Source: Bacillales bacterium (lineage in GTDB: Bacteria > Bacillota > Bacilli > Bacillales > DASSOY01). From it: DNA of 64,000 nucleotides. Below are positions 1 to 64,000 of this stretch, piece after piece (the first letter of the stretch is position 1; each line of letters begins with the position of its first letter). The stretch spans positions 1-64,000 of the forward strand of contig DASSOY010000063.1 in assembly GCA_035700025.1 (NCBI GenBank), given 5' to 3'. Position numbers and translations under genes: made by a program. The notes under the pieces were generated by a model. It did not search any database and was not told the DNA's origin. It worked only from the letters and a program-made list of their open reading frames with translations.

Positions 1-1922
<1,922 letters not shown>

Positions 1923-1926
<4 letters not shown>

Positions 1927-4900
1927 AATTTGACTCTCTCCTTGTGATCCACCTTTGGCATGCTTTCCATGCGGAACATCATCGATTCCAATACGCTCAA
2001 CAACGCGTCAGCCGTATCTAACGATGTGAGACAGACAACACCGTTTTCGACAGACTCTCTGCGGATGCGGAATCCATCGCGGGCCGTCCGTTTTCCTTTC
2101 GTCATCGTGTTGACGACGAACTGTGCATCACCTTGGCGGATGGTTTCAAGCAAGGTCGGCTGTTCATTGCCAATTTTGTTGACCGTCGTTACCGGAATGC
2201 CTTGGGATTCGATAAAGCTTGCCGTTCCTTCCGTCGCAAGAATCCGGTAACCGATTTGATAAAATCGTTTGACGAGATCGAGCGCTTCCGGCTTGTCTTT
2301 ATCAGCGACCGTGAACAACACGTTGCCGTAAGTCGGGATCTTCATTCCTGAAGCAATCAACCCTTTATAAAGCGCCTTTTCAAGCGTTAAGTCTCTGCCC
2401 ATCACTTCACCGGTCGACTTCATCTCTGGTCCAAGCGTGATGTCTACGCTGCGCAGTTTAGCGAAGGAAAACACCGGCACTTTCACAAACACTTCGTCGC
2501 TTTCCGGCTGACAACCGGTTTCATAGCCGTAATCTTTTAACTTTTCACCGAGAATCGCTTTCGTCGCCAAGCTCGCCATCGGTACGCCGGTAATTTTACT
2601 CAAGAAAGGCACCGTGCGGCTCGAACGCGGGTTGACCTCAAGGACATAGACGTCATCTTTATGGATGACAAACTGAATGTTGAGCAATCCGACCGTGTTC
2701 AACCCTTTCGCAAGCGCGATCGTATGGTCAATTAATTTTTGCTTCACACTGTCTGACAAGCTTTGCGGCGGGTACACCGCGATCGAGTCACCGGAGTGTA
2801 CGCCTGCGCGTTCGATGTGTTCCATGATGCCCGGAATGACGACCGTTTCCCCGTCGCAGATCGCGTCGACTTCGATTTCTTTCCCTGTCAAATAGCGGTC
2901 AATGAGCACCGGATGCTCCGGATTGACCTTTACCGCATTTTCCATGTACATCTTCAAGTCATTTTCATGATAGACGATTTCCATCGCCCGTCCACCGAGC
3001 ACGTAAGAAGGTCTTACAAGCACGGGGTAGCCAATGTCTTCAGCAATCGCCAGCGCGCCTTCTTGCGAAGTTGCCGTTCTTCCGAGCGGCTGCGGCACCC
3101 CGAGCTGCTCCAACGTTTGTTCGAACAAGTCGCGGTTTTCCGCGCGGTCCATGTCCTCGAGCTTCGTGCCGAGAATTTTTACACCTCTTGCCGCGAGATC
3201 GGCCGCTAAGTTGATCGCTGTTTGACCGCCGAATTGCACGACAACGCCGAGCGGATTTTCGTGGCGAATGACGTTCATGACATCTTCAATCGTCAGCGGT
3301 TCGAAATACAGTTTGTCGGAAATACTGAAGTCCGTCGAAACCGTCTCCGGGTTGTTGTTAATGATGATCGATTCGTAACCGGCTTCTTTAATCGCCCAAA
3401 CCGTGTGCACCGTTGCATAGTCGAATTCGATGCCTTGACCGATGCGAATCGGGCCGGAACCGAGTACAAGCACTTTCGGTTTATCCGTAATGACCGATTC
3501 ATTTTCTTGTTCATACGTTCCGTAGTAGTAAGGGGTTTCGGATTCGAATTCGGCTGCACACGTATCTACCATTTTGAAGACCGGCTGAATGTCGTTTTCC
3601 ACACGGAAGTTTTCAAGTTCGAGAATACTCCAGTCCCACAATTCCGCCAGTTTCGAATCGGAGAAGCCGAGACGTTTCGCATTCAGCAGCAAGTCCTTAT
3701 CACCGACCGAAGCTTTCAACGCTTCTTCCAACTTTACGATGTCAAGCATTTTATCTAAGAAGAAACGATCAATCATCGTCCATTCCCAAATCGTTTCCAC
3801 GCTCGTGCCGCGGCGCATGGCTTCGGCAATCATAAACAACCGTTGGTCGTCGGTCTTTTTAATTTCCGTTTCCAATTCAGCATCGGACAAGTCTTTGGCT
3901 TCTTCAAGTTCAAGGTGATGGACGCCCGCTTCAAGCGAACGGACCGCTTTCAAGAGCGATTCTTCGAAGTTTCGTCCGATCGCCATCACTTCACCCGTGG
4001 CTTTCATTTGTGTTCCGAGCTTCCGGTTCGCGGCATTAAACTTGTCAAACGGCCAGCGCGGAAATTTCGAAACAACATAGTCAAGTGCAGGTTCAAAGCT
4101 TGCATACGTCGTACCGGTAATCGGGTTGATTATTTCGTCAAGCGTATAGCCGACGGCGATCTTCGTCGCCATTTTCGCAATTGGATAACCGGTCGCTTTC
4201 GATGCGAGTGCAGAAGAGCGGCTTACCCGCGGATTCACTTCGATGATGTAGTATTGCGAACTGTCAGGATCGAGCGCCAATTGTACGTTACAACCGCCTT
4301 CGATACCAAGCGCGCGAATGACCCTCAAAGACGAGTTTCTAAGCATTTGATAGTCGCGATCGGAAAGGGTCTGACTCGGAGCGACGACGATCGAATCTCC
4401 TGTATGAACGCCGACAGGGTCGATGTTTTCCATGTTACACACAACGATCGCCTGATCGTTGGAATCCCGCATCACTTCATATTCGATTTCTTTGTAGCCG
4501 GCGATGCTTTTCTCAAGAAGCACTTGATTGACCGGGCTGTTTTTCAAGCCGCTTGCCACGATTTCTACGAGATCGTCTTCGTCGTAAACGATTCCGCCTC
4601 CCGTTCCTCCCAGCGTGTAAGCCGGACGAACGATCACCGGATAGCCAATTTTATCAACGAACCGTCTTGCCTCTTCTAAGTTATGCACGATGTCGCTTTC
4701 GCACACCGGCTCACCGAGTTCGTTCATGAGGGAACGGAAAGCTTCGCGGTCTTCCGCTTGTTGAATCGAATTCAAGTTCGACCCGAGAAATTCGACACCG
4801 TGTTCTTCCAAGACGCCGCTTTCGGCTAACTCTACTGCAAGGTTTAGGCCGGTTTGTCCACCGAGCGTTGCAAGCAAACCTTCCGGTTTTTCTTTACGGA

Positions 4901-5132
4901 TGATTCTTGTCACAAATTCTAATGTTAGCGGTTCGATATAAACTTCATCTGCCATCGCCGAATCGGTCATAATTGTCGCCGGATTCGAGTTGACTAATAC
5001 AACGTGATACCCTTCTTCTTTCAAGGCGCGGCACGCTTGTGTTCCCGCGTAGTCAAATTCCGCCGCTTGGCCGATGATAATCGGTCCTGAGCCAATCACC
5101 AAAATTTTATTAAGATCCGTACGTTTAGGCAT
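1923..5132 (-). CDS. carB: Carbamoyl-phosphate synthase, pyrimidine-specific, large subunit
   Basis: Makes carbamoyl phosphate from bicarbonate, ATP and ammonia channelled from CarA. The 1069-residue length is that of the full duplicated enzyme. Both halves start with the same pattern ([21 protein letters not shown] and [20 protein letters not shown]) and each holds an ATP-grasp fold; the C-terminal part is the allosteric MGS-like domain. B. subtilis calls this gene pyrAB. It lies inside the pyr operon, and its start overlaps the carA end by 8 bases. A good AAGGAAGG site precedes the ATG. Confidence 0.97.
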
Positions 5133-6216
5133 GTTGCAACCCTTCCTTCCTGCTGTTTTCCATCAATTCCATGAACTGTTCAAACAAAGGATTGGCGTCT
5201 TCCGGCCCCGGAGATGCTTCCGGATGATATTGAATGCTGAAAGCCGGATAGTCCAAGTGGCGCAAGCCTTCGATCGTGCCGTCGTTGACCGCTTCGTGAG
5301 TCGCTTCCAGACGCGTGCCAATGAGTGATTCTTCGTCCACCGTGTAGCCATGGTTTTGTGAAGTGATTGCAATTGTCCCGGCTTTAATGTCTCTTACCGG
5401 ATGGTTGACCCCGCGATGACCGAATTTCATTTTTCTCGTATTCGCGCCGCAAGCCAGAGCAAGCAATTGATGCCCAAGACAGATGCCGAATACCGGGAAT
5501 TTGCCGAGAATCGCTTTTAACGTTTCAATTGCCTGCGGGACGTCTTTCGGATCCCCGGGGCCGTTGGAAAGCAAGACACCGTCGGGATTTAAGCGGATAA
5601 TTTCTTCCGGCTTCGTATCATATGGAACAACGATCATGTCGCATCCGCGAAGAATACATTCACGCATAATGCCGTTTTTCGCACCGAAGTCGATCATCAC
5701 AACACGCTTTCCGCGTCCCGGAAGGGCATAAGAGTTTTTCGTTGAGACCCGGCTTACTTGATCGTGCGGAAAATCGGTTTCCCGCAGATGGCGAATCACT
5801 TCGTCAGGGTTGACGTCTGCGGAGCAAATTTTACCTTTCAACGTGCCGTGAATGCGAATCTTTCTCGTTAACATTCTTGTATCGATGCCTTCAAGGCCGG
5901 GAATGTCTTTCGCTTTTAAAAGTTCATCGAGCGTGGATTGCATTTGCCAATGGCTCGGCTTTTTCGCTGCTTCTTTCACGATCACACCGTGGATGGCTGG
6001 TTCGATCGACTCGAAGTCGTCGCGGTTAATGCCATAGTTTCCGATTAATGGATAAGTAAAAGTTACGATTTGTGCGCAGTAGGACGGATCTGACAAAGTT
6101 TCCTGATAACCAGTCATGCCGGTCGTAAACACAACTTCGCCTTCCGTATCTCTCTCGCTGCCAAACCCATTGCCGACAAATACACTGCCGTCTTCCAAAA
6201 TCAGTTGCCGTTTCAT
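5125..6216 (-). CDS. carA: Carbamoyl-phosphate synthase, pyrimidine-specific, small (glutaminase) subunit
   Basis: Hydrolyses glutamine and feeds ammonia to CarB. The 363 residues comprise the CarA-specific N-terminal domain and a class I glutamine amidotransferase domain with the nucleophile in [12 protein letters not shown] and the His/Glu pair in [11 protein letters not shown]. It corresponds to pyrAA of B. subtilis. The ATG overlaps the end of pyrC by 4 bases and the stop overlaps carB by 8, the tight packing seen through the whole operon. Confidence 0.97.
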
Positions 6217-7496
6217 ACGCGGACGCTCCCTTTTTCAGAAATGATGTTGCCTTCTAAGATTGTCATCACCGGCCAGCCTTTACATGTCCAACCGGTAAAA
6301 GGTGTATTTTTACCTTTCGATTGAAAGTCGATCGTCTTAATGGATTTTTCAAGAGTTAAGTCAAGTACCGTAAGATCTGCGATCGCGCCTTCTTCCAGCC
6401 GTCCGTAAGGCAATCCGAATGCTTCGGAAGGTTTGATCGTCATAAAATCGATCAGCTGTTTCAAGGTAAGAACGCCTTTTTCCACAAGATGCGTATATAA
6501 AAGCGGGAACGACGTTTCCAGGCCGACAATTCCGAACGGACATGTTTCAATGCCTGCCGCCTTCTCCTCGTCCGTATGCGGCGCATGATCGGTAGCGATA
6601 CAGTCAATCGTGCCATCAAGCAGTCCTTCAATCAACGCTTGTTTGTCCTCGTTCGCTCTCAGCGGCGGATTCATTTTGAAGTTTGGATCCGTTCCCGGAA
6701 TTTCGTCGTCACTGAGTACCAAATGGTGAGGTGTCACTTCCGCCGTGACATGAATGCCGGCGCGCTTCGCATCGCGGATGACGCGAACAGATTCTTTTGT
6801 GCTCACGTGACATACGTGATAGTGTGCGCCGGCGGCTTCGGCAAGTAAAACATCGCGGGCGATGTGCACCGATTCGCACACGGATGGTATGCCGCGCAAG
6901 CCGTGTTTTTCGGCAAAAGTGCCTTCGTGCACACATCCGCCGTTAATGAGCGAGTTTTCTTCGCAATGGGCGACGATGGCTTTTCCTGCAGCAGCCGCTT
7001 TTTTCATCGCTTCCAGCATCATCCCGGCATCTTGTACACCGACACCGTCGTCGGAAAAAGCGAATACGTTGTCGCTGAGCGCAGCAAAGTCGACGAGTTC
7101 GCTTCCTTTTTCCGCCTGAGAAATTGAAGCGTAAGGCAGGACACGAATGACGGCATCTTTCGCGATACGTTGTTGCAAATCTGTGATTTTTTCGACATCG
7201 TCAGGGACCGGATTCGTATTCGGCATCGGCATAATCGTTGTATAACCGCCGTTTGCCGCTGCCCGCGTGCCGGTCGCGATCGTTTCCTTATGTTCACCGC
7301 CAGGCTCTCTTAAATGAACATGGACATCAACAAATCCCGGGGCGATCCGTTTGCCTTCTAAGTCAACGACTTGATGGTTACTCGCGTCGATGTTGTCTGC
7401 GATTCTCGCAATCTTTCCATCTTCCAACAACACATCGCTTTTGACAGTTTCTCCTTGCTCATTGAACCGCTTGCCGTTTTTCAATAACAATCCCAT
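6213..7496 (-). CDS. pyrC: Dihydroorotase
   Basis: Closes carbamoyl aspartate to dihydroorotate; zinc amidohydrolase. The 427-residue protein shows the metal ligands [14 protein letters not shown], the [11 protein letters not shown] segment, [13 protein letters not shown] and the catalytic [13 protein letters not shown]. It is the type I enzyme found in Gram-positive bacteria. The ATG lies 38 bases inside the end of pyrB and has an AAGGAGAGGAG site, so pyrB and pyrC overlap. Confidence 0.97.
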
Positions 7497-8391
7497 TCGA
7501 GCTCTCCTCTCCTTGTTGAAGTGCCCATTCGAGCACAGCCATACGCACCGCTACACCGTTTCTCATTTGATGAAAGATCCGTGAGCGTTCGCATTCTACG
7601 AGTTCACTTGCAATTTCTACATCTCTGTTAAAAGGCGCCGGATGCATGATAATGCTCGTCGATTTCATCCGTTTTGCCCGTTCGATCGTCAATCCGTAAG
7701 TCTCGTGATATTGTTCTTTCGTCATTTGCATTTTCTCGCCGTGACGCTCGTGTTGAATGCGGAGCATCATCAACACGTCCGCTTGTTCAACGGCCTCATC
7801 AAAAGGAACAAAAGTACCGTCGGGAATCGATTCATCGAACCACGCTTCCGGTCCGGAAAAGATGACATTAGCTCCCATCCTTTTCAAGACGCTGGCGTTT
7901 GAACGAGCCACTCGGCTATGCCTTACATCACCGGCAATGACCACATTCAACCCTTGCAAGACGAGAAACTCTTGCTGCATCGTCAAGACGTCAAGCAAAG
8001 ATTGCGTAGGATGATTCCCGCAGCCGTCACCGGCATTCAAAATCGGAATGTGGACCCGGTCCGCAAGGTCGTCGAAATAACGATCTTGCGAGTGGCGAAT
8101 GACGATCGCTTTTACACCAATCTCTTCAAGCAACCGGATCGTGTCGTATAAGCTTTCGCCTTTTTGGATGCTCGATGTTTGTTGATCGAGATTGAGCACC
8201 TCAAGCCCGAGTCTTTTCTCCGCAACCTCGAAGCTTAACTTCGTTCGCGTGCTTGGTTCGAAAAACATGTTGCAGACAAAGGTTTGCTCCTTGAGGGCAA
8301 CCGAACGGCCTTTCGAAATTTGTTCAGCATTGTTGAGCAGTTTTTCTATGGTTGCGAGCGGCAATTCATCCATTGTCAACAAATGATTCAC
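7459..8391 (-). CDS. pyrB: Aspartate carbamoyltransferase
   Basis: Condenses carbamoyl phosphate and aspartate, the committed step. The 310 residues carry the carbamoyl-phosphate site [15 protein letters not shown], the IRHSQD segment, the [14 protein letters not shown] motif and the C-terminal [11 protein letters not shown]. The start is a GTG at 8391 with TAAGGAGG 8 bases upstream, giving [10 protein letters not shown] as in B. subtilis; the open frame runs further up through the attenuator but is not translated there. No regulatory PyrI partner is visible, as usual in bacilli. Confidence 0.96.
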
Positions 8392-8412
8392 GGACGATTC
8401 CTCCTTATTACT

Positions 8413-8441
8413 AAAAAAACTCTTTGCCTGCTGGCAAAGAG
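8413..8441 (-). terminator. Attenuator terminator between pyrR and pyrB
   Basis: A 9-bp perfect stem (CTCTTTGCC / GGCAAAGAG) with a 4-base loop is followed by seven T on the minus strand. Together with the PyrR-binding element just upstream it forms an attenuator: PyrR with bound UMP is expected to favour the terminator and stop transcription before pyrB. Confidence 0.93.
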
Positions 8442-8483
8442 TTAGACGACGCCTGTATTTGCATACACCGCGTGCGTACAAAG

Positions 8484-8509
8484 CCTTGCCAGCCTCACAG
8501 GACCGGTTT
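8484..8509 (-). promoter_or_regulatory. PyrR-binding loop (anti-antiterminator), pyrR-pyrB gap
   Basis: The minus strand reads CCGGTCCTGTGAGGCTGG, which fits the conserved PyrR recognition sequence (GUCCnGnGAGGCU). It lies 40 bases upstream of the attenuator terminator, the order known for pyr attenuators in B. subtilis. Confidence 0.9.
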
Positions 8510-8515
8510 AAAGGA

Positions 8516-9064
<549 letters not shown>

Positions 9065-9185
9065 TCAAGGGAAACGCGGCTCATGCACTATCCAATTTGG
9101 CGGCGTTTGCCTTCGTTTCCATTATCGGCCGACGGTTTCATGCCGCCGACGCCATTCGGTTGCTTGACTACTGCGAGACAAGATC

Positions 9186-9217
9186 AAAAAATCCTCCCGC
9201 CGCAGGCGAAAGGATTT
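9186..9217 (-). terminator. Attenuator terminator upstream of pyrR
   Basis: The minus strand shows a stem of AATCCTTTCGCC with GGCGGGAGGATT, followed by a T-run. It lies downstream of a PyrR-binding element and upstream of pyrR, so it is the first attenuator of the operon. Confidence 0.9.
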
Positions 9218-9246
9218 GGACATACGTGTACCATCTATATGTCGCT

Positions 9247-9270
9247 CCTTCTCAGCCTCACGGGACTGCA
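9247..9270 (-). promoter_or_regulatory. PyrR-binding loop in the pyrR leader
   Basis: The minus strand reads GCAGTCCCGTGAGGCTGAG, matching the conserved GUCCnGnGAGGCU of PyrR targets. It is the first of two such elements seen in this operon. Confidence 0.9.
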
Positions 9271-9308
9271 GTTAAAGGATCTTTCATTTCATTCCATTTC
9301 TATTGTTG

Positions 9309-9337
9309 ATTATCACAGAGTTGGACGCAAGTGTCAA
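9309..9337 (-). promoter_or_regulatory. Sigma-A promoter of the pyr operon
   Basis: TTGACA (9337-9332) and GATAAT (9314-9309) are separated by 17 bases on the minus strand. Transcription would start about 30 bases before the PyrR-binding loop of the leader. The -35 region begins just after the stop codon of the upstream signal peptidase gene. Confidence 0.8.
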
Positions 9338-9344
9338 GGGACAA

Positions 9345-10220
9345 TCACCCTTTTTTGAACCGTTTTCGCTTTTTCTTCTCTCTTCGAGGCGGCAATGACA
9401 CCTTTTCCGTATCTCCGCCGTCGACGGCAGTAGAACGTTCACCTGTTTGATCCACTTGTTGCTCAATCGCTTTCACTAATTCAAGCAAACGTGCATATTT
9501 CTTTTCGTCCTTCTGATGCAGCGCTTCGCGTTCGATCCGTTTGCGCAGGCAGGAAATGTCTGTTTCGATCGACCGATCTGCAAAACCGTCGGCTTCGCAT
9601 GACGAAGCCAGTTCCTTGCCCGCCAGCCATTGCAAAAGCTTCCGCTGGTTTTCGTCAATCTCCACTGTCTTTTCGTACATTTCCCCGAAAAACAACGAAG
9701 CGAATCCGCGCCGCAACTGCTTCTCTCTTTTTTTGTATTCGTCATACAGCATAAACACTACGTAAATCAAACAAAACGAAAGCAGAAAATAAAACCCTTG
9801 TTTGCTGCTTAAAAATAAAATCGGATAGCCGAGCCAGTGGAACGATTTTCCGGCGATGCCCATGATATCTTCCGGCAAAACGGTAAACGGATCTTGTCCG
9901 CCGTTGTGATCCCCCTTGATGCGAAATTGCAACTGTCCGTTTACTTGCTTCTTTTCTACGACCCGGTGAATGATCGTCTCTGGATAACTTTTGAATCGAT
10001 TTCTGACGGATTCGGGAACGTGAACGACAATGACGTCACCCTTTTGAACCTTTTCAGGAGAAACCGGTTCGACCCAAACGAGATCACCGACGCGAAAAGT
10101 CGGAATCATGCTCGTGCTCGGAATCGCTGCGAACGGCGGGGTTCCGAACTGAAAATAAAGGATGACGGCTCCCCAACCGGCCAAAAACAAGAATGTCGTT
10201 ATTCTTCCAAACGCTTTCAT
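9345..10220 (-). CDS. ER-type (SipW-like) signal peptidase I with long C-terminal extension
   Basis: Membrane serine protease that removes signal peptides. The N-terminal 160 residues match the SipW/archaeal group: a membrane segment (about 9-25), the catalytic serine in STSMIPTF (Ser37), a histidine in place of the general-base lysine (IIHRVV, His85), the IKGDHNGGQDPF motif (Asp104/Asp110) and a second membrane segment near 141-158. Beyond this is about 130 residues predicted to be cytoplasmic, rich in charged helices, ending in a run of Lys/Arg. B. subtilis SipW lacks a tail of this size. It follows two small secreted-protein genes, which are its likely substrates. AGGGG precedes the ATG. 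Confidence 0.85.
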   Translation of the reverse strand: MKAFGRITTFLFLAGWGAVILYFQFGTPPFAAIPSTSMIPTFRVGDLVWVEPVSPEKVQKGDVIVVHVPESVRNRFKSYPETIIHRVVEKKQVNGQLQFRIKGDHNGGQDPFTVLPEDIMGIAGKSFHWLGYPILFLSSKQGFYFLLSFCLIYVVFMLYDEYKKREKQLRRGFASLFFGEMYEKTVEIDENQRKLLQWLAGKELASSCEADGFADRSIETDISCLRKRIEREALHQKDEKKYARLLELVKAIEQQVDQTGERSTAVDGGDTEKVSLPPRREKKKRKRFKKG

Positions 10221-10280
10221 CGCTACAGCCCCTGTATACCGATCGTGGAAAAAAGCGGCGATCCCATCGTCGCCGCTTCT

Positions 10281-10886
10281 TTACATTCTTACCATACAAT
10301 GAAATTGTAATTGGTTCAATTGCTTTTGCTGCCCCGGAGGCAACGAACCGGCAGGACTTACATAGGACGCAATGATGTATAATGTCGTATTGCCAGGCAC
10401 AATTTTGCCAGGCATGAGAATGCCTGTTGCTTTTGTTCGATTCAAATGAACCATCGCTTTGTCCGCAGTAAACTTCTTCAGCGCCGTTCCATCGTCGAGA
10501 ATAAGGTCGGCCGCTGATGCGTCGACAATCGGATAATAGACGCCGACGTCCATCCACCAATTGGATTTCACGAGGTTCGTCTCACCGTTAGCTTGAACGA
10601 AATTAGTCGCGCTCAAATAAATTTGTGCCAATTCGCTGTAACGCTCATTGCCGAGTTCGATTTTGTACAGCGGGATGCCGGCAATCTTCTGCGGTCTCCC
10701 CTTATGAACGTCGAATGCGCTGCCGTCGACTATCGAAGTGATCGCCGCCGCTTTGCCGCCAGGCAGCGCGCTGTCCGTCGTAATGTGCAGCTGCAACAGT
10801 TGAGATGTGAACGCCCAACTGACGAACGATAAGGAGAATACAGCGGTGACTGACAGGAGAAACATTTTTTTCTTCGTCACCTTCAT
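10281..10886 (-). CDS. Secreted protein of unknown function, second gene of the SipW-like cassette
   Basis: I do not recognise a family. The 201 residues start with a basic end and one hydrophobic segment (FLLSVTAVFSLSFVSWAFTS), a signal-peptide-like region whose WAF end recalls the region after the hydrophobic core in TasA and camelysin. The mature part is about 170 residues, likely beta-rich, with Gly/Pro turns and only one cysteine close to the end. The ATG at 10886 is 12 bases after the previous gene; a GTG directly after that gene's stop (10898) is an alternative start. Exported and processed by the downstream peptidase is my inference. Confidence 0.75.
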   Translation of the reverse strand: MKVTKKKMFLLSVTAVFSLSFVSWAFTSQLLQLHITTDSALPGGKAAAITSIVDGSAFDVHKGRPQKIAGIPLYKIELGNERYSELAQIYLSATNFVQANGETNLVKSNWWMDVGVYYPIVDASAADLILDDGTALKKFTADKAMVHLNRTKATGILMPGKIVPGNTTLYIIASYVSPAGSLPPGQQKQLNQLQFHCMVRM

Positions 10887-10898
10887 TACGTTCAACAC

Positions 10899-11444
10899 CT
10901 ATCGAATTTCGACGTAATATTCAGGCGACAAGCTCGATCCGTCCGTCGTTGCTGTAGAAATGCAGTAGAAGCTGCCGCTGTCGATGCTGATGGAGTATAA
11001 ATCATACGTGTCATTGATCGTGAACGAAACGTAGCCGTTGGCCAATGTCAAGACGCTCGGTTCGGACAAAACATCTGTCCAGACCGTGTCTTCCGTATTT
11101 TTCCCGTAAATGTTAATTTTCAGATTCAAATAGCTGTAGTCGTTGGCAAGCGCGGCCGCGTTGCTTAAATAAAGGGTTCCGTAAATATCGCCTGTCGCCC
11201 CTGCGCTTCTGTCAATGATGTACAAGTCGCCGGATCCGGTCGTTCCGGACGTATTTACGGCAGGTTGCCAACTAGAAAAATCTACGGTGCCGTAGTTACC
11301 TGCGCCCGCGACTGCTTGTGTAACGTCTGCAAACCCTGTTGAAGACACTGTGACCGTCTTTGTCGCTTGCGTGCTCGCGTAGTTAATCCCGGTAATCGCC
11401 AGCGCCGTTACCACAGCCAACACAAAAAACAGTTTTCGTTTCAA
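10899..11444 (-). CDS. Secreted Ser/Thr/Tyr-rich protein of unknown function, first gene of the SipW-like cassette
   Basis: I do not recognise a family. The 181 residues begin with MKRKLFFVLAVVTALAITG (signal peptide) followed by a polar, Ser/Thr/Tyr/Asn-rich region that looks like extended beta structure; one Cys lies near the end. The start is a TTG at 11444 with AAGAGGGG seven bases upstream; an earlier TTG (11465) has no such site. It heads a three-gene operon driven by the promoter at 11607-11635. The layout resembles the tapA-sipW-tasA matrix operon in logic, but I see no clear sequence match to TapA or TasA. Confidence 0.75.
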   Translation of the reverse strand: MKRKLFFVLAVVTALAITGINYASTQATKTVTVSSTGFADVTQAVAGAGNYGTVDFSSWQPAVNTSGTTGSGDLYIIDRSAGATGDIYGTLYLSNAAALANDYSYLNLKINIYGKNTEDTVWTDVLSEPSVLTLANGYVSFTINDTYDLYSISIDSGSFYCISTATTDGSSLSPEYYVEIR

Positions 11445-11489
11445 TGAAAGTCCCCTCTTTCTCAATGTGATCGAAAGAGGCCGGTTGCA

Positions 11490-11540
11490 CTACTCGCTCC
11501 AATGCGCCCTGTAAGTGCCCAAATAAAGACGCAGTTTCAT
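11490..11540 (-). CDS. Possible 16-residue leader peptide
   Basis: In the 160-base leader of the cassette a tiny frame reads MKLRLYLGTYRAHWSE and stops. AAGGAGG lies about 15 bases and GGGAG 2 bases before its ATG, so neither spacing is ideal. It could be a leader peptide or chance. Confidence 0.25.
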   Translation of the reverse strand: MKLRLYLGTYRAHWSE

Positions 11541-11606
11541 CGCTCCCTCGACTATCCTCCTTATATTACCAAAAAGTTACGACGAAAGTACTAAGATGTT
11601 ACTCCT

Positions 11607-11635
11607 ATTATAATCTTATGAGTCTATTAATACAA
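11607..11635 (-). promoter_or_regulatory. Sigma-A promoter of the secreted-protein/signal peptidase operon
   Basis: TTGTAT (11635-11630) and TATAAT (11612-11607) are 17 bases apart on the minus strand, in an AT-rich gap after rluD. It shows that the cassette is an independent transcription unit. Confidence 0.7.
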
Positions 11636-11685
11636 CCGAAAATAACGTAAAGTTTTGTAAAAATCGCAAGTTTTACGCGAATCGT

Positions 11686-12585
11686 TCATAATTGCCGCAG
11701 CGCTTCCGTCATTGTTTTCGGCATTTCCGCCTCAAATCGCATCTGTTCCCCGGTTGCCGGATGCTCGAAACCAAGAACTGCTGCATGCAACGCCTGACCC
11801 GGGAGCGGCAGCGATTTTCGGGGTCCGTATTTTGGATCCGCCGCCACTGGATGGCCAATGAAGTGCATATGTACCCGAATCTGGTGCGTCCGCCCGGTTT
11901 CCAGCCTGCATTCAACGAACGTATAGCGATCGAAGCGTTCCAACACCGTAAAATGTGTCACTGCCTGAACGCTGTTTTTATCGGTGACCGCCATTTTTTT
12001 TCGGTCCTTTTCATCCCTGCCGATCGGCGCGTCGATTTTTCCATGATCGTGTTTCAACACGCCGTGGACAATTGCTTTGTATGTTCGTTCGATCGTTTTC
12101 GCTTTCAATTGTTCTGACAAACACTTGTGAGCACGGTCATTCTTCGCAACGACCAACAAGCCGGACGTGTCTTTATCGATGCGGTGAACAATTCCTGGTC
12201 GGATCGTTCCGTTTATGCCCGATAAATCGCGGCAATGGTACAGGAGCGCATTTACGAGCGTGCCCGTTTCATGTCCGGGAGCAGGATGAACGACCATGCC
12301 TTGCGGCTTGTTGACGACGATGACGTCTTCGTCTTCGTATACAATATCGAGCGGTATCGGTTCTGCAACAACTTCCAGCGGTTCCGGATCGCGAACAGAA
12401 ACTTCGACGACGTCTTCTGCTTGAATTTTATAATTCGCTTTCACCGTCTTCCCGTTCACTTTCACGGCCCCGTCTTTGATCCATTGCTGTACTTGAGAAC
12501 GTGTCCAATCTTCGATGGCAGCGAGCCATTTGTCAATCCTCGTCCCGTCTTGTTGCAAATCAACGGTTCGTGTATGAATCTCCAT
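11686..12585 (-). CDS. rluD: RluD-family rRNA pseudouridine synthase
   Basis: Modifies uridines in 23S rRNA. The 299 residues hold an N-terminal S4 domain (RIDKWLA...[16 protein letters not shown]) and the catalytic domain with the aspartate in [16 protein letters not shown] and the [13 protein letters not shown] motif. It corresponds to ylyB of B. subtilis, which sits between lspA and pyrR; here the secreted-protein cassette separates it from pyrR. The ATG at 12585 has AAGGGAG upstream and lies 26 bases inside the lspA end. Confidence 0.95.
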
Positions 12586-13036
12586 GAGTGCTCCCTTTCT
12601 TCGCATCCGCGAGCGTATGTATGAAAATTAAAGCAACCCCGATACACAGGCTCGAATCGGCCACATTGAAAATCGGAAAGTTGATGATCGAAACGTAAAT
12701 GAAATCGACGACTTCCCCGCGCCAGAGCCGATCGATAAAATTCCCGACTGCCCCTCCGAGCACCAGCCCGAGCGCAATGCCGAGAAGCGGCTGTTTCCGG
12801 CCTTGCGTTTGCAAATAATAAATGACTCCAATAACGACCACGACGGTAATGATATAAAATAACCACATTCGTCCTTGCAAAATGCCGAAGGCGGCCCCCC
12901 GGTTTCGATGCGAGGTGATCGACAAAACACCCGTCCATACCGGAATGCTTTCACCGATTTCCATCTTCGCCGCGACGAGCCACTTCGTCCATTGATCGAG
13001 AAGGATGACCGCGACGGCCAATATATAATAACGCAC
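12560..13036 (-). CDS. lspA: Lipoprotein signal peptidase (signal peptidase II)
   Basis: Aspartyl protease of the membrane that cleaves prolipoproteins after lipid transfer. The 158 residues have four hydrophobic segments and the two catalytic aspartates in [18 protein letters not shown] and [11 protein letters not shown], plus the conserved [12 protein letters not shown]. It starts at a GTG (13036) with GGAGGAG upstream; the longer open frame is not supported by the family length. It is coupled to rluD by overlap. Confidence 0.96.
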
Positions 13037-13096
13037 GTTTTCTCCTCCATTTCCTTCGATGTACGCTATGAATTTTATCACAGCGCACACGAGAGA

Positions 13097-13127
13097 ACAA
13101 AATAAGGAGAGCATGCGCCCTCCTTAT
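13097..13127 (-). terminator. Terminator after the DksA-like gene
   Basis: The minus strand has the stem ATAAGGAG / CTCCTTAT around a short loop, followed by TTTTG. It overlaps the stop codon of the gene at 13124 and would separate it from lspA. Confidence 0.6.
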
Positions 13128-13813
13128 CGGTCTTCGAGCTTTTCGTCCTCTTCGTTCGCATTTTCCTGATTCATCCATTGGTCATACTGGATGTTTCGTT
13201 GAAAATGAACGTTTTCGTCTCCTTTGTACCCGTCGATGCCCGTCGATCCAATCGCTTCGACGGGCGTCACGTAACCGAGTCCGTCTTCATTATCGATCAG
13301 CGATGAATCTTCATACGTCATGCTGTTCTCATTGGCGCGTGCCGCTTGGAAATATGCGTTTTGCTCATTGTATTCCGTTTCCCGGCTACCGGTATAATAC
13401 TCTTTTTCCATGTTGCGCAAGACGTCTTCTTCAACGGGACGATAGTCGGACACGAGGCTCGGAGCCGCCTCCACAATCGTTCGTGCGGTTGGGATCGCTT
13501 GTAAACGTTCCAATGGGATGCGTTTGCCAGTTGCCTCGCATATCCCGTAAGTGCCGGCATCCATTTTTTTCAGCGCAACATTGACATCGCGCAGTTCTTC
13601 CCGCACTTGATTCAACAAGGCCCAATCTTTTTCCCTTTCGAAAACCGCGGTTGCTTCGTCAGCAGGATGATTGTCGTATTGCGATAATTCCCCGGATGAT
13701 TGCGACGATGCGAATGGAACGGATAAGCCGAAATCGGCGCCGCCGTGAAGGCGTTTTTCCGACTCGCGTTTCCGTTCCAACAAATCCTGCCTGATGGACT
13801 CATAAGGATCCAT
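13124..13813 (-). CDS. TraR/DksA-like protein (YlyA/YteA type)
   Basis: Likely a small regulator that could bind RNA polymerase in the way DksA does; the exact role is not established. The 229-residue protein has a helical N-terminal half and the DksA-type segment GTYGICEATGKRIPLERLQA. Only one of the four zinc-finger cysteines remains, as in the YteA group of bacilli. The C-terminal third is acidic. Its place between ileS and lspA matches ylyA of B. subtilis. AGGGAGG precedes the ATG. Confidence 0.8.
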   Translation of the reverse strand: MDPYESIRQDLLERKRESEKRLHGGADFGLSVPFASSQSSGELSQYDNHPADEATAVFEREKDWALLNQVREELRDVNVALKKMDAGTYGICEATGKRIPLERLQAIPTARTIVEAAPSLVSDYRPVEEDVLRNMEKEYYTGSRETEYNEQNAYFQAARANENSMTYEDSSLIDNEDGLGYVTPVEAIGSTGIDGYKGDENVHFQRNIQYDQWMNQENANEEDEKLEDR

Positions 13814-13900
13814 TTAGCACATTCCTCCCTTGACATCCGCCGTACGCTTAGTTTCACCCGCGAGACAAGGAGTTAGACAAGTAATCATTTTCCACATGCG

Positions 13901-13927
13901 AAAGCGCCCGTTCTTTGACGAGCGCTT
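13901..13927 (-). terminator. Weak terminator after ileS
   Basis: The minus strand can form AGCGC-CGT with ACG-GCGCT and then a short TTTC run. The weak T-run makes termination uncertain. Confidence 0.4.
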
Positions 13928-13934
13928 ATCGGAC

Positions 13935-16691
13935 TTAATAATATGCAGCTACGGTTGTTGCGCAATCCGTGCAAAGTTCCGGATGTTTCGAATCTTTGCC
14001 GACCGATTTCTTGATGTTCCAGCACCGTTCGCACGTCTTCCCTTGTGCGGTTTCGACTAAGACAGCCGTATGGTGATACGTTTTCGCTTCAGCCGGAGCT
14101 TCACTTTTTCTACCGTCGATGTTCACTTGCGACACGATAAACAGTTGTTCCAAACCGGTCACCGTTTCAAGCAAGCGGTGCGTATCCTCGTCGGGGTACA
14201 CGGTCACGGCCGCCTCCAGCGATTTGCCGATTCGTTTTTCATTGCGCGCTTCTTCCAGCGCTTTAAGGACTTCGTCCCTTACTTCCGTAAATCGATCCCA
14301 TTTCCCTTTTAATGCTTCAGCACCGTCAATGGCCAACGGTTCGGGAAAATCGGTCAAATGTACGCTTTCCGCCCGGTCTCCAGGGAGATAAGACCAAACT
14401 TCTTCGGTCGTGTGCGGAATGATGGGCGCGAGCATTTTCGTCATCGCCACTAATGTTTCGTAAATGACCGTTTGCATGCCGCGGCGGCGCGGATCGTTTT
14501 TCGGCTTTGTATAAAGCGTATCTTTCGCGACATCAAGATAATAAGAACTCATCTCGATCGTGCAGTAATTGTGAGCCGCGTTATAAACGGTTGAAAACTG
14601 GTACTCGCTGTAGCCTTTTTTGACGCGTTCGATCAAGCGATTTAAATTGACGAGCATGTAACGGTCGAATTCATTCAACTCACGGACAGCAACCCGATCT
14701 TTATCGGGATTGAAATCGTGCAAATTGCCGAGCATGAACCGGAACGTGTTGCGAATCTTGCGGTACGTTTCCGAAACTTGCTTTAAAATTTCATCCGACA
14801 CACGGGCGTCCGCTTGATAATCGACGGAAGATACCCACAATCGGATAATATCGGCGCCGAGCTGTTTCATTACCTTGATCGGATCGATCACGTTGCCGAG
14901 CGATTTGCTCATTTTATGCCCTTCGCCGTCAAGCGCAAAACCGTGACTGATGATTTGCTTGTACGGCGCTTCGCCGGTAACAGCCACGGACGTCGACAAC
15001 GACGAATTGAACCAGCCGCGGTATTGGTCGGAACCTTCCAAGTAAACGTCCGCCGGTCGTCTTAAATCGTCTCGTTGCTTCAACACCGCTTGGTGGGAAG
15101 AACCGGAATCGAACCACACATCCATGATGTCGACTTCTTTCGCAAACTTTCCGTTCGGACTGTGTTCAGACACGAATCCTTCCGGAAGCAAATCTTTCGC
15201 GTCCCACTCAAACCAAATGTTCGACCCGTGCTTTCGGAACAATTCGGATACGTGTTCGATCGTTTCGTCCGTAATGATCGGTTCACCGTCTTCCCCGTAA
15301 AACGCAGGGATCGGCACGCCCCAAACGCGTTGACGGGAAATGCACCAATCTTCGCGATCTTTCACCATGTTATGAAGGCGAATTTCGCCCCATTTCGGAT
15401 GCCATTCGACTCGTTCGATTGCATTGAGAATTTGCTCGCGAAAATCTTTGATCGAAGCAAACCATTGTTCCGTGGCGCGGAAAATAACCGGTTTTTTCGT
15501 ACGCCAATCGTGCGGGTACGAGTGTGTAATGAATTCAAGTTTCAACAACGCGCCTTTTTCGTCAAGCGCTTCCGTGATCGGCTTGTTCGCTTTATCGTAA
15601 AACAAACCGGCAAAGCCTGGCGCTTCTTCAGTCATGATCCCTTTTTCATCAACGGGACACAGGACCTCCAAGTTGTACTTTTTGCCGACGATAAAGTCAT
15701 CGGCCCCGTGACCTGGCGCGGTATGAACCGCACCGGTTCCGGCATCCAACGTGACGTGTTCACCTAAAATGACGAGTGATTCACGGTCGTAAAGCGGATG
15801 TTTCGTCGTCACGAATTCCAGTTCTTTCCCTTTAACTGTTTTTTCAACGGTGGCGTTTTCCCACTCGAACATGGTTTGCAAAGGCTCCAACAATTCGGAA
15901 GCGACGACATATTTTTTACCGGCAACCGCTACGACGCTGTATTCGAAATCCGGGTGCACGCTGATCGCGACGTTTGCCGGAATCGTCCACGGCGTCGTCG
16001 TCCAAATGATGATCGATTCATCCCCGTCAAGGACACCATTTCCGTCAACGACATCAAAAGCGACATAAATCGAAGGCGAGCGTACGTCTTTATACTCAAT
16101 CTCGGCTTCCGCAAGCGCCGACTCCGAAGACGGCGACCAATAAATCGATTTTTTGTCTTTATAAATGTAGCCTTTTTTCGCCATCTCGCCGAAAACTTTA
16201 ATTTGTTCGGCTTCGTAATCGTTCGTCAGCGTAACATAAGGATTTTCCCAGTCCCCTCTTACCCCGAGCCGCTTAAATTGCGTCCGCTGCCGGTCGATTT
16301 GCTCGATCGCGTATTCAGCGCACATCTTGCGAAATTCGGCAACGCTCAACGATTTCCGGTCCACGCCTTTTTTCGCCAGCTGCTGTTCAATCGGCAACCC
16401 GTGCGTATCCCATCCGGGAACATACGGCGCGTGATAACCACTCATCGATTTGAATCGGACGATGATGTCCTTCAAAATTTTGTTTTCGGCATGACCGATA
16501 TGAATGTCGCCGTTCGCATACGGCGGTCCGTCATGCAAAATGAACATCGGCCGCTCTTTCGTGCGCTGGAGCTCTTTTTCGTACAACTGTTCTTTTTCCC
16601 AGCGCGCCTGCATTTCCGGTTCCTTGTTTGGCAAATTGCCGCGCATCGGAAAATCCGTTTTCGGCATCAACAACGTTTTTTTATAGTCCAT
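13935..16691 (-). CDS. ileS: Isoleucyl-tRNA synthetase
   Basis: Charges tRNA-Ile. The 918 residues carry the HIGH motif (residues 64-67, in [11 protein letters not shown]), an editing domain in the long insertion, the KMSKS loop ([11 protein letters not shown]) and a C-terminal zinc ribbon with CERCW and CTDC pairs. The length is normal for the bacterial type with a zinc end. GGAGG precedes the ATG. Expression is controlled by the T-box leader upstream. Confidence 0.98.
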
Positions 16692-16751
16692 CAGACGGCC
16701 TCCTACTGATTATTTCTTAGTTCATGGCATGGTCCGTGAAATACAGCATAT

Positions 16752-16990
16752 AAAAAACCTTCTCGTCGAAAGGGACGAGAAGGTTACCCGCGGTACCACC
16801 CTGATAGGTAAAACGAACGTTTACCCGCTTTTCGCTCGTAACGTGAACGACCCGCCGAAGCCTACGTATTTCGGTTCGGAACTCGAGGGTGATGTTCCCG
16901 CACGCATCGACTTCCGGGCTTTCACCCTTTCCCGGATCGCTGATAGTGAGCGGCGTGGGGACGCGTCCCTGTCACAGTCTTTGCAACGTC
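16752..16990 (-). promoter_or_regulatory. T-box riboswitch controlling ileS
   Basis: The minus strand has the T-box core GGGTGGTACCGCGGGTAA (about 16801-16784) followed directly by a terminator stem CCTTCTCGTC / GACGAGAAGG and a T-run (16783-16752). Farther upstream, the stem I region holds an ATC triplet (16893-16891, in GGAACATCACC) that fits an isoleucine specifier. Uncharged tRNA-Ile should pair with both sites and favour antitermination. Confidence 0.95.
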
Positions 16991-17003
16991 ATAACTAAAT
17001 TTT

Positions 17004-17032
17004 ATTATATGAAAACGAACGAAAAAAATCAA
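17004..17032 (-). promoter_or_regulatory. Sigma-A promoter of ileS
   Basis: TTGATT (17032-17027) and TATAAT (17009-17004) are 17 bases apart on the minus strand, just upstream of the T-box leader. Confidence 0.75.
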
Positions 17033-17048
17033 TCCGCCTTCGACGATG

Positions 17049-17564
17049 CTATTCAATTCTTTCGTAATTTTCATCGCTGCCGACAACATCTTCTTGCTTC
17101 ATCGATTCGGCCAGTTTGTCCCAATCGCCGTCATCCAGCATCTCCAATTGCGCTTCGACGAGCATGCGGAAACGGGTGCGGTAAACTTTCGACTGCTTTT
17201 TCAACTCTTCGATTTCGAGCGCGATTTTCCTCGATTTCGCCAACGCCTCGTTAATAATTCGGTCGGCGTTCTTCTCAGCCTCTTTAATAATCAATTTGCC
17301 TTCCTTCGACGCGTTGTTTTTCACTTCTTCGGCCGTTTCTTGCGCCACAAGAATCGATTTGTTCAACGTGTTTTCGATGTCCGAAAAATGCTTCAGCTTT
17401 GCGTTAAGCTCGTCCACCTTTTGTTCCAATTGCTTTTTCTCGCGAATGACGCCTTCGTAATCTTTGATGACTTGATCCAGAAAATCGTTCACTTCGTCTT
17501 CGTCAAAGCCGCGAAAACCTCTGGAAAATTCTTTATTGTGAATGTCGAGCGGTGTCAATGCCAT
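17049..17564 (-). CDS. divIVA: DivIVA cell-division / pole-marking protein
   Basis: Binds negatively curved membrane at poles and septa and recruits division and sporulation partners. The 171 residues have the N-terminal lipid-binding domain (MALTPLDIHNKEFSRGFRGF, then DEDEVNDFLDQV) and a long coiled coil. The start at 17564 is chosen from the family N-terminus and a GGAGGTGGAG site. It follows the ylm genes in the order seen in B. subtilis. Confidence 0.95.
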   Translation of the reverse strand: MALTPLDIHNKEFSRGFRGFDEDEVNDFLDQVIKDYEGVIREKKQLEQKVDELNAKLKHFSDIENTLNKSILVAQETAEEVKNNASKEGKLIIKEAEKNADRIINEALAKSRKIALEIEELKKQSKVYRTRFRMLVEAQLEMLDDGDWDKLAESMKQEDVVGSDENYERIE

Positions 17565-17627
17565 GCTCTCCACCTCCGTACTGTTGTTATGTTTAACGTT
17601 CGACATGCTTAGAGGGAATTCCTTCTT

Positions 17628-18413
17628 TTACGCCGAATCTTCTTCCGCTTCCCCGACAACCACTTTCCATTTCCCTTTTTTCGTTCTTCCCTCGATCTCG
17701 AAAAGTTTGCTTCTGCCGCGGCCGCGTACTGAAAGCTCGTCCCCCTCTTCGAGCAGGAACGACGCTTGTTCGGTCACCTTCCAATTGACCTTCACACGCC
17801 CTTTTTCGATTAACGGGGCGACTTTTGATCGCGGCAATCGATAAATTTCAGCCAGCACCGTATCAAGGCGCAGCGAGGAAACCGTGCCGGTTTTCTTTTT
17901 CCACCGTTTTTCCACGCGCAGCCCTTGTTCAAACGACTGTTCTTTCAATTCGACGGGAAAACGGCCGACTTCCGACAAGTTCATGCGTATGTAGGCAGCC
18001 ACTTCTTCTGCAGCAACGAACTGGACATCGCCGTCCTTAAAAAGAAGATCCCCGAACTTGCTTCGCTTCAAGCCGAGGCTCATCAATGCGCCAAGAAGGT
18101 CGCGATGCTTGACGGAGGCGAATTTCCGGGGGTATTCGACAGAAAACAGGACAAGACCATGATCCCGTTCTTGAGGCGGATGGTAAGGCGGGAGCACGAG
18201 CAACCGTTTTCGTTCACTGTTCGGAACGCCGCCGTTCCAATCGAGTTCCAAATCATCATCGCTTCCGATCAACGATTGGACAATCCTTTGTTCACGCGGA
18301 TTCAAAAAATCGGTACGTTTCGGGACGAACGTTTCTTTCACCGCCGCTTTCCAATCCGTCACCTCGTCAATAAACGGCTTTTCCTCACTTCGAAAATGCT
18401 GATACACGTCCAT
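17628..18413 (-). CDS. ylmH: S4-domain RNA-binding protein YlmH
   Basis: The 261-residue protein has a basic N-terminal region and a C-terminal S4 domain (RLDTVLAEIYRLPRSKVAPL, then KGRVKVNW). In B. subtilis the protein has been linked to rescue of stalled 50S subunits beside RqcP; I rely on memory for that. It lies between divIVA and ylmG. AAGGATG precedes the ATG. Confidence 0.92.
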   Translation of the reverse strand: MDVYQHFRSEEKPFIDEVTDWKAAVKETFVPKRTDFLNPREQRIVQSLIGSDDDLELDWNGGVPNSERKRLLVLPPYHPPQERDHGLVLFSVEYPRKFASVKHRDLLGALMSLGLKRSKFGDLLFKDGDVQFVAAEEVAAYIRMNLSEVGRFPVELKEQSFEQGLRVEKRWKKKTGTVSSLRLDTVLAEIYRLPRSKVAPLIEKGRVKVNWKVTEQASFLLEEGDELSVRGRGRSKLFEIEGRTKKGKWKVVVGEAEEDSA

Positions 18414-18425
18414 GCGGCATCATCC

Positions 18426-18695
18426 TTAATAAAAAAACGTGAACAGAAAATGAACGCCGCGGGGCACAAGCCAATTTAAGACGATAAAAGCGACGATCGG
18501 CGAGAAATCAATCATGCCGACTGGAGGAATGAACCGTCTAAACGGCTCCAAGTAAGGCTCCGAAAGCGAAGCGATGAATCGCCCGAACGAAGAATCCCGC
18601 GCGTTTGGAACCCAAGACATCAAAATGTAAATGATCAAGATCCACGTATAAATTTGGATCGCCCACATAATGATCGTTTCAATTGAACTAAGCAT
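18426..18695 (-). CDS. ylmG: YggT-family membrane protein YlmG
   Basis: Small integral membrane protein of 89 residues with two hydrophobic segments (about 5-25 and 60-85) around the conserved MSWVPNARDSSFGRF and SEPYLEPFRRFIPP. Homologues associate with division gene clusters, but the molecular role is not settled. The ATG at 18695 overlaps the end of sepF; a TTG two codons upstream (18701) is better spaced from an AAAGG site and could be the real start. Confidence 0.9.
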   Translation of the reverse strand: MLSSIETIIMWAIQIYTWILIIYILMSWVPNARDSSFGRFIASLSEPYLEPFRRFIPPVGMIDFSPIVAFIVLNWLVPRGVHFLFTFFY

Positions 18696-19095
18696 TGTCA
18701 ACCACACTACCTTTCTTCTCCGCAAGAGAATCAGAAATGACGCCGGACACGTCGATGGTTTCGGGCGTGCATAAAAATGTGAGCGGACCGAGCTTTTGCA
18801 TCGTTCCGTCGATAGCGTAAACGGTCCCGCTTAAAAAATCGATCATCCGCTTCGCCTCCGAGGACGCAGCTTTTTGAAAATTCATGACGACGGCGCGGTG
18901 ATTTTTCAATTCGTCGGCGATCGTCTGCACCTCGGCAAAAGCTTTCGGCTCCTTCAACAGAAGACGTGAATTTCGTGAATTTCGATGAACGCTTTTTAAG
19001 CTCACGACGTTATGCCTGTCCGAATTCGGCTCTTCTTGAAATGACCCGTCATCGTTCAAATCAAAATAGCTCATGATTTTCGATTTTAAACCCAT
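18688..19095 (-). CDS. sepF: Cell-division protein SepF
   Basis: FtsZ-bundling membrane anchor. The 135 residues start with the amphipathic membrane-binding helix (MGLKSKIMSYFDL), then an acidic linker and the globular domain with VVMNFQKAASSEAKRMIDFL and the glycine-rich dimer region. The start at 19095 has AGAGGAG upstream. It lies in the ylm cluster as in B. subtilis. Confidence 0.94.
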   Translation of the reverse strand: MGLKSKIMSYFDLNDDGSFQEEPNSDRHNVVSLKSVHRNSRNSRLLLKEPKAFAEVQTIADELKNHRAVVMNFQKAASSEAKRMIDFLSGTVYAIDGTMQKLGPLTFLCTPETIDVSGVISDSLAEKKGSVVDNA

Positions 19096-19108
19096 TTGCT
19101 CGCTCCTC

Positions 19109-19789
19109 TTAAAATTCTTTGCCAACGAGTGCCGTGCCTATACGAACAAAGGTTGCACCTTCCTCGACGGCAATCGCGAAATCATTCGACATGCCCATCG
19201 ACAATTCGGTACAAGGCGCATGGTCCCATTGTTTCGCGCAGATTTCATCTTTCAACGCATTAACCTTGCGAAAAACGGCACGAATTTCCTCTTCGTTGTC
19301 CGTCAAAGGCGCCATCGTCATGAGACCGACAACGCGGATGGATGAAAAACGCGACAGTTGTTCCACGAACGAAATCGTTTCGCCGACGGAAAGCCCGTGT
19401 TTCGTCCTTTCTCCAGCCGCATTCACTTGAACAAAGCAATCGACGACACGCCCCGCCCGTTTTTCGATCTCCTTCGCCAGCGACATTCGGTCGAGCGAAT
19501 GAATATAATCGACGCCGCCAATGACATTTTTCACTTTTCTCGATTGCAGCGTCCCGATGAAATGCCATGTCGCTTCATCGCCGATCGCTTTCCGCTTCTC
19601 AAGAAACCCGCTGTCCCGGCTTTCGCCTAAATGCCGAATGCCGGCACGAACAGTCTCTCCCGCCGTTTCCACCGATACGTACTTCGTAACGGCAATTATA
19701 TGTACATCTTCGCTGCGCCTGCCCGAGCGTTGGCAGGCGTCGTTGATTTTCGATTGTATTTCCCGTAAATTCGCTGTGACAATCGTCAA
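19109..19789 (-). CDS. PLP homeostasis protein (YggS/YlmE family)
   Basis: Pyridoxal-phosphate-binding single-domain barrel thought to manage the PLP pool. The 226 residues have the PLP lysine in IAVTKYVS, LGESRDSGFLEK, WHFIGTLQSRK and the phosphate-site ELSMGMSNDFAIAVEEGAT near the end. The start is a TTG (19789) that overlaps the pgeF stop; GGTGG lies upstream. B. subtilis name: ylmE. Confidence 0.94.
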   Translation of the reverse strand: MTIVTANLREIQSKINDACQRSGRRSEDVHIIAVTKYVSVETAGETVRAGIRHLGESRDSGFLEKRKAIGDEATWHFIGTLQSRKVKNVIGGVDYIHSLDRMSLAKEIEKRAGRVVDCFVQVNAAGERTKHGLSVGETISFVEQLSRFSSIRVVGLMTMAPLTDNEEEIRAVFRKVNALKDEICAKQWDHAPCTELSMGMSNDFAIAVEEGATFVRIGTALVGKEF

Positions 19790-20634
19790 CAGTCACCACC
19801 CCGCCTTCGGTCAACCGCTGCACTCCTCATGCCGATGAATGCGAGCATCCGTCCAGTTTTCCCGTTCTCTTTGCGATGAGAATAAAACTTGTCCGTTCGG
19901 CACGAAGTACAATACGAAGATGTTTCGATATGATGTTCGGAAACCCCTTCGCGAACGAGCAGCATCTGGTTGCACGCTTTTAAATCGAGATGATACCGGT
20001 CATTTCCCGTCGGCCGACAAACGACTTTGGCATCCGTTCCGAGCCGTTCGTTCACAGCAGCGGCGACGCGCGTATCAACCTCATAACAACATGCGCCGAT
20101 CGACGGGCCGATGACGACGAGAATGTCTTGGACAGAGACGCCCTCAACATTCTTCCACGCCTTCACCATCCGTGCTGCGATCATTTTCACCGTACCCCGC
20201 CACCCTGCATGGGCAATGCCGACCAATCGTTTGGTTGGAGCATAAAAATATAACGGGACACAATCGGCGTAAGCAAGCGCGAGCAGCAAGCCGCTTTCAG
20301 ACGTATAGAGCCCGTCGGTTCCAGCAATGGCCGACGCCAAGTCTTGGCTGCCTTTGCCGGCATCTTGCCCGTCGACCTTTCGGATGGCCGCCTCGTGCAC
20401 TTGTTCAGCACAAACCCAACGGTCAAGCGCAAACCCGATCTCCGTTGCCAATCGCTGCCGGTTACGGCGCACCCTACCGGCATCGTCTCCGACATGAAAC
20501 GCAAGATTCAAGGAGTGAAACGGCGGCGTGCTTATGCCGCCGTTCCTCGTCGAGAAACCTGCTGCCACCTCATTGTCGCAAAAAGGGAGCTTCAACGCCG
20601 GCTCCGAATATTCCATAAACGGATCATGCTTCAT
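19786..20634 (-). CDS. pgeF: Purine nucleoside phosphorylase-like / laccase-domain protein (PgeF, YlmD)
   Basis: The family has been reported both as a multicopper-type oxidase-like enzyme and as a purine nucleoside phosphorylase. The 282 residues have the metal-site motifs YADCVPLYF, IAHAGWRGTV and GPSIGACCYEV with the histidine and cysteines conserved. GAGGAG precedes the ATG. It is coupled to the downstream ylmE by a stop/start overlap. Confidence 0.92.
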   Translation of the reverse strand: MKHDPFMEYSEPALKLPFCDNEVAAGFSTRNGGISTPPFHSLNLAFHVGDDAGRVRRNRQRLATEIGFALDRWVCAEQVHEAAIRKVDGQDAGKGSQDLASAIAGTDGLYTSESGLLLALAYADCVPLYFYAPTKRLVGIAHAGWRGTVKMIAARMVKAWKNVEGVSVQDILVVIGPSIGACCYEVDTRVAAAVNERLGTDAKVVCRPTGNDRYHLDLKACNQMLLVREGVSEHHIETSSYCTSCRTDKFYSHRKENGKTGRMLAFIGMRSAAVDRRRGGDC

Positions 20635-20678
20635 TCCGACACTCCTCGACCTTTCTCACATGAAGTCATTTTACCATA

Positions 20679-20948
20679 TTAAGAATCCTTTTTATAGTGT
20701 TCATTCGAGTCTCCATCTTGAAACCGGACGAGAATAACATCCGTGCCGATCCGCACGATGTTGCGCCAAGAAATGACGACATCGCTCTCTCTGCCGAACA
20801 ACCCCATCATCTTTCCGGCGCCGGGAATGACGAGCGATTCGATTTTTCCTGTCGATGTATTGATCTCGAGATCCCCGATATGACCTAACACTTTTCCGTC
20901 AGAAACGTTCACGACGTCCTTTGCTTGAAACTCCGAAATTTTACTCAT
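20679..20948 (-). CDS. PRC-barrel domain protein (YlmC/YmxH family)
   Basis: An 89-residue protein with a single PRC barrel: KDVVNVSDGKVLGHIGDLEI, a second strand pair around SLVIPGAG and the WRNIVRIG strand. In B. subtilis the paralogue YmxH and YlmC have no firm function; position after sigG suggests a link to sporulation. Good CGGAGG site upstream. Confidence 0.88.
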   Translation of the reverse strand: MSKISEFQAKDVVNVSDGKVLGHIGDLEINTSTGKIESLVIPGAGKMMGLFGRESDVVISWRNIVRIGTDVILVRFQDGDSNEHYKKDS

Positions 20949-21021
20949 AAAACAGCCTCCGTTCTAGGATGTCTCATCATGGCTCGTTACATTATATGAC
21001 CGACCTTTGAAAAATACGCCA

Positions 21022-21053
21022 TAAAAAGAAGTCCCGAGCTGTGCAGCGGGACT
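21022..21053 (-). terminator. Terminator of sigG
   Basis: A 7-bp stem (AGTCCCG / CGGGACT) with a 10-base loop is followed by TCTTTTT on the minus strand; the hairpin touches the sigG stop codon. Confidence 0.85.
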
Positions 21054-21831
21054 AACTTTCGATATGCTTGTTCATTTGTTGGATAGCGGCTTTCTCGAGC
21101 CGCGACACTTGCGCCTGGGAGATCCCGATTTCTTCGGCAACTTCCATTTGCGTTTTTCCTTGGAAAAATCTTCGCGACAGGATCGATTTTTCCCTGTCGT
21201 TCAACTGCGCCATCGCTTCGCGAAGCGCGATTTCTTCCGTCCACTTCACATCTTTTTCTTTATCGTCGCTTATTTGGTCCATCACGTAAATCGGATCGCC
21301 GCCGTCATTGTAGATCGGTTCGAACAGTGACACCGGATCTTGAATCGCGTCAAGTGCGAAAACAATTTCTTCCGCTGTCACATCAAGGTGGCGCGCAATT
21401 TCCTGTGCCGTCGGTTCCTTCGCTTCTTCACGCGTGATCTTGTCACGGACTTGCAAAGCTTTGTAGGCGATATCACGCAAAGAGCGGGAGACCCGAATGG
21501 GATTGTTGTCACGCAAATAACGGCGAATCTCGCCGATAATCATCGGTACGGCGTACGTGGAAAACTTCACGTTTTGGTCGAGATCAAAGTTGTCGATCGA
21601 CTTCATCAAGCCGATGCAGCCGACTTGAAACAGATCGTCCACGTATTCTCCTCTGTTGTTGAACCGTTGAATGACGCTCAACACGAGCCTTAAGTTGCCG
21701 TTCACGAGTTTTTCTCTGGCGGATTCATCCCCTTTTTGCATTTGTTTAAACAACACGCGCATTTCTTTGTTTGTTAATACTGGCAGTTTCGACGTGTCCA
21801 CTCCGCAAATTTCGACTTTATTGCGTGCCAC
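21052..21831 (-). CDS. sigG: Sporulation sigma factor G
   Basis: Late prespore sigma factor. The 259 residues match SigG: N-terminal VARNKVEICGVDTSKLPVL, region 2 (LVNGNLRLVLSVIQRF, DDLFQVGCIGLMKSIDNFD, KFSTYAVPMIIGEIRRYLRD) and region 4 helix-turn-helix (MEVAEEIGISQAQVSRLEK). It begins at a GTG (21831) with GGGAGGG upstream. A 150-base gap separates it from sigE and should hold the sigma-F/sigma-G promoter; I could not assign it safely. Confidence 0.97.
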   Translation of the reverse strand: MARNKVEICGVDTSKLPVLTNKEMRVLFKQMQKGDESAREKLVNGNLRLVLSVIQRFNNRGEYVDDLFQVGCIGLMKSIDNFDLDQNVKFSTYAVPMIIGEIRRYLRDNNPIRVSRSLRDIAYKALQVRDKITREEAKEPTAQEIARHLDVTAEEIVFALDAIQDPVSLFEPIYNDGGDPIYVMDQISDDKEKDVKWTEEIALREAMAQLNDREKSILSRRFFQGKTQMEVAEEIGISQAQVSRLEKAAIQQMNKHIES

Positions 21832-21984
21832 GCGAGTCCCTCCCATCCGGAGATATGTACAAGTGTCAGTATCTCCGAGGAAGGGAAAAATATGCAGGTC
21901 GAAACCGGAGCGAAACGGCACAACTCGATCAAATCATCGGTGATTTCGCGGTCGTTTCGGATTTCGCAGATGGAACAATTTTTT

Positions 21985-22704
21985 TTAAATCATCTTTTCG
22001 AATTCTTTCGACAACCGTTTAATGATTCGTTTCTCAAGCCGGGAAATGTACGATTGTGAAATGCCTAACATGTCGGCGACGTCTTTTTGCGTCTTCTCTT
22101 TTCCGCCGGAAATGCCGAATCGAAGCTCCATAATTTGTTTCTCCCGGTCGTTCAACGACTTCAGCGCTTTTTTCAACAATTTCCGGTCGACTCGTTCCTC
22201 GATGCGGCGCGTGATGATGTCGTTGTCCGTTCCGAGAACATCCGACAACAACAACTCGTTTCCGTCCCAATCGACATTCAGCGGTTCGTCGAAAGAAACT
22301 TCCGAACGCCGCTTGTTGTTTCTCCGCAAATACATCAAAATTTCGTTTTCGATACATCGAGAAGCATACGTGGCCAGCTTGATCTTCTTTTCCGGATTAA
22401 ACGTATTGACGGCTTTGATCAAACCGATCGTGCCGATGCTGATCAAATCTTCAATGTTGATGCCCGTATTTTCAAATTTGCGAGCGATGTAGACGACAAG
22501 CCGAAGATTGCGTTCGATCAATACGGACCGCGCCGCTTTGTCGCCTTTCGGCAATTTTTTTAATAAGAGAGCTTCCTCGTCTTTCGACAACGGCGGCGGC
22601 AATGCTTCACTACCCCCGATGTAATAAATTTCCTCGGATTTGATGCCGATTGCCATCAACAACTTATACCACCAGTAGGTCATTCGCGTCTTCAACTTGA
22701 CCAT
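21985..22704 (-). CDS. sigE: Sporulation sigma factor E (pro-form)
   Basis: Early mother-cell sigma factor. The 239 residues include the amphipathic pro-sequence of about 27 residues ([20 protein letters not shown]) that is removed by SpoIIGA, then region 2 ([36 protein letters not shown]) and region 4 ([19 protein letters not shown]). AGGAGGA precedes the ATG. It is co-transcribed with spoIIGA, 46 bases upstream. Confidence 0.98.
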
Positions 22705-22750
22705 GTTTGTCCTCCTATCCTTTCCACATGTTGCAGGCGTCCAAAGAAAG

Positions 22751-23677
22751 TCACGACGCAGGCTGCGCTTTTGCGTTTGCGGCCATCATTTTCGGATGGA
22801 CGATCGCGTTGAACCCCCCTTCGCTCGACAAGGTTCCTTCGTTCAAGCCGACGAAAACTTTTTTACAAACGATTTCCTCGTTCTGTTGTTTCAGTTTGAC
22901 GTGATCCGGTTTAAATGCGAGCAGAAAATCCCGGTTTTTTCCGATTCCGCGGTAGGGGATAAGCCGAATGCGGCTTTGCCACTGTTCGGGCAGCGTTTCG
23001 CTGTCGTCAAACATCGCTTCCGGATTTCTTGCCCTGCGAATCAAGGCGTCCGGAAACTCGTTTTCAAAAGAATCGAGTTGCAAGATCATCACCGGAGTTT
23101 GCGTCAGCGGATCGTGGAGCCGATTCCCGCTGTCGATCAACCCTTTCGCCTCGATACGGGCATCTCCCACGCAAATTTCGACCGACACCATTTGATCGTA
23201 GTGAATTTTCTTGACGCGGATCGCATCGACGCGTTTTTTCGAGAACCACCAAAAACACGGGAAGCCGATGAGTACGAACGCCCAGCTGAACACGTCCCCG
23301 AACGGCGTCGCATGGGAGAGAACGGTGTTTAATATTGTGCTGCTCCCTTGCATAAAGTAATGAAAGGCGAACATTCCGCCCCCGATGACGAAAGTAATGA
23401 AATAAAACATGAAAACAACTTGTACAAAAGCATAAAATCGTTGATAACCGAAAACCGTCCAAACGATGAAAACCGAATAGAAAAATTTCGGAACCGGCGC
23501 ATAAAGGAATGCCGTGTAAGGCGAGAACAGAAAAAAAATAAAAACGGATGCGATGAACGCGCCCGCCAACATTCTCAGTTTTCCGACGTCCCTGCGCAAA
23601 ACGTGCGCCGTTAAAATCAACAACAGCAAGTCGATAAGAAAATTCAACAACCATACGACGTCCAAATAGACGGTCAA
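22751..23677 (-). CDS. spoIIGA: Pro-sigma-E processing aspartyl protease SpoIIGA
   Basis: Membrane-embedded protease that matures SigE after the septal signal from SpoIIR. The 308 residues have five N-terminal hydrophobic segments and a cytoplasmic C-terminal half with the aspartyl-protease motif [19 protein letters not shown]. The start is a TTG (23677) giving [13 protein letters not shown], in line with B. subtilis; AAAGGGGG lies 9 bases upstream. The longer open frame adds a non-homologous stretch. Confidence 0.95.
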
Positions 23678-23771
23678 CCGATCGCGCCCCCTTTCAAGGC
23701 GAGGTCCTGCCTCCTTTCCGAATTCACCTATATGAGAACTGGCGAACATCATTTGACGGATGCACGGGTTT

Positions 23772-23804
23772 AGTATACTTCCATTCTATAAAAAAGTCTG
23801 TCAG
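23772..23804 (-). promoter_or_regulatory. Probable Spo0A-activated promoter of spoIIGA-sigE
   Basis: CTGACA (23804-23799) and TATACT (23777-23772) are 21 bases apart on the minus strand. The B. subtilis spoIIG promoter is known for a wide 22-base spacer that needs Spo0A~P. A possible 0A box (TTTGTCGTG on the plus strand, 23850-23858) lies upstream. The promoter sits between the ftsZ terminator and the spoIIGA start. Confidence 0.6.
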
Positions 23805-23904
23805 TTTATGTTGCGGCGAACCAAGAAATTTTGGGACATTTTCGCACCTTTTGTCGTGAAAAAAATGGACCGTTTCCGCCAAATGCCAAGCAAGGAAAAA
23901 AGAC

Positions 23905-23930
23905 AAAAAAAAGACCCCGCTGAGGGGACT
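23905..23930 (-). terminator. Terminator of the ftsAZ operon
   Basis: The minus strand reads AGTCCCC TCAGC GGGGTCT followed by eight T, ten bases after the ftsZ stop codon. Confidence 0.92.
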
Positions 23931-23939
23931 TTGTCACTG

Positions 23940-25097
23940 TTAGTCTCTGTTGCGCCGGCGATTGCGATTGCGAAGAAACGTCGGAATGTCGAGCTCGTCC
24001 TGTTGTTCCTCGTCAAACGCCGGCGTATTTTGTTGTGGCTGCGAAGACGATGGTTCTCGTTGCCCGGACAGGAGGGAACTTCCCGGCCCGGACGTTCCAA
24101 GATGCTGTCTCGCACGGCCGTTAGCCGAACTTTGTTTATTCTCTTTCTCGTCGAATCCGGTCGCGATGACCGTAACGACGATTTCCTCTTTCAATTCCTC
24201 ATTAATGACCGAACCGAAGATCATGTTCACTTCCGGATCAGACGCGGTCGCAACGATATCGGCGGCCTCGTTTACCTCATAAAGGCTGAGGTTGCTTCCG
24301 CCGGTAATGTTCATCAAGACGCCTTTCGCTCCGTCAATCGACGTTTCCAGAAGCGGAGAAGAAATGGCTTTTTTCGCGGCTTCGGTCGCGCGGTTTTCCC
24401 CTTGGGCGATGCCGATCCCCATAAGCGCCGAGCCTTTTTCCGTCATGACGGTTTTGACGTCGGCAAAGTCGAGATTAATCAAGCCGGGGACGGCAATCAA
24501 TTCGGATATGCCTTGTACACCTTGGCGCAGAACGTTGTCGGCCTCTCGGAAAGCTTCGAGCATAGGGGTGTTTTTATCGACGATTTCCAACAACCGGTCG
24601 TTCGGAATGACGATCAACGTATCAACTTTTTCCTTAAATATGTCAATGCCGTTCATCGCCTGCGATTGCCGTTTTCTTCCCTCGAACGTGAAAGGACGCG
24701 TCACAATACCGACCGTGAGCGCGCCGATCTCTTTAGAAACTTCAGCGATCACAGGCGCCGCGCCAGTTCCCGTTCCTCCGCCCATTCCGGCGGTGACGAA
24801 AACCATGTCAGCGCCAGCAAGCGCTTCTTCCAACTGCTCTTTGCTTTCCTCCGCCGCTTTTTTGCCGACTTCGGGATTGGCTCCAGCGCCTAGGCCGCGG
24901 GTCAATTTCGTGCCGATTTGCAGTTTCGTCTCCGCTTTTGAGAGATTCAAAGCTTGCGCGTCCGTATTCACGGCGATGAATTCAACGCCTTGCACGCCGT
25001 GCTCTATCATTCGGTTGACAGCGTTGCTCCCGCCGCCTCCGACGCCGATCACTTTGATTTGCGCCAATTGTTCCGTGTCCATCTCAAAGTCTAACAT
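23940..25097 (-). CDS. ftsZ: Cell-division GTPase FtsZ
   Basis: Tubulin homologue that forms the Z ring. The 385 residues show the GTP signature GGGTGTG (106-112), the T7 loop region [11 protein letters not shown], a Ser/Gln/Pro-rich linker and the conserved C-terminal peptide [13 protein letters not shown] that binds FtsA, SepF and ZapA-like partners. GGGGGGAT precedes the ATG. It lies 51 bases after ftsA. Confidence 0.99.
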
Positions 25098-25148
25098 CTC
25101 AGATCCCCCTATTAGTTATGATTATCCTTTTCATGTGAATCGGGTCGG

Positions 25149-26420
25149 TCATTCGAAAAATACGCTGAACCAGTCTTTCACCTTTTTGCCCATGCCGGGA
25201 CTATCCGGATCTTTTTGGCGTTTTTGCTGTTTTTTCGATTGATGATCCGCGTATTCCGGCACGACCGCAGCCGCCACTTCCTTCCCCTGCACTTTGACGT
25301 TGCGGTATGTGAATTCAATCAACCCTACGGCCGTCGTATATTTCGGTTCGCGAACGCCGATGTAATCGGGGACTGCGACCCTGACGTTTTGGTTTAACAT
25401 GTCTTCGGCCAACTCGAGGACGCCGGGCATCGCGACGATTCCGCCGGTCAACACGAAACCGCCCGGAAGATCTTTAAATCCACCGCGGTACAGCTCTTTG
25501 GCCGCAAGTTCCAAAACTTCTTCCACCCGTGGTTCGATGATCGCCGCAAGATCGACCTGATTGTATTCTTGCTGATTGGAGCCGCCGATTCTCGTTACGA
25601 TGAACGTTTCGTCTTCAGAAGCGAAATCGATGAAGGCATGTCCGTGTTTCATTTTCACCTTTTCCGCTTCTTCCGTCGTCGTACGCAAACCAATAGAAAT
25701 ATCTTTCGTAATATGGTCCCCGCCTACAGGAATTACGGACGTCGCTTGCAATGCGCCTTCTTTGAAAACAGAAAGCGTTGTCGATCCGCCGCCGATGTCG
25801 ATCAATGCAACGCCGAGGTTTTTTTCGTCCCGCGACAAAGCGATCGATCCGGCTGCGAGCGGTTGCAAACAAATGTCCGCGATTTGTAATCCTGCTTTTT
25901 CCACGCAACGCAGCAAGTTATGTAATATCGTTTTCGAACCTGTAATGATCGTGCCTTCCATTTCCAAACGTACACCGATCATTCCGCGCGGATCGTTGAT
26001 TTCGTCTAGCCCGTCCACGATAAATTGCCGTGGAATGACATCAATGATTTCTCTTTCCGGCGGCAAAGGAATGACTTGTGCAGCATCCATGACCCGAGCA
26101 ATGTCTTCGTTCCCGATTTCCCGATTTTCACTCGATACGGCGACAATGCCGTGACAAGGCTGCAGCTCCACATGATTTCCGGTTACGCCGACAATCACGC
26201 TGTTGATCGATAATCCTACCATTCTTTCAGCTTTTTCTACGGCCTTTTGAATGGAACGAACAGTTTCATCTATATCGACAATGGAACCTTTTTTGATGCC
26301 TTCGGATTTCTCGATTCCGACACCGATAATGTTCAAAGCGTCACCCGACATTTCACCGATGATCACTTTGACGTTAGACGTACCGATGTCCAAACTTACG
26401 TAAATTTCGTTGTTGTTCAT
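25149..26420 (-). CDS. ftsA: Cell-division protein FtsA
   Basis: Actin-like ATPase that anchors FtsZ to the membrane. The 423 residues begin with the phosphate-binding YVSLDIGTSNVKVIIGE, hold the 1C domain and the VALIDIGGGSTTLSVF and GGFVLTGGIVAMPGV nucleotide motifs, and end with the amphipathic membrane helix KKVKDWFSVFFE. AAGGAGGTG precedes the ATG. Confidence 0.98.
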   Translation of the reverse strand: MNNNEIYVSLDIGTSNVKVIIGEMSGDALNIIGVGIEKSEGIKKGSIVDIDETVRSIQKAVEKAERMVGLSINSVIVGVTGNHVELQPCHGIVAVSSENREIGNEDIARVMDAAQVIPLPPEREIIDVIPRQFIVDGLDEINDPRGMIGVRLEMEGTIITGSKTILHNLLRCVEKAGLQIADICLQPLAAGSIALSRDEKNLGVALIDIGGGSTTLSVFKEGALQATSVIPVGGDHITKDISIGLRTTTEEAEKVKMKHGHAFIDFASEDETFIVTRIGGSNQQEYNQVDLAAIIEPRVEEVLELAAKELYRGGFKDLPGGFVLTGGIVAMPGVLELAEDMLNQNVRVAVPDYIGVREPKYTTAVGLIEFTYRNVKVQGKEVAAAVVPEYADHQSKKQQKRQKDPDSPGMGKKVKDWFSVFFE

Positions 26421-26493
26421 TCCTTGGCACCTCCTTCTCCCGTATATGGCTGTTTCGTCTTATTTTGCGTCCATAAAACCCGCTAAGGAATGT

Positions 26494-26520
26494 ATTCAAC
26501 ACGTTTAAATGATTACCTCT
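26494..26520 (-). promoter_or_regulatory. Possible sigma-H promoter of ftsAZ
   Basis: AGAGGTAAT (26520-26512) and TGAAT (26498-26494) are 13 bases apart on the minus strand, close to the sigma-H consensus. B. subtilis ftsAZ has a sigma-H promoter that raises expression at the onset of sporulation. A TTGAAT-17-TTATGG arrangement overlapping it could serve sigma-A. Confidence 0.35.
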
Positions 26521-26540
26521 TTTTTTGCCGATAATTTTTT

Positions 26541-26897
26541 TCAATTTTCGCCGCTCTTACTGGACGTCCACCTTTCGACGAGAAATTCGCGAATCCAGGC
26601 GAGATGGCTGAACAAGCGCACGCCGAAAACAAGGACGACGGCCAAATACAAGTCTACACCAAGTTGTTGCCCGAGAAAAGTAAGACCTGAAGCTGCAGCA
26701 ATATTTAATACCAAATCGAACAAAAACGACCGTTCGGAGAACGTCTCATTGAGACTCGCGCGGATGCCGCCGAATAACGTGTCGAAACCGGCAAGGACAA
26801 ACGTTGTGACATATGGAGAGAAATCGTTGGATATGTCGACGTTCGCGAGCATCCCGAGCGCGCCCCCGAGAAGCAGCCCGATGAGGGACAACCACAT
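26541..26897 (-). CDS. sbp: Small basic protein Sbp (DUF1290)
   Basis: A 118-residue membrane protein with about three hydrophobic segments (1-18, 28-45, 75-95), the conserved FDTLFGGIRASLNETF and a polar, basic end. It always sits upstream of ftsA in bacilli; function unknown. Its ATG overlaps the stop of the DUF881 gene before it (TAATG), with GGAGG upstream. Confidence 0.93.
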   Translation of the reverse strand: MWLSLIGLLLGGALGMLANVDISNDFSPYVTTFVLAGFDTLFGGIRASLNETFSERSFLFDLVLNIAAASGLTFLGQQLGVDLYLAVVLVFGVRLFSHLAWIREFLVERWTSSKSGEN

Positions 26898-27601
26898 TAC
26901 GAATCCTCCTTCACCGGTTTCATGAAATGGACGGCAATCGGTTGATCGAACGGCTCCAGCACAATCCGATCTTTGATTTCAATTGAAAGATTGAGCCGAT
27001 GGATCGCCAAATCGCGTGCCGATTCCGAAACGGCCAACGCCTCTTTCATTTGTTGCGCATTGTCCGTCAATACTTTTATATCGATGGGAATGTCGGGAAT
27101 CGGATGATCGTTCACATACACTCGTCCGTTTACATTTCGAATCGGCGACATGGCAACCACTCGTTGTCCGGCAATAGCGATTTGCTTCGCTCCGCTCATA
27201 TTCAAATCATTCAGCAACTCTCTCAACAATTCCGCGGTTAACGAATGGTACGTCTTCCCGATCAAAGTGCCGCTAACTAATGGTTCGATATGAATGACAA
27301 TTCCTTGTCCGCTCACTTCGGTTAACCCTGCCTCTGCTTTATATTTTGCAAGAAGCGCGATCATCGTTTCGACGCGGTTTTCTTTTTCATTATTTTCGTA
27401 TTGGTTTAACAATTGTTCGACTTGTCGTCGTTCCCGGTTTAGTTTCACGGTGAGTTCCTTCTCCTGCGTCAATTGGTTTCTGAATTTCCACGCTTCTCGG
27501 AACTCATGCTGCACCGCGTCATGTTTTCCGAACCCGACGACGATCGCGAAGCCGAGTACACATGATAGAGCGGCAAACATAACATTCTTTCTTTTCAACA
27601 A
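26897..27601 (-). CDS. ylxX: DUF881 protein YlxX
   Basis: Bitopic membrane protein of 234 residues: an N-terminal membrane anchor (about 7-24), a coiled coil (about 35-75) and an extracytoplasmic DUF881 domain with GQGIVIHIEP, LRELLNDLNMSGAKQIAIAGQR and PIDIKVL. It starts with TTG at 27601, seven bases after GGGAG. Paralogue of the gene upstream of it; both lie between divIB and sbp as in B. subtilis. Role unknown, probably at the division site by context. Confidence 0.9.
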   Translation of the reverse strand: MLKRKNVMFAALSCVLGFAIVVGFGKHDAVQHEFREAWKFRNQLTQEKELTVKLNRERRQVEQLLNQYENNEKENRVETMIALLAKYKAEAGLTEVSGQGIVIHIEPLVSGTLIGKTYHSLTAELLRELLNDLNMSGAKQIAIAGQRVVAMSPIRNVNGRVYVNDHPIPDIPIDIKVLTDNAQQMKEALAVSESARDLAIHRLNLSIEIKDRIVLEPFDQPIAVHFMKPVKEDS

Positions 27602-27604
27602 CCC

Positions 27605-28315
27605 CTATCTCCCTTTCTGCGAATGATAAGGAGGGATGGTCAACAGCCTCATCTTTTTCACTTTCACCGTGATGTTGTCGTTCGTAAGCTGATCCACCGT
27701 GTTTCCCGTAAGAAACAACGATTTGTACATCTTTTCGGGATCGCCGACAGCGGATATTACGAAAGGGGCGGGGTATTTGTTCCCGTCTACCTTTACGACC
27801 GGCCCGACGCATTTAATATACGAATAATCGGAAATGCGCTGCCCGTTAACAGCCACCGCTTCGGCACCGCTCACGATCAGCTCATGAACGACTGCCCGAA
27901 TATGTCGTTCGTGTACGATGTAATTGTTCGGATTCGAGCCGTCTGGAATGTGCTCGTTATCCGACAAAGTCACAGTAATACCCGGACCTTTCACTGCCAC
28001 TTTCCCAAGGATTTTGCGGTATTTTTGCAACTGGTGCACGAGATGGGACATCTCGCTCTTTTGCGTCGCAAATTGGCTTTCCAGCGCATCAATGCGCTTA
28101 CGTTTGTTTTGAATGTCTTTCCACAAGCGGCGGTTCGTTTGTTGTTGCTCCAACACTTCCGATTGCAGTTCGTCGTTCTTTTTCCACTGTTCTACGGGAG
28201 AGGAAGCTTGTGACATGTTCCCGGCAGCCCCCGCATATGGATAAAAATAAGAAACGAGAAAACCGGCAACAAGTGAAGACGATGCAAGCATAACGGAAAA
28301 ACGTTTAGTTATCAT
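27605..28315 (-). CDS. ylxW: DUF881 protein YlxW
   Basis: A 236-residue membrane-anchored protein with a signal-anchor at 7-30, a coiled coil at about 45-100 and the DUF881 domain (GPGITVTLSDN, HELIVSGAEAVAVNGQRI, FVISAVGDPEKM). The ATG overlaps the divIB end and has GAGGAGG nine bases before it. Same architecture as its neighbour ylxX, so the pair arose by duplication. Confidence 0.9.
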   Translation of the reverse strand: MITKRFSVMLASSSLVAGFLVSYFYPYAGAAGNMSQASSPVEQWKKNDELQSEVLEQQQTNRRLWKDIQNKRKRIDALESQFATQKSEMSHLVHQLQKYRKILGKVAVKGPGITVTLSDNEHIPDGSNPNNYIVHERHIRAVVHELIVSGAEAVAVNGQRISDYSYIKCVGPVVKVDGNKYPAPFVISAVGDPEKMYKSLFLTGNTVDQLTNDNITVKVKKMRLLTIPPYHSQKGR

Positions 28316-29081
28316 CCGAGGATTCCTCCTCGTCTGCGTATTTCACGAAATACGTGCCGACTCTCATATGGATGACGCCTTTTGTATTCGGATCAAGTTC
28401 ACTGATGATCCGCGGGTATTGCTCCATCTTATCCGCAAAGTCTTGAATCAACGCTTTTACTACAAACCCATCGTTCATGTATGCCGTTATCGCTTTAGGG
28501 AAATGTTCAGTCGGTGTCCAATGAATTTCCGAGATGCCGCGAACAATCGGCATCGGTAATTTTGTCAGCTGCGCTGCCATCGCTGAAAGCATTTTCCCTT
28601 CTTCCCAACCGGCCAGAACGGGGGCATCGGCAGGAATTTCACTTTCGTCGAGCGCTGACAGACGAGCCCCGTTTCCGAGAATCGGATAAAAATGTCCGTT
28701 TGCTTCCAAATAGGCGACACGGTGATATTCCGTCACTTTTATCGAAAACCGGTTCGGAAACCGCCGTTCGACTTCCGCCAATTTGATTTGTTTCATTTGC
28801 TCAATGTGATTCGCAATCGTATCGGCGTCCATTTCCCAAAATCCGGCGTTTGCCGACAAACCGGACGCTTCGAGAATTTCTTCGCGGCTAACGAAATGAT
28901 TGCCGCTGACCGCGATTTTTCCAACGTGACCCAACGGAGAAACGAAATATACGATAACGAGTACGAGCACGAAAAACATGGACACATACAAAATCATGCG
29001 CCGGTTTGCTTTCTGTTTTCTTTGTTCCTTCAATTTTGGAATGCGATCTTCCAAAGTTATGACATTATTTCTTTTCCTCAT
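28305..29081 (-). CDS. divIB: Cell-division protein DivIB (FtsQ)
   Basis: Part of the DivIB-DivIC-FtsL complex that activates septal wall synthesis. The 258 residues have a short basic cytoplasmic end (ITLEDRIPKLKEQRKQKANR), one membrane segment (29-50), the POTRA domain (VGKIAVSGNHFVSREEIL) and the beta domain, then an acidic tail. The start at 29081 has GGGGGAG upstream; a longer frame is not supported. Confidence 0.94.
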   Translation of the reverse strand: MRKRNNVITLEDRIPKLKEQRKQKANRRMILYVSMFFVLVLVIVYFVSPLGHVGKIAVSGNHFVSREEILEASGLSANAGFWEMDADTIANHIEQMKQIKLAEVERRFPNRFSIKVTEYHRVAYLEANGHFYPILGNGARLSALDESEIPADAPVLAGWEEGKMLSAMAAQLTKLPMPIVRGISEIHWTPTEHFPKAITAYMNDGFVVKALIQDFADKMEQYPRIISELDPNTKGVIHMRVGTYFVKYADEEESSDDN

Positions 29082-29174
29082 TACTCTCCCCCGTATCACT
29101 GTTTCCGAAGAAGAAAATTCCGCACAAACGGCAGCATCAATTGTACACCGTTTATTCGTTCCATTATAACACAA

Positions 29175-30086
29175 TCAATCTTCGTTTCTGTGAATGATTT
29201 CAACTTCCGTCTGCAATTCAACCGCAAATTTGTCGTGAACTTCTCTTTGAACGTAATCAATCAACCGCAAAACGTCCTGTGCCTTTGCATTGCACGCATT
29301 GACGATAAAATTGGCATGAAGTTCGGACACTTGGGCACCGCCGATTTGATAACCTTTCAACCCGGCGGATTCAATCAAATGGCCGGCGTGTTCCGGCAAT
29401 GGATTACGGAATACACTGCCGCAGCAGCGATCGATTGGCTGCGTTTTTCTTCGATACGCTTTGTGACGTTTCATTTCGCCGAAAATTTCGTCGCGGTCCC
29501 CTTCCTTCAACTCGAAAACCGCGCGCACACATATGCCTGGCCGTCGTTGTAAGACCGATGTACGGTAACTAAAATCCATCTGTTCTTTTGTCAACCATTC
29601 CAACGAACCATCTTCAAACAAAATTTGCGCCTTTTTGAAGATGTTCGAAATGTCCGATCCATGTGCGCCTGCATTCATGTACACGGCTCCGCCGACAGAG
29701 CCCGGGATGCCGCCGGCAAATTCAAGCCCGGACAACCCTTTGCGGCTGATGATCGCCGAAAGCGCGACGAGCGAATACCCGCCGCCGACGGTCACCTCCT
29801 CACCTTCAATCGTTATATCGTCCAACCCGCGGCCAAGTTTAATTACGACGCCGGCAATTCCGTCGTCGTCGACGAGAAGGTTCGAGCCTCTGCCGATGAC
29901 GCGCCACGGAACCCCGGCTGTTCTGACGATTTCCACGATTTGTTTCAATCCTTCTATGCTTGCCGGCTCGACGAAAACATCCGCGGGTCCGCCCACCTTC
30001 ATCGTCGTATGTTTTTCAAGCGGTTCCCGGGTGCTCACTTTTCCCGCCCCCGTTGCCGCCAATTGTTCTTTCAATTTATCCAGCAT
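29175..30086 (-). CDS. murB: UDP-N-acetylenolpyruvoylglucosamine reductase
   Basis: Second step of UDP-MurNAc synthesis, FAD and NADPH dependent. The 303 residues have the FAD motifs RVIGRGSNLLV and EFAGGIPGSVGGAVYMNAGAHG, the catalytic serine in CGSVFRNP and the final glutamate region. It is the short type IIb enzyme of Gram-positives. GAGGAG precedes the ATG. In B. subtilis murG lies just before it; here a 196-base gap with a terminator takes that place. Confidence 0.97.
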   Translation of the reverse strand: MLDKLKEQLAATGAGKVSTREPLEKHTTMKVGGPADVFVEPASIEGLKQIVEIVRTAGVPWRVIGRGSNLLVDDDGIAGVVIKLGRGLDDITIEGEEVTVGGGYSLVALSAIISRKGLSGLEFAGGIPGSVGGAVYMNAGAHGSDISNIFKKAQILFEDGSLEWLTKEQMDFSYRTSVLQRRPGICVRAVFELKEGDRDEIFGEMKRHKAYRRKTQPIDRCCGSVFRNPLPEHAGHLIESAGLKGYQIGGAQVSELHANFIVNACNAKAQDVLRLIDYVQREVHDKFAVELQTEVEIIHRNED

Positions 30087-30209
30087 ATCAATTCTCCTCG
30101 ATGGTAGAAGTAAGAAGTTGGAAGAAAGAGGCGCCTTCCGATGTGTACAACCGTATTTTTCGTCCCGTCTTCCACTTCAACGGTGAATGTCCTGCATCCC
30201 TTTACGGGA

Positions 30210-30234
30210 CAAAACCCTGTCCGACGACAGGGCT
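30210..30234 (-). terminator. Terminator between spoVE and murB
   Basis: A 7-bp stem (CCCTGTC / GACAGGG) with a small loop is followed by TTTTG on the minus strand, 50 bases after the spoVE stop. It breaks the dcw cluster at the position where murG is missing. The remaining 120 bases before murB show no gene; murB may have its own weak promoter there. Confidence 0.75.
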
Positions 30235-30282
30235 TAGATCAATCTAAATTCATTGTATGGGTTCGCCGCATTTTGTTCAACG

Positions 30283-31386
30283 TTAATATTTTGCGTATCG
30301 ACTCACATTCAGCAAGATTCCAACGGACACGAGAGTGAGTGTCAATGACGAGCCTCCGTAGCTCAGGAACGGCAACGTAATTCCCGTGACGGGCATCATG
30401 CCTGTCACGACCGCGATGTTGATCATCACTTGAACGGCAACCATCGCGATAATGCCGACAGCGAGCAAACTTCCATACAGATCCGGTGCGCCGAGTGCGA
30501 TCCGTATGCCTCTCCAAAGGAGGAGACAAAACAATAAGAGAACGAGGGACGCACCGATGAAACCGAGTTCCTCGGCCAAAATGGCAAAAATAAAATCCGT
30601 TTGCGGCTCAGGCAAATACTGGAACTTTTGCCGGCTGTGCCCGAGACCGAACCCGAGCAGCCCGCCAGGCCCGATCGCATATAACGATTGAATGATTTGA
30701 AAGCCGGCGCCGAGCGGATCACTCCACGGATCAAGAAAGGAAGTAATCCTTTTCAAACGATACGGCGCAGATAAGATCAACGCGGCAAATCCGGCAAGCC
30801 CAAGCAGACCTAAACCGGCAAAATGGGCCATTCTCGCGCCGGAAGTGTAAATCATGATGGTGCATGTGCCGACAAGAACGACGCCGGTGCCAAAGTCCGG
30901 TTGCAGCATAATAATACCGAAAGCGAGCACGACGAGCGCCAAAGAAGGAAGCATTCCTTTTCGAAAAGAAGTGATGTTTCTTTGGTTTTCCGATAAAAAT
31001 TTCGCAAGAAATAGAATCAAAGCAATCTTGGTGAATTCCGATGGCTGCACCGAGAAGGCGCCTACGCCGAGCCAGCTTCGCGCGCCGCCGTGAACTTCCC
31101 CGACACCGGGAATGAGGACAAGAATCAAAAGGAGGAAACAAACGGCCAGTCCGATTTTCGACCATTTTCGCCACGTCCAATACTCGATGTTCATGACGAA
31201 AAACATGGCGACGACCCCCAACCCGGCAAACAACAGCTGCCGTTTGGCAAAATAAAAGGAATCTCCATAATTGTATGACGCCCATACGGCGCTGGCGCTG
31301 TATACCATGATCAAGCCGATCGACAGCAAAGTCAACGTGACGAGGACCAGCAAGAAGTCCGGCGTTGTCGATTTCGTGTTAGGCAA
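30283..31386 (-). CDS. spoVE: SEDS peptidoglycan polymerase SpoVE (FtsW family)
   Basis: Ten-segment membrane glycosyltransferase needed for spore cortex; partner of SpoVD. The sequence follows B. subtilis SpoVE closely (VYSASAVWASY, LIPGVGEVHGGARSW, SVQPSEFTKIA, LQPDFGTG, LGHSRQKFQYLPEPQTDFIFA, LPFLSYGGSS). From a TTG at 31386 it is 367 residues, similar to the 366 in B. subtilis, with AGGATGG upstream; an ATG at 31398 is the alternative. It sits between murD and murB. Confidence 0.95.
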   Translation of the reverse strand: MPNTKSTTPDFLLVLVTLTLLSIGLIMVYSASAVWASYNYGDSFYFAKRQLLFAGLGVVAMFFVMNIEYWTWRKWSKIGLAVCFLLLILVLIPGVGEVHGGARSWLGVGAFSVQPSEFTKIALILFLAKFLSENQRNITSFRKGMLPSLALVVLAFGIIMLQPDFGTGVVLVGTCTIMIYTSGARMAHFAGLGLLGLAGFAALILSAPYRLKRITSFLDPWSDPLGAGFQIIQSLYAIGPGGLLGFGLGHSRQKFQYLPEPQTDFIFAILAEELGFIGASLVLLLFCLLLWRGIRIALGAPDLYGSLLAVGIIAMVAVQVMINIAVVTGMMPVTGITLPFLSYGGSSLTLTLVSVGILLNVSRYAKY

Positions 31387-31494
31387 CAAAAACACCATCC
31401 TGAAAATGAGATGCGGGAAGTGAAGGGAGGTTTTGAGAAAAAATCGTCGCCTCCTGCCTTTCACTTTAAAAAGACTTCGACCGTCTTTTTACCG

Positions 31495-32847
31495 TTACCT
31501 AAGTTTATGCACGCAATCGATAAACATGTCCCCGCGTTCCTCGAACGTGCGAAATTGATCCCAACTTGCGCACGCGGGCGACAACAAAACAACGTCTCCC
31601 GGCGAAGACAATTCGTAAGCGGCAGGAACGGCCTCTTCTAAATCATCGACATGTTTGACGCGATCCATTCCCGCCCTCTTTGCCAGAGCCGTAAATTTTT
31701 CGCCCGTTTCTCCGTACGTCACGAGAGCTTTCAATTTTTTGAAGGCGTCGACCATGTCGTCGAAGTCATTCCCCCGGTCCAGCCCGCCAGCGATCAACAC
31801 GACCGGTTGGCTGAAGGCAGCCAGCGCTTTTTGCGTGGCAAGTGTGTTCGTTGCTTTCGAATCATTATAAAATTTTCGCCCGGAAACGGTTTTCACGAAT
31901 TGCAGCCGGTGACGAATGCCGCGGAACGTGCGCAACACCGAAGCCAACACTTCGTTTTCAACGCCATACAGCTTGCATACAGCCACCGCAGCCATTACAT
32001 TTTCCAGGTTATGGTCGCCGGGAAGCAGCAATTCCGTTTTTTTTATGATCGATTCCCCCTCATAGCGGATCATACCGTCGCATACGTTCACTGATGCCGT
32101 CCGATCGCTGTGCGAAAAGGCTACTTTCGTCGCCGGTGTTCGCTCCGCAAGACGCCTGACCGTTTCGTCGTCGCCGTTGATGACCGCGAAATCTTCCGCG
32201 GTTTGGTTTGCGAATATTTTCGCTTTTGCTTGTTCGTACGCTTCGCGCGACCCGTGATAATCGAGATGAGCATCGTAGACGTTAAGCAACACGGCGATTT
32301 GCGCTCGAAAACGTTCCATCCCGAGCAATTGAAAGCTTGAAAGTTCCGTCACGATCACCTGATCGGGATCAGCTTCAGCAGCCACTTCGCAAACAACCGT
32401 ACCGATGTTCCCGGCCACATTCGGATTTTTGCCGGCGGCACGCAAAATTTCGCCAATCAACGTTGTTGTGGTCGTCTTTCCATTCGAACCGGTGATGGCG
32501 ATGAACGGAGCCGAAGAAAGAATACCGGCGATTTCCGGCTCGGTCCAGATCGGAATCCCTCTTTTCTCCGCCTCGGCAACGACGCGATTGCGGTACGGAA
32601 TGCCGGGGTTTTTAATAACGAGATCGAACGGTTTCTGGTCGAGCAAATGATCCGGATGACTGCCTCCGATCACCTCGATCCCGAGCTTTCTCAATTGCGA
32701 AGCATGCGGGTCATCATCCAACGGTTGCCGATCGTTAACGACAATTTTCGCGCCGAGGCGATGCAAAAGAACCGCGGCAGCGAAACCGCTTTTCGCCAAA
32801 CCGAGAATCAAGCAATGCTTTCCCGCGAAATAATCACCGTTTTTCAC
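31495..32847 (-). CDS. murD: UDP-N-acetylmuramoylalanine--D-glutamate ligase
   Basis: Adds D-Glu to UDP-MurNAc-L-Ala. The 450 residues have the N-terminal Rossmann-like domain (LILGLAKSGFAAA), the ATP-binding loop [15 protein letters not shown], the VTELSSFQL segment and the C-terminal YNDSKATNTLAT. It starts with GTG (32847) after GAGGTG and is packed directly after mraY. Confidence 0.97.
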   Translation of the reverse strand: MKNGDYFAGKHCLILGLAKSGFAAAVLLHRLGAKIVVNDRQPLDDDPHASQLRKLGIEVIGGSHPDHLLDQKPFDLVIKNPGIPYRNRVVAEAEKRGIPIWTEPEIAGILSSAPFIAITGSNGKTTTTTLIGEILRAAGKNPNVAGNIGTVVCEVAAEADPDQVIVTELSSFQLLGMERFRAQIAVLLNVYDAHLDYHGSREAYEQAKAKIFANQTAEDFAVINGDDETVRRLAERTPATKVAFSHSDRTASVNVCDGMIRYEGESIIKKTELLLPGDHNLENVMAAVAVCKLYGVENEVLASVLRTFRGIRHRLQFVKTVSGRKFYNDSKATNTLATQKALAAFSQPVVLIAGGLDRGNDFDDMVDAFKKLKALVTYGETGEKFTALAKRAGMDRVKHVDDLEEAVPAAYELSSPGDVVLLSPACASWDQFRTFEERGDMFIDCVHKLR

Positions 32848-33822
32848 TTATAACCACACCTCTATGTAGATTCCGAGTGCCGCAAACAAAAAACCGACGA
32901 GCCAAAAGGTCGTGACGATCCGCCACTCCGACCAACCGGACATTTCATAATGGTGGTGAAGCGGGCTTATTTTAAACACTCGTTTTCCCGTCGTCTTGAA
33001 GGAAGCGACTTGAATAATGACGGATAACGTCTCAATGACGAAAATCCCCCCGATAACGACGAGAATGAGTTCCATTTTCGTCAATACCGCCAAAGCGGCG
33101 ACCCCTCCGCCAAGCGCGAGCGATCCTGTATCGCCCATGAACACTTTCGCCGGGTGCGCATTGAAAACGAGGAAGCCGAGCAAAGCCCCGACGACGGCAG
33201 ACGAAAAAATCGCCATGTCTAGATCCAAAGTGTTCCATGCAAGCACTGCGAAAGCACCGAAGGCGATGGCAGCCGTTCCCGGCAGCAACCCGTCCAAACC
33301 GTCGGTTAAGTTGGTGCCGTTGGAAGCGCCGATCAACATAAATATGACGAGTAAGAAATAAAAGGAATGCAGGTCGTAGGCGAGATCAGTGCCCGGAATC
33401 GAAACGACAGTCGAAAGGTTCGTCTTTACGAGTCCGAGATAAAAAATTGCGGCGATGACGAGCTGGCCGATCAGCTTTTGCTTTGATGTCAATCCAAGAT
33501 TGCGTTTCTTCGCTACTTTGATGTAATCGTCCAAAAACCCGAGAAATCCATAACCGAGCGTAACGAATAATAACAAATACAATTGCAAGGAAATACCTGC
33601 ATACTTCACGCTTGAAACGAGCGCGGCAACGACAAGCGCAACGATAATGATGATTCCGCCCATCGTCGGCGTTCCGGATTTTTGTTGGTGGGATTTCGGC
33701 CCTTCCTCGCGAATGAATTGACCGAATTTGAACTTCCTTAGTATCGGGATCATCAAAGGAGACAACAAGACCGCAACGATAAAGGAAGCGATGATCGTAA
33801 GAATCAATACTTTGCCAAACAT
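32848..33822 (-). CDS. mraY: Phospho-MurNAc-pentapeptide transferase
   Basis: Makes lipid I from UDP-MurNAc-pentapeptide and undecaprenyl phosphate. The 324-residue membrane protein has [13 protein letters not shown], the aspartate-rich [18 protein letters not shown] and [12 protein letters not shown], and HHHYE near the end. The ATG at 33822 has AAGGAG 8 bases upstream and matches the family start; the longer frame overlaps murF. Confidence 0.97.
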
Positions 33823-33851
33823 CGGATAAACTCCTTCCATTCCGTACGGCG

Positions 33852-35198
33852 TCAAACGCTGAAACGTTCCACGAGCGCTTCAAGGCTGACGGCGCGTGAT
33901 GCTTTGAACAAGATGACGGTATCGTTCGAAAGCATCGGTTCGATGACTTCCGCGGCCGCTTCCTTGTCGTCAACCGATTGAACGCGCACGTTTTTTACCG
34001 CTTCCGCGATCCAGCGAGCTCGGCTGCCAATTGTCACCACGTCGGTAATCGGTGCTTCAATCGAATCGGCCACGCTCTCGTGCAACGATCGTTCCTCCGC
34101 ACCGAGCTCGTGCATATCGCCGAGCACAAGCACCCGCCGACGAAACCGCGGCAAAGCTTTCACCGCTTGAATCGACGCTTTCATCGAAGTCGGACTGGCA
34201 TTGTAAGCGTCATTGATTAACAGCGTGCCTTTTTCTCCCTGGACTTGTTGAAATCGCATCGCCGTTAGCTTCACGGTTTTTATCGCCTTCGCCATTTCAG
34301 CGTCGGAAACGCCTGCCTCGCGTCCGACGGCAATGGCATAAGCCGCGTTTTTTACATTATGTTTACCGAAAACCGGCAACTCGAACACGCAATTCTCGTC
34401 ATTTAACGTAAAACGCATCGACGTATCTTTCGATTCCAACAAGGTAACTTGAAGGTCGTTTCGTTCCGTGAAACCGCATGAAAGCGAAGGACGGCTTCTC
34501 AAAGAATCGAGCAACGGTTCGTCACCGTCAAAGATGAGTTTTCCGTCCGCCTTTAATCCATCGGCAATCTCCATTTTCGCTTTCGCGATTCCTTCGCGAC
34601 TGCCCAAAAACTCGATGTGCGACTCACCGATGTTTGTAATAACGGCCAAATCCGGTTCGGCCAGCTGCGAGAGAAACGAAATTTCGCCGAAATGGTTCAT
34701 CCCCATTTCGAGAATGAGCATCTCGCAGTTTTCCGGCATCTCGAGAATCGTCAACGGCATGCCGATATGATTATTAAAGTTGCCTTTCGTTTTATGCGTC
34801 AAGAAGCGCGTGGCAGCGACGCATTCGATCATATCCTTCGTTGTCGTTTTCCCGTTGCTTCCCGTAACCGCGATCACCTTCGGATGCACTCGTCGCAAAT
34901 ATTGCCGAGCGAATCGTTGAAGCCCTTCCAACGTATCATCGACAAAAAACAGCGGGAAATCAAGCGGCACTTCGCCGGGAACGTCACGGTTTTTTTGCCA
35001 AAGCGCGGCAACGGCGCCGCGTTGAATGGCATCGAGCAAAAAATCGTGACCGTCAAAGGTTTCGCCGACGATCGGAACAAAAAGGGCGTGCCGTGCCGAT
35101 TTCCGGCTGTCGATGAACACTTCGTTTATGGAAATTTCATGTTCGGCGCCGCGATGTGACGGAAACAGCGACAACAAATCTTTTCTTGTCCATTTCAT
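33852..35198 (-). CDS. murF: UDP-MurNAc-tripeptide--D-alanyl-D-alanine ligase
   Basis: Completes the cytoplasmic pentapeptide. The 448 residues contain the Mur-ligase ATP loop [43 protein letters not shown] and the C-terminal LGDMHELG. In B. subtilis murF lies elsewhere (beside ddl), so its place here between murE and mraY resembles the ancestral dcw order. AAAGGGG lies 9 bases before the ATG. Confidence 0.97.
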
Positions 35199-35203
35199 AC
35201 TGG

Positions 35204-36682
35204 TTAACCCCTTTTGCCCTTAATCGCTTCCCGAGCAACTTCGCGATCATCGAAATCGATCACGTCTTCGCCGATGATTTGATACGTCTCATGGCCTTTT
35301 CCTGCGATCAACACGAGATCTTTCCCCGACGCTTGCCGAATCGCATACTCGATCGCTTCTTTTCGGTTCACAATCGAGACGTATGAATTGTCTTTGACGC
35401 CGCGTTCCATGTCTTTCAAGATCGCTTGCGGATCTTCCGTTCGCGGATTGTCCGATGTGAACACGGCCATATCTCCGTATTTGACGGCAATGCGTGCCAT
35501 CAACGGCCGTTTCGACGGATCGCGATCGCCGCCGCAGCCGACGACGACAATGATGCGCCCAGAAGCAAACGCCTTTGCCGTTTTCAATACATTTTCAAGG
35601 CTGTCGGGGGTATGGGCGTAATCCACAATAACCGCATAAGACTGCCCTTCTTCGACCAACTCGAAGCGTCCCGGCACTCCTCTTTCGTTTTCCAAACTGG
35701 CTTTGATCGTATCCAAAGAAAGGCCGGAAAATAATGCCGCACTGGCCGCCGCCAAAGCGTTATAGACATTGAACATGCCAACAAGCGGCAAATGCACCGG
35801 TACGTCTCCGTACGGCGTACAAAGCGTGAAAGTCGTCCCTTTTTCCGTCAAAACGACATTCTCCGCCCGAACATCGGCGTCTTTGCAGGTGATCCCGTAA
35901 ACGAGGAATTGCACGGCAGTCGCTTTGTACAGTTCGGGCGCCCGTTCGTCATCCCCGTTAATGACCGCCAACTTCAATGGATTTTTACTATATGTATTTC
36001 CCAATTGTGAAAAAAGAAGACTTTTTGCCCGGAAATAGTCGTCCATCGTTTTATGGTATTCGAGATGATCTTGCGAAAGGTTCGTGAATACGGCTATGTT
36101 AAAATCGCAGCCATGGACGCGGCCCATGTCGAGGGCGTGGGAAGATACTTCCATAATAGCGGTGTCCGCACCTTTATCTACCATTGTCGCGAACCCTTTT
36201 TGCAACGTAACGGCATCCGGCGTCGTCGGGGCTTCCGCTTTCAGCCCGAGCGGCCGGCGGTCGAATGTCATGCCGATCGTTCCGATCAGCCCGGTTTTTT
36301 GTCCTGCGCGGACAAACATGTTCTCGATCAAATGGGTGGTCGTTGTTTTTCCGTTCGTGCCGGTAACGCCGATCAAGTGGAGCTTGCTCGTCGGGTGATC
36401 GTAAAAGGTATCGATCAGCAGCGATGCGGCACGGTTCGTATTCGGTACCACGGCGACGGGAACCGACGCCGTGACGGGATGATCCGCCACGACCGCTGCC
36501 GCTCCCGCGTCAACCGCTTGATCAATGTAATCGTGCCTGTCTGCGCTATACCCTTTAATGCACACGAACAAACTTCCGTCTGTAACCGTCCGCGAGTCGG
36601 TCTCAACCGAAGTGATTTCTGGATTTTCGTTGAATGCCGCACGGCATCCGACAATCGGTTGCAGCAGCGTTTTTAATTTCAT
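35204..36682 (-). CDS. murE: UDP-MurNAc-tripeptide synthetase (meso-diaminopimelate adding)
   Basis: Adds the third amino acid of the stem peptide. The 492 residues carry VTGTNGKTTTTHLIE, the carbamylated-lysine region, and the DNPRTEDPQAI motif, whose DNPR signature is typical of enzymes using meso-diaminopimelate rather than lysine. The ATG at 36682 has AAAGGAAC upstream. It precedes murF by a few bases. Confidence 0.97.
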   Translation of the reverse strand: MKLKTLLQPIVGCRAAFNENPEITSVETDSRTVTDGSLFVCIKGYSADRHDYIDQAVDAGAAAVVADHPVTASVPVAVVPNTNRAASLLIDTFYDHPTSKLHLIGVTGTNGKTTTTHLIENMFVRAGQKTGLIGTIGMTFDRRPLGLKAEAPTTPDAVTLQKGFATMVDKGADTAIMEVSSHALDMGRVHGCDFNIAVFTNLSQDHLEYHKTMDDYFRAKSLLFSQLGNTYSKNPLKLAVINGDDERAPELYKATAVQFLVYGITCKDADVRAENVVLTEKGTTFTLCTPYGDVPVHLPLVGMFNVYNALAAASAALFSGLSLDTIKASLENERGVPGRFELVEEGQSYAVIVDYAHTPDSLENVLKTAKAFASGRIIVVVGCGGDRDPSKRPLMARIAVKYGDMAVFTSDNPRTEDPQAILKDMERGVKDNSYVSIVNRKEAIEYAIRQASGKDLVLIAGKGHETYQIIGEDVIDFDDREVAREAIKGKRG

Positions 36683-36774
36683 CTGTATCCGTTCCTTTCT
36701 TCGACAAACCAATTGGCTGCCTGCGAACAAGTGAAAAGTCCGCAGGAGCACAGCAAACTGAATCCTTTTACATT

Positions 36775-38712
36775 CTAATCCTCTTTTTCGATTTTGTCAC
36801 CAAGGTATATTCGGATGGTCGAACCTTCCTCAAGCTTCGCACCGGCTTGCGGAGATTGGGCGATCACGACCTTTCCATTCCCTTCTGCTTCGATTTTCAA
36901 TCCGCTGAACAAGGAGGAACGAATGTCTTTTTTCGAAAGGCCGACGAGATCCGGAACTTTTACGATGCGCGGATCGTTCCATTTGCGTTCTTTTTCCAGC
37001 CCGTTTTTCCGTTTTGGCACGCCCATCACTCGTAAACTATCGGCAATGATGTCGCCGGCGATCGGCGCAGCCACTTGCCCGCCAAACTGAGGAGCGTCCT
37101 TCGCGTTATCAATCGCCAAATAGACGACGATTTGCGGATCGTCAGCTGGTGCAAATCCAATGAACGATAAAATATAATTATTTTCCAGATAGCGCCCATT
37201 TTTCGCTTTTTGCGCCGTACCCGTCTTCCCGCCGATTCGCCAGCCTTCGTGATAGGCCGCCCGTCCGGTTCCTTTTGCAACGACACTTTCCAAAGCGTGT
37301 CGCACTTTTTTTGAAGTTTCCCCTGAAATGACGCGTCTTTTCATCGTCGGCGCCTGTCGCGCGATCACGGTTCCTGTTACAGGGTCAATCCATCCCTTTG
37401 CGATGTAGGGTTCATACAAAAAACCGCCGTTGATCGCCGCTGACACGGCCATCACTTGTTGAATCGGCGTGACGGAAACCCCTTGCCCGAAAGCAGTCGT
37501 CGCTAATTCCAGCGGGCCGATGTTTTCCGGCTTGAACAAAATGCCTTTCCCTTCCCCCTGCAAGTCGATACCCGTTTTCTTGCCGAATCCGAACGCGTGA
37601 ATGTAGGAAAATAATTTTTTCTTGCCGAGTTTTTCTCCGAGCGCAACAAATCCGGGGTTGCACGAATTTTGCACGACTTCTAAAAACGTTTCTGATCCAT
37701 GACCGCCCCGTTTCCAACAATGCAGCTTCGTGCCGGCTACTTCAATATAACCGGGATCGTGGAAGTTGTCCTTTTTCAAGTTGACGAGTCCTTCGTTGAG
37801 TGCTGCCGAGAGCGTAATGATTTTGAACGTCGAACCCGGTTCATACGTGCTCCAAATCGGCAAATTGCGATTGTAGACTTCCGTCGGCACATCTTGATAA
37901 TGTTCCGGATTGAAATTCGGCCGGCTGGCCATGCCAAGAATTTCTCCTGTATTCGGGTTGACGGCGATGGCCATCGCTTGGTCAGGGTCGTATTTGACTT
38001 CAGCATCATTCAGTTCCCGTTCAAGAATCGCTTGAATCTTCGCATTGATCGTCAATTGCAAGTTCATACCGCTTTTCGGCGGCGTATATTCATCAGATAA
38101 AAACGGCATCCTTTCCCCGCGGGCGTCGGAATAAAATGCTAGAAACCCTTTCGTGCCTTTCAAAAGATCGTCGTATTGTTTCTCCAACCCGACCAATCCT
38201 TGATTGTCAATCCCCGCGAAGCCGAGCACATGGGACAAAAAACGCCCGAACGGATAATTTCTTCGATAATCTTCGGCAATGTATACGCCGGGCAGGCGCA
38301 TTTCGCTGATTTGGTCAGCCTTCTTATCGCTGATCTTCTTACCTTCCGGGCGAAGTTCAACGGTCGACGCTTTCTTTGTCAACTTCTCGTAAACTTTCTT
38401 TTCCCGCATATTCAAAACGGACGCCAGCTTGCGTGCTTCTTCTGCGGGATTTTTCACTTGTTTGGGAACGATGACGACGGAAGGGGCGCTCCTGTTGTCG
38501 GCGAGCACGATTCCGCGGCGGTCGACGATCTTCCCTCTTTCCCCTTGATAAGGGATGTTCCGACTCCACGAGTCTCTCGCTTTCTCATAAAGCCAATCCC
38601 CTTGAAAAAATTGAACGTAAGCCAGCCTTCCGATGAAAGACGCAAATACGACGAGTCCCGCAAGGAAGATGATGACAAGTCTTTTTCGTACCGTAACATT
38701 GGAAACGCGCAC
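36775..38712 (-). CDS. spoVD: Stage V sporulation penicillin-binding protein SpoVD
   Basis: Class B transpeptidase for spore cortex, partner of SpoVE. The 645 residues have a membrane anchor (about 12-30), a dimerisation domain, the transpeptidase motifs STFK (Ser294), SCN (350-352) and KTG in GGKTGTAQK, and one C-terminal PASTA domain. It starts with GTG (38712) after GGGGAGGG. It is a paralogue of the pbpB product next door and is distinguished by the single PASTA and its place before murE. Confidence 0.95.
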   Translation of the reverse strand: MRVSNVTVRKRLVIIFLAGLVVFASFIGRLAYVQFFQGDWLYEKARDSWSRNIPYQGERGKIVDRRGIVLADNRSAPSVVIVPKQVKNPAEEARKLASVLNMREKKVYEKLTKKASTVELRPEGKKISDKKADQISEMRLPGVYIAEDYRRNYPFGRFLSHVLGFAGIDNQGLVGLEKQYDDLLKGTKGFLAFYSDARGERMPFLSDEYTPPKSGMNLQLTINAKIQAILERELNDAEVKYDPDQAMAIAVNPNTGEILGMASRPNFNPEHYQDVPTEVYNRNLPIWSTYEPGSTFKIITLSAALNEGLVNLKKDNFHDPGYIEVAGTKLHCWKRGGHGSETFLEVVQNSCNPGFVALGEKLGKKKLFSYIHAFGFGKKTGIDLQGEGKGILFKPENIGPLELATTAFGQGVSVTPIQQVMAVSAAINGGFLYEPYIAKGWIDPVTGTVIARQAPTMKRRVISGETSKKVRHALESVVAKGTGRAAYHEGWRIGGKTGTAQKAKNGRYLENNYILSFIGFAPADDPQIVVYLAIDNAKDAPQFGGQVAAPIAGDIIADSLRVMGVPKRKNGLEKERKWNDPRIVKVPDLVGLSKKDIRSSLFSGLKIEAEGNGKVVIAQSPQAGAKLEEGSTIRIYLGDKIEKED

Positions 38713-38766
38713 AAAGGTCCCTCCCCTTTGTCTTCTCGTTTCACTATTATGCTTGTACGGTTATCG

Positions 38767-40935
38767 TTATGACTTGTCATCCTCCCCCGACCGGCCGGAA
38801 TCCGCCGCTTCCACTGGTTTCGGCGCTTGCAGTTCCACGGTGACAGCATCTCCTTGTTTTACCTTTCTCCCGGGGGGAATGCTTTGGCCCGTGACAAAAC
38901 CTGCTCCTTTGATCTCCGGATCCAACTGAAGCAAATGAGCCAACTTCATTACATCCGCAAGCGACCAGCCGATAATGTTAGGCATTTTCGACGTTCCTTC
39001 CGTTTTCAGCAATACTTTCGCACCCGGGAGAACTTGTTCTCCGGAAAAAGGCATTTGTGCCTTGACTTTATCGCCGCCGCCGAGCACAACGACTTGCAGC
39101 CCTTTGTCTTGCAATTCCTGCTTAGCCGCGGTTACCGGCTTGCCTTCGTAATCGCCGATCGCAACCGAGGAAGATTTCGTTTCATTTGTATCGTCGGTTT
39201 CTTCCGGTTGCACATTCAAGTATTGCAAACTGTTTTTCATGACAAATTTAAAAATATCCGCGACCGGTTTTTCGCCGGCAAACATTGTTTTCACCTCGGG
39301 ACGGTCCACGGCTACATAGACGAGCAGTTGTGGATCATCCATTGGCGCCATCCCCATGAAAGAGTGAATGTATTTACCGCTCATGTATCCGACACCGTTC
39401 TCATTCGGAATTTGGGCGGTTCCGGTTTTACCGGCGACCTCGTACCCTTCGATCGCAAAGTCACGTCCAGTTCCATGCTCACCCGAAACGACCGTCCTCA
39501 ACAAATCGCGAACTTTTTTCGCTGAACGTTCGGAAATCGGGCGGCCGACCACTTTCGGCTCGTGATCGATCACTACTTCGTTAGAGTTTGGATCGACAAC
39601 TTTGTCGATCATGTACGGTTTCATCATCTTGCCGTCATTCGCAATCGCCGTAGCCGCTTTCACCATTTGAATCGCGGTTACCGCCGTTCCTTGCCCGAAA
39701 GCCGTCGTCGCTTTCTCAACGGGAACATCATATTGAAAATGGCTGTTCCCTTCATTCGGCAATGCGATTCCTGTTCGTTGCTTGAAATCGAACTTCATCA
39801 AGTAATCATATAATCGATCAAATCCGATATAGTCTTGCGCCAAAATAGCAAAACCTACGTTAGAAGAGCGGCGAACGGCCTCGTTGAACGTAATTTCTCC
39901 CCATCCTCGGTAATTCCAATCGTGAATGGTGGACGGACCGTAATGAATGACGCCCGATTGGTAAGTCGCGTCTCCGTCGTACACGCCAGCGTCCACCGCA
40001 GCCGCAAGCGTAAAAATTTTCATGACCGATCCCGGTTCGAACCGCGAGGAAATGATGTCGTTCGTATAATCGGATAATTTTCGAGTGTTCGGATTAAACG
40101 TCGGCCGGTTCGCCATCGCCAAAATTTTCCCGGTGTTCGGGTCAATGACGACCCCCATCATCCGCTTCGGATGGTATTGTTCCTCCGCCTTGGACAAAGC
40201 CGTTTCGAGAAACGTTTGAATATGACTGTCAATCGTTAAATAGACGTTCGCTCCGTCTTTCGGCGGTTTCACTTCCTTTTCCGATCCCGGAATCGTCGTC
40301 CCTCCCGGCGCCGTCATCGACTTCAAATAGCCGCCTTTGCCTTGCAGTTTGGAATTCATGCTTTTTTCGACGCCCATCACCCCGCGCAGCAGCTCCGTTT
40401 CCGGATCGCGCGTCGTAAAGCCGACAACGTAAGATGCGAACTCCTGGTTTGGATAATACCGTTTCGAGGTCGGCAAAAATCCAATGCCCGGTAAATCGAG
40501 TTTTTTGATTTTCATCATTTTTTCATAACTGATCCGCCGGCCGCCCGGACCGAGTTCCACTTGAAAGGCATCCCTGCTGAGCAGCTCCCGAATCCTGCTC
40601 TCCTTCATGTCCAAAATCGGGGCAAGTGCTCCCGCCGTTTTTTCTATATTTTTTACATGTTCCGTCGTTTCACTTAATACGGCGTATACATTGTACGCCG
40701 GGACATCTTCAGCAAGCGGTTGCCCTTTCCGGTCATAAATCGTTCCTCGTTCCGCTTCCAATCGTTGCAGACTCATCCATCGGTCTTTTGCCATATTCGT
40801 CAACGATTTCCCTTGAACGCTTTGCGTGACTTCTATGTAACCGAATCTAGCAATTAATACAAAAAAGAGCAGCACGAATACGATGGAAAAAAACGCTGCT
40901 CCCCTGTTAATGTTTTTATTTTTTCTGGCATTCAT
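38767..40935 (-). CDS. pbpB: Penicillin-binding protein 2B (division transpeptidase)
   Basis: Septal class B PBP. The 722 residues include a membrane anchor (about 12-30), the AERGTIYDRKG segment, transpeptidase motifs SVMK (Ser303), SSN in RRSSNVGF and KTG in AGKTGTAQI, then two PASTA domains and a hydrophilic tail. The ATG at 40935 is preceded by AGGTGATC; a GTG three codons earlier overlaps that site and is unlikely. It follows ftsL by nine bases. Confidence 0.96.
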   Translation of the reverse strand: MNARKNKNINRGAAFFSIVFVLLFFVLIARFGYIEVTQSVQGKSLTNMAKDRWMSLQRLEAERGTIYDRKGQPLAEDVPAYNVYAVLSETTEHVKNIEKTAGALAPILDMKESRIRELLSRDAFQVELGPGGRRISYEKMMKIKKLDLPGIGFLPTSKRYYPNQEFASYVVGFTTRDPETELLRGVMGVEKSMNSKLQGKGGYLKSMTAPGGTTIPGSEKEVKPPKDGANVYLTIDSHIQTFLETALSKAEEQYHPKRMMGVVIDPNTGKILAMANRPTFNPNTRKLSDYTNDIISSRFEPGSVMKIFTLAAAVDAGVYDGDATYQSGVIHYGPSTIHDWNYRGWGEITFNEAVRRSSNVGFAILAQDYIGFDRLYDYLMKFDFKQRTGIALPNEGNSHFQYDVPVEKATTAFGQGTAVTAIQMVKAATAIANDGKMMKPYMIDKVVDPNSNEVVIDHEPKVVGRPISERSAKKVRDLLRTVVSGEHGTGRDFAIEGYEVAGKTGTAQIPNENGVGYMSGKYIHSFMGMAPMDDPQLLVYVAVDRPEVKTMFAGEKPVADIFKFVMKNSLQYLNVQPEETDDTNETKSSSVAIGDYEGKPVTAAKQELQDKGLQVVVLGGGDKVKAQMPFSGEQVLPGAKVLLKTEGTSKMPNIIGWSLADVMKLAHLLQLDPEIKGAGFVTGQSIPPGRKVKQGDAVTVELQAPKPVEAADSGRSGEDDKS

Positions 40936-40944
40936 AGCGATCAC

Positions 40945-41301
40945 CTATTTCCCGATCACTTTGACGGAATTCTCCTTGAACGTCATGCCAAGTTCGTTCT
41001 TGGCGATGCTGAAAATGCGTTCGGGACGGCTCAATTTCGCGACTTGCTGTTCCAATTCGCCATTCACTTTCTCCTGCGTCTTCAAATCGCTTTGCAACTG
41101 CTCGATCTCTTCATTGAGCGTAAAAACCGTCGCGTAGGTCGAAACGAGATAAACGCTGGCAAGAAACAGCCCGCAGACGGCGAGCGTCCACAAAAACTTT
41201 TCGCCTTTCGTAATCTTACGCTTAAATAAGCGGTCCTCTGTCGGTTTCGGTTGTTCAACGAACGTTCTTTGCTGCTGTACTTTGTACGCAAGATTGCTCA
41301 T
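40945..41301 (-). CDS. ftsL: Cell-division protein FtsL
   Basis: Bitopic protein that pairs with DivIC and controls septum activation. The 118 residues have a basic cytoplasmic end, one membrane segment (about 37-56) and an extracytoplasmic coiled coil (LNEEIEQLQSDLKTQEKV) ending with ERIFSIAKNELGM. AGGGGGA precedes the ATG. Its identity rests mainly on architecture and position between rsmH and pbpB. Confidence 0.93.
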   Translation of the reverse strand: MSNLAYKVQQQRTFVEQPKPTEDRLFKRKITKGEKFLWTLAVCGLFLASVYLVSTYATVFTLNEEIEQLQSDLKTQEKVNGELEQQVAKLSRPERIFSIAKNELGMTFKENSVKVIGK

Positions 41302-41313
41302 CTGCCGTTCCCC

Positions 41314-42252
41314 CTAACGCTCTTTTTTCTCGATCACTCTCAGCTTGGCTGAACGTGCCCTTCGATTGTTTTCCAACTCTTCAGCCGTCGGAATGATCGG
41401 TTTCTTTGTGATGATGCGATAATCCGGATCGTACCCTTCCGGCACAACCGGCAAGCCGCGCGGCAACTCAGGCGGCGTTGACGCTTCTTTGAATATGTTT
41501 TTGCAAATTCGGTCTTCCAAAGAGTGAAACGTTATCACCGCTGTGCGTCCGCCGGGAACCAACATCTCCATGGCCTCAAGCAACGCCGTTTCAAATGCGT
41601 TCAGTTCATCGTTCACTGCGATACGGATCGCTTGAAACGTTCTTTTCGCCGGATGGCCGCCTTTTCTTCTCGCGGCCGCAGGGATCGCCTTTTTAACAAT
41701 ATCCACGAGTTCCCATGTCGTCTCAATCGGCTTGCGGTTTCGTTCTTGTTCAATTTGCCTCGCGATTCGCTTCGAAAACTTCTCCTCGCCGTAACGAAAC
41801 AAAAGTTTTACAAGCGCTTCATATTCCCAATCGTTCACGATTTCACGCGCCGTAAGACGAGCACGGCGATTCATTCGCATGTCGAGCGGTGCATCTTCCT
41901 TGTAACTGAACCCTCTATCAGCTTCGTCGAATTGAGGCGACGAAACCCCGAGATCAAACAGGACACCGTTGACTTTTTCCACGCCATTGTTATGTAACAG
42001 TCGTTTCAATTCCCGAAAATTTCCATGGACGTACACGATTTGCCGTTGGTAAGCATCGAGCCTTTGCTTGGCCGCTTCGATCGCATTTTCATCTTGATCA
42101 ATCGCCATCAAACGCCCCTCCGGAGACAAACGCTGCGCAATCGCTTCGCTGTGACCGCCTCCTCCGAGCGTACAATCGACATAAGTTCCGCCGGGAATGA
42201 CTTTCAATGCCTCCACCGCTTGTTGTTTCAATACGGTTGTATGTTCGAACAT
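41314..42252 (-). CDS. rsmH: 16S rRNA (cytosine-1402 N4) methyltransferase
   Basis: SAM-dependent modification of the ribosomal P site. The 312 residues hold [15 protein letters not shown], the SAM-acid [30 protein letters not shown] and the [14 protein letters not shown] motif. Older name mraW. AAAGGGAT precedes the ATG; it lies 20 bases after mraZ. Confidence 0.97.
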
Positions 42253-42272
42253 CGCCAGTGATCCCTTTCTCC

Positions 42273-42704
42273 TTACAAGTCAAAATCCATGATACTCTCG
42301 GCAATTTCACCGAACGAGTCTTCCGACTCTTCGAAGTATTGTTCCCAAATCGGCTCGCTCCATAACTCAATACGGTTGGAAACGCCGATAATAACGCATT
42401 CTTTTTCCAATTTGGCATAGGTGCGAAGCGGCGAGGCGACATTGACGCGCCCTTGCTTGTCCAATTCACATTCGACCGCACCAGAAAAGAAAAACCTCGT
42501 GAACGCACGTGCATCTTTTTTCGTAAAAGGGAGCGCCTTCAGCTTTTGTTCAAGCTGCTTCCATTCATCATGCGGGTAACCGAACACACACTGATCCAGG
42601 CCTCGAGTCAATACGAAACTAGGACCGAGTTCCTCGCGGAACTTGGACGGGATGATGATACGTCCTTTTTGATCGAAATTGTGCCGGTACTCCCCCATGA
42701 ACAT
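42273..42704 (-). CDS. mraZ: Transcriptional regulator MraZ
   Basis: AbrB-like DNA-binding protein that controls the dcw promoter. The 143 residues contain the two repeats of the fold with their DxxxR signatures ([10 protein letters not shown] and [10 protein letters not shown]). The start at 42704 matches the family N-terminus (MFMGEYRH) and has GAGGGA upstream. Its putative operator lies directly upstream. Confidence 0.96.
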
Positions 42705-42725
42705 GGCGAATCCCTCATTTCTCCA

Positions 42726-42760
42726 CCCCAGTGTACCACATCCCCCCACTTTTCACCACA
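42726..42760 (-). promoter_or_regulatory. MraZ operator: four GTGG-type boxes with 10-base period
   Basis: On the minus strand GTGG occurs at 42759-42756, 42749-42746 and 42739-42736, and GGGG at 42729-42726: four boxes at exact 10-base steps. MraZ is known to bind such direct repeats in front of its own gene. The TACACT between the last two boxes could be a -10 element, so bound MraZ would cover the promoter. Confidence 0.75.
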
Positions 42761-42863
42761 TATATTTGAAAAAAATTTCTAACCGCGAAAATAGTCCCGT
42801 TTTTGCGTGTCCCAATGGGATTCCGAAGCACGAACGAAAGATCCAACATGCATTGAAGAAATA

Positions 42864-42890
42864 AAAAAACCTTGCCGTCTCAGGCAAGGT
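42864..42890 (-). terminator. Terminator of bshC
   Basis: A 7-bp stem (CCTTGCC / GGCAAGG) with a 6-base loop and seven T on the minus strand follows the bshC stop codon. Confidence 0.92.
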
Positions 42891-42896
42891 TCCGAC

Positions 42897-44525
42897 TTAT
42901 AAATAAATCACTTTATGGGTACCGTCAAACTCGTATGGCTGTTCAACAAGCCGGTCAACGAGATCGAGTCCGTACTCATTCATGAAAGCGAATACGTTCC
43001 ACACTCTTTCCTGCGGCGTTTCTTTTGGCGTTAAACACGCTTCGATGCGGTCGAAATGTTTCAAAACCTTTTCGTGACGGCCGCGAAATGCCCGCTCGAT
43101 TTGCCAGGCGAAATAATCGATCTGCTTAAACAGATGTTCCCGGTTTTTGTTGGCGATCGGTGTCAAACCTTTCGGATCGACTTGATCGGCGAGCGCCCGA
43201 AGCTGCGCATGCACGTCATCCAATTCTTTCTTTACCTGTCGAGATGTGCTTTGCAAATCCCATGATCGCCGGCGTTCCAGCCATCTCGCCTTCATCGCTT
43301 GCAGCTTGCCGTACATCACGTCTTCTACGCTCAATCCGTGCTCCGCCAGCCACTTTTTGCTCTTTCGATCGACGAGTGTGATCGTTAAGCGCGGCACGAT
43401 CGGCGGAACGCGGCGATCGATTTGCCGAAAAGCTCCTTGCAGCGTGCTCCAGTAAGAAATTTCACCCGGACCTGCAATAAAAGCGATCGTCGGCAGCAAT
43501 TGTTCCTGCATGAGCGGGCGGGTAATGACATTATTGCTGAACGGAACGTTTTCGTCTTCCAACAGCTTCAGCATTTGTTGTTCGGTGAACGAACATTCGC
43601 CGTTTTTTCCGCGAAACAAGCCGCGTTCGTCCCTTTCGAGCAAAACGCGCCTGCCTTTCAGCAAATAAAACAAATGGGCGCTTCTTTCGTTCACGTCGAC
43701 GGTCGGAACGTAGCCGGCGGTTTGCAGCCGCTCCATCTGAACGATGACCCTTTCGTTCAACGCTTCGTTTTCCTGAATCATGTGCCGAAAGAAAGGTTTC
43801 TCGATCGATCGCAACCTCGGATCGCCGGAATCCATCATCACAAGTCCGCGTTTGCTGAACAAGTGCGTTAACAAATGCGCGAACCAATCGACATACGTCT
43901 TCGACCGATTTAGCGTATCTTCTAACAGCTGGAGCAGGTCGTTTGTATGCTCGCTTTCGCCAAAGCAGCGAACCACTTCTTTCACCCAAGATTTTAACCG
44001 TTTGTTATCCAAGTTCGTCTCAGAAGCGGATTGTTTTTGCGGCACGGCCCCGGGTACGCTCATTTTCTTAACGCCGGAATCTTCCAAAACATACGTATGG
44101 TTGATTTCCTCGAAATCATGGTCTTCGCCGGCAATCCAAAAAATCGGCACAACCGGCACATGGAGGCGATCCTCCAACTGTTCGGCGAGCTTCAAAATCG
44201 AGAGACATTTATGTATCGTATAGAACGGTCCTGTGAGTACGCCGGCTTGTTGGCCGCCAACCACTGTTACGGCCTTCCGATGTTCCAGTTTTTCTATGTT
44301 GTCAAAAGCCTTTTGATCGGCTCCGTAACGCGATTGAAACGCACGAAGCACTTCTGCTAGAGATTCTCTCGGAAACGAGGTTTGCTGCAATTCTTGTAAA
44401 CGCGATTCAAAACAAGAAGGATCGCGATAATCGTAATCAAAAAAAGAAAGGACTTTCTCATCGCCGTTCATGTAATCGGAAGCAAGCGGATTCGTCTGCG
44501 GCAGCTTCAATTGCGTAATTTCCAT
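42897..44525 (-). CDS. bshC: Putative cysteine ligase BshC (bacillithiol biosynthesis)
   Basis: Last step of bacillithiol synthesis, adding cysteine to GlcN-malate. The 542 residues show the family motifs VVGGQQAGVLTGPFYTIHK, PIFWIAGEDHDFEEINHT and IAGPGEISYWSTL, then a long coiled coil near the end. The start at 44525 matches the family (MEITQLKLP); the spacing to AAAGGA is somewhat long (11 bases). In B. subtilis it also lies between panE and mraZ. Confidence 0.95.
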   Translation of the reverse strand: MEITQLKLPQTNPLASDYMNGDEKVLSFFDYDYRDPSCFESRLQELQQTSFPRESLAEVLRAFQSRYGADQKAFDNIEKLEHRKAVTVVGGQQAGVLTGPFYTIHKCLSILKLAEQLEDRLHVPVVPIFWIAGEDHDFEEINHTYVLEDSGVKKMSVPGAVPQKQSASETNLDNKRLKSWVKEVVRCFGESEHTNDLLQLLEDTLNRSKTYVDWFAHLLTHLFSKRGLVMMDSGDPRLRSIEKPFFRHMIQENEALNERVIVQMERLQTAGYVPTVDVNERSAHLFYLLKGRRVLLERDERGLFRGKNGECSFTEQQMLKLLEDENVPFSNNVITRPLMQEQLLPTIAFIAGPGEISYWSTLQGAFRQIDRRVPPIVPRLTITLVDRKSKKWLAEHGLSVEDVMYGKLQAMKARWLERRRSWDLQSTSRQVKKELDDVHAQLRALADQVDPKGLTPIANKNREHLFKQIDYFAWQIERAFRGRHEKVLKHFDRIEACLTPKETPQERVWNVFAFMNEYGLDLVDRLVEQPYEFDGTHKVIYL

Positions 44526-44592
44526 CGTACCCACGTCCTTTCCGTATCGGATGAAACCTTCATGAGTATAGCAAAAAACGGATGTCCCAACC

Positions 44593-44618
44593 AAAAAAAG
44601 TGCCTGCAACGTTGGCAC
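44593..44618 (-). terminator. Terminator of the panE homologue
   Basis: The minus strand reads GTGCC, a 9-base loop, GGCAC and then seven T, 14 bases after the stop codon. Confidence 0.8.
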
Positions 44619-44631
44619 GCACTTTTGATTG

Positions 44632-45519
44632 TCAAGCATTCCTTTTGATCTGAAGGTAAACTTGTTCTGTAAACGGAAGCCGAATGTTTTTTTTGCAGGC
44701 GATTTTCAGCAAATAGCCGCTGATTGCCTCGATTTCCGTTGTCGTTCCCGATTCGATATCGCGAAGCATCGATGAACGGTTTTCGGCCGTATTCCGGCAT
44801 ACTTCGAGAACGTGTTCCCATAATAGATCGTCTTCGTTTAAGCCTAACGCGCAAACGGCTTCCTCAAACAAGCGGCGCATTTCCTTCCGATGGTTCGCAT
44901 TCGAGAGCAGTTTGCCGTTTTTTACCCGATGCATGGCGGTAAGCGGGTTAATAGTCGCATTGACGACGAGTTTTTCCGCCAATAACCGGTACCAATCATT
45001 AACGAAACAAACGGGAAACGATTCGGGGTCGATATCGGCGAGAACCTCCGCCGCCTCCACAGATCCGTGAAAAGAAGCGATTTTGATTCTTCCCGCCCCA
45101 CAGTGAATCACTTCATGGTCTTTTCGCTTCAACACGCCATGTTCAACGACACCAACGCCCACGTTTCGATGCGGCAAAGCTCTCATGAAATCGACATGTC
45201 CCATGCCGTTTTGTATAAAAAGCAACGGTACGTCTAGATGTACGCGCTCGCATAATGTTTGTTTCAGCGAAGGCAGATGATACTGCTTTACCGCGACGAT
45301 GACGAAATCCGCTTCGATGACATCGGCCTGATCGATCGGAACAGCCGTTACCCTCGTAACGTCCTCCGTGTCACCACACGCCCATTTTATCCCGTTATCC
45401 GTAAGTAATTTCGCCTGTTCGCTCCTTCTCACATACAACGTCACGCTCTGCGCAGCTTTGGCTGCATAGGCGGCGATGAACAGACCGACCGCTCCGCCCC
45501 CAATGACGGCGATTCGCAT
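44632..45519 (-). CDS. panE: 2-dehydropantoate 2-reductase family protein
   Basis: Reduces ketopantoate to pantoate with NADPH for coenzyme A synthesis. The 295 residues start with the nucleotide-binding IAVIGGGAVGLFIAAY, hold the catalytic lysine in AEKLVVNATINPLTAM and the family C-terminal helices. The ATG at 45519 has AGGGGAAC upstream. It occupies the place of ylbQ (panE) in B. subtilis. The family also contains paralogues of unknown substrate, so the exact role is likely but not certain. Confidence 0.88.
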   Translation of the reverse strand: MRIAVIGGGAVGLFIAAYAAKAAQSVTLYVRRSEQAKLLTDNGIKWACGDTEDVTRVTAVPIDQADVIEADFVIVAVKQYHLPSLKQTLCERVHLDVPLLFIQNGMGHVDFMRALPHRNVGVGVVEHGVLKRKDHEVIHCGAGRIKIASFHGSVEAAEVLADIDPESFPVCFVNDWYRLLAEKLVVNATINPLTAMHRVKNGKLLSNANHRKEMRRLFEEAVCALGLNEDDLLWEHVLEVCRNTAENRSSMLRDIESGTTTEIEAISGYLLKIACKKNIRLPFTEQVYLQIKRNA

Positions 45520-45658
45520 TGCGATGTTCCCCTTCCGGCTTTTCTCTCTACATTCTAACCCGAAAATCGAGACATGCCAATCGACGCGGGCCGACACTTC
45601 CCATAACGAGCATTAGTCAAAATTACGTTTCGAACAAAAAAACACAGCTATTAGGTCA

Positions 45659-45690
45659 TAAAAAGATTGCCTCTCAAAAAGAGACAATCT
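45659..45690 (-). terminator. Terminator of the acyl-CoA carboxylase operon
   Basis: The minus strand has AGATTG-CTCT paired with AGAG-CAATCT around a T-rich loop, then TTTTT, ten bases after the carboxyltransferase stop. Confidence 0.8.
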
Positions 45691-45699
45691 GCAAGTTGT

Positions 45700-47238
45700 T
45701 TATACGGGATAAACCGGATGCTTTCTTTCGCTGAACTTCATGTCTTTCGATTCATACATGCCGAAGCGATGAATCAACACATCTCGCAAATCCGACCCCG
45801 CTACGATGTCGTCTACAATTTGTTCAGAAGCAAGTTTGTAAATGTCGATATGTTCTTTGTATTCTTGCTGTTTCTCTTGAACGTACGCCAATCGTTCTTT
45901 CGGGTCTTCAATTTCATTGATTTTATTCGAATAGACCGCATTGACGGCCGCTTCCGGTCCCATAACGGCGATTTGCGCCGTTGGAAGTGCGATGCAGCAA
46001 TCCGGTTCGAACGCCGGACCGGCCATGGCATACAACCCTGCTCCGTACGCTTTTCTGACAACGACCGAAATTTTCGGTACTGTCGCTTCGCTCACAGCGG
46101 CGACTAGCTTTGCCCCGTGACGAATAATGCCCGCTTGCTCCACTTTCGTTCCGATCATGAATCCCGGTACGTCAGCCAAGAACAAAAGCGGTATCGAAAA
46201 TGCGTCGCAAAGCTGAATGAATTTCGCCGCTTTATCGGCGGAATCGACGAATAAGACGCCGCCTTTCACCTTCGGTTGATTCGCGATAATCCCGACCGCT
46301 TTTCCGTCCATGCGCGCCAAACCCGTCACAATTTCGGGGGCGAAACGCTTCTTGATTTCAAAGAAACTGCCCTCGTCAATAATGGCTTCGATCAATTCCT
46401 TAACATCAAAAGGCGCGTTTTGGTGCTCGGGAACGATTTCTGAAACACTTCTTCCCGCCTTCGGTGCCGCCGGATCTGCGGTTTTCGGACGCTCCTTGTA
46501 GTTTTGCGGAAAATAACGGATATAGCGTTTCGCGGCCTCGATCGCTTCAGTTTCATCAGCGGCCAAATAATCGCCGACGCCGCTCACGGTGCAATGCATC
46601 TTCGCTCCGCCCATTTCTTCAAGCGTAACCTTTTCACCGATCACCTTTTCCGCCATGCGCGGCGACCCGAGATACATCGAGGCATTGCCGTCGACCATGA
46701 TGTTAATGTCGCAGAAAGCCGGGATGTAGGCGCCCCCTGCGGCCGATGGACCGAACAACACGCACACTTGCGGAATCATGCCGGAAAGTTTGACCTCATT
46801 GTAAAAAATCTTTCCCGCCCCGCGCCGGTTCGGAAACATATCGATCTGGTCCGTTATGCGCGCTCCGGCAGAATCGACGAGATAAAACATCGGCACCTTC
46901 AATCGTTCGGCCGTTTCTTGAATGCGAATGATCTTTTCGACCGTCCGCGCCCCCCACGAACCAGCTTTCACGGTGGAGTCGTTAGCCATCACGCAAACCG
47001 TTCGCCCGTCGACTTTGCCGATCGCCGTTACGACTCCGTCTGCCGGAAGGTTCCCGGCTTCAAAATTTGCAAAGCGTCCATCTTCGACGGTGTAGGAACC
47101 GTCATCGAACAATCGCTGCAAACGGTCGCGCACGAACATTTTGTTTTGCTGCTTCAATTTTTCATGGTATTTTTCCGCGCCGCCGGATTCAATTTTGCCG
47201 ACGGCTTCGCGTAACTGCTTTTCCGCTTTCGTTGCCAT
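45700..47238 (-). CDS. Acyl-CoA carboxylase, carboxyltransferase subunit
   Basis: Moves the carboxyl group from biotin to an acyl-CoA, most likely propionyl- or another short acyl-CoA. The 512 residues have the two crotonase-like halves with the oxyanion-hole motifs VLFGPSAAGGAYIPAF and VVRKAYGAGLYAMAGPAF, and LADVPGFMIGT, typical of the PccB/MmdA family. The start at 47238 has AGGAGGAG upstream. With the small biotinyl protein and biotin carboxylase it makes a complete three-part enzyme. Substrate cannot be fixed from sequence. Confidence 0.9.
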   Translation of the reverse strand: MATKAEKQLREAVGKIESGGAEKYHEKLKQQNKMFVRDRLQRLFDDGSYTVEDGRFANFEAGNLPADGVVTAIGKVDGRTVCVMANDSTVKAGSWGARTVEKIIRIQETAERLKVPMFYLVDSAGARITDQIDMFPNRRGAGKIFYNEVKLSGMIPQVCVLFGPSAAGGAYIPAFCDINIMVDGNASMYLGSPRMAEKVIGEKVTLEEMGGAKMHCTVSGVGDYLAADETEAIEAAKRYIRYFPQNYKERPKTADPAAPKAGRSVSEIVPEHQNAPFDVKELIEAIIDEGSFFEIKKRFAPEIVTGLARMDGKAVGIIANQPKVKGGVLFVDSADKAAKFIQLCDAFSIPLLFLADVPGFMIGTKVEQAGIIRHGAKLVAAVSEATVPKISVVVRKAYGAGLYAMAGPAFEPDCCIALPTAQIAVMGPEAAVNAVYSNKINEIEDPKERLAYVQEKQQEYKEHIDIYKLASEQIVDDIVAGSDLRDVLIHRFGMYESKDMKFSERKHPVYPV

Positions 47239-47308
47239 GGAACTCCTCCTGTTTCTCGTTTTTCTTCCCATCGTTCGCGAATCAGACCGAGCGCTCGCTC
47301 AGATACGC

Positions 47309-47521
47309 TTATTTAAAAACAATCAACACGTCGCCTTCGTTAACGAAATCTCCTTCGCTCACTTTGACTTCCGCCACTTCCCCTTCGCCTTCACTCTCAA
47401 TCGGGATTTCCATTTTCATCGATTCCAGTTTCGCGATTTCCTGACCGGCCGCAACTTTGTCCCCTTTGCTTACAAGGACGTTCAACACCGTTCCAGCCAT
47501 TGAAGCTTTCATTTCCTTCAT
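47309..47521 (-). CDS. Stand-alone biotinyl (biotin carboxyl carrier) domain
   Basis: A 70-residue protein that is just one biotinyl domain: ASMAGTVLNVLVSKGDKV, the biotin lysine in LESMKMEIPI (Lys36) and the GDFVNEGDVLIVF strand. It swings the carboxybiotin between the biotin carboxylase upstream and the carboxyltransferase downstream. GAGGTGATC precedes the ATG, two bases after the carboxylase stop. It resembles YngHB of B. subtilis in size. Confidence 0.92.
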   Translation of the reverse strand: MKEMKASMAGTVLNVLVSKGDKVAAGQEIAKLESMKMEIPIESEGEGEVAEVKVSEGDFVNEGDVLIVFK

Positions 47522-47523
47522 GT

Positions 47524-48855
47524 TCAGATCACCTCTTGTAAATAATGGGTTGTATAGATGCCTTTGATGAATGATTCTTCTCGCAATACCTTTTGAAACA
47601 ACGGACCGTTATGTTTAATTCCGGTGAGCGTCATTTCATCAAAAAACTTCCGCGCCTTTTCAAGCGTGTCCTCCCGCGAGAAACCGCTTACAACAATTTT
47701 TGCGATCATCGGATCATAGTACGGCGTCACAGCCGACCCGCTTTCGACGGCGGTATCGAGACGGACCCCCTCACATTCAGGATAAGTAAACACGTCGATC
47801 GTTCCCGGCGATGGCAAGAACTTTTCAGGATCTTCGGCATACAAACGAAACTCGATCGCATGCCCGTCCCTTGTAATGTCCTGCTGCTGAAGAGGCAGCT
47901 TTTCACCGGCTGCGACTTTCAATTGCCATTCAACGAGATCAATTCCCGTCACTTCCTCGGTAATCGGATGTTCTACTTGCAAACGCGTGTTCATCTCAAG
48001 GAAATAAAAGCTTTCGTCCTCGCCGACAATAAATTCGATCGTGCCCGCGTTACGATACTCCACTTGTTGCACCGCACGCAAAGCGGCGGCAAACATTTTT
48101 TCCTTCGTCTTTTCCGACAAGAACGGCGAAGGGGTTTCCTCAATTACCTTTTGATGCCGGCGTTGAACCGAACAGTCGCGTTCGAACAAATGAACCGCAT
48201 TCCCATGGGCGTCAGCAATAACTTGTACTTCAATGTGGCGGCCGCCGTCGATGCATTTTTCAATGAACATCGCCGGGTTGCCGAAATACGCTCCCGCACG
48301 CTTTTGGTTAGACGCAAAACTTTTCCTTAGTTGTTCCTCATCTTCGCACCGCTGCATTCCAATGCCGCCTCCGCCGGCGCTCGCTTTCAACATCACCGGA
48401 TAGCCGATCTCGGCGGCAATCTGTGCAGCCTCTTCGACATCGGCGACTTCCCCGTCACTTCCCGGAACAACCGGAACGTTTGCTTGCTTCATTGTCTGTC
48501 GTGCGCGCACTTTATCGCCCATCATCTCGATAACATTGGCTTCCGGGCCGATAAAGGTAATCCCCGCCTCTTCGACCTTCCTTGCAAATGCCGCGTTTTC
48601 CGACAAGAAGCCGTATCCGGGATGGATCGCATCCACCTGCTCTTTAAGAGCCGCTTCAATGATCTTTTCCTTGTTCAAATACGATTTCGCCGCAGGCGCC
48701 TCTCCGATGCAATGGGCCGACGTGGCTTGTTTCACGTAACCCATATCCTTGTCGGCTTCCGAGTACACAGCAACGGACTCCAATCCTAGTTTATCACAGG
48801 TTTGCAAAATCCGTCGTGCAATTTCGCCGCGGTTGGCGATCAAAATTTTCCGCAT
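47524..48855 (-). CDS. Acyl-CoA carboxylase, biotin carboxylase subunit
   Basis: ATP-dependent carboxylation of biotin. The 443 residues match the AccC type: KILIANRGEIARRI, HPGYGFLSENAAFA, ATP-grasp loop KASAGGGGIGMQ, ERDCSVQRRHQKV and FLEMNTRLQVEHPITEEV. The open frame extends far upstream but the protein begins at the ATG 48855, which has GAAGGAGGG before it. First gene of the carboxylase operon. The housekeeping accC of fatty-acid synthesis would be expected elsewhere, beside accB. Confidence 0.93.
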   Translation of the reverse strand: MRKILIANRGEIARRILQTCDKLGLESVAVYSEADKDMGYVKQATSAHCIGEAPAAKSYLNKEKIIEAALKEQVDAIHPGYGFLSENAAFARKVEEAGITFIGPEANVIEMMGDKVRARQTMKQANVPVVPGSDGEVADVEEAAQIAAEIGYPVMLKASAGGGGIGMQRCEDEEQLRKSFASNQKRAGAYFGNPAMFIEKCIDGGRHIEVQVIADAHGNAVHLFERDCSVQRRHQKVIEETPSPFLSEKTKEKMFAAALRAVQQVEYRNAGTIEFIVGEDESFYFLEMNTRLQVEHPITEEVTGIDLVEWQLKVAAGEKLPLQQQDITRDGHAIEFRLYAEDPEKFLPSPGTIDVFTYPECEGVRLDTAVESGSAVTPYYDPMIAKIVVSGFSREDTLEKARKFFDEMTLTGIKHNGPLFQKVLREESFIKGIYTTHYLQEVI

Positions 48856-48894
48856 CTGTTGCCCTCCTTCATTTTTCGTATGGACGAAGATCGT

Positions 48895-48955
48895 GCACCC
48901 GCGGGGCCTTACTGCACCAATCCGTCTCACAATTGTGTCCTTTGGCCGCGGGTGC
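48895..48955 (-). other. Long stem-loop in the leader of the carboxylase operon
   Basis: The minus-strand leader holds a perfect 10-bp stem, GCACCCGCGG (48955-48946) with CCGCGGGTGC (48904-48895), around a 41-base loop that contains the palindrome CACAATTGTG. No T-run follows, so it is not a simple terminator. It lies 40 bases before the biotin carboxylase ATG; it may be a cis-acting RNA element or a protein-binding site. Confidence 0.5.
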
Positions 48956-49029
48956 TCTTTTCGCATTGGGAAAACATCACCCAAATATATTATAATATAA
49001 TTAATGAAGTTTTGAGGGGGAATTCGAAC

Positions 49030-49509
49030 ATGAATCAGCCGGTAGTACAAAGATTGTTGATCAATTATAAAACGTTGGAGGAGTTCAAGAAATTTCAAGA
49101 GTACGGATTGCAGGAACTTTCGATGCTGCAAGACTTTCGGGAAAACATGATCGAAGACAACAGCGAATCGCCATTCTACGGCATTTATTATGCTGATAAA
49201 CTTGTCGCTCGAATGAGTTTGTACCGAATCAGCGGGAAATACGACCGTTATTTTGATCCTCCGCAAGACTACTTAGAACTATGGAAGCTCGAGGTGCTGC
49301 CCGATTACAGAGGAAAAGGTTACGGCAGCGCACTCGTCAACTTCGCGAAATCCTTCGACTTGCCGATTAAAACGAACGGACGAACCGGTTCAAACGGTTT
49401 TTGGGAAAATCAAGGGTTTGAAGCGGTCACGTACAATCCTGAACGCGATCGCGGAGAAAATCCTTATGTATGGTATCCGAAAGGCGTTTCCGAACAAAAA
49501 GACCATTAA
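49030..49509 (+). CDS. ylbP: GNAT-family acetyltransferase YlbP
   Basis: A 159-residue N-acetyltransferase-like protein. The acetyl-CoA-binding strand and loop are seen as LWKLEVLPDYRGKGYGSALV, followed by the GFWENQGFEAV C-terminal part. Substrate unknown. GAGGGGG lies 9 bases before the ATG. It is divergent from the carboxylase operon and corresponds to ylbP of B. subtilis. Confidence 0.9.
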   Translation: MNQPVVQRLLINYKTLEEFKKFQEYGLQELSMLQDFRENMIEDNSESPFYGIYYADKLVARMSLYRISGKYDRYFDPPQDYLELWKLEVLPDYRGKGYGSALVNFAKSFDLPIKTNGRTGSNGFWENQGFEAVTYNPERDRGENPYVWYPKGVSEQKDH

Positions 49510-49521
49510 AGTTCCGATTGA

Positions 49522-49558
49522 CAGAACCCCGTCGCACGACGGGGTTCTGGTTATTTTT
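49522..49558 (+). terminator. Terminator after ylbP
   Basis: A 12-bp stem (CAGAACCCCGTC / GACGGGGTTCTG) with a small loop is followed by TTATTTTT on the plus strand. It separates ylbP from the convergent rsfA-like gene and may also end that transcript. Confidence 0.92.
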
Positions 49559-50075
49559 GCCCTGCTTCCTCATCAACGTTTTTTCGGGCCCGTTCCATGA
49601 TGTCCATCAAAACTTTGTAATCGGATTGAAGCGAAAGCTTCTCTTTGCGGATTTTTTCCATTTCATCGACGAGTTTATGATTTTCGTTTTTCAACTCGTC
49701 AATCATTCGTTTTAATCGTTCGTTCTCCTTCAACAATTGTTCGGCTGTTTCACTTTTTGTCCGAAGCGTCTCCAAATAAGTAATGGCGTCGTCCCATGCG
49801 ACAACCTTGTCTTTCGCCTTAGCCAACTGTTCAGATTCCGTCGAGGGCTCCGGCAGCTTTCTTTGTTTTTTCGCAAGCGCGATCGCCGATTCATATTGTT
49901 TCCGCACTTGGGAGTTCCAACGAAATCCACAGGCGGCAGCGGTACGGTTTAATCGTTTTCCCACCTCTTCAAAGGCGGCGAGTTGTGTCCCTCCTTCCCG
50001 GATATGGCGCAATACGACTTCCGCCAATTTCACATCTTCTTCCTTGCTCCACGCATCTTGCCGCGACTTTGTCAC
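49551..50075 (-). CDS. RsfA-family Myb-like regulator (YlbO type)
   Basis: Likely prespore transcription regulator. The N-terminal Myb/SANT-like domain ([20 protein letters not shown], then [20 protein letters not shown] and [13 protein letters not shown]) is nearly identical in the RsfA group; the C-terminal half is a coiled coil. It is 174 residues long from a GTG (50075) with GAGGAGGGG upstream. The paralogue RsfA (YwfN) of B. subtilis is longer, so this one matches YlbO better, also by position. Confidence 0.9.
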
Positions 50076-50201
50076 GACGTACCCCTCCTCTCGGCAATTG
50101 ACGTTCGAACGTTTTCGCATTGAAAACGTTTCGCCCTTCTTACAACCTTATGCCTCTGCTAGAAAAGATAGACTTGCTGACGAACAAACGAACCTATCGA
50201 C

Positions 50202-50234
50202 AAAAAAAAGAAGCCCGGCCGTACGCCAAGCTTC
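50202..50234 (-). terminator. Second terminator in the rpmF-rsfA gap
   Basis: The minus strand pairs GAAGC-GGC with GCC-GCTTC and ends in eight T. It lies only 20 bases after the rpmF terminator and so is a backup terminator. The rest of the gap up to 50076 should hold the rsfA-like promoter, which I could not assign. Confidence 0.8.
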
Positions 50235-50256
50235 CGCCATTTCCTGATCAAAACAC

Positions 50257-50288
50257 AAAAAAACAGAGACACTCGATGAGGTCTCTGT
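50257..50288 (-). terminator. Terminator of the yceD-rpmF operon
   Basis: An 8-bp stem (ACAGAGAC / GTCTCTGT) with a 10-base loop is followed by seven T on the minus strand, directly after the rpmF stop. Confidence 0.93.
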
Positions 50289-50290
50289 TC

Positions 50291-50464
50291 TTACTTGTCT
50301 ACGACGTTTTTCCCGTTATAGTTTCCACATTCCGGGCAAACACGGTGTGAAAGTTTATATTCTCCGCAATTGTCGCATTTCACCATGCCCGGCACGCTCA
50401 ATTTGTAATGCGTGCGGCGCTTTTTCTTGCGAGTGGTGGATGTTCTTCTCTTCGGCACTGCCAT
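50291..50464 (-). CDS. rpmF: 50S ribosomal protein L32
   Basis: The 57 residues are the zinc-ribbon form of L32: [20 protein letters not shown] followed by [20 protein letters not shown] with all four cysteines (C+ type). GGGGAGGTG precedes the ATG at 50464. Co-transcribed with the DUF177 gene upstream, as in most bacteria. Confidence 0.98.
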
Positions 50465-50478
50465 GTGCGACACCTCCC

Positions 50479-50988
50479 CTAATCATTGTTTTCTTCCAGG
50501 AATTCGGCCAGTTTTGCCAATCTCGGATCGACACGGTTTTGCCGTTCGGATTCGGAAACGAGCGTCCATCCGTTTCCGGAAGCCAACGGCTTTTCATCCT
50601 CGTTTGCGACCCGTATCGGTTTGTCTGCCAAAATCGCTTCTTTGACGAACGGAAGCAGATCTACCGTATCATGCTCAATGTCGTGAAGAATTTCTTCTTC
50701 CCCGTCTTCTTCCACGCCGGAATCGAGTCGAAACACTTCCGTCGCTTGCAGATGAATCGGATAATCGACGTCTTCAAGCGTCTTTGAGCTTGGCAACACC
50801 ATCTTCCCGAAAATCTGAAGCGCAAAAATGATTTTGCGATCCTCGAACCAAGCATGCCCGGTCACCTGAACCGGAGAAATCTCACGAATTTCCGGATCCG
50901 CTTCTCTCAGATCCGAGACGTCAACGGTCTCTTCAAACGACAGTCCGGTTTCCTTTTCAGCCTCCAATTGTTGCAAGGTCCATTTCAT
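50479..50988 (-). CDS. DUF177 protein YceD/YlbN (rRNA metabolism related)
   Basis: A 169-residue acidic protein of the family always found before rpmF; homologues affect 23S rRNA accumulation in E. coli and plants. Conserved features: [36 protein letters not shown]-like region ([17 protein letters not shown]) and the C-terminal [19 protein letters not shown] precedes the ATG. Gap to rpmF is 14 bases. Confidence 0.93.
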
Positions 50989-51014
50989 GAGATCACCTCA
51001 AAACAACAAATGTT

Positions 51015-51043
51015 ATTATAGTCTTCCTATCCGTGAATGTCAA
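51015..51043 (-). promoter_or_regulatory. Sigma-A promoter of yceD-rpmF
   Basis: TTGACA (51043-51038) and TATAAT (51020-51015) with a 17-base spacer on the minus strand: a perfect consensus promoter, fitting a ribosomal protein operon. Confidence 0.9.
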
Positions 51044-51066
51044 ATCCGATCGTTTCTTTCGCCCGC

Positions 51067-51095
51067 TTTACTTCAACGTTAAAACCGCCTATGAT
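51067..51095 (+). promoter_or_regulatory. Sigma-A promoter of tmcAL
   Basis: TTTACT (51067-51072) and TATGAT (51090-51095) are 17 bases apart on the plus strand, 36 bases before the ATG and divergent from the yceD promoter. Confidence 0.7.
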
Positions 51096-51131
51096 AAAAG
51101 AAATCCAGTGACACGGAAAGGATGCAAATGG

Positions 51132-52364
51132 ATGAAGGCTGTCGGTGTCATCGTGGAATACAACCCTTTTCACAATGGACATTATTATCATTTGCAACAA
51201 TCGGTGCAAAAATCCGACGCGAATGTCGTCATCGCTGTCATGAGCGGTTCTTTCTTGCAGCGCGGCGAACCGGCGCTCGTATCAAAATGGCAGCGAACGA
51301 AAATGGCGTTGGCCGGCGGAGTCGATGTGGTCGTCGAATTACCTTATGCGTTTTCCACCGGGAAAGCGGAAATCTTTGCAAACGGCGCGATATCCTTATT
51401 GACCGAACTCGGTGCCGACATCGTCAGTTTCGGCAGTGAAAACGGTTCAATCGAACCGTTTGAAACAACGATCGAATTTCTCGACAACCATGAACAGGCC
51501 TATAACGAAACGTTGAAAACCTATCTTGCCGAAGGCTGCAGCTACCCGAAAGCTGCATCGCTTGCCTTCCAGAAGCTCACACCGGATCATTCGCAACTCG
51601 TAGATTTGTCAAAACCGAACAACATTCTCGGATTTCATTACGTTAAGGCAATCAAAGACCAAAACAGCCCGATTCGGCCGCAAACAATCGCGAGAACCGG
51701 TGCCGATTACCATGACCGTGAACTCGGCATGCGACCGATTGCCAGCGCAACGGGAATTCGCACAGCCATCGTCGAAGAAGGCAAACCGCTCGAATCGGTG
51801 AAGCGGTTCGTTCCCGATTTCACTTATCAGATATTAGAAGAATTCCGAAACCGGCATCGCCATTTCAACAGTTGGGAGCAGTTGTTTCCGTACTTGAAAT
51901 TCCGTTTGTTGACGAGCCGCCCGCATGAGCTTGCCGCTCTTTACGAGGCGGAAGAAGGATTGGAACATCGATTGCAGTCGCACAGTAAACAAGCCGAAAC
52001 GTTCGACGAGTTCATGAACCGAGTGAAAACGAAACGATACACGTGGACGCGATTGCAGCGGTTTTGCGTGCATCTATTGACGGCAACGACGAAAACGGAC
52101 ATGGAGAACATCATCAACAAGCCGCGGGCGACATACATCCGACTGCTCGGCATGTCCGATAAAGGACGCGATTATTTGAACGCGATCAAGAAAGACTTGC
52201 GAATTCCGCTTGTCTCGACAGTGTCCCGCTTCGAAAACCCGCTTCTCGAGCTCGACATACGCGCCTCCGATTGTTATGCACTCGGGTACAGCGGTGCGGC
52301 GCAAACGGAACTGTTGGCGGCCGAGTACGCCACACCTCCGATTCAATGGACACCGACTTCGTAA
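51132..52364 (+). CDS. tmcAL: tRNA(Met) cytidine acetate ligase TmcAL (YlbM)
   Basis: Makes N4-acetylcytidine at the wobble position of elongator tRNA-Met from acetate and ATP. The 410 residues start with the nucleotidyltransferase motif VGVIVEYNPFHNGHYYHL (HxGH type), then MSGSFLQRGEPALVSKW and FGSENGSIEPF, with the tRNA-binding C-terminal part. The start at 51132 fits the family; upstream frame is not conserved. Confidence 0.95.
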   Translation: MKAVGVIVEYNPFHNGHYYHLQQSVQKSDANVVIAVMSGSFLQRGEPALVSKWQRTKMALAGGVDVVVELPYAFSTGKAEIFANGAISLLTELGADIVSFGSENGSIEPFETTIEFLDNHEQAYNETLKTYLAEGCSYPKAASLAFQKLTPDHSQLVDLSKPNNILGFHYVKAIKDQNSPIRPQTIARTGADYHDRELGMRPIASATGIRTAIVEEGKPLESVKRFVPDFTYQILEEFRNRHRHFNSWEQLFPYLKFRLLTSRPHELAALYEAEEGLEHRLQSHSKQAETFDEFMNRVKTKRYTWTRLQRFCVHLLTATTKTDMENIINKPRATYIRLLGMSDKGRDYLNAIKKDLRIPLVSTVSRFENPLLELDIRASDCYALGYSGAAQTELLAAEYATPPIQWTPTS

Positions 52365-52366
52365 TG

Positions 52367-52399
52367 AAAGCAAAGCGCATTACGACGCTTTGCTTTTTT
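52367..52399 (+). terminator. Terminator after tmcAL
   Basis: GCAAAGCG and CGCTTTGC form an 8-bp or longer stem followed by six T on the plus strand. It overlaps the 3' end of the convergent ylbL gene. Confidence 0.88.
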
Positions 52400-53456
52400 C
52401 CTGCTCGCTGCCGGCTTTCGGCTGCAGCTTTTTCAAATAATCAAGCGCGTCTTCAAACGTGTCTACTTTGACAATTTTCATATCCGTTCCAATGTCCTTC
52501 GCCGTTTCCGCCGCGTTCCGGTAATTGTTGTCTTTGGCCGGCGCGAAGAAAATTTCCACGTTTTGTTCGTCGGCAGCGACGACTTTTTCTTTAATGCCTC
52601 CGATCGGACCGACTTCACCTTTCATGTTCATCGTGCCCGTTCCTGCGATTTTATACCCTTTCGTCCAGTTTTTTTCCGTTAACCGATTAAAGATGCCGAG
52701 CGTAAACATTAAACCGCCGGACGGACCGCCAATGTTCTCTGTATGAAAATGAATGTTCGGCTTTACCTTTAACTCAAGGTTCGGAACTTGCATGATCCCA
52801 ATGCCGTATTTCGTGCCGTCGGGATCTTGATTTATAATGCGATCCGGAAATTTCCCGATGGCCACGGTCAACGTTTTCTTGTTTCCGTTCCGTTTTACCG
52901 TCAGCGACACTTTGTCCCCTTTTGTTTTCCCCTTCATAACCGAAGAAAGATCTTTGTACGTATGAATTTCCTTTCCTTCGGCAGCCACGATCAAATCACC
53001 TGGTTTCAACTTTTTCGCCGCCGGCATCCCATCGATGACTCGGATGACGATCAATCCTTTATGATGAATTTCCGGACGTTTTCCGGCATGTTTGTAGGCA
53101 ATATACGTCGCTGCGAACTGGGATGTGTCCATCAAATGGAGCTGATACGTTTCGTATTCTTGCTGCGACTCACCTTTTTGCAGCAACCGATCCATTGGAA
53201 TGAGTTCATGGTATTTCAATACTTTGGCAAGTGCATATTGATAGATATTCGGTTGAACAAGCCGAACCGTCATGAACAAAAATTGACCGTGTTTATATTC
53301 ATGTTCTCCTTCTACGTCAATGACTGGATCGAGGTTATGAGCACTACCCGGTTTCATCACTTCGTACGGTAAACGGTAAAAAATTGAAAAAACCACGAGC
53401 GCCATAACAATCACGAACCCTAGATAACCGAACGTTTTCTTTCTCCCATCCATCAT
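52380..53456 (-). CDS. ylbL: Lon-like PDZ serine protease YlbL
   Basis: Membrane-anchored protease; in B. subtilis it degrades the SOS division inhibitor YneA. The 358 residues have an N-terminal anchor (about 9-27), a PDZ domain (about 125-200) and a Lon-type C-terminal domain with the Ser-Lys dyad: Ser246 in GGPSGGLMF and Lys289 in GGIKEKVVAA. The ATG follows the ylbK stop directly, with GGAGG upstream, so the two genes form an operon. Confidence 0.95.
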   Translation of the reverse strand: MMDGRKKTFGYLGFVIVMALVVFSIFYRLPYEVMKPGSAHNLDPVIDVEGEHEYKHGQFLFMTVRLVQPNIYQYALAKVLKYHELIPMDRLLQKGESQQEYETYQLHLMDTSQFAATYIAYKHAGKRPEIHHKGLIVIRVIDGMPAAKKLKPGDLIVAAEGKEIHTYKDLSSVMKGKTKGDKVSLTVKRNGNKKTLTVAIGKFPDRIINQDPDGTKYGIGIMQVPNLELKVKPNIHFHTENIGGPSGGLMFTLGIFNRLTEKNWTKGYKIAGTGTMNMKGEVGPIGGIKEKVVAADEQNVEIFFAPAKDNNYRNAAETAKDIGTDMKIVKVDTFEDALDYLKKLQPKAGSEQEKSKAS

Positions 53457-54233
53457 TCATATCCTCCGTTTCGAAAGTGCGGCTTCGATTTCAGGTAAAT
53501 GTTTCCTCGCTTCTTCTTCCCCAAGTTTAATCATTTCCGCGACGTTCGTAAATGTACGAGAATTATAAGAACCTAACGGCGGCTTTATCATGACGTCCGC
53601 CTCCATTTCATGCAGGCGAACCATTTCCTCTTGCATAATGTCGATGGTCTGCATGATTACGTCGAAAATCGAATGAACTTCTGAAGATCCTTTAAAAGAG
53701 GAGACATCCACGGCAATCACGACATCGGCGCCCATCTGTTTCGCTGCGGAAACGGGAACACGATCGATCACTCCGCCGTCCACGAGCAGTTTTCCGTCAA
53801 TTTTCGCTGGAACGACAATGCCGGGAATCGAAATGCTTGCCCGCACCGCTTCCGCGGCAGAACCTTCCGTAAACACCACTCGTTCACCCGCGATCAAATC
53901 CGTCGCAATGATCGCCGTCTTCGGCGTCAACTGTTCGATTCTTTTTCCGAAAGTAATCACTTTCAACAGTTCCGTCACTTTCTCGCCAGCGATAAACCCC
54001 ATCTTCGGTACAATGAAATCGAGGTAATATTTGCGCCGAAACGTCGTCGCCATTTTAAACAGGCTTTCCACGTTGTGTCCTGCCCCGTACAATGCCGCCG
54101 TCAACGCTCCCATACTGCTGCCGGCAATATAATCGATCGGAATGTTGGCTTCCTCAAGCACCTTCAACACCCCGACATGGGCAAACCCTTTGGCGCCGCC
54201 CGATCCGAGCGCCAAACCAACTTTCGGTCTCAC
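53457..54233 (-). CDS. ylbK: Patatin-like phospholipase YlbK
   Basis: Acyl hydrolase of the RssA group with a Ser-Asp dyad. The 258 residues have the oxyanion loop GLALGSGGAKGFAH, the nucleophile GSSMGAL and the aspartate in LLVDGGVIDRVPV. The start is a GTG (54233) with GGAAGGGAAG upstream. Substrate unknown. Operon with ylbL. Confidence 0.92.
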   Translation of the reverse strand: MRPKVGLALGSGGAKGFAHVGVLKVLEEANIPIDYIAGSSMGALTAALYGAGHNVESLFKMATTFRRKYYLDFIVPKMGFIAGEKVTELLKVITFGKRIEQLTPKTAIIATDLIAGERVVFTEGSAAEAVRASISIPGIVVPAKIDGKLLVDGGVIDRVPVSAAKQMGADVVIAVDVSSFKGSSEVHSIFDVIMQTIDIMQEEMVRLHEMEADVMIKPPLGSYNSRTFTNVAEMIKLGEEEARKHLPEIEAALSKRRI

Positions 54234-54436
54234 ATGCTTCCCTTCCTTCCGGAGTGTTTCCCTTGACTCCTTCACTTTATGGTCTAAAAGGCGTCTCGAT
54301 ACGTATAATTTAGCAAGAGGGCTTGTTCTTGTTTTCCCTTTTCAAAGCTTAAAGAAACGACACGTAACCATTTGATCTTGATTTGAGCATCCGCCGAAAC
54401 TCGGTTAACCGCGTTGCACGAGGAGGCCAAAACATC

Positions 54437-55666
54437 GTGTGGAGCCATACTGCCCAATGGAAAACATTGTTCATGACAACATGCGCACTCACCATCGCCG
54501 CTTCCTTGATGATTTTTCCGAAGGCAGCTTACGAAGCATCATTGCGTGGATTGGAGATGTGGTGGGACGTTGTGTTTCCATCCTTGTTGCCCTTTTTCAT
54601 CATGTCCGAATTGTTGATCGGCTTCGGCGTCGTACATTTGCTTGGGGCCGTCTTCGAGCCGTTCATGCGCCCTTTGTTTCGTGTGCCTGGTGCCGGCGGA
54701 TTCGTGTGGGCGATGGGAATTGCCTCCGGCTACCCCGCCGGTGCGAAACTGACCGCCCGCTTGCGTCAGGAAGGCCAGCTGACGAAACTTGAAGCAGAAA
54801 GACTCGCCTCTTTCACGAACTTCTCCAATCCTTTATTTATGTTCGGAGCTGTCGCGGTCGGTTTTTTTCATAATGCCTCACTCGGTCTTATTCTCGCGGC
54901 GAGCCATTATCTCGGAAACTTTTGCGTCGGCCTCGTCATGCGTTTTTACGGAAAAGGCGAAGAACGCGTCTATGCCTTCAAGGGATATCGCAAAGCTTCG
55001 ATCCGAAAAGCGATCGATCTCATCCATCATGAACGCCAACGCGATCGCCGCCCGCTCGGTAAGCTGTTGGGCGACGCCGTTTCTTCATCGGTCTCGACTT
55101 TGTTGACGATCGGTGGATTCGTTATTCTATTTTCCGTCATCAATCGAGTGTTTGAACTTTTACACATTACCGACGGCCTGGCAGCGATCGTTTCGTTCAT
55201 TTTGAACCAACTGCACATTCCTCCCGAATTAAGTCATGCGCTCGTTTCCGGCTTGTTTGAGATTACGCTCGGCGCCCAAACGGCGAGCCAAACCGATACG
55301 TTTCTGTTTTACCAAATCATGGTCACTAGTTTCATTCTCGCTTTTTGCGGGTTTTCCGTACAGGCGCAAGTCGCCAGCATTCTCGCCGACACCGATATTC
55401 GGTTCAAACCTTTTTTCCTTGCAAGAGGATTGCACGGAATTTTTGCGTCCTTATTTACGCTTATCCTTTGGAATCCACTATTTGTCGAACGCACGGCGGG
55501 AAAATCGACCGTTACCGTCGATACATTCGAAACGAAAACCGCATTCCCGGTTTTGCAATCGGCGTGGGAACACTTGCTTCATTACGGCGCCTTGGTTTCG
55601 TTCGTTGCTCTATTAGCGTATATGGCGATCACAATCGGAAAGATGAAAAAAAATCCCCTGACATAA
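54437..55666 (+). CDS. ylbJ: Sporulation integral membrane protein YlbJ
   Basis: Membrane protein of 409 residues with about eight hydrophobic segments and two nucleoside-transporter gate-like halves (PSLLPFFIMSELLIGFGVV and the region after LLTIGGFVILFSVINRV). In B. subtilis it is a sigma-E gene needed for resistant spores. The start is a GTG (54437) ten bases after GAGGAGG. It is the only plus-strand gene of this stretch and diverges from ylbK. Confidence 0.93.
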   Translation: MWSHTAQWKTLFMTTCALTIAASLMIFPKAAYEASLRGLEMWWDVVFPSLLPFFIMSELLIGFGVVHLLGAVFEPFMRPLFRVPGAGGFVWAMGIASGYPAGAKLTARLRQEGQLTKLEAERLASFTNFSNPLFMFGAVAVGFFHNASLGLILAASHYLGNFCVGLVMRFYGKGEERVYAFKGYRKASIRKAIDLIHHERQRDRRPLGKLLGDAVSSSVSTLLTIGGFVILFSVINRVFELLHITDGLAAIVSFILNQLHIPPELSHALVSGLFEITLGAQTASQTDTFLFYQIMVTSFILAFCGFSVQAQVASILADTDIRFKPFFLARGLHGIFASLFTLILWNPLFVERTAGKSTVTVDTFETKTAFPVLQSAWEHLLHYGALVSFVALLAYMAITIGKMKKNPLT

Positions 55667-55677
55667 CGGCGGGGAAT
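55646..55677 (-). terminator. Terminator of the rsmD-coaD operon
   Basis: The minus strand pairs ATTCCCC with GGGGAT around a 12-base loop and ends in eight T. It overlaps the 3' end of the convergent ylbJ. Confidence 0.85.
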
Positions 55678-55700
55678 CGAAACCGGGTGAGGCGTTCATT

Positions 55701-56764
<1,064 letters not shown>

Positions 56765-56989
56765 GACGCTCACCTTCTTCGTTAGTCGCACAACGTCCTA
56801 GGCCTCTCGATCCGAATACGCTCGTGTCAAGATGCTCAAGTACAATCGGCTGCTGCCCAAACGTCCATCCGAGTGCCGATGGACAGTGCTTGTGTATGCG
56901 ATTTCAGATCTATCCTATCATAAAAAGAATTCGACACCAAACGGAAGATGGTTTTTTCAAGTTCATGTATAAACGACAACATCCCCGTT

Positions 56990-57155
56990 CATACTAGGGA
57001 CAACAGCATGGTTATTGAATCATGTTGTTGCCAACCGCGGAGAAGGCTTACGTTTCCCCATAAGTTCTTCCTCCGGTTTCTCCTCTCCCATTGCCTTTGA
57101 CCTGAATAAGGTTGTAAAGGCACCCACAGGTCGATTCCTGTGGGTATTTTTATGT
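56990..57155 (-). ncRNA. Candidate structured RNA upstream of rsmD (ylbH-leader-like)
   Basis: The 430-base gap between ylbG and rsmD contains four stacked hairpins within 56990-57155: ACCCACAGG/CCTGTGGGT, GCCTTT-AACCT/AGGT-AAAGGC, CTTATG/CGTAAG capped by GGGAAA and flanked by AACCG/CGGTT, and AACAACATG/CATG-TGTTGT. A T-G wobble in the third stem favours the minus strand. Rfam has a ylbH leader family in this genomic position in bacilli. The right-most hairpin, read on the plus strand, is followed by TATTTTT, so a plus-strand transcript ending there cannot be excluded. The other 225 bases (56765-56989) show only a 7-bp hairpin near 56871-56892. Confidence 0.45.
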
Positions 57156-57163
57156 TGACGAAA

Positions 57164-57193
57164 AAAACTGCCCCCCAACTCGGGGGCAGTTCG
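57164..57193 (-). terminator. Terminator of the ylbD-ylbF-ylbG group
   Basis: The minus strand has ACTGCCCCC, loop, GGGGGGCAGT and then seven T, just after the ylbG stop. It shows rsmD is a separate unit. Confidence 0.92.
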
Positions 57194-57195
57194 AC

Positions 57196-57471
57196 TCAAA
57201 TTTTCAACTTGTAATCATATTCTTTCGCTTTGTCTGAACTCGGTTGCTCAAATTCCGTTTTCAAAAACGGACGCTGCGAGAGTTGGACGTCCTTCACATA
57301 AGGAAGCGCGTTCAAACGCTCTGCGGTTTGTTCGCAATTGTCGGCATCGCAGTAGAGCACGGCATATTTCAGACGTTTCGAAACGTAATGAACATTTCCG
57401 TACTTCCGCAGCGATCTTGACGGCTTTAATGAACGGATCCAAACGATTAATCCGACTCGCTCCTTAAACAT
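57196..57471 (-). CDS. ylbG: DUF2129 protein YlbG
   Basis: A 91-residue protein of unknown function with the family motifs RKYGNVHYVSKRLKYAVLYC, RPFLKTEFE and KAKEYDYKL. AAGGGGA precedes the ATG. It lies between ylbF and rsmD as in B. subtilis. Confidence 0.92.
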   Translation of the reverse strand: MFKERVGLIVWIRSLKPSRSLRKYGNVHYVSKRLKYAVLYCDADNCEQTAERLNALPYVKDVQLSQRPFLKTEFEQPSSDKAKEYDYKLKI

Positions 57472-57517
57472 ACGACTTCCCCTTACTGAATGTTTCTATT
57501 GTCAGTATAACATGGAT

Positions 57518-57958
57518 TTAACGACAATTGCATTTACCGCCTGCACCGCATCCCCCGCTGCAACGCATGTTGTCGAAAAACGGATTCCCCGTCGGCACTT
57601 TGATTTTCGGGGAAACCGCGAAAGCAATAATTTGCGACAGTTCGTTGCACAACGCTTCAAGTTCTTCTTCGGCTTTTTTGAAAGCGGCGACCACTTCGTT
57701 CATGTCGAGTTCCCGTTTCACTTCACGGACTTGTTTCGTCACGCTGTCAAACTCGGGATGATATTTCCCGAACCGTTGAACTTCTTCGTATTTGGCCTTC
57801 ATTTTCGCAAAGCGTTCAATCAGCCTTCCCGCTTCTTCGTCTTCCCGCAATTTATTTTTGCACGCCCTGTAATGATCGGCAGTTTCCGAACGCGCGATCA
57901 TCCCGGCAAGAGCATCGGCTTCTTCAAGCAATGCATAATCTTCAATGGTGGCGATCAC
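57518..57958 (-). CDS. ricF: Regulatory iron-sulfur protein RicF/YlbF
   Basis: Member of the YlbF/YmcA family. In B. subtilis YlbF forms a complex with YmcA and YaaT that carries [4Fe-4S] clusters and affects RNase Y activity, competence, biofilm and sporulation. The 146 residues have the helical core (RFGKYHPEFDSVTKQVREVK), VKVPTGNPFFDNM and the cysteine tail CSGGCGAGGKCNC. Start: GTG at 57958, six bases after GGAGGTG; an ATG six codons upstream precedes that site and is unlikely. Confidence 0.94.
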   Translation of the reverse strand: MIATIEDYALLEEADALAGMIARSETADHYRACKNKLREDEEAGRLIERFAKMKAKYEEVQRFGKYHPEFDSVTKQVREVKRELDMNEVVAAFKKAEEELEALCNELSQIIAFAVSPKIKVPTGNPFFDNMRCSGGCGAGGKCNCR

Positions 57959-58021
57959 ATCCAACACCTCCACCATCAGTGTACCATTTTTTTCACCAAA
58001 AATCTTTCGCTTGTCTCGACT

Positions 58022-58477
58022 CTATCGAGGTTGATGGTACGGAAAAGGTTGATACGGTCCTTGAGGGGGCGGATACGGTCCGTAAGGATACGGTTGCTGC
58101 CCGCGGGCGTCGGACGATCCCCCGGTATTTGTGTCGGATTGCGAGGCTGCCCCTCCGTTACCTCCCTGGAATGATTCCATCACTTTCTGTACGTTTGTTA
58201 ATACGCCGCTAAATTCGTCGATGTAATGTTGCAAATCGTTGAAGTCGATCTTCTTGATCACTGACATGACGTCGGCAAGTTTATTTGCCTGTTCACGCGT
58301 CCTCGGCTCGTTACGCTTTTCCGGCAAATACGGATCCCAAATTTCGTGATCTTCCCCGAATATGACCCATTCTTCGTAAATTTGCTGCCACGTTCGATTT
58401 TCGTTGCGTACTTCTTCAGCGAGTTTCGGATGTTTACGCACGAACGTCTTGAATTTCTCAAGCTTCTCGGAAGCCAT
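58022..58477 (-). CDS. ylbD: Putative spore coat protein YlbD
   Basis: The 151 residues begin with a helical YlbD_coat domain (KFKTFVRKHPKLAEEVR, TWQQIYEEWVIFGEDHEIWD) and end in a Gly/Ser linker and a Pro/Tyr-rich tail. The family is annotated as coat-related; the function is not proven. GGGAGGTGA precedes the ATG. Confidence 0.88.
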   Translation of the reverse strand: MASEKLEKFKTFVRKHPKLAEEVRNENRTWQQIYEEWVIFGEDHEIWDPYLPEKRNEPRTREQANKLADVMSVIKKIDFNDLQHYIDEFSGVLTNVQKVMESFQGGNGGAASQSDTNTGGSSDARGQQPYPYGPYPPPQGPYQPFPYHQPR

Positions 58478-58549
58478 TGCCCGTCACCTCCCGAATGCAT
58501 TCTGGGCTTACTACATAATACCCGCAGACAGGAGATGCGTGCGCCTATT

Positions 58550-59584
58550 TTAAAATGGGGTTACGAAATCTTGCGTATAATATTTTTCGTAAACGCCGAC
58601 TCCGATGGCGGTAAACGAATGGCGAAACAAGTTTTCCCGGTGTCCCTCACTGTTCAACCATCCGTATACAGCCGCCAACCCGTCGACATAACCTGCAGCA
58701 ATGTTTTCACCGGCAAGAACATAGCGAACGCCGGCTTCGTGCAGCCGGTCGCCGAGATCGCCTTCCGTTGGAGATACATGAGCGAAATAATCGTTGACTG
58801 CCATATCCTTGCTGTGCAAATAAGCGGCACGAGCAGCACCGTCATGCCATTTAAGGGTTGAAAGGCCGTAACGTTGCCGAAGCCGATTGCTGACGGCAGC
58901 GATTTGCCGCTCTTCTCCTTCTTCAATCGGACGCCATTGTTTGCGCGATTCGATTTTCGGTTTCCGGATGTGTCCGCGATACGTAACCGAGTACGGTTGC
59001 AAGCGAATGGTCGTTTCTGCGTTCATGTAACGAATGCCTTGCAGGCGATCCGTGAACGTATCAAAATAAAGAATCGCATAGTCATTTCCCACCTTGACAA
59101 GCGGACGGGCCTCCAAGTCGCTTTTCTTCAATCTAAACCGATAGGAACCGCCGTCATAGCGGATGGTGACAGTTGATTGCATAGAAAACGAAGAAATGGC
59201 TTGATTTCTGGCTTCTCCGATGTGCAACGGAGCGATGTCGAGGTTTTTACCGAGTGCAAACACGGTTACCACTTTACTGTCGGCGACTCCGATCTGCAAG
59301 TAACCACGTTCGTATTGATCATACACCCACCAATCATAACCATAAGCTGAAGGATCGATGCGGGACGGCTTGCCGAAAGTATTTTCCACTTGTGCCCCGC
59401 TCTTTCCGATCCACTGTGCGAGGCCTTGTTTCATTACAGGAACAGGAACACTCGGTTCATCGGTTTTACGGTCTTCTGTCCCGAAAGTGCCGTCTAATAC
59501 GGACAACGGAGCTTCGTTGTACAAAAAAACGAGAAAAAGCACGAGGATGCCTGCGGATACAGAAAACTTGCGTATGATTCCCAC
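58550..59584 (-). CDS. ylbC: Secreted CAP-domain protein YlbC
   Basis: Exported protein of about 344 residues: an N-terminal membrane segment, a CAP-associated N-terminal domain (about 45-185) and a C-terminal CAP/SCP domain (about 210-340) with HSKDMAVNDYFAHVSP, AGENIAAGY and WLNSEGHRENLF. The role of such proteins in spore formers is unclear. The start is near GTG 59584, 9 bases after AAGGGG; TTG codons at 59590 and 59587 are alternatives. Confidence 0.9.
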   Translation of the reverse strand: MGIIRKFSVSAGILVLFLVFLYNEAPLSVLDGTFGTEDRKTDEPSVPVPVMKQGLAQWIGKSGAQVENTFGKPSRIDPSAYGYDWWVYDQYERGYLQIGVADSKVVTVFALGKNLDIAPLHIGEARNQAISSFSMQSTVTIRYDGGSYRFRLKKSDLEARPLVKVGNDYAILYFDTFTDRLQGIRYMNAETTIRLQPYSVTYRGHIRKPKIESRKQWRPIEEGEERQIAAVSNRLRQRYGLSTLKWHDGAARAAYLHSKDMAVNDYFAHVSPTEGDLGDRLHEAGVRYVLAGENIAAGYVDGLAAVYGWLNSEGHRENLFRHSFTAIGVGVYEKYYTQDFVTPF

Positions 59585-59653
59585 CAACAATCACCCCTTC
59601 AACTGAGCCGAGACTTCGCCAAGTCGGCTCGCACCCGCCCCGCATAACAATGA

Positions 59654-59700
59654 CCCCTGTCACCTTGCACGGGGACAGGGGGACAGGGGGACAGGGGACA
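59654..59700. repeat. GGGGGACA short tandem repeats with inverted partner
   Basis: Four copies of GGGGACA/GGGGGACA lie in a row at 59671-59700 with a period of 7-8 bases. A reverse copy, CCCCTGTC, lies 9 bases before them (59654-59661), so the element can fold into a hairpin. It fills the gap between ylbC and the PepSY-like gene. A further hairpin (GAGCCGA / TCGGCTC) is at about 59605-59630. Confidence 0.75.
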
Positions 59701-59713
59701 CGAACTGGAACCG

Positions 59714-60013
59714 TTACCGGTCTACCTCTTTCTTCATGATTGTGCGCTTCGGCAATTTTTTTAAACAAACCACCTTTTTGCTCCTTGGATCAATCATGAC
59801 GACGATCAATCGGCTGCCTTTCCTCATGGCCACTTCGTAAACGTCACTGCCGCGAAAATGAGTTTTCCGGATGTTTTTGACCGTTCCGTTTACGGTTTCG
59901 TGCGCGATTTCAAGAACTTCACTTCTGTTCAGCCTTGATTCGGCATGAACGGTCGTCGACATTAGACTAAGCGTGCAAAGGACGATGCACATCGACGCCA
60001 GCGATTTTCTCAT
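59714..60013 (-). CDS. Small secreted PepSY-like protein
   Basis: The 99 residues have a signal peptide (MRKSLASMCIVLCTLSLMST, cut near VHA) and one domain that fits PepSY: SEVLEIAHETVNGTVKNIRK, then YEVAMRKGSRLIVVMIDPRS. Such domains often bind or inhibit proteases or act in the envelope. GGGAGG lies before the ATG at 60013. It follows ctaG by 71 bases; a functional link is not shown. Confidence 0.8.
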   Translation of the reverse strand: MRKSLASMCIVLCTLSLMSTTVHAESRLNRSEVLEIAHETVNGTVKNIRKTHFRGSDVYEVAMRKGSRLIVVMIDPRSKKVVCLKKLPKRTIMKKEVDR

Positions 60014-60084
60014 CGGCTTCCTCCCGTTCACATTTTTTCGTCAGTATTCCCAGAGAGGAAAGAAATCATTCACGTCGTCGCGCA

Positions 60085-60963
60085 TTACTTCTTGCCTGTG
60101 CTCGGCATCGTTCTCATCGTTCTGCCCATCGCCGAAGTCGTATACGGATCTTCCTTGACGCCTCTCTTCCGCTCTGTCGTGATCCACTTATAAATGACAA
60201 TGCACAACGCAATGCCGTAGGTGATCTCCTGAATGACCTTCATAAAAACGCCGGCCGCTTGCTGGTCCCATTCCGGCGTCATGAACCAAACCAATTGCGG
60301 AACGTTCGAATAAGCGTCGTAAGCCATATGGTTGGAAAAAGCAAGCAACGCACAAGCCGGCGTCAGCAACATGCCGTCGGCAAACAAATACCCCATTTTC
60401 ATTAAGTAAGAAAGCTGCCGCATTTCTGGAAGCGGTGTAATCACCGGCCACCACATGAAAAATCCGGTGAGGAGCAAAACGCCGTTCGTGACCGGCATCC
60501 AATACATATGGCTCATGATGTAGTTGAACACGAGCGGCAGATGAACGAACGAGAACAGCGCATTGAAAAATACGACGGCGAAAAAAGGCTTCGTGAATGT
60601 CTTTAAAATTTTATACATGACCGGCATGTTCAGCACGGGCTTCCAAAACCATTTAGGAATACCGAGCAAAATTAACGGCGGCACGCATAAGTAAGAAATT
60701 GTCATCGTAATCATGTGAGCGCTGAACAAATACTCGCCGACGACTTTCCAAGGACTGCCTTGGACGGCATAGTAAAGAAACAAACCGGAAAAGAAATAAA
60801 ATTGTTGGGAACGAGTCGCCGGTGTGCTGTTCGGAAAACGGCCGCGCCAACGCCCAGTAACGAACACGTAACAAACGGCAATCAAGATCAACAGCAATAA
60901 AAGCGCTGGATGCCACATATCGTTGAAAGAATATAAGGTTAAAGAAGGTTTCACGTTGTTCAT
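60085..60963 (-). CDS. ctaG: Cytochrome caa3 oxidase assembly factor CtaG
   Basis: Membrane protein required for a functional caa3 oxidase, probably in copper delivery. The 292 residues have seven hydrophobic segments with conserved motifs YAVQGSPWKVVGEYLFSAHM, LPLVFNYIMSH, FMWWPVITPLPE and LVWFMTPEWDQQAAG. The ATG at 60963 has GGAAGG upstream. The cta structural genes would be expected just outside the window to the right. Confidence 0.95.
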   Translation of the reverse strand: MNNVKPSLTLYSFNDMWHPALLLLLILIAVCYVFVTGRWRGRFPNSTPATRSQQFYFFSGLFLYYAVQGSPWKVVGEYLFSAHMITMTISYLCVPPLILLGIPKWFWKPVLNMPVMYKILKTFTKPFFAVVFFNALFSFVHLPLVFNYIMSHMYWMPVTNGVLLLTGFFMWWPVITPLPEMRQLSYLMKMGYLFADGMLLTPACALLAFSNHMAYDAYSNVPQLVWFMTPEWDQQAAGVFMKVIQEITYGIALCIVIYKWITTERKRGVKEDPYTTSAMGRTMRTMPSTGKK

Positions 60964-61134
60964 TTCCTGCACCTTCCTTTGAATAACGAGGATATCCCCA
61001 TTTTACCACATGTCGAGCGGACTATTCGAACGAAGGCGATCTGTTCCTAAAATGGACACAAGTTGTTTGGCGGTTACAGTTATGCTACGATCGGGGTTGA
61101 AAAAGCAATTGCGGGCTGCGGCGGCTCATTACCG

Positions 61135-61163
61135 TTGCACACCGCTCGTTTTCGTACTATGAT
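61135..61163 (+). promoter_or_regulatory. Sigma-A promoter of the YugN-like gene
   Basis: TTGCAC (61135-61140) and TATGAT (61158-61163) are 17 bases apart on the plus strand, 83 bases before the ATG. The remaining part of the 280-base gap after ctaG shows no gene. Confidence 0.7.
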
Positions 61164-61246
61164 AGAATTTAGGCACAAGCATAAACGGGAAAAGAAAAAG
61201 CCGCGGCATGAAACGATTCACGGCTTCGATGTTAAGGAGGAAAATC

Positions 61247-61834
61247 ATGAATTTTGACAAGGCAGGCATTCAAGGACAAGTAGTACGGTTCTCCGACTTG
61301 GAGCATATCATGCACTCGTTGGAAATGATTCGCGGAGGACAATGGGACTGGGATCGCGTTACCTACGATCATAAATTCGAAAACCGCGATACCGGAGACA
61401 TCTATTATTTACGCGTACAAGGGGTTGCCGTGAAGGGCGAAATCGAACAATCCCACGCGGAAGTCAAGCTGTTAACGCCGATCTTGGGACATCATTATTA
61501 TCCGCACGGCATTGAATATGACGAAGAATTTCCTGAAGTATTGGTAAGAAAATGCAATGAAAAACTATCCCAGTTGAAAGAGTTGCTCGACGATGTTGAA
61601 CTTCGCGAGGCCAAGCCGTTGCAAGTCGAGGACGTGACGGATAAATTGTTCCACATTTCCGGGGTAGAGAACATCACGAACCTTCATGTTTGGAAAGACG
61701 GCGGGGAACCAGTGATGAGCTGTCACTTGATGATCGGAAATGACAGCGATCCAGACACCGTATTGCAAGCAGCGGAAGAGGTATTGAAAAACGAGCTCGG
61801 ATTCCGGCAGACGACATTGCAAATCGACCGGTAA
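61247..61834 (+). CDS. YugN-like protein with a C-terminal CDF-transporter-like domain
   Basis: The first 120 residues match the YugN family (GQWDWDRVTYDHKFE, YYLRVQGVAVKGEIE, LLTPILGHHYYPHGIEYDEE). The last 65 residues look like the cytoplasmic C-terminal domain of cation diffusion facilitators: HISGVENITNLHVWKDGG, a HLMIG strand and FRQTTLQI. There is no membrane segment. B. subtilis YugN is about 135 residues, this protein 195. AAGGAGG precedes the ATG. Function unknown; metal sensing is only a guess from the fold. Confidence 0.82.
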   Translation: MNFDKAGIQGQVVRFSDLEHIMHSLEMIRGGQWDWDRVTYDHKFENRDTGDIYYLRVQGVAVKGEIEQSHAEVKLLTPILGHHYYPHGIEYDEEFPEVLVRKCNEKLSQLKELLDDVELREAKPLQVEDVTDKLFHISGVENITNLHVWKDGGEPVMSCHLMIGNDSDPDTVLQAAEEVLKNELGFRQTTLQIDR

Positions 61835-61844
61835 CGACCAACGA

Positions 61845-61882
61845 AAACGCATGGGAATCATCGTCCCATGCGTTTGTTTTGT
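61845..61882 (+). terminator. Bidirectional terminator between the YugN-like and Asp23 genes
   Basis: A stem of 12 or more pairs (AAACGCATGGGA / TCCCATGCGTTT) with a 7-base loop, followed by TTGTTTTG on the plus strand and TTTTCGTT on the minus strand. It serves both convergent genes. Confidence 0.85.
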
Positions 61883-61885
61883 TCT

Positions 61886-62236
61886 TTATTCTTCCTCGAA
61901 CACGATTTGATCGACGAGCAAGTTGATCGTCCCGACTTTCATGCCCGTCATCATCTCCACGTCATGTTTGATCCGTTCCTGCAACCGAAAACATACATCG
62001 CCGACGTTTTCACCGAACCGGACGGCGACCTTTGCCTCAATCACCGTCTCGTCCTTTTCCGTATATACGGTTATGCCTCGTGCCGGTTGTTTGTGAACCA
62101 CGCGCGCAAACTCATCTTTAAGGCCCGGCACCGTGCCGAAAATGCCCGGCATTTCGCTGACAGCCGCTTCCGCAATGAGTGCGACAACCTCGTCGGTAAT
62201 ATGCAACGTCCCTTTGTTCAACGTTTTGACCATCAT
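61886..62236 (-). CDS. Asp23/Gls24 family envelope stress protein
   Basis: A 116-residue protein with GTLHITDEVVALIAEAAVSE, VPGLKDEFARV, RGITVYTEKDETVIEAKVAV and the C-terminal VGTINLLVDQIVF, the typical Asp23 pattern. It lacks a membrane segment. Related proteins are abundant near the membrane; the role of this one is not clear. GAGGTGG precedes the paired ATG codons at 62236 and 62233. Confidence 0.9.
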   Translation of the reverse strand: MMVKTLNKGTLHITDEVVALIAEAAVSEMPGIFGTVPGLKDEFARVVHKQPARGITVYTEKDETVIEAKVAVRFGENVGDVCFRLQERIKHDVEMMTGMKVGTINLLVDQIVFEEE

Positions 62237-62327
62237 CGTGACCACCTCTTCACATAATCCTTATTTTTATATACCCGTTTTATCGCTGAGTAAGTCCGAT
62301 TTCGCGATTTTTTCCTAAAAGAGGCCG

Positions 62328-62843
62328 TTACTTCTCAAAACCGCCGTCCAACCTTTTGGCCATATAAAACTCGTTGACAAGCTCATCATTGACGCAGAGC
62401 GAACCTTTCCGCATGCCTTCAATAGAAAAGCCGAATCGCGAATAGAGAAACATCGCCGGCCGATTATGCTCCATCACCGTCAATTCGAGACGGCGTATGC
62501 CTTTCAATCGCGCCCATTGCTCCAATCGCTCCAACAAGGCGCGTCCATACCCGCGCCCTCTGTACGCTTGCAGCAATCCAATGACAAGCGATGCCCTGTG
62601 CCGGTTTCTGCGAAGCGACCCCGCATGAGATTCTACAAATCCGACCGGTCGCTCGTCATCAAACACGGCGAAAATCGCGAGCCGCTCGGATTGTTCCGCC
62701 TCTTTTAACTGGCTTCGCATTTCCTCCAACGTTGTTTGCCTCTCGTCCGGTTCATACAACATGAATTCCGTTTCCCGATCCAGTTGCTTTTTCATTTCCA
62801 AAAAGGCCTCGGCATCTTCACAACGAATTTCGCGGATTTCCAT
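62328..62843 (-). CDS. GNAT-family N-acetyltransferase
   Basis: A 171-residue acetyltransferase with VGFVESHAGSLRRNRHRASL, the CoA loop LLQAYRGRGYGRALLERLE and the C-terminal LYSRFGFSIEGMRKGSL. This pattern is common in RimI/spermidine-like acetyltransferases of bacilli, substrate unknown. The start at 62843 follows AAAGGGGG. Confidence 0.88.
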   Translation of the reverse strand: MEIREIRCEDAEAFLEMKKQLDRETEFMLYEPDERQTTLEEMRSQLKEAEQSERLAIFAVFDDERPVGFVESHAGSLRRNRHRASLVIGLLQAYRGRGYGRALLERLEQWARLKGIRRLELTVMEHNRPAMFLYSRFGFSIEGMRKGSLCVNDELVNEFYMAKRLDGGFEK

Positions 62844-62893
62844 TTCCCTATTCCCCCTTTGCCGGCCGTGAAAGCATATTCTGCCTTCCTTTT

Positions 62894-63418
62894 TTAAAGC
62901 ACCGCTTTCCCATAACTTCTCGTTCGTTCCCACAGCAGAACGGTACCTTCGCTGCCGACGCATGTCATTCCGACCTTCTTTAATACTTTTATGGAAGGAT
63001 GATTTCCCTTATCACATTCGGCGCCAATCTTCCGAAGGGTACAATCTTCACGGAACGCCCAATCAATCAAAGCGTGCACCGCTTCGCTTGCGATCCCGCG
63101 ATTTCTGTAATTCGGATGCACCGAATAACCGATTTCTGCATAGCCGCGTACATCCCTTTTTCCGTGAAACCCGGCGTCGCCGACCAAGCGGCCTTCGCCT
63201 CGCAATATCAACAACCAAACGCCCCATCCAAGTGCGTTCGGCTGTTTTTCCAGTTGTTCAATGTACAGCGGCAAAAACCCTTTCAACTCTTCCGTCGGCC
63301 AATCGGCAGGCACGTCTGCACCGAGATGTTCCTGCAACGCCTGTCGTTCCAACAAAATCGCCCTCGCCGCCGGTAAAGAACAAGGGATCAGCCGCAATCG
63401 TTTCGTCATCAATTCCAA
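62894..63418 (-). CDS. GNAT-family N-acetyltransferase (RimJ/RimL type)
   Basis: A 174-residue acetyltransferase with LRLIPCSLPAARAIL, VGDAGFHGKRDVRGYAEIGY, the CoA loop NYRNRGIASEAVHALIDWAF and CDKGNHPSIKVLKKVGM. It resembles the group that modifies N-terminal or small-molecule amines. The start is a TTG (63418) eight bases after AGGAGGG; an in-frame ATG three codons later is the alternative. Confidence 0.88.
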   Translation of the reverse strand: MELMTKRLRLIPCSLPAARAILLERQALQEHLGADVPADWPTEELKGFLPLYIEQLEKQPNALGWGVWLLILRGEGRLVGDAGFHGKRDVRGYAEIGYSVHPNYRNRGIASEAVHALIDWAFREDCTLRKIGAECDKGNHPSIKVLKKVGMTCVGSEGTVLLWERTRSYGKAVL

Positions 63419-63456
63419 TCCTTGAACCCTCCTGTCACAACCAGCCGGTCGCCTCG

Positions 63457-63486
63457 AAAAAAAGACGGAATTCTGAGAATTCCGTC
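63457..63486 (-). terminator. Terminator of the DUF420 gene
   Basis: The minus strand has a 10-bp stem (GACGGAATTC / GAATTCCGTC) with a 3-base loop followed by seven T. It overlaps the stop codon of the gene. Confidence 0.9.
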
Positions 63487-63967
63487 AGCCTGTACCGAAA
63501 ATCGCTTGAAATAAGCTTGTCGTTGTTCCATGCGGAAAAAACACGTAAAGAAGCAAGTAAACGATCATTCCCGTCAATGCGGTAAAAAACCAGATCGTTG
63601 CCGTCCATGGCCCGAGCTTTCGATGCTTCACAAAATTTTTTTTCAATGCGAGCGTCAAAGTGACTGCACCGAACACACCGCCCGTCGTCGACAAGAGGAT
63701 GTGAAAAACGAGAAAAATCGTGTAGTACGGCAAATAACGGTCTGGCCCGCCGAAAGACGTGTTTCCGATGAAAATCGTGCGATACATGTAAATAATGAAA
63801 AAGGCGAGCGCAAACCCGGATGCCGTCAACATAAACCTCCGGTGCGTTTCGATCTTTCGCCGGCGAATGAAAGACCAGCCGAACGCCATTAAAACGGCGC
63901 TGACGACAATGCACCCCGTGCTGATCAATGGCAATAGTGCGATGGTGATTCCCCCCTCACAATGCAC
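63485..63967 (-). CDS. DUF420 membrane protein (CtaM/YozB type)
   Basis: Four hydrophobic segments and the family motifs SAVLMAFGWSFIRRRKIETH, YRTIFIGNTSFGGP, VFHILLSTTGGVFGAVTL and HRKLGPWTATIWFF. In bacteria with heme A, CtaM is needed for oxidase assembly; a ctaG gene lies 2.5 kb away. The start is uncertain: a GTG (63967) has GGGAGG only 4 bases upstream, inside a hairpin, whereas the strong site GGGGGG (63955-63950) points to an ATC at 63943, which would give a family-like N-terminus. No ATG or TTG is well placed. Confidence 0.85.
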   Translation of the reverse strand: MHCEGGITIALLPLISTGCIVVSAVLMAFGWSFIRRRKIETHRRFMLTASGFALAFFIIYMYRTIFIGNTSFGGPDRYLPYYTIFLVFHILLSTTGGVFGAVTLTLALKKNFVKHRKLGPWTATIWFFTALTGMIVYLLLYVFFPHGTTTSLFQAIFGTG

Positions 63968-63968
63968 G

Positions 63969-63991
63969 AAACCTCCCGTCGGGGAGGTTTG
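63969..63991 (-). terminator. Hairpin at the right window edge, possible terminator
   Basis: ACCTCCC and GGGAGGT form a tight hairpin with a 4-base loop upstream of the DUF420 gene. The following T-run is short on the minus strand. It may end a gene that lies beyond the window. Confidence 0.45.
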
Positions 63992-64000
63992 TGACGTTAT

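Follow-up and report, generated by a model that had tools for sequence, protein, structure and literature searches.

Three genes, all on the minus strand, lie between rluD and pyrR in the 64,000-nucleotide stretch of DNA analysed here (the window), at the place where the preliminary description had put them. They encode two secreted proteins, ORF1 and ORF2, and a signal peptidase. The features of the region, listed from rluD to pyrR, are the following.

11686-12606: rluD (Pfam PseudoU_synth_2, 1.9e-38, also S4)
11607..11635, minus strand: promoter-like sequence TTGTAT-17-TATAAT, read by eye
11470..11556, minus strand: c-di-GMP-II riboswitch aptamer (RF01786, full model 1-84)
11452..11480, minus strand: putative expression platform, with the 3' strand of P1 facing a partner that covers the Shine-Dalgarno sequence
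11444-10899, minus strand: ORF1, 181 aa, TTG start, Shine-Dalgarno AGAGGGG; predicted secreted CanA-like jelly roll (profile, AlphaFold2, Foldseek, VIA)
10886-10281, minus strand: ORF2, 201 aa, ATG start; secreted, beta-rich, present in all intact cassettes
10249..10276, minus strand: terminator-like hairpin GCGGCGA/TCGCCGC followed by six T, between ORF2 and the peptidase gene
10220-9345, minus strand: signal peptidase of the S26 family, ER/archaeal type, 291 aa (TIGR02228, SEC11, clade support)
about 9046 down to 8516, minus strand: pyrR (Pfam Pribosyltran, 1.1e-24)

The promoter-like sequence is regarded as weak because it is missing from the output of the consensus scanner. The preliminary description was correct about the three genes of the unit and overlooked the c-di-GMP-II riboswitch just upstream of them (11556-11470), so that the start of the unit has to be moved to that position. 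Both ORF1 and ORF2 carry signal peptides and gave no significant match in Pfam or NCBIfam. The pyr operon is a separate unit with its own promoter-like site (9337-9309, an 11/12 match in the consensus scan) and a PyrR-binding leader. In the start region of pyrR, ATG, GTG and TTG are all missing, and the reading frame is open from a stop at about 9069 onwards; the conserved start may be an ATT codon, or the start may be damaged or misassembled.

To place the cassette among other genomes, a mixed peptidase alignment was scanned against one genome per species (84,980 species), which returned two species with clear peptidase relatives, Terrihalobacillus insolitus (L055) and Paenibacillus alkaliterrae (L056). 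In both, ORF1, ORF2 and the peptidase are all present in the order seen in the window. A profile search of the Paenibacillaceae added genome G915, with an intact cassette (L143), and genome G941, with a decayed one (L142, 5353-3904) in which ORF1 is intact and ORF2 runs out of frame into an apparent remnant of the peptidase gene. Intact cassettes with a common gene order are thus present in four genomes (the window, L055, L056 and L143), and because three genomes besides that of the window hold the three genes in order, the arrangement represents more than chance. Compared with the window proteins, the relatives are 36-55% (ORF1), 34-51% (ORF2) and 38-44% (peptidase) identical. Each genome has other genes at the flanks, rluD and pyrR in the window and, for example, serS and a pyrroline-5-carboxylate reductase-like gene in T. 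insolitus (names assigned by reading the sequences). The cassette was found in 3 of 247 Paenibacillaceae, in 1 of 110 members of the T. insolitus family and in 1 of 8 members of the G915 genus. This low frequency, together with the differing flanks, suggests that this conserved module has spread horizontally or has often been lost.

When single sequences served as queries, neither ORF1 nor ORF2 in 249 genomes of the order, nor ORF1 in 398 genomes of the phylum, yielded a convincing match outside the window's own genome. Likewise, the peptidase used as a single-protein query against genome contigs gave no match, whereas the mixed alignment did find relatives. No match was obtained in a plasmid search with the T. 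insolitus ORF1, nor in scans of viral contigs with the ORF2 and peptidase profiles. A possible resemblance to proteins of the Chloroflexota found no support when 301 genomes of that phylum were searched at E 1e-3, although L135 shows that such proteins do occur in some host.

A related arrangement is found on the IMG/VR contig 3300049914_000368 (L135), in which two ORF1-like proteins are followed by a peptidase of the cassette clade. This locus resembles the cassette in that order and differs from it in having no ORF2 of this type and in that one of its subunits carries an extra N-terminal domain and a membrane segment. The protein in question (L135, 2628-3392) is cannula-like, and its additional domain has the look of a small beta-grasp by eye, with no Pfam match. 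On L135 and two further IMG/VR contigs, L145 and L146, the cassette-type peptidase directly adjoins similar phage-like genes, so that the unit there is either a neighbour of an integration or carried by a phage.

The peptidase matches the TIGR02228 archaeal-type signal peptidase I with 82.9 bits (cutoff 51.85), and its best relatives in the PDB are SEC11C and SEC11A. In an alignment of the cassette peptidase with ten SipW-type proteins, S37, H85, D104 and D110 were invariant, which bears out its description as an ER-type signal peptidase with a Ser37/His85/Asp pattern. It also has a charged C-terminal extension of about 130 aa. The preliminary description had further called it SipW-like, and this holds as a functional analogy and fails as a statement of membership: the peptidase scored 47.6 bits against the SipW equivalog NF046067, well below the cutoff of 190, and a tree computed for 56 peptidases joined the six sequences of the cassette type (support 100) on a long branch apart from the SipW of TasA clusters. 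The expected co-occurrence of peptidase and substrate was found as well, since at every locus examined an ORF1 relative is followed by a peptidase of this same clade, except in the decayed L142. That the cassette peptidases form a single clade indicates that the peptidase and its cannula-like substrate have travelled together, in bacteria and on a virus-linked contig alike.

All ORF1 and ORF2 signal peptides that were read end in an aromatic residue followed by Ala (NYA, SYA, SFA, SWA, VWA, IWA). The TasA signal peptide has the same type of ending, and Trp at P2 hinders cleavage by LepB, the ordinary peptidase (PMC10269814). By this analogy, the aromatic-Ala endings fit the use of a dedicated peptidase for ORF1 and ORF2. 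Given the hairpin and six T that follow ORF2 in the window, expression of the peptidase probably falls below that of ORF1 and ORF2, as judged from the sequence. A similar GC hairpin with a T run occupies the gap between ORF2 and the peptidase gene in L143, and none is present in L055 or L056. In two Bacilli MAGs (L064, 1088-3714, and L070, 2812-5438), genes for three small secreted proteins and then for an ER-type peptidase, which belongs to another clade, lie upstream of a ksgA-like gene; these loci are perhaps a further peptidase-substrate system.

Regarding the nature of the substrates, a profile of ORF1 built from seven relatives was compared with all PDB sequences, and CanA of Pyrodictium abyssi came first (E 1.9e-4), followed by CanX (E 7.8e-3). 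A weak third match was to 4eae (Lmo1068), a Listeria protein of unknown function (E 0.015). With the five Bacillota sequences alone, CanA was still first, at an E of 0.019, which makes the sequence evidence by itself moderate. An AlphaFold2 model of ORF1, computed from five sequences and no templates, reached a pTM of 0.66, with a pLDDT of 76-88 over most of the core. When this model was searched with Foldseek, ranks 1-5 were all cannula entries (E 3.5e-6 to 4.4e-4, probability 1.00), and the next match, at 6.8e-3, was unrelated. VIA gave the cannula entries Z scores of 12.2, 11.7, 11.6, 11.1 and 8.7, against 6.8 for the next unrelated fold, with an rmsd of 3.0 over 127 aligned residues for the best. 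These entries are the cannula proteins CanA and CanX of Pyrodictium and the Hyper2 tube protein (PDB 7uii, 9dlo, 9hdi, 9h8b and 9bab). Jelly rolls are a common fold, and the identity of ORF1 to CanA is only about 15%. Since the sequence profile and the predicted fold agree, we assign ORF1 to the cannula family, as a predicted relative of CanA, from which the archaeon Pyrodictium forms its tubes. The preliminary description had allowed that the secreted proteins might belong to a known unrelated family; for ORF1, the match is instead to a family that forms fibres.

In cannulae, CanA touches adjacent protomers with its N terminus, and CanA without its N-terminal 11 residues does not polymerise (PMC12326000). 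In ORF1, residues 24-36 have low model confidence and lie outside the aligned core, and the arm that precedes this core is about 12 residues long, compared with 19 in CanA. ORF1 resembles the cannula proteins as a small secreted jelly roll with a cleaved signal peptide and a probably flexible N terminus, all of them predicted features. Unlike them, it occurs in Bacillota, in the company of a second protein and of a dedicated peptidase, and downstream of a c-di-GMP-II riboswitch; moreover, the cannula proteins assemble with calcium into hollow tubes, which for ORF1 is a conjecture. According to the 2025 structure paper, CanA has no significant sequence relatives outside the cannula proteins (PMC12326000). 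Our literature search found no paper on a bacterial cannula relative; the cannula cryo-EM paper of Sleutel et al. lay outside this search and may mention some.

For ORF2, the model was poor (pTM 0.53), and its fold matched generic jelly rolls only, among which the cannula entries were tied at a Z of 5.8. Profiles of mature ORF2 and mature ORF1 built from the Bacillota rows were colinear, with a score of 31.4, where 100 column shuffles reached 22.4 at most, and this score was 19.0 when the viral rows were added. Part of a strong similarity seen initially came from the signal peptides, and this share, together with the drop to 19.0, makes the similarity between ORF1 and ORF2 suggestive only. By profile and model, ORF2 is a probable divergent jelly-roll sister of ORF1, and it possibly acts as a starter, an anchor or a second subunit.

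The aptamer in the window matches RF01786 with 59.9 bits (E 3.5e-12), above the gathering threshold of 53.5, and the cassettes of T. insolitus (64.4 bits, E 2.1e-13) and P. alkaliterrae (63.5 bits, E 6.2e-12) also carry a c-di-GMP-II riboswitch above this threshold. It is therefore present in three of the four intact cassettes, and none was detected in L143. In P. alkaliterrae, the riboswitch lies about 550 bases upstream of the cassette, with a small possible ORF between them, and this distance makes the link between switch and cassette less direct. A search with a covariance model built from the three cassette riboswitches found no c-di-GMP-II riboswitch in the 114 other SipW-type loci. Two of these loci carry an unrelated c-di-GMP-I riboswitch (L075, 8782-8866, in Pseudalkalibacillus, and L057, 3060-3152, in Alteribacillus), and some TasA-type genes may likewise be under riboswitch control.

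The arrangement downstream of each aptamer is indicative of the direction of switching. In the window, the 3' strand of P1, CCTCTTTC (11480-11473), can instead pair with GAAAGAGG (11461-11454), and the Shine-Dalgarno GAGGGG (11457-11452) is then masked. The counterpart in T. insolitus, CCTTTTCTT with AAGAAAGG, consists of other bases and keeps the pairing arrangement. In P. alkaliterrae, the P1 strand pairs into an intrinsic terminator, CCATCTTTC-tata-GAAAGATGG-TTTTT. Because P1 competes in all three with a hairpin that either hides the Shine-Dalgarno sequence or terminates transcription, c-di-GMP should turn the cassette ON in these genomes, with the reservation that the RNA energies ignore the ligand and the pseudoknot. 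C-di-GMP is the "settle down" signal of bacteria. All class II switches of C. difficile are of the ON type, with pilin and adhesins under their control (PMC6200980). The cassette resembles that regulon (pilA1, surface adhesins) in the RNA class, in having surface-structure genes downstream and in the ON logic, which is here predicted; it differs in its cannula-like content and in that control appears, in two cases, to act at the start of translation.

Taking these data together, we infer the following course of events. As cells settle, c-di-GMP would rise, the P1 helix of the riboswitch would fold and free the ribosome site, and ORF1 would be made, whereas at low c-di-GMP the 3' strand of P1 would pair with the Shine-Dalgarno sequence. 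ORF1 and ORF2 would be exported via Sec, and the dedicated ER-type peptidase would cut the signal peptides from both. Mature ORF1 could then polymerise outside the cell, most likely by insertion of its flexible N-terminal arm into an adjoining subunit, as cannula proteins do, and ORF2 would serve as a second subunit, starter or anchor, the part that TapA plays beside TasA. The hairpin after ORF2 would keep the subunits in excess over the peptidase. It is, therefore, our main reading, with a probability of roughly 0.6, that the cassette is a c-di-GMP-induced, self-exported operon for a surface fibre, possibly a tube, whose assembly is proposed by analogy. The earlier suggestion of a self-contained export and assembly unit with substrates other than TasA is strengthened by the co-occurrence of the genes and by the cannula match, the fibres themselves being putative.

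The known systems closest in layout are tapA-sipW-tasA of B. subtilis and CalY of B. cereus, in which two secreted beta proteins and an ER-type peptidase likewise share one operon and signal peptides end in aromatic-Ala. This shared logic, and the fact that TasA is also a jelly roll that polymerises by donor strand (PMC9674648), would agree with an aberrant, fast-evolving TasA/CalY operon of the ordinary SipW-TasA system. Most other SipW-type matches examined do sit in ordinary TasA/CalY clusters. However, PF12389 (TasA/CalY) has no match in ORF1, in ORF2 or in the whole genome, which also holds no second SipW-like match, and the substrates show no detectable sequence similarity to TasA: in hhalign comparisons with ten TasA-type proteins, the probability was 0.2% for the ORF1 profile, and 0.1% and 0.5% for the mature parts of ORF1 and ORF2. 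TasA was not among the matches listed by Foldseek and VIA for the ORF1 fold, although its absence from these lists leaves room for a TasA-type fold. With a peptidase that falls outside the SipW clade and far short of the SipW equivalog, we consider a derived TasA operon highly improbable. The cassette also differs from tapA-sipW-tasA in the long C-terminal tail of its peptidase and in its predicted control by a riboswitch.

It could also be argued that ORF1 and ORF2 do not polymerise at all and are adhesins or glycan-binding jelly rolls, matured by the peptidase and displayed under c-di-GMP control. Carbohydrate-binding modules and adhesin domains do follow the cannula entries in the fold lists, at Z scores of 5-7, and adhesins are among the genes controlled by the C. 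difficile switches (PMC6200980). Against this, the cannula proteins stand far above such matches for the ORF1 fold and are at the top of the sequence profile search, and no surface-anchor domain of a known kind was found in ORF1 or ORF2 with Pfam and NCBIfam, which leads us to regard non-polymerising adhesins as unlikely. Finally, the cassette might be cargo of a phage or another mobile element that alters the host surface rather than a part of the host matrix. Its patchy occurrence in the Paenibacillaceae and the T. insolitus family, its changing flanks and the three IMG/VR contigs with the same peptidase type beside phage-like genes are what one would expect of such cargo, to which we nevertheless give only a slim chance: none of the four intact bacterial cassettes has a recognised phage or transposase gene as its immediate neighbour, and the L135 unit, located between host-type genes (an aminotransferase and lexA) and phage-like genes, may mark an integration edge.

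A c-di-GMP-induced fibre operon is, therefore, the interpretation that we retain. What is new here is that a fold family and an export logic, each already known, come together in another host and under another type of control. The product may be a tube, a thin fibre or a sheet. The more far-reaching proposal, that some spore-formers build true hollow tubes of the cannula type, controlled by a c-di-GMP riboswitch, exported with a dedicated eukaryote-like peptidase and spreading as a module of riboswitch plus three genes, is a tentative one that we hold with some doubt.

To our knowledge, cannulae are known only from hyperthermophilic archaea, Pyrodictium and its kin, which are hard to grow and lack simple genetics. 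If our main reading is true, a cannula relative from bacteria that can be cultured, Bacillaceae and Paenibacillaceae, would open the function of cannula-like fibres to standard genetic tests and would link such fibres to life in biofilms. It would also constitute a second peptidase-substrate fibre system beside SipW-TasA, and the cassette would offer a self-contained, ligand-switched nanofibre module.
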